A stretch of DNA of 8,648 bases from Planctomycetes bacterium RBG_16_41_13 (GTDB lineage Bacteria > Planctomycetota > Brocadiia > Brocadiales > Brocadiaceae): contig MHYI01000132.1 in NCBI GenBank assembly GCA_001828295.1, positions 1-8,648 of the forward strand. Reading direction: 5' to 3'. The notes below the pieces were generated by a model. It was not told the DNA's origin. It worked only from the letters and a program-made list of their open reading frames with translations, and did not search any database. Position numbers and translations under genes: made by a program. Position 1 is the stretch's first letter, and each line of letters starts with the position of its first letter. This document shows positions 1 to 8,648 of the stretch, piece after piece.

Positions 1-90
1 CGAAGCATTTGCTGTAAATTGGCATAAATACATTCATGCCCAAACGGGCAAATGCTTCGCCCCTACTTTTTCAAAAAACTAAAGTGTTAC
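1..90. mobile_element. MITE copy A, right end (truncated by window edge)
   Basis: The 90 bases match the reverse complement of the complete element at 4182-4319 with about four substitutions and one indel. The copy ends in the same 24-bp terminal repeat (67-90, finishing AAACTAAAGTGTTAC), and the inner arm CGAAGCATTTGC...GCAAATGCTTCG is visible on both sides. The other terminus lies outside the window, so its target duplication cannot be checked. It has no coding capacity and is therefore a non-autonomous element. It sits directly against a transposase-like reading-frame tail, so it may have inserted into that gene. Confidence 0.85.
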
Positions 91-91
91 C

Positions 92-196
92 TATTTTTCA
101 GAAAGCCATTTTATCGCCAAATTTCTAAAATCAGATTTGTTTCGCTATAAAACACCCTATGAAGTTCATTTTGGCGTTCCTTACGAGAAAGAATGA
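92..196 (+). pseudogene. Possible transposase/integrase C-terminal remnant
   Basis: One plus-strand frame is open from the edge of the mobile element to TGA 194-196. It encodes about 34 residues ending in KTPYEVHFGVPYEKE. A 'TPYE-hydrophobic-x-F-G' motif close to the C-terminus is typical of DDE integrase-type transposases of the IS3/IS481 kind, which is the only basis for the call. The rest of the gene is either outside the window or was interrupted by the element at 1-90. No start codon or ribosome-binding site is visible. It could equally be the end of an unrelated gene. Confidence 0.3.
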
Positions 197-386
197 ATAA
201 AAGGTGACGGGTGGTAAAAGAAAAATTGCGGAGGGCGCAGAAGGGTAACTCCAGTTGCCCTACGGCTCCCTTCCGTTACCCCCCTGCATACTCTTATCTA
301 TGAATTAATGCATCTAAATATTAAGAATAAATGGCCTTGACAAACCCATCCACTTTGGGTGTCGCATGTAACTTAGCAGGCTACAT
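197..386. other. Non-coding spacer with stem-loops
   Basis: No gene is seen here. Two structures stand out. At 242-261, AGGGTAACT and AGTTGCCCT form a near-perfect hairpin with one T-G wobble. GGGTAAC at 243-249 can alternatively pair with GTTACCC at 275-281, so two mutually exclusive folds share one arm. At 339-363, ACCCA pairs with TGGGT and GAC with GTC around a 7-nt loop. This second hairpin lies 24 bases downstream of the rubrerythrin-like gene on the minus strand and might be its terminator, but it has no U-tract. Confidence 0.4.
339..363 (-). terminator. Weak candidate terminator of the redox operon
   Basis: The stem is ACCCA/TGGGT plus GAC/GTC with a two-A bulge and a 7-nt loop. It lies just downstream of the stop codon of the diiron protein gene on the minus strand. 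The following bases on that strand (AAGGCCATTT) contain only a short T run, so termination here is a guess based mainly on position. Confidence 0.25.
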
Positions 387-830
387 TTAATTTTCTGAAA
401 ACACCATATCATCATAGGCTACTTCTAATTTATGTTTATGCTTCAGTTCTTCCTGTGCCAGAATTCTGCACATCTTTCTCATCTCCATGCTATCGGTTGA
501 TTGAGACATACTAACATAAAAATTATATGACTTTTGTTCCTTCTTCATGGCAATAATCAATACATCCTGAAAATCTTTGATTTCAGAGACGTCCTTGTCG
601 ACCAGGAATTCTGAGATATGCAAATCCTGTGTTTCGCCAGGTTTGAAATCCATCACTTTTGATGTGTCAAAATTTTGTAACATCTCCTTGTGCTTTACCT
701 CTTCTGCCGCAAGTTCTTTTAGCCAGACCTTTGCTGCGGGATCTGTGACATGCTTTAAGGCATCCAAATAAAACTTCTGCGATTTGTCTTCATGCATTAC
801 AGCTTTTTCAATGAGTTCTTTTACATTCAT
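387..830 (-). CDS. Ferritin-like / rubrerythrin-type diiron protein
   Basis: This 147-residue protein has the four-helix ferritin-like fold without a rubredoxin domain. Diiron ligands are visible in duplicate form: E14 in HEDKSQKFY, E44-x-x-H47 in AAEEVKHKE, E98 in KKEQKSYNFY, and E128-x-x-H131 in AQEELKHKH. Rubrerythrin-family proteins reduce hydrogen peroxide, or store or oxidise iron, at such a site and usually receive electrons through rubredoxin. Here rubredoxin is encoded three genes upstream in the same orientation. The ATG start is supported by the Shine-Dalgarno AGGGAGG (complement of 841-847), 10 nt upstream. The gene is separated by 62 bp from the reductase gene before it and is probably the last gene of that operon. 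It has no signal peptide and so is likely cytoplasmic. The exact substrate cannot be told from sequence. Confidence 0.88.
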   Translation of the reverse strand: MNVKELIEKAVMHEDKSQKFYLDALKHVTDPAAKVWLKELAAEEVKHKEMLQNFDTSKVMDFKPGETQDLHISEFLVDKDVSEIKDFQDVLIIAMKKEQKSYNFYVSMSQSTDSMEMRKMCRILAQEELKHKHKLEVAYDDMVFSEN

Positions 831-840
831 TATTGCAATC

Positions 841-847
841 CCTCCCT
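841..847 (-). promoter_or_regulatory. Strong ribosome-binding site of the rubrerythrin-like gene
   Basis: AGGGAGG on the minus strand lies 10 nt before the ATG at 830-828. It is the clearest Shine-Dalgarno sequence after that of rubredoxin and fixes the start of the diiron protein. Confidence 0.7.
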
Positions 848-892
848 ACCGTTAAAAGTTATAACATGGATTTTTTATTTAAACGTATCAAG

Positions 893-1837
893 TTAGTTTT
901 TTATTTTGCCTAACGCCTTCAATTCGGCAAGTTTATGTTCGGCAGCAATAGCCGCGGTAACGCCGTCACCCACCGAAGTTGCAATTTGCCGGTACGACCA
1001 TTTTCTCACATCGCCTACAGCATAGACGCCCTCTATTTCCGTTTCCATGTGCATGTTTGTTTCAATGTGGCAACCCGTATCAACACACAACAAATTTCCC
1101 AAAAATGAGGTATTCGGCACACTTCCAATAAAAATAAAAATACCCTGACAGGGCAAGGTATTTTTCTCCCCTGTTACCACATTTCTGGTAATAACGCCTT
1201 CTATACTTTCTTTGCCATGGATTTCTTCCACGGTAGTATTAAAACTGACGTGTATCTTCGGATTGGCAAAAGCATCTTCCTGATAAATCTTTGCGGCCTT
1301 GAATGCTTCCCCCCGGTGAATTATTTGAACTGTTTTAACATACTTTGTCAGGAAAATACCCTCCGTCAAAGCGGAATCACCGCCGCCAACGACAACGACA
1401 TCTTTGTCTCTGAAAAATGCCCCGTCACACGTAGCGCAATAACTGACACCTCTTCCGTAAAACTCGTTTTCACCCGGTATATCTAATTTTCTTGGATCGG
1501 CTCCGCAGGCAAGAATAACTGCATAACTTGCATACACATCTGTATCTGTGGTTACTACTTTCAGTCCATCTTCTACTGTTAGTTTCAGAACCTCTTCATA
1601 ACGGACAATCAATCCAAAGCGCTTTGCCTGTTCTTCCATCCGTTGTGTTAAGTCTACGCCGCTGATTACTTCGGGGAACCCAGGGTAATTCTCTATCATA
1701 TCTGTGCCGGCTAACTGACCTCCGGTAATTTTTCTTTCAAAAACCACCGTTTTTAATAATGCCCGGCAAGTGTAAACCGCCGCTGCAAGCGCCGCAGGCC
1801 CGCCACCCACTATTATTACATCGTAATCCCTGTTCAC
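893..1837 (-). CDS. Thioredoxin-reductase-like FAD/NAD(P) disulfide reductase
   Basis: The family is low-molecular-weight thioredoxin reductase, at the normal length of about 314 residues. FAD binds at GGGPAA (residues 11-16), the redox-active disulfide is C134-A-T-C137 followed by DGAFF, the second nucleotide fold is GGGDSAL (151-157), and the C-terminal FAD motif is GVYAVGDVR. I chose the GTG at 1837 because it overlaps the stop of the cytochrome gene as GTGA and begins VNRDYDVIIVGGG, right before the FAD fold. An in-frame start at 1876 would add 13 residues lying inside the cytochrome gene. The usual NADPH-phosphate motif HRRxxxR reads HRGEAFK (174-180), so the electron donor may not be NADPH. 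The operon context with rubredoxin and a diiron protein suggests it may reduce rubredoxin or a thioredoxin-like partner. Confidence 0.9.
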   Translation of the reverse strand: MNRDYDVIIVGGGPAALAAAVYTCRALLKTVVFERKITGGQLAGTDMIENYPGFPEVISGVDLTQRMEEQAKRFGLIVRYEEVLKLTVEDGLKVVTTDTDVYASYAVILACGADPRKLDIPGENEFYGRGVSYCATCDGAFFRDKDVVVVGGGDSALTEGIFLTKYVKTVQIIHRGEAFKAAKIYQEDAFANPKIHVSFNTTVEEIHGKESIEGVITRNVVTGEKNTLPCQGIFIFIGSVPNTSFLGNLLCVDTGCHIETNMHMETEIEGVYAVGDVRKWSYRQIATSVGDGVTAAIAAEHKLAELKALGKIKN

Positions 1838-2460
1838 ATCCCCTTTAATCCTTTCATGGCATTTAAAACCTGCCACCCGTAAAAATTCAGCGCAAATTGT
1901 TTTTTCTCAATATGGCATTCCAGGCATTGTTTTGAGCCTTTTGTCGCCCAATCGCGCGTTAGAAAAGCAGTTTTTGCCTGCACACCTTGCGGCGTCAGTT
2001 TCTCTTTCCCCATATGACAAAAATTGCATTCAACTGCCATCGTTTCGCAAAGTTCGAACATCTTCCTCGCCTGGTTTTCTTTTTCGGTATAACGTTTACC
2101 GTCTATATGACAATAATCGCAATCTACTCCAAGGGCAACAGAGGCAGCCATCATTTTTTTTGAAATTTCACCATTTTCCGTAAAAACAGTTAACTCTTCA
2201 TCATGACAATGATCGCATTCTACTCCAAAAAGTTTGGATATCTTTTCCACTTGAGAAAGCCTCTCTTCCCTGGTTCCTTTAAAATAGGGGTTTGAATATG
2301 TTACTGAGGGTTGCCTTGTTTCATTTCTCTTTTCTGTACCAGTTGCTGCGTATTTACAGAACGAAAGGGTCATCAGCATACTAATAACAGCAGCGTAAAC
2401 CCGAATGTTTTTTTTGAGGGAAAATTTTAGCATAAGAATAAGATGAAAAAAGGTTACCAT
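1834..2460 (-). CDS. Tetraheme c-type cytochrome, exported
   Basis: The 208-residue protein has four CxxCH heme-c sites: CDHCH (82-86), CDYCH (114-118), CNFCH (145-149) and CLECH (179-183). The N-terminus is a signal sequence, with a basic stretch KKNIR and hydrophobic VYAAVISMLMTLSF before C35. The cysteine does not sit in a canonical lipobox, so lipid attachment is uncertain. Heme attachment requires export to the periplasm. The spacing of 'ALGVxCxxCH' and 'ARxM' segments resembles the photosynthetic-reaction-centre cytochrome subunit family, which is widespread as an electron carrier in non-phototrophs. The ATG at 2460 overlaps the rubredoxin stop (TAATG), indicating translational coupling; ATG at residue 10 is an alternative start. 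The gene overlaps the next one by 4 nt. Its partner is unknown. An exported cytochrome placed between cytoplasmic redox genes is unusual. Confidence 0.88.
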   Translation of the reverse strand: MVTFFHLILMLKFSLKKNIRVYAAVISMLMTLSFCKYAATGTEKRNETRQPSVTYSNPYFKGTREERLSQVEKISKLFGVECDHCHDEELTVFTENGEISKKMMAASVALGVDCDYCHIDGKRYTEKENQARKMFELCETMAVECNFCHMGKEKLTPQGVQAKTAFLTRDWATKGSKQCLECHIEKKQFALNFYGWQVLNAMKGLKGM

Positions 2461-2621
2461 TAGTCGAGTTTATCAAATAAATCCTTGTTCGCACCACATG
2501 AAGGGCAGACCCAATCATCTTGTATCGATTCAAAAGAAGTCCCCGGTGCAACCCCGTTATCCGGGTCACCTTTTTCCGGATCATATACGTAGCCGCAAAC
2601 ACTACATTCCCACTTTTCCAT
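2460..2621 (-). CDS. Rubredoxin
   Basis: The protein is 53 residues long, the normal size for rubredoxin. Iron is bound by two knuckles, CSVCGY (C6, C9) and CPSCGA (C39, C42). The family hallmarks [13 protein letters not shown] and DDWVCP are all present. It is a small cytoplasmic one-electron carrier that typically feeds rubrerythrin, superoxide reductase or oxygen reductases. Two adjacent ATG codons exist (2624 and 2621). I prefer 2621, because AGGAGG then lies 7 nt upstream and the protein begins MEKWEC as in most rubredoxins. It appears to be the first gene of the minus-strand redox operon, and its stop codon overlaps the cytochrome start by one base. Confidence 0.96.
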
Positions 2622-3073
2622 CATAAATCCTCCTTATTTTTATATACCGAATTTAAACCTTTATCACCACAAAAAACACATAACCTTACAATTATCTTAA
2701 AGGCCGAGCTATGAATTAGGTTGCAATCACGCCCTATTTCTTTCTGCTGAAACAGGAAGACAAATTTTCAGTGCGTATGTAAACATTTGCATTTTACACT
2801 ACCGCAATGCTAGTAATCAACCAATAAGATATATTTTTTGAAGTGACAGGAGAGCATGTCTTTTTCTCTGACGTTTACGGTTTTTTATTCAAAATATGTT
2901 TCTTTCCTGAAAAGTAAGGACACCTTTTTCCCACGTTTCGCAAAGATGTTTTAAACTATTTTTTTAAAAAAGCGGGGTTTTTTAACTCCTAAACGAAATC
3001 CACCAACTATGCTGGGGGAGAATGGCTATGTATAAGCAGGAAGGGCACAAGGTAGTTTTGGATGCCGCGATAT
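2622..3073. other. Intergenic region upstream of the redox operon
   Basis: No convincing gene is present. The minus-strand promoter of the rubredoxin operon should lie here. The segment 2631-2720 is AT-rich, with TATATA next to the ribosome-binding site, but I cannot place a -35/-10 pair with normal spacing. At 2964-2985, TTAAAAAA and TTTTTTAA form an AT-only hairpin around GCGGGG. A 32-codon plus-strand frame (2856-2954) preceded by AGGAG is too weak to call. The bases around 3040-3070 might hold a degraded left arm of the adjacent mobile-element copy. Confidence 0.4.
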
Positions 3074-3144
3074 AGATGTTTTGCCCCTACACCGTGCGGC
3101 AAACATCGTTATTGTTGGAATTTTTCAAAAAGCTAAAGTGTTAC
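3074..3144. mobile_element. Diverged or partial MITE copy C
   Basis: The right 24 bp (3121-3144, ending AGCTAAAGTGTTAC) differ from the terminal repeat of the complete element at a single base. The preceding TTGGAA and the sequence GCCCCTAC are also shared. The interior is different: GATGTTTTGCC and GGCAAACATC form their own imperfect hairpin (3074-3107). The left terminal repeat is not recognisable, so this is either a decayed copy or a different subfamily using the same ends. Confidence 0.65.
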
Positions 3145-3214
3145 AAATTGACATTTAACAATTTGCAGCGCCGAGTAGCGCCAAAACCACGACGTGGCTG
3201 TGCTTGCAACCTTT

Positions 3215-3298
3215 ATGAGGGTACCCAAAGAAGGACCTTCGACTGGAATTGCCATCGTGACAGGCAGAGTCTCAGCACTGAAAGGGCAACCAGTTTAG
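3215..3298 (+). pseudogene. Fragment of Lon protease catalytic domain
   Basis: This frame reads [15 protein letters not shown] followed by [10 protein letters not shown] and a stop. It is unmistakably the segment around the catalytic serine of ATP-dependent Lon protease, whose family pattern is PEGAxPKDGPSAGxxMxTALxSxLTGRPV. The Ser codon is at 3239-3241. The preceding EGT of the PEGA-PK motif is in another frame (3217-3225), which implies a one-base deletion near 3224-3226. The ATPase domain and the catalytic lysine region are absent, and a stop follows directly. It is a shred of a once larger gene, lying immediately after a mobile-element end. It is not a functional protease. Confidence 0.72.
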
Positions 3299-3307
3299 AA
3301 TAAAAAA

Positions 3308-3337
3308 ATGGCAATCTTCTTCGTTTTTTGTTTTAAT
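3308..3337 (+). promoter_or_regulatory. Candidate promoter of the Lys-rich microprotein gene
   Basis: ATGGCA (3308-3313) and TTTAAT (3332-3337), with an 18-nt spacer, resemble -35 and -10 boxes. They match the sigma-70 consensus at 4/6 and 5/6. They lie about 60 nt before the microprotein start. In an AT-rich region such matches are common, so this is tentative. Confidence 0.25.
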
Positions 3338-3396
3338 ATCGCATCACATGGAGAAAACAATTTCATATCAGTTCGTCTATAAAAAGGAGAAAAAAA

Positions 3397-3495
3397 ATGA
3401 GTAAAGGAAAAGACTCTCGTAAAGAAGAAAAGAAAAAACCTACCAAAACCCTCAAAGAAAAGAGGGCAGATAAAAAGGCTAAAAAGAAGGCTTGA
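3397..3495 (+). CDS. Lys-rich 32-residue microprotein
   Basis: The gene encodes MSKGKDSRKEEKKKP, continuing through TKTLKEKRADKKAKKKA to a TGA at 3493-3495. A strong Shine-Dalgarno AAGGAG ends 7 nt before the ATG, which argues that the gene is translated. The product is extremely basic, about 40% lysine, without hydrophobic segments, and probably disordered. From memory, short proteins of this pattern (MSKGxDSKKE..KKPxKTxKEKRAxKKAKK) recur in diverse bacteria as uncharacterised small proteins. Nucleic-acid or ribosome binding is a guess from charge alone. Its stop overlaps the first in-frame codon of the next, truncated gene (TTGA). It is the only apparently intact protein gene in the decayed middle region. 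Confidence 0.65.
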   Translation: MSKGKDSRKEEKKKPTKTLKEKRADKKAKKKA

Positions 3496-4007
3496 GTTAC
3501 CGCCCTAAAAGCCTCCGTTGTTTTGGCGAATTTTACTTAAATAGAGATTACAATTATAATCTTGATTTTGAGACTATCGGAACTGCAATCCCGATGTTTG
3601 ATTATGTAAAGCCGTATCAACAGATTCCATTTCAGTTCTCGCTTCATATTCAAGCATCACCAAAGAGTAAACTTGAGCACATCAGTTATTTGGCAGAAGG
3701 CAAAGACGATCCACGTCCGGAATTATTAAAGCTATTGAAAAAACACCTTGACACTAAAGGATCGATTGTTGCATACAAAGCATACTTTGAAAAAGATAAC
3801 CTCAACAAAGCATGCGAAGTATTTCCGGCTTACGGGGAGGGGAATCAGAAGATACAAGCCCGAATAGTTGATTTGTTGGATCCTTTCAAAGCCTTCTACT
3901 ACTATAGCTACAAACAAGAGGGAAGCGCATCGATCAAATCTGTCTTGACAATGGGGCACACCTCACTTCCACGTGTGTGTCGCTCATGTTGCAATACTTC
4001 TGACTGA
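3492..4007 (+). pseudogene. Truncated DUF2779-family nuclease-like gene
   Basis: Residues 15-152 match the DUF2779 domain. LDFETIGTAIP (24-34) carries the D25-x-E27 pair of DnaQ/DEDD-type exonuclease folds. It is followed by PYQQIPFQFSLHIQ (41-54), DPRPELL, SIVAYKAYFEK, RIVDLLDPF (D127, D130) and GSASIKSVL. Family members are usually several hundred residues long, with an N-terminal region that is missing here. After SVL the sequence turns into unrelated residues and stops at 4005-4007, where the family continues with further conserved C-terminal motifs. The only start is a TTG overlapping the microprotein stop, with no convincing ribosome-binding site of its own. Both ends are therefore broken, and I call it a pseudogene. 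Function in the family is not established; a nuclease role is inferred from the fold motif. Confidence 0.75.
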
Positions 4008-4166
4008 AAGTTTACTTTCCAGGCTGATGAGGCCGAAGCACTAGCCAACTCCAATTATCGTGAGATGGTATCGCTCAAAACTTATCATCAGATTGATTTA
4101 TCTGTGCAGAAGGGATTATACCTCGATGAGTGGTATCTGATACAGTTCATCATCTACTTAATTTGA
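4008..4166 (+). pseudogene. Unrecognised frame remnant after the DUF2779 stop
   Basis: The same reading frame as the DUF2779 fragment continues past its stop with 52 open codons, including QADEAEALANSNYREM and LKTYHQIDLSVQKGLYLDEW, until TGA 4164-4166. The composition looks like real protein, but I do not recognise the family. It ends 15 bp before the complete mobile element. It may be part of another broken gene or a diverged continuation. Confidence 0.3.
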
Positions 4167-4173
4167 TAAACGC

Positions 4174-4181
4174 CTTTGTCC
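4174..4181. repeat. Target-site duplication, left copy
   Basis: CTTTGTCC is repeated exactly at 4320-4327 on the other side of the element. Removing the element and one copy gives the probable ancestral sequence ...AACGCCTTTGTCCTTGTTTTC.... Confidence 0.88.
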
Positions 4182-4319
4182 GTAACACTTTAGTTTTTTG
4201 AAAAAGTAGGGGCGAAGCATTTGCCCGTTTTGGGTATGAACGCATTTATGACAATTTACAGCAAATGCTTCGCCCCTACATTGCGATTATTGGAATTTTT
4301 CAAAAAACTAAAGTGTTAC
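4182..4319. mobile_element. Complete 138-bp MITE (copy B), IS66-like ends
   Basis: Perfect 24-bp terminal inverted repeats occupy 4182-4205 (GTAACACTTTAG...) and 4296-4319 (...CTAAAGTGTTAC). A second perfect inverted pair of 19 bp, beginning GTAGGGGCGAAGC, lies at 4206-4224 and 4261-4279, so the whole element can fold into a long hairpin. The element is flanked by the exact 8-bp direct repeat CTTTGTCC (4174-4181 and 4320-4327), the signature of transposition. Ends starting GTAA and 8-bp duplications are the pattern of the IS66 family, so an IS66-type transposase elsewhere in the genome is the probable mover. It has no coding capacity. Confidence 0.93.
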
Positions 4320-4327
4320 CTTTGTCC
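4320..4327. repeat. Target-site duplication, right copy
   Basis: CTTTGTCC directly follows the right terminal repeat and is identical to 4174-4181. Confidence 0.88.
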
Positions 4328-4525
4328 TTGTTTTCTTCTGCTCCAGTGCGAACCTTAAAGCATTCCTACTCGCAATATACTAAAGAATATTTTTTTGTAG
4401 ATACAATAGCACCGCTTTTGCTATTCACACCCACATAGAGAGTGGTTTAGCTAAGGAACTAAGTAATATCTGGTTGTCATACCGCCTTCATTTAAAAATA
4501 CAAACATTAGGGTTGGTTATTCTGA
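4328..4525. other. Spacer before the BREX remnant
   Basis: No gene is seen. A small perfect hairpin, AATAGCA/TGCTATT with a 7-nt loop, lies at 4405-4425. The expected brxA promoter should be in this stretch, but no clear -35/-10 pair was found. TAGGGTTGG near 4508-4516 is a poor ribosome-binding site for the following ATG. Confidence 0.35.
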
Positions 4526-4766
4526 ATGGCAGAAAAAAAAATACATGACATGGTTAGCACACGGCGGCGCATTCATTGATGAAACACGCATTTTATTAGA
4601 TATGTTCGATCCTGCGGTAGATATTAATACGTGGGTGGAGCAGATCGTGCGCAAAAATGTTTTAGGAAAGAGATCCCGTTCATGGACCAATGAGATTGTT
4701 AAACGATACTTCCTCGCCCGGTTTGTTACAAAAGAGTCAAACTATAAGGTGGTACGGGAAAGTTAA
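4526..4766 (+). pseudogene. brxA: BrxA (DUF1819) N-terminal fragment, BREX system
   Basis: The frame from 4542 reads YMTWLAHGGAFIDETRILL and later NVLGKRSRSWTNEIVKRYFL. These are the GGA-x-x-x-ETRxLL and N-x-LGKxSRSxxxEIxxRxFLxRF signatures of BrxA, the small first gene of type 1 BREX phage-defence loci. BrxA is normally about 200 residues; only about 80 remain. The natural start is probably ATG 4526-4528 (MAEKK...), but a run of nine A (4533-4541) puts it out of frame by one base. Eight A would restore MAEKKYMTWLAHGG. After VVRES a TAA ends the frame, although the following codons (KLQEA) still look BrxA-like. The rest of the BREX operon is missing and a BrxL tail follows 14 nt later. Confidence 0.8.
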
Positions 4767-4780
4767 AAACTTCAGGAGGC

Positions 4781-5212
4781 TTGAGTAAGTCGATGAAAGA
4801 CTCACTATCTAGGGCTTTTGATTATCTTAAAAGCCATAAAGTCGAGTTTGGAATAGGAAGAGATATAGATACAACAGATTTTCATGTGGAAGGTGTAGAT
4901 TTACTAAATACAAATATTGATTGTCAAATAGGCGTTGCATTCTTTGTTGCAATGTATTCCGCTTTGAAAAAACGACCATTAAGGCCGGCAACATTAGTGC
5001 TCGGAGACTTAAGTATTCAGGGCAATATTAAGCCTTTACCGTCTTTGAATGAGCCACTGCAAGTAGGTATGGATAACGGAGCAAGAAGGGCTTGTATTCC
5101 CATAGAAAACAAACGGCACTTCTTCGATGTGCCGGCGGATGTTGTAGAAAGAGTGGACCCGATATTTTATGGAGAACCTATGGTTGCTGCGCAGAAGGTT
5201 ATGGATGATTAG
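4781..5212 (+). pseudogene. brxL: BrxL C-terminal (Lon-like) domain fragment, BREX system
   Basis: The 143 codons cover the C-terminal Lon-like domain of BrxL. Visible segments are FDYLKSHKVEFGIGRD, DFHVEGVDLL, IGVAFFVAMYSAL, LVLGDLSIQGNIKPLPSL, EPLQVGMDNGARR, IPIENKRHFFDVP and DPIFYGEPMVAA. Intact BrxL is several hundred residues long, with an N-terminal DNA-binding part and an AAA+ ATPase; both are absent here. The nominal TTG start at 4781 is not credible as a native start. Its first residues (LSKSMKDSLS) fit better as the tail of the adjacent BrxA segment, so the deletion junction may lie near 4790-4810. The 3' end is complete. In type 1 BREX loci brxA is first and brxL last, so a single large deletion would produce this arrangement. 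The fragment is probably non-functional, though the domain itself is uninterrupted. Confidence 0.85.
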
Positions 5213-5301
5213 CAGAAAGTATTCTTATCACGGATATAAAGAACGGTGTTTCTTCATGAATTGTCCTTCTAATCACACTTTATACACCGAGGAGCCACTC
5301 A

Positions 5302-5599
5302 ATGCGTAAAAAAGAAGCATTAAAATTGTTGGCGAATAAATGTATTGCAATACTCATTAACAAATATCATGTTAAAAAAGTCTTCCCTATAGGATCGCTT
5401 GTACATGGTATTGTCCATGAAAGGTCTGATATTGATTTGGTTGTTGAAGGGTTGCCTTCAGAGTTTTATATAAAAGCGCTGTCGGAATTGAACGACCTCC
5501 TGCCCCCCAGGTGTCGAAATTAATCTTATTCCATTTGAAGATGCCTTTGAAAGTTTAAAGGAAAAAACAATAAAGGAAGGGGAACTTGTTTACGGATAG
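5302..5599 (+). pseudogene. mntA: MntA-type nucleotidyltransferase antitoxin, frameshifted
   Basis: The start ATG has GAGGAG 7 nt upstream. Residues 1-69 show the minimal nucleotidyltransferase motif: G31-S32 in FPIGSLVHG, and D43-x-D45 in RSDIDLVV. In the MntA/HepT toxin-antitoxin family this enzyme adds AMP to the HEPN toxin and neutralises it. The frame breaks at a run of six C (5503-5508). With five C the protein continues PPGVEINLIPFEDAFES and so on to TAG 5597-5599, giving about 98 residues, the usual family size. As written, it stops at 5521-5523. The tail overlaps the HepT-like frame by 14 nt, as is common in this pair. A homopolymer sequencing error is possible, but the decayed partner favours true loss. 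Confidence 0.8.
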
Positions 5600-5744
5600 G
5601 GAACAACTGAAGAAGGACATTGAAATATAACTCGAAAATCTGCAAAAGGATCGTACAAGAGATGGAGAAGACTGGCATAAACAATTGCAAAGACAGATGG
5701 CAATCCCTTATAAGGGAGTAAGAAGAGAGGTGGCAAATTTCTGA
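5586..5744 (+). pseudogene. hepT: HepT-like HEPN toxin, internally deleted
   Basis: From TTG 5586 the frame reads LFTDREQLKKDIEI, then a stop (TAA 5628-5630 region), LENLQK, and later EDWHKQLQRQMAIPYKGVRREV up to TGA 5742-5744. The first part matches the N-terminal helix of HepT-like HEPN proteins (xLKKDIExNLxxLQKIVxEM). DWHKQLxxQMA..xxGVRxxV is the family's central motif. The residues that should separate them (about 60) and the RNase motif near the C-terminus (RxxxxH) are missing. One base inserted after LQK also allows the alternative reading IVQEMEKTG, so the N-terminal helix partly survives in another frame. The overlap with the MntA frame supports the pairing. It is clearly dead as a ribonuclease. 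Confidence 0.7.
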
Positions 5745-5759
5745 AACCTTTGATTTTAT

Positions 5760-5837
<78 letters not shown>

Positions 5838-5845
5838 CTTTGGGA

Positions 5846-5874
5846 ATACTATCTTATTTTTCATCTATTATCAA
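5846..5874 (-). promoter_or_regulatory. Promoter of tRNA-Pro
   Basis: On the minus strand TTGATA (5874-5869) and TAGTAT (5851-5846) are separated by exactly 17 nt, matching the sigma-70 consensus at 5/6 and 4/6. The predicted start lies only a few bases before the mature tRNA 5' end at 5836. The position and spacing make it credible. Confidence 0.5.
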
Positions 5875-6067
5875 CTTTAAATCTCTTCATTAATAGATGT
5901 GTTGATTTTTGTGAACATGAGATGAAGGGAAATGGTTCGGTGCTGCAGTGCGGTATATTGCCTCTATTTTACAGAGGGACACCGCTTGTTTTGTCTTTTA
6001 TAAAGCAAAAAAATTACAGTGGCGGGTATTTTGCCTTTTTCTTCCTGCAGGGAAAAAAGTTGTCTCG
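5875..6067. other. Spacer between tRNA-Pro and the DUF3786 gene
   Basis: No gene is supported. Apart from the 5950-5998 hairpin, an imperfect palindrome centred on CTGCAG at about 6036-6060 (CTTTTTCTTCCTGCAGGGA followed by AAAAAG) lies just downstream of the DUF3786 stop. It might stop that transcript, but no T-run follows on the minus strand. Confidence 0.35.
5950..5998 (+). terminator. Candidate plus-strand terminator or structured RNA
   Basis: GCGGT (5950-5954) pairs with ACCGC (5981-5985), and inside it CCTCT (5961-5965) pairs with AGAGG (5973-5977) around ATTTTAC. The plus strand continues with TTGTTTTGTCTTTT, a broken U-tract. It could terminate readthrough from the plus-strand relic genes before the convergent DUF3786 gene, or be the 3' end of an unannotated small RNA. 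The internal loop is asymmetric, so the fold is only moderately convincing. Confidence 0.35.
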
Positions 6068-6841
6068 TTAGTGAGCAAAAATTTCCACAAATCTTTCAAC
6101 AAGATAAGCCAGATATTCTATATCGATATAATCTTCTGCACTACTATCAAGAAACAATTTACAACTAGCCGGAAATTCATCGTCTGCATCCCAAAAACAC
6201 ATATACAAGGGTATCCTTGGCAACAAACCAAATTGATAAATATAATCGGCCTTCATTTGCCCTTGTGCAGCAACCCCACCCAATTCCTTACATCGAATTA
6301 TCAATCCTTGTTTATTGTCATTGAATTTTGTGGCAATTTTCTCTTCGGCGTTCCGCTGAAATGCTTTAACGTGTGAAGCGGTATTTGGAAAATATCCCAA
6401 TGTGACCCATTCACCGGTTAAAGGTCTGCTGCCCTGCCTGCGCACATAATCATAAATAATAATTTTGGACCACGAATCAAGACAATATGTATCCTTTTCA
6501 TATAAACCTTTTCTGCGAATCTCATATGGTTTATTTATCATTTTAAGCGTTATACTCTCTTCGCCATCCTTAATCTCATACCCGCCGCCAATTGCATCGC
6601 TTGCATCCTTAAAATTCACACGTTTCACCACATCTTCTAATTCATAACTTACACGACTGTAATTATCGTCCATGGTAGCTACGGGTTTATTTAACGCAAG
6701 TTTACTGTCTTTGTTTGCAACATATGGACAATCTTGTGTTCTACGTTGAGAGTTCATTACTTTAAGTGCAAAGGCGGTACAAGTTGCGTCTCCACATTCA
6801 CCACAATTTGTCTTTGGCAGTTTTTTATATATTTCAATCAT
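6068..6841 (-). CDS. 4Fe-4S domain / DUF3786 protein
   Basis: This 257-residue protein has two parts. Residues 8-39 hold the Fe-S signature LPKTNCGECG-DATC...DCP, with cysteines at 13, 16, 21 and 38. It is the CxxCxxxxC-x16-C pattern of the N-terminal domain of the corrinoid iron-sulfur protein large subunit and related reductive activators. From about residue 55 to the end the sequence fits DUF3786, with motifs such as DSWSKIIIYDYV, PLTGEWVTLGYFPNTASH and PLYMCFWDADDEFPA. The fusion is known mainly from anaerobes that use corrinoid or acetyl-CoA pathway enzymes; its function is not established. It has no signal peptide or membrane segment. The ATG at 6841-6839 lacks an obvious Shine-Dalgarno sequence. 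A strong terminator separates it from the upstream dikinase gene, so it should have its own promoter, perhaps around TATATATT at 6856-6863. Confidence 0.85.
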   Translation of the reverse strand: MIEIYKKLPKTNCGECGDATCTAFALKVMNSQRRTQDCPYVANKDSKLALNKPVATMDDNYSRVSYELEDVVKRVNFKDASDAIGGGYEIKDGEESITLKMINKPYEIRRKGLYEKDTYCLDSWSKIIIYDYVRRQGSRPLTGEWVTLGYFPNTASHVKAFQRNAEEKIATKFNDNKQGLIIRCKELGGVAAQGQMKADYIYQFGLLPRIPLYMCFWDADDEFPASCKLFLDSSAEDYIDIEYLAYLVERFVEIFAH

Positions 6842-6908
6842 ACTGTTGTATTCAATATATACAGAAAGAACCGGATTTCATGCATTAACAGGTATTTTTT
6901 CCGTCATA

Positions 6909-6950
6909 ACACAAAAGGCATCCTTCTTAAAGTAAGGATGCCTTTTGTGT
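6909..6950 (-). terminator. Strong intrinsic terminator of ppdK
   Basis: ACACAAAAGGCATCCTT (6909-6925) and AAGGATGCCTTTTGTGT (6934-6950) are a perfect 17-bp inverted repeat with an 8-nt loop. It sits about 30 bp downstream of the dikinase stop codon on the minus strand. CCTTTTGTGT in the 3' arm provides a U-rich stretch on either strand. It insulates the DUF3786 gene from ppdK transcription. Confidence 0.8.
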
Positions 6951-6979
6951 CACGATTATTCTAAAATTAAATTTTCTGA

Positions 6980-8648
6980 TTAAATTGTCGCACGTGATAA
7001 AGGTTGCTCTAGTGCTGCCTGTGCAGCGGCAAGACGGGCTATTGGTACCCTGAAGGGAGAGCAACTTACGTAATCCATACCTATCCCATGGCAAAAGGAA
7101 ACTGTTTGAGGATTTCCCCCGTGTTCCCCGCAAATTCCAATTTTCAATTCTTTTCTCGTGCTTCTCCCGCCATTAATACCTATTTGAATCAACTTCCCAA
7201 CACCCTCCTGATCCAAAACCTGAAAAGGGTCCTTCTCCAATATTTCATTATCAATATACTCCGGAACGAAAGATCCAACATCATCACGACTAAAACCAAA
7301 GGTCATCTGCGTTAAGTCATTCGTCCCAAAGGAAAAGAACTCAGCATGTCTTGCAATATTATCTGCTATTAAAGCTGCCCGTGGCAATTCGATCATTGTT
7401 CCTATAAGGTAATTTACCTTTACACCTTTTTTCTCCATTATTTCTTTTGCATTTTTTTGAATCAACTCTTTTAAGATAATTAATTCTTTTTCAGTACTAA
7501 TAAGGGGCAACATTATTTCCGGATAAATGACGATACCCTTTTTTTTCATGTTACATGCAGCCTCGATAATTGCCTGTACCTGCATCTCATATATTTCGGG
7601 ATAGGTAATACCAAGCCTGCATCCCCTATGGCCAAGCATAGGATTTAGTTCGTGAAGCGCCGAAACTTTTTCCTGTATTTCCTGAAAACTAATTTTCATC
7701 CGCTTTGCTATTTCTCTTTGATTATTTTCCTCTTGAGGCAAAAATTCATGAAGGGGAGGGTCCAGAAGACGGATAGTCACAGGAAGCCCATCCATCTCTT
7801 TAAAAATCTGTTCAAAGTCTCTGCGTTGCATAGGAAGCAATTTCTTCAATGCAGACATATATGCCGCCATTGGATATTTAATTTCATTCTGTACCTTTGC
7901 TAAATCTTTTTTAAGAACATTTATTTTGTTGTTTTGTGCATTACTTATTTCTTTTTGGATACAATCAATTTTAATTTTCAAATTTTTCACATCCGGGGCG
8001 GAAAGAATCATTTGCCGGACAAAATCAATTCTATTCTCGCCAAAAAACATGTGTTCCGTTCTGCAGAGTCCTATGCCTTCCGCGCCAAACTCGCGCGCCT
8101 TCCGCGCATCTGTCTGAGTGTCTGCGTTAGTTCTCACTTTCAACTTTCTTATCTCATCCGCCCAAGTCATGAGTGTGGCAAAATCATCGCTAAGTTTGGG
8201 TACAAGAGTTGCCACATTCCCCATCATTACCTCACCGCTGCTGCCATCTAATGAAATAAACGTCCCTTCCCTTATCACCTTGCCATTTACCTTAAAAAGC
8301 TGCTTTTTATAATCCACATGTATAGCACTACAACCAGCGATACAACATTTACCCATTCCCCGCGCAACCACAGCAGCGTGGGAAGTCATACCGCCGCTGG
8401 TAGTAAGAATTCCTTGAGAAACATGCATTCCTCCAATGTCTTCCGGAGAAGTTTCTTTCCTGACGAGGATTACCTGTTCATTTTTCTCGGCCAGTCTTTC
8501 TGCCTGTTCAGCGCTAAAAACGACCTTGCCAGTGGCCGCTCCGGGAGAAGCAGGCAGACCTTCTGCTATTACTTCTCTTTTTGCCTTAGGATCAAAAGTG
8601 GGGTGCAATAACTGGTCGAGTTGATTAGGATCAATTCTGGAAATAGCC
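6980..8648 (-). CDS. ppdK: Pyruvate, phosphate dikinase (C-terminal part; 5' end outside window)
   Basis: PPDK interconverts pyruvate + ATP + Pi and PEP + AMP + PPi through a swivelling phosphohistidine domain. The frame is open to the window edge (AISRIDPNQLDQLLHPTFDP), so no start is visible and the N-terminal ATP-grasp domain lies outside. Numbering from the edge gives 555 visible residues. The phosphohistidine motif GGMTSHAAVVARG has H90. The TIM-barrel PEP/pyruvate domain contains LCRTEHMFF, LLPMQRRDF, LHELNPMLGHRG, FGTNDLTQMTFGFSRDD and GICGEHGGNP, with the catalytic Cys at about 506. Between MILS and LLPMQ about 37 extra, mostly charged residues (roughly 217-265) form a probable coiled-coil insertion. 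The gene is cytoplasmic, used in pyrophosphate-linked glycolysis or gluconeogenesis in anaerobes. It ends at TAA 6982-6980, followed by a strong terminator. Confidence 0.96.
   Translation of the reverse strand, partial: AISRIDPNQLDQLLHPTFDPKAKREVIAEGLPASPGAATGKVVFSAEQAERLAEKNEQVILVRKETSPEDIGGMHVSQGILTTSGGMTSHAAVVARGMGKCCIAGCSAIHVDYKKQLFKVNGKVIREGTFISLDGSSGEVMMGNVATLVPKLSDDFATLMTWADEIRKLKVRTNADTQTDARKAREFGAEGIGLCRTEHMFFGENRIDFVRQMILSAPDVKNLKIKIDCIQKEISNAQNNKINVLKKDLAKVQNEIKYPMAAYMSALKKLLPMQRRDFEQIFKEMDGLPVTIRLLDPPLHEFLPQEENNQREIAKRMKISFQEIQEKVSALHELNPMLGHRGCRLGITYPEIYEMQVQAIIEAACNMKKKGIVIYPEIMLPLISTEKELIILKELIQKNAKEIMEKKGVKVNYLIGTMIELPRAALIADNIARHAEFFSFGTNDLTQMTFGFSRDDVGSFVPEYIDNEILEKDPFQVLDQEGVGKLIQIGINGGRSTRKELKIGICGEHGGNPQTVSFCHGIGMDYVSCSPFRVPIARLAAAQAALEQPLSRATI

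What the first reader, a model, noticed from the sequence alone, without database searches (positions are those of the whole stretch)
4526..5212. BREX deletion scar: brxA head next to brxL tail
The sequence shows a BrxA N-terminal half and, 14 nt later, the C-terminal Lon-like domain of BrxL. In type 1 BREX loci these are the first and last genes, with brxB, brxC, pglX and pglZ between them. I infer one large deletion that removed about 10 kb or more and left the outer edges. The residues just before the BrxL domain (GLSKS after KLQEA in a shifted frame) look like BrxA continuing, so the junction may be located to within tens of bases near 4790-4810. Such a clear scar would date and explain the loss of a defence island.
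Basis: partly seen in the sequence, partly recalled or inferred. Interest (0 to 1): 0.8.

Follow-up and report, generated by a model that had tools for sequence, protein, structure and literature searches.

The report
Deletion scar of a BREX locus
In this anammox-type bacterium a complete anti-phage (BREX) gene cluster appears to have been cut down to the start of its first gene joined to the end of its last gene; a close relative still carries the intact cluster at the same place, which shows where about 14,200 bases were lost.

Summary
Window 4527-4745 is the start of brxA, and 4751-5212 is the C-terminal Lon-like end of brxL. A close relative, G037 (locus on a 4,406,153-base contig), carries all six BREX genes at the same locus between the same neighbours. 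Against it the window is collinear to base 4745 and again from 4751. The 14,168 bp between (G037 C1:3120217-3134384) are missing: brxA codons 74-262, brxB, pglX, a TumE-type pair, brxC, pglZ and brxL codons 1-521. The junction has five new bases (4746-4750) and a 3-base overlap, with no long repeat at it. That fits an illegitimate join, not homologous recombination. The brxL piece differs from the intact copy by 18 synonymous and 2 non-synonymous changes, so the loss looks recent on this branch, with caveats. The scar was not seen in 39 related genomes. Misassembly cannot be tested without reads. This is an ordinary loss of a defence locus, unusually well documented.

The parts
4527..4745 (+). 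brxA 5' remnant (intact G037 gene has 262 codons; codons 1-73 have their counterpart here, counting from the ATG at 4525). A run of 9 A where G037 has 8 shifts the frame just after that ATG, so the in-frame remnant reads from 4545 or from further upstream without the normal start.
   Evidence: PF08849 9.6e-6, PADLOC BrxA 5.4e-8, 68/71 residues identical to G037 BrxA; 73 codons counted; A-run compared
4746..4750 (.). deletion junction: five bases that fit neither breakpoint; the 3 bases just before (4743-4745) match both sides
   Evidence: base-by-base comparison with both G037 breakpoints
4751..5212 (+). brxL 3' remnant, codons 522-674 of 674 plus stop (Lon-like C-terminal domain without its first ~28 residues)
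   Evidence: TIGR02653 2.9e-40, 151/153 residues identical to G037 BrxL; first kept codon 522; solved stand-alone domain 8eil matches G037 residues 494-669
3492..4007 (+). DUF2779 fragment upstream, also broken in G037 (left flank of the locus in both)
   Evidence: PF11074 5.3e-38; collinear with G037 at 98.1% over 3559-4745; G037 copy has a stop inside
5302..5745 (+). decayed MntA-type nucleotidyltransferase (5302-5523, frame ends early) followed by a HEPN-like tail; right flank of the locus in both genomes
   Evidence: PF01909 9.8e-5, PADLOC PDC-S09 4e-8; G037 equivalent is a 98-residue ORF; the HEPN label is from recall of the family, no call
5760..5836 (-). intact tRNA-Pro(GGG) to the right of the locus
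   Evidence: ARAGORN, Rfam RF00005 64 bits

Best explanation
The window holds the scar of a deletion that removed 14,168 bp (measured on relative G037) from the inside of a chromosomal type I-like BREX locus, fusing brxA codon 73 to brxL codon 522 out of frame. Shown: both remnants, the intact counterpart at the same place, the breakpoints and the lack of any long repeat at them. Inferred: a double-strand break or replication slip was resealed by an illegitimate, RecA-independent join using three shared bases and adding five. It left no working BREX here: no methyltransferase (pglX), no PglZ and no BrxC ATPase. Probably one event, recent on this branch.
For: G037 carries brxA-brxB-pglX-TA-brxC-pglZ-brxL, the six core proteins near full length against PADLOC models, with the same DUF2779 fragment on the left and the same nucleotidyltransferase gene on the right. 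blastn: window 3559-4745 = G037 at 98.1%, then 4751-5629 = G037 14,168 bp further on at 94.7%. Junction bases. No shared word longer than 6 bases within 25 bases of the two breakpoints, and that word is not at the join. A 533-bp probe across the junction matches G037 only as two separate pieces, 1-66 and 72-533. BrxL piece: 18 synonymous against 2 non-synonymous differences, dN/dS 0.028. Full-length BrxA identical to G037's exists in the protein collection, in a cluster of 33 member sequences (P0125).
Against: No reads were available, so a chimeric contig is not excluded. Ku was found in 0 of 5 related genomes, so classical Ku-dependent end joining is not supported and the joining route is open. 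Divergence on the two sides is unequal: about 2% in the left flank (broken DUF2779 gene, MITE, intergenic DNA, brxA start), but dS about 0.2 in brxL. This points to mosaic ancestry and weakens the dating. More than one deletion step cannot be excluded.
Confidence: 0.93

Rival explanations
1. Assembly artefact: the BREX genes are present in the organism and a chimeric read or strain mixture joined brxA to brxL in this contig.
For: The intact cluster exists in a close relative. Divergence from G037 changes along the contig, from 90.8% to 98.8% in 250-base bins right of the junction, as a strain mixture might give. No whole genome is held for the window.
Against: No direct repeat is found at the junction that an assembler could collapse on. 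The 5 bases at the join fit neither parent. The protein cluster of the short BrxL piece (P0003, 139 aa) is listed with 2 members on 3 contigs, the longest of 8648 bases, which I infer is this one; the other contigs could not be inspected, so this is weak.
Confidence: 0.05
2. The remnant is kept: the brxL 3' piece is expressed as a stand-alone Lon-like domain and that is why this part survived (can be true together with the deletion).
For: dN/dS 0.028 and no stop in 153 codons. An ATG at 4793 lies 13 bases after AGGAGG (read). In Salmonella, over-expression of a brxL 3' remnant with the Lon_C domain changed global transcription, and the authors favour a stand-alone protein (PMC9009780, sections 18 and 19 read).
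Against: The piece lacks residues 494-521 of the domain crystallised alone (8eil matches 494-669). The model of the piece is weak: mean pLDDT 66.4, pTM 0.52, residues 24-43 under 50, though from a shallow alignment of 34 rows. No promoter-like site on the + strand in 4300-5330 (sigma-70 consensus scan only). The low dN/dS is expected anyway if the deletion is young.
Confidence: 0.05
3. Deletion by a mobile element next to the junction (IS- or MITE-mediated adjacent deletion).
For: The locus is rich in elements: a 138-bp MITE-like repeat at 4182-4319 and, in G037, a 2.5 kb IS downstream.
Against: The nearest MITE ends 426 bases left of the junction and sits at the same place in G037. The junction bases and both G037 breakpoints show no copy of the MITE's ends.
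Confidence: 0.03

Closest known systems
Type I BREX (brxA, brxB, brxC, pglX, pglZ, brxL)
   Same: The two remnants are the outer genes brxA and brxL, and G037 has all six core genes at the locus.
   Different: The window keeps only the edges. In G037 the order is brxA-brxB-pglX-TA-brxC-pglZ-brxL, with pglX before brxC and a TumE-type pair between; the order that I recall as standard is brxA-brxB-brxC-pglX-pglZ-brxL (recalled; PMC10117892 lists the six genes as brxABC, pglXZ, brxL, passages seen).
Incomplete BREX loci in natural populations, e.g. Ca. Regnicoccus frigidus (PMC9716671, passages seen)
   Same: Natural population with truncated pglX and brxL; [quoted passage not shown]
   Different: There the presence and integrity of single genes vary; here one junction removed everything between the outer genes, with breakpoints set to the base.
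Salmonella delta-brxL::cat with a brxL 3' remnant (PMC9009780, sections 18-19 read)
   Same: A 3' brxL piece coding for the Lon_C domain remains.
   Different: Engineered, longer (the paper gives 707 nt and 807 nt; here 462) and driven by a strong promoter.

Membership tests
Functional type I BREX locus | six core genes brxA, brxB, brxC, pglX, pglZ, brxL | tested here: not met
   Window has only brxA codons 1-73 and brxL codons 522-674; the 7 other window pieces scanned by Pfam gave no BREX family. The rest of this genome is not held, so BREX elsewhere is not tested.
Functional type I BREX locus (relative G037) | six core genes, full length | tested here: met
   PADLOC and Pfam on 10 ORFs of L048 and L049: BrxA, BrxB, PglX, BrxC, PglZ and BrxL cover their best PADLOC profiles nearly end to end.
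Deletion scar of a gene cluster | two gene pieces joined inside both genes, with the intact order known at the same locus in a relative | tested here: met
Deletion scar of a gene cluster | junction supported by reads | not testable with these tools
   no reads held
Homologous-recombination deletion | direct repeat of tens of bases at the breakpoints | tested here: not met
   longest shared word within 25 bases is 6, not at the join; 3 bases at the join
Ku-dependent end joining | Ku gene in the lineage | tested here: not met
   PF02735 in 0 of 5 genomes (G001, G002, G037, G061, G009); the control search found it in 1 of 14 named genomes, B. subtilis. The window's own genome could not be searched.

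The most novel reading that the evidence does not exclude
The 153-codon brxL remnant was not merely left over but is retained and expressed as a stand-alone Lon-like regulator after the rest of BREX was shed in one step; losing the whole core at once would also avoid harmful half-systems (in Salmonella some single BREX gene deletions could not be recovered; PMC9009780, passages).
Probability: 0.05. Interest if true: 0.6.

Novelty: new member of a known kind. Interest (0 to 1): 0.3.

Why it matters
It is a base-exact record of how an anammox-type bacterium shed a complete anti-phage system, with the intact version still present in a close relative. My search of the paper library for BREX with anammox found no paper. 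It gives a natural pair for asking how fast defence loci turn over and which route joins the ends where Ku was not found. The kind of event itself, decay of a defence locus, is familiar.

Tried and rejected
Scar in sister genomes: a 533-bp junction probe in 39 relatives of G037 (G037 among them) matched 2: G037 itself in two separate pieces, and G015 by a 27-base match that I take as chance. The BrxA remnant as a protein query in 16 genomes gave 2 weak matches, E 0.09 and 0.31, not used. BrxA (PF08849) in the order: 3 of 62 genomes. BrxL (TIGR02653): 61 of 62 with some match but 3 of 62 over the cut-off; the listed weaker matches are mostly confined to about positions 488-672 of the profile, as Lon-type proteins would be, and that list was cut.

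A templated source for the five junction bases: the longest word covering them is 8 bases, found once, on the minus strand of the deleted stretch; I searched both strands of the deleted stretch, 1 kb on either side, and the minus strand of the whole 27 kb. About what chance gives. Serial deletions: not excluded. A second copy of the tRNA-Pro end at the left border of the island: a 20-base tail had no other match with fewer than 6 mismatches in the window or the 27 kb of G037. The BrxA remnant in the protein collection: 2 relatives, P0001 and P0002, both continuing further into BrxA than the window does, so neither is the same scar. BrxA of G037 against solved structures: nothing under E 0.04. 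A structure search of the BrxL piece was not run because the model was weak. Papers: Kuenenia with phage and defense system gave 2 papers, neither about this by title (listing); DruA with DUF4338 and transposase gave 0.

Full report
What the window is. The genes around the finding (rubrerythrin-like, thioredoxin reductase-like, multihaem cytochrome, DUF3786, PEP-utilising enzyme) and the best relatives of the DUF3786 protein (Candidatus Kuenenia hertensis at 81%, an unnamed Planctomycetota MAG at 80%, Brocadia records at 66-70%) place it in a Kuenenia-type anammox bacterium. No whole genome is held for it. The protein collection lists the short BrxL piece on a contig of 8648 bases, the length of the window, so I infer that the window is a whole contig.

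The two remnants. Window 4527-4766 matches the N-terminus of BrxA (PF08849 9.6e-6; PADLOC 5.4e-8; no NCBIfam hit). Window 4781-5212 is the C-terminal Lon-like part of BrxL (TIGR02653 2.9e-40, profile 534-672 of 675; PADLOC 5e-34).

The intact counterpart. BrxA was found in 3 of 62 genomes of the order (G009, G061, G037), and BrxL over its cut-off in 3 of 62 (G061, G037, G004). G037, in both lists, is a 4.4 Mb genome whose locus lies on a contig of 4,406,153 bases. It is the closest relative found: the collinear blocks of the window's left part and of the BREX flanks are 86.2%, 94.3%, 94.7%, 96.6% and 98.1% identical. There the cluster from brxA to brxL spans C1:3119755-3134603 (14.8 kb), with the same broken DUF2779 gene on the left and the same nucleotidyltransferase on the right. 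It codes for BrxA (262 aa), BrxB (192), PglX (1349), two small ORFs (99 and 125 aa, the second a TumE-type toxin, PF20126 7e-23), BrxC (1180), PglZ (852) and BrxL (674). The six core proteins match their best PADLOC models nearly end to end. So the BREX cluster in G037 looks complete, with pglX placed before brxC. The two other Kuenenia-like genomes, G001 and G002, have no BrxA match; their DNA follows the window on the left only up to about 2620-2680 and shows no match to the DUF2779-BREX stretch in the regions fetched.

The breakpoint. Window 3559-4745 aligns with G037 at 98.1% and window 4751-5629 at 94.7%; in G037 the two stretches are separated by 14,168 bp, C1:3120217-3134384. Left side: window and G037 agree through CTAT (4742-4745). 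Right side: they agree from GGTACGGG (4751). The five bases between, AAGGT, fit neither breakpoint, and the TAT at 4743-4745 matches both. Kept are brxA codons 1-73 of 262 and brxL codons 522-674 of 674. Within 25 bases of the two breakpoints the longest shared direct word is six bases and not at the join.

How it arose. Three shared bases plus five added bases point to an illegitimate join (knowledge of end joining, recalled), not homologous recombination. Ku was found in 0 of 5 genomes searched, so the classical bacterial Ku route is not supported, and a Ku-independent end-joining or replication-slip route is the likelier one. One event is the simplest reading; it is not proven. The brxA remnant also carries a run of nine A where G037 has eight, which shifts the frame just after the start codon; this could be later decay or a sequencing slip.

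When. Over 153 codons the brxL remnant differs from intact G037 brxL by 18 synonymous and 2 non-synonymous changes (dS 0.20, dN 0.0056). If the window branch had been free of selection since the split, about 36 non-synonymous changes would be expected; two observed put the unselected time at no more than about 17% of the branch (rough Poisson bound, equal branches assumed). Caveats: 17 of the 20 differences lie in the first 249 bases; the left flank differs by only about 2%, so ancestry is mosaic; the brxA piece, with 2 synonymous and 2 non-synonymous differences in 66 codons, carries no signal either way; and a remnant still under selection would look the same.

Is it real. No read data are held. 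Against misassembly: no repeat at the join, and five bases that fit neither side. The scar was not seen in the 39 relatives searched. In the protein collection the cluster of intact BrxA (262 aa, 100% identical to G037) is listed with 33 member sequences and 1 contig; the cluster of the 139-aa BrxL piece with 2 members and 3 contigs. I could not look at those contigs, so whether any other carries the scar is unknown.

Function. What is left here cannot be a BREX system: the methyltransferase, PglZ, BrxC and the BrxL ATPase are gone from this locus. The brxL piece lacks residues 494-521 of the part that was crystallised alone (8eil, matched over 494-669), and its predicted model is weak (mean pLDDT 66.4, pTM 0.52). 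In Salmonella an over-expressed, longer brxL 3' remnant changed global transcription, and the authors favour a stand-alone Lon_C protein (PMC9009780, sections 18 and 19). This keeps open a small chance that the remnant here does something.

Literature. Search for BREX and anammox: 0 papers. Incomplete BREX loci in natural populations are known, e.g. an Antarctic cyanobacterium (PMC9716671, passages). I saw no paper with a base-exact scar of this kind in the listings of two further searches (25 of 98 papers listed, 7 of 7), which is not proof that none exists. PMC12839542, a 2026 survey of BREX diversity, was looked at by passages only; it held none of the terms gene loss, pseudogen, deletion or planctomycet.

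Verdict. Observation confirmed; interpretation supported, with a corrected breakpoint. New instance of a known kind of event; interest moderate to low.

Noticed in passing
window 5756-5805; L070 2639-2688; L071 14465-14514: In G037 about 68.8 kb lies between a partial and an intact copy of tRNA-Pro, bounded by an identical 50-bp direct repeat of the tRNA 3' end; the window lacks this stretch and has the tRNA directly beside the BREX remnant. It looks like an integrated element; no integrase among the 12 ORFs near its ends that I scanned.
   Followed up: partly
L048 2813-5224 (G037), site at window 5625-5629; window 91-153: G037 carries an 803-aa protein that fuses a DruA domain (PF14236) to a Tn5-type transposase, in an insertion of about 2.5 kb flanked by ATATA; the site is empty in the window, which has a piece of the element's end at 91-153.
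   Followed up: partly
window 4182-4319, also 1-90 and 3103-3144: 138-bp MITE-like element with 24-bp perfect terminal inverted repeats; matches reported (both strands, overlapping hits included, at most 40 candidate places scored per genome) 76 in G037, 116 in G002, 64 in G006, 34 in G001, 1 in G010.
   Followed up: partly
L049 1042-1706 (G037): A TumE-type toxin gene and a small partner ORF sit inside the BREX cluster, between pglX and brxC, and are missing from the window with it.
   Followed up: no
window 3559-5629: Identity to G037 is patchy: about 98% in the left flank, 93% then 99% in the two bins that cover brxL, 91% in the bin of the nucleotidyltransferase gene; suggests recombination between strains.
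   Followed up: partly
L032 (G009), L033 (G033): Other BrxL genes of the order look shortened: G009 matches only profile 2-467 in a 496-aa frame; G033 is split over two frames near a contig end.
   Followed up: no
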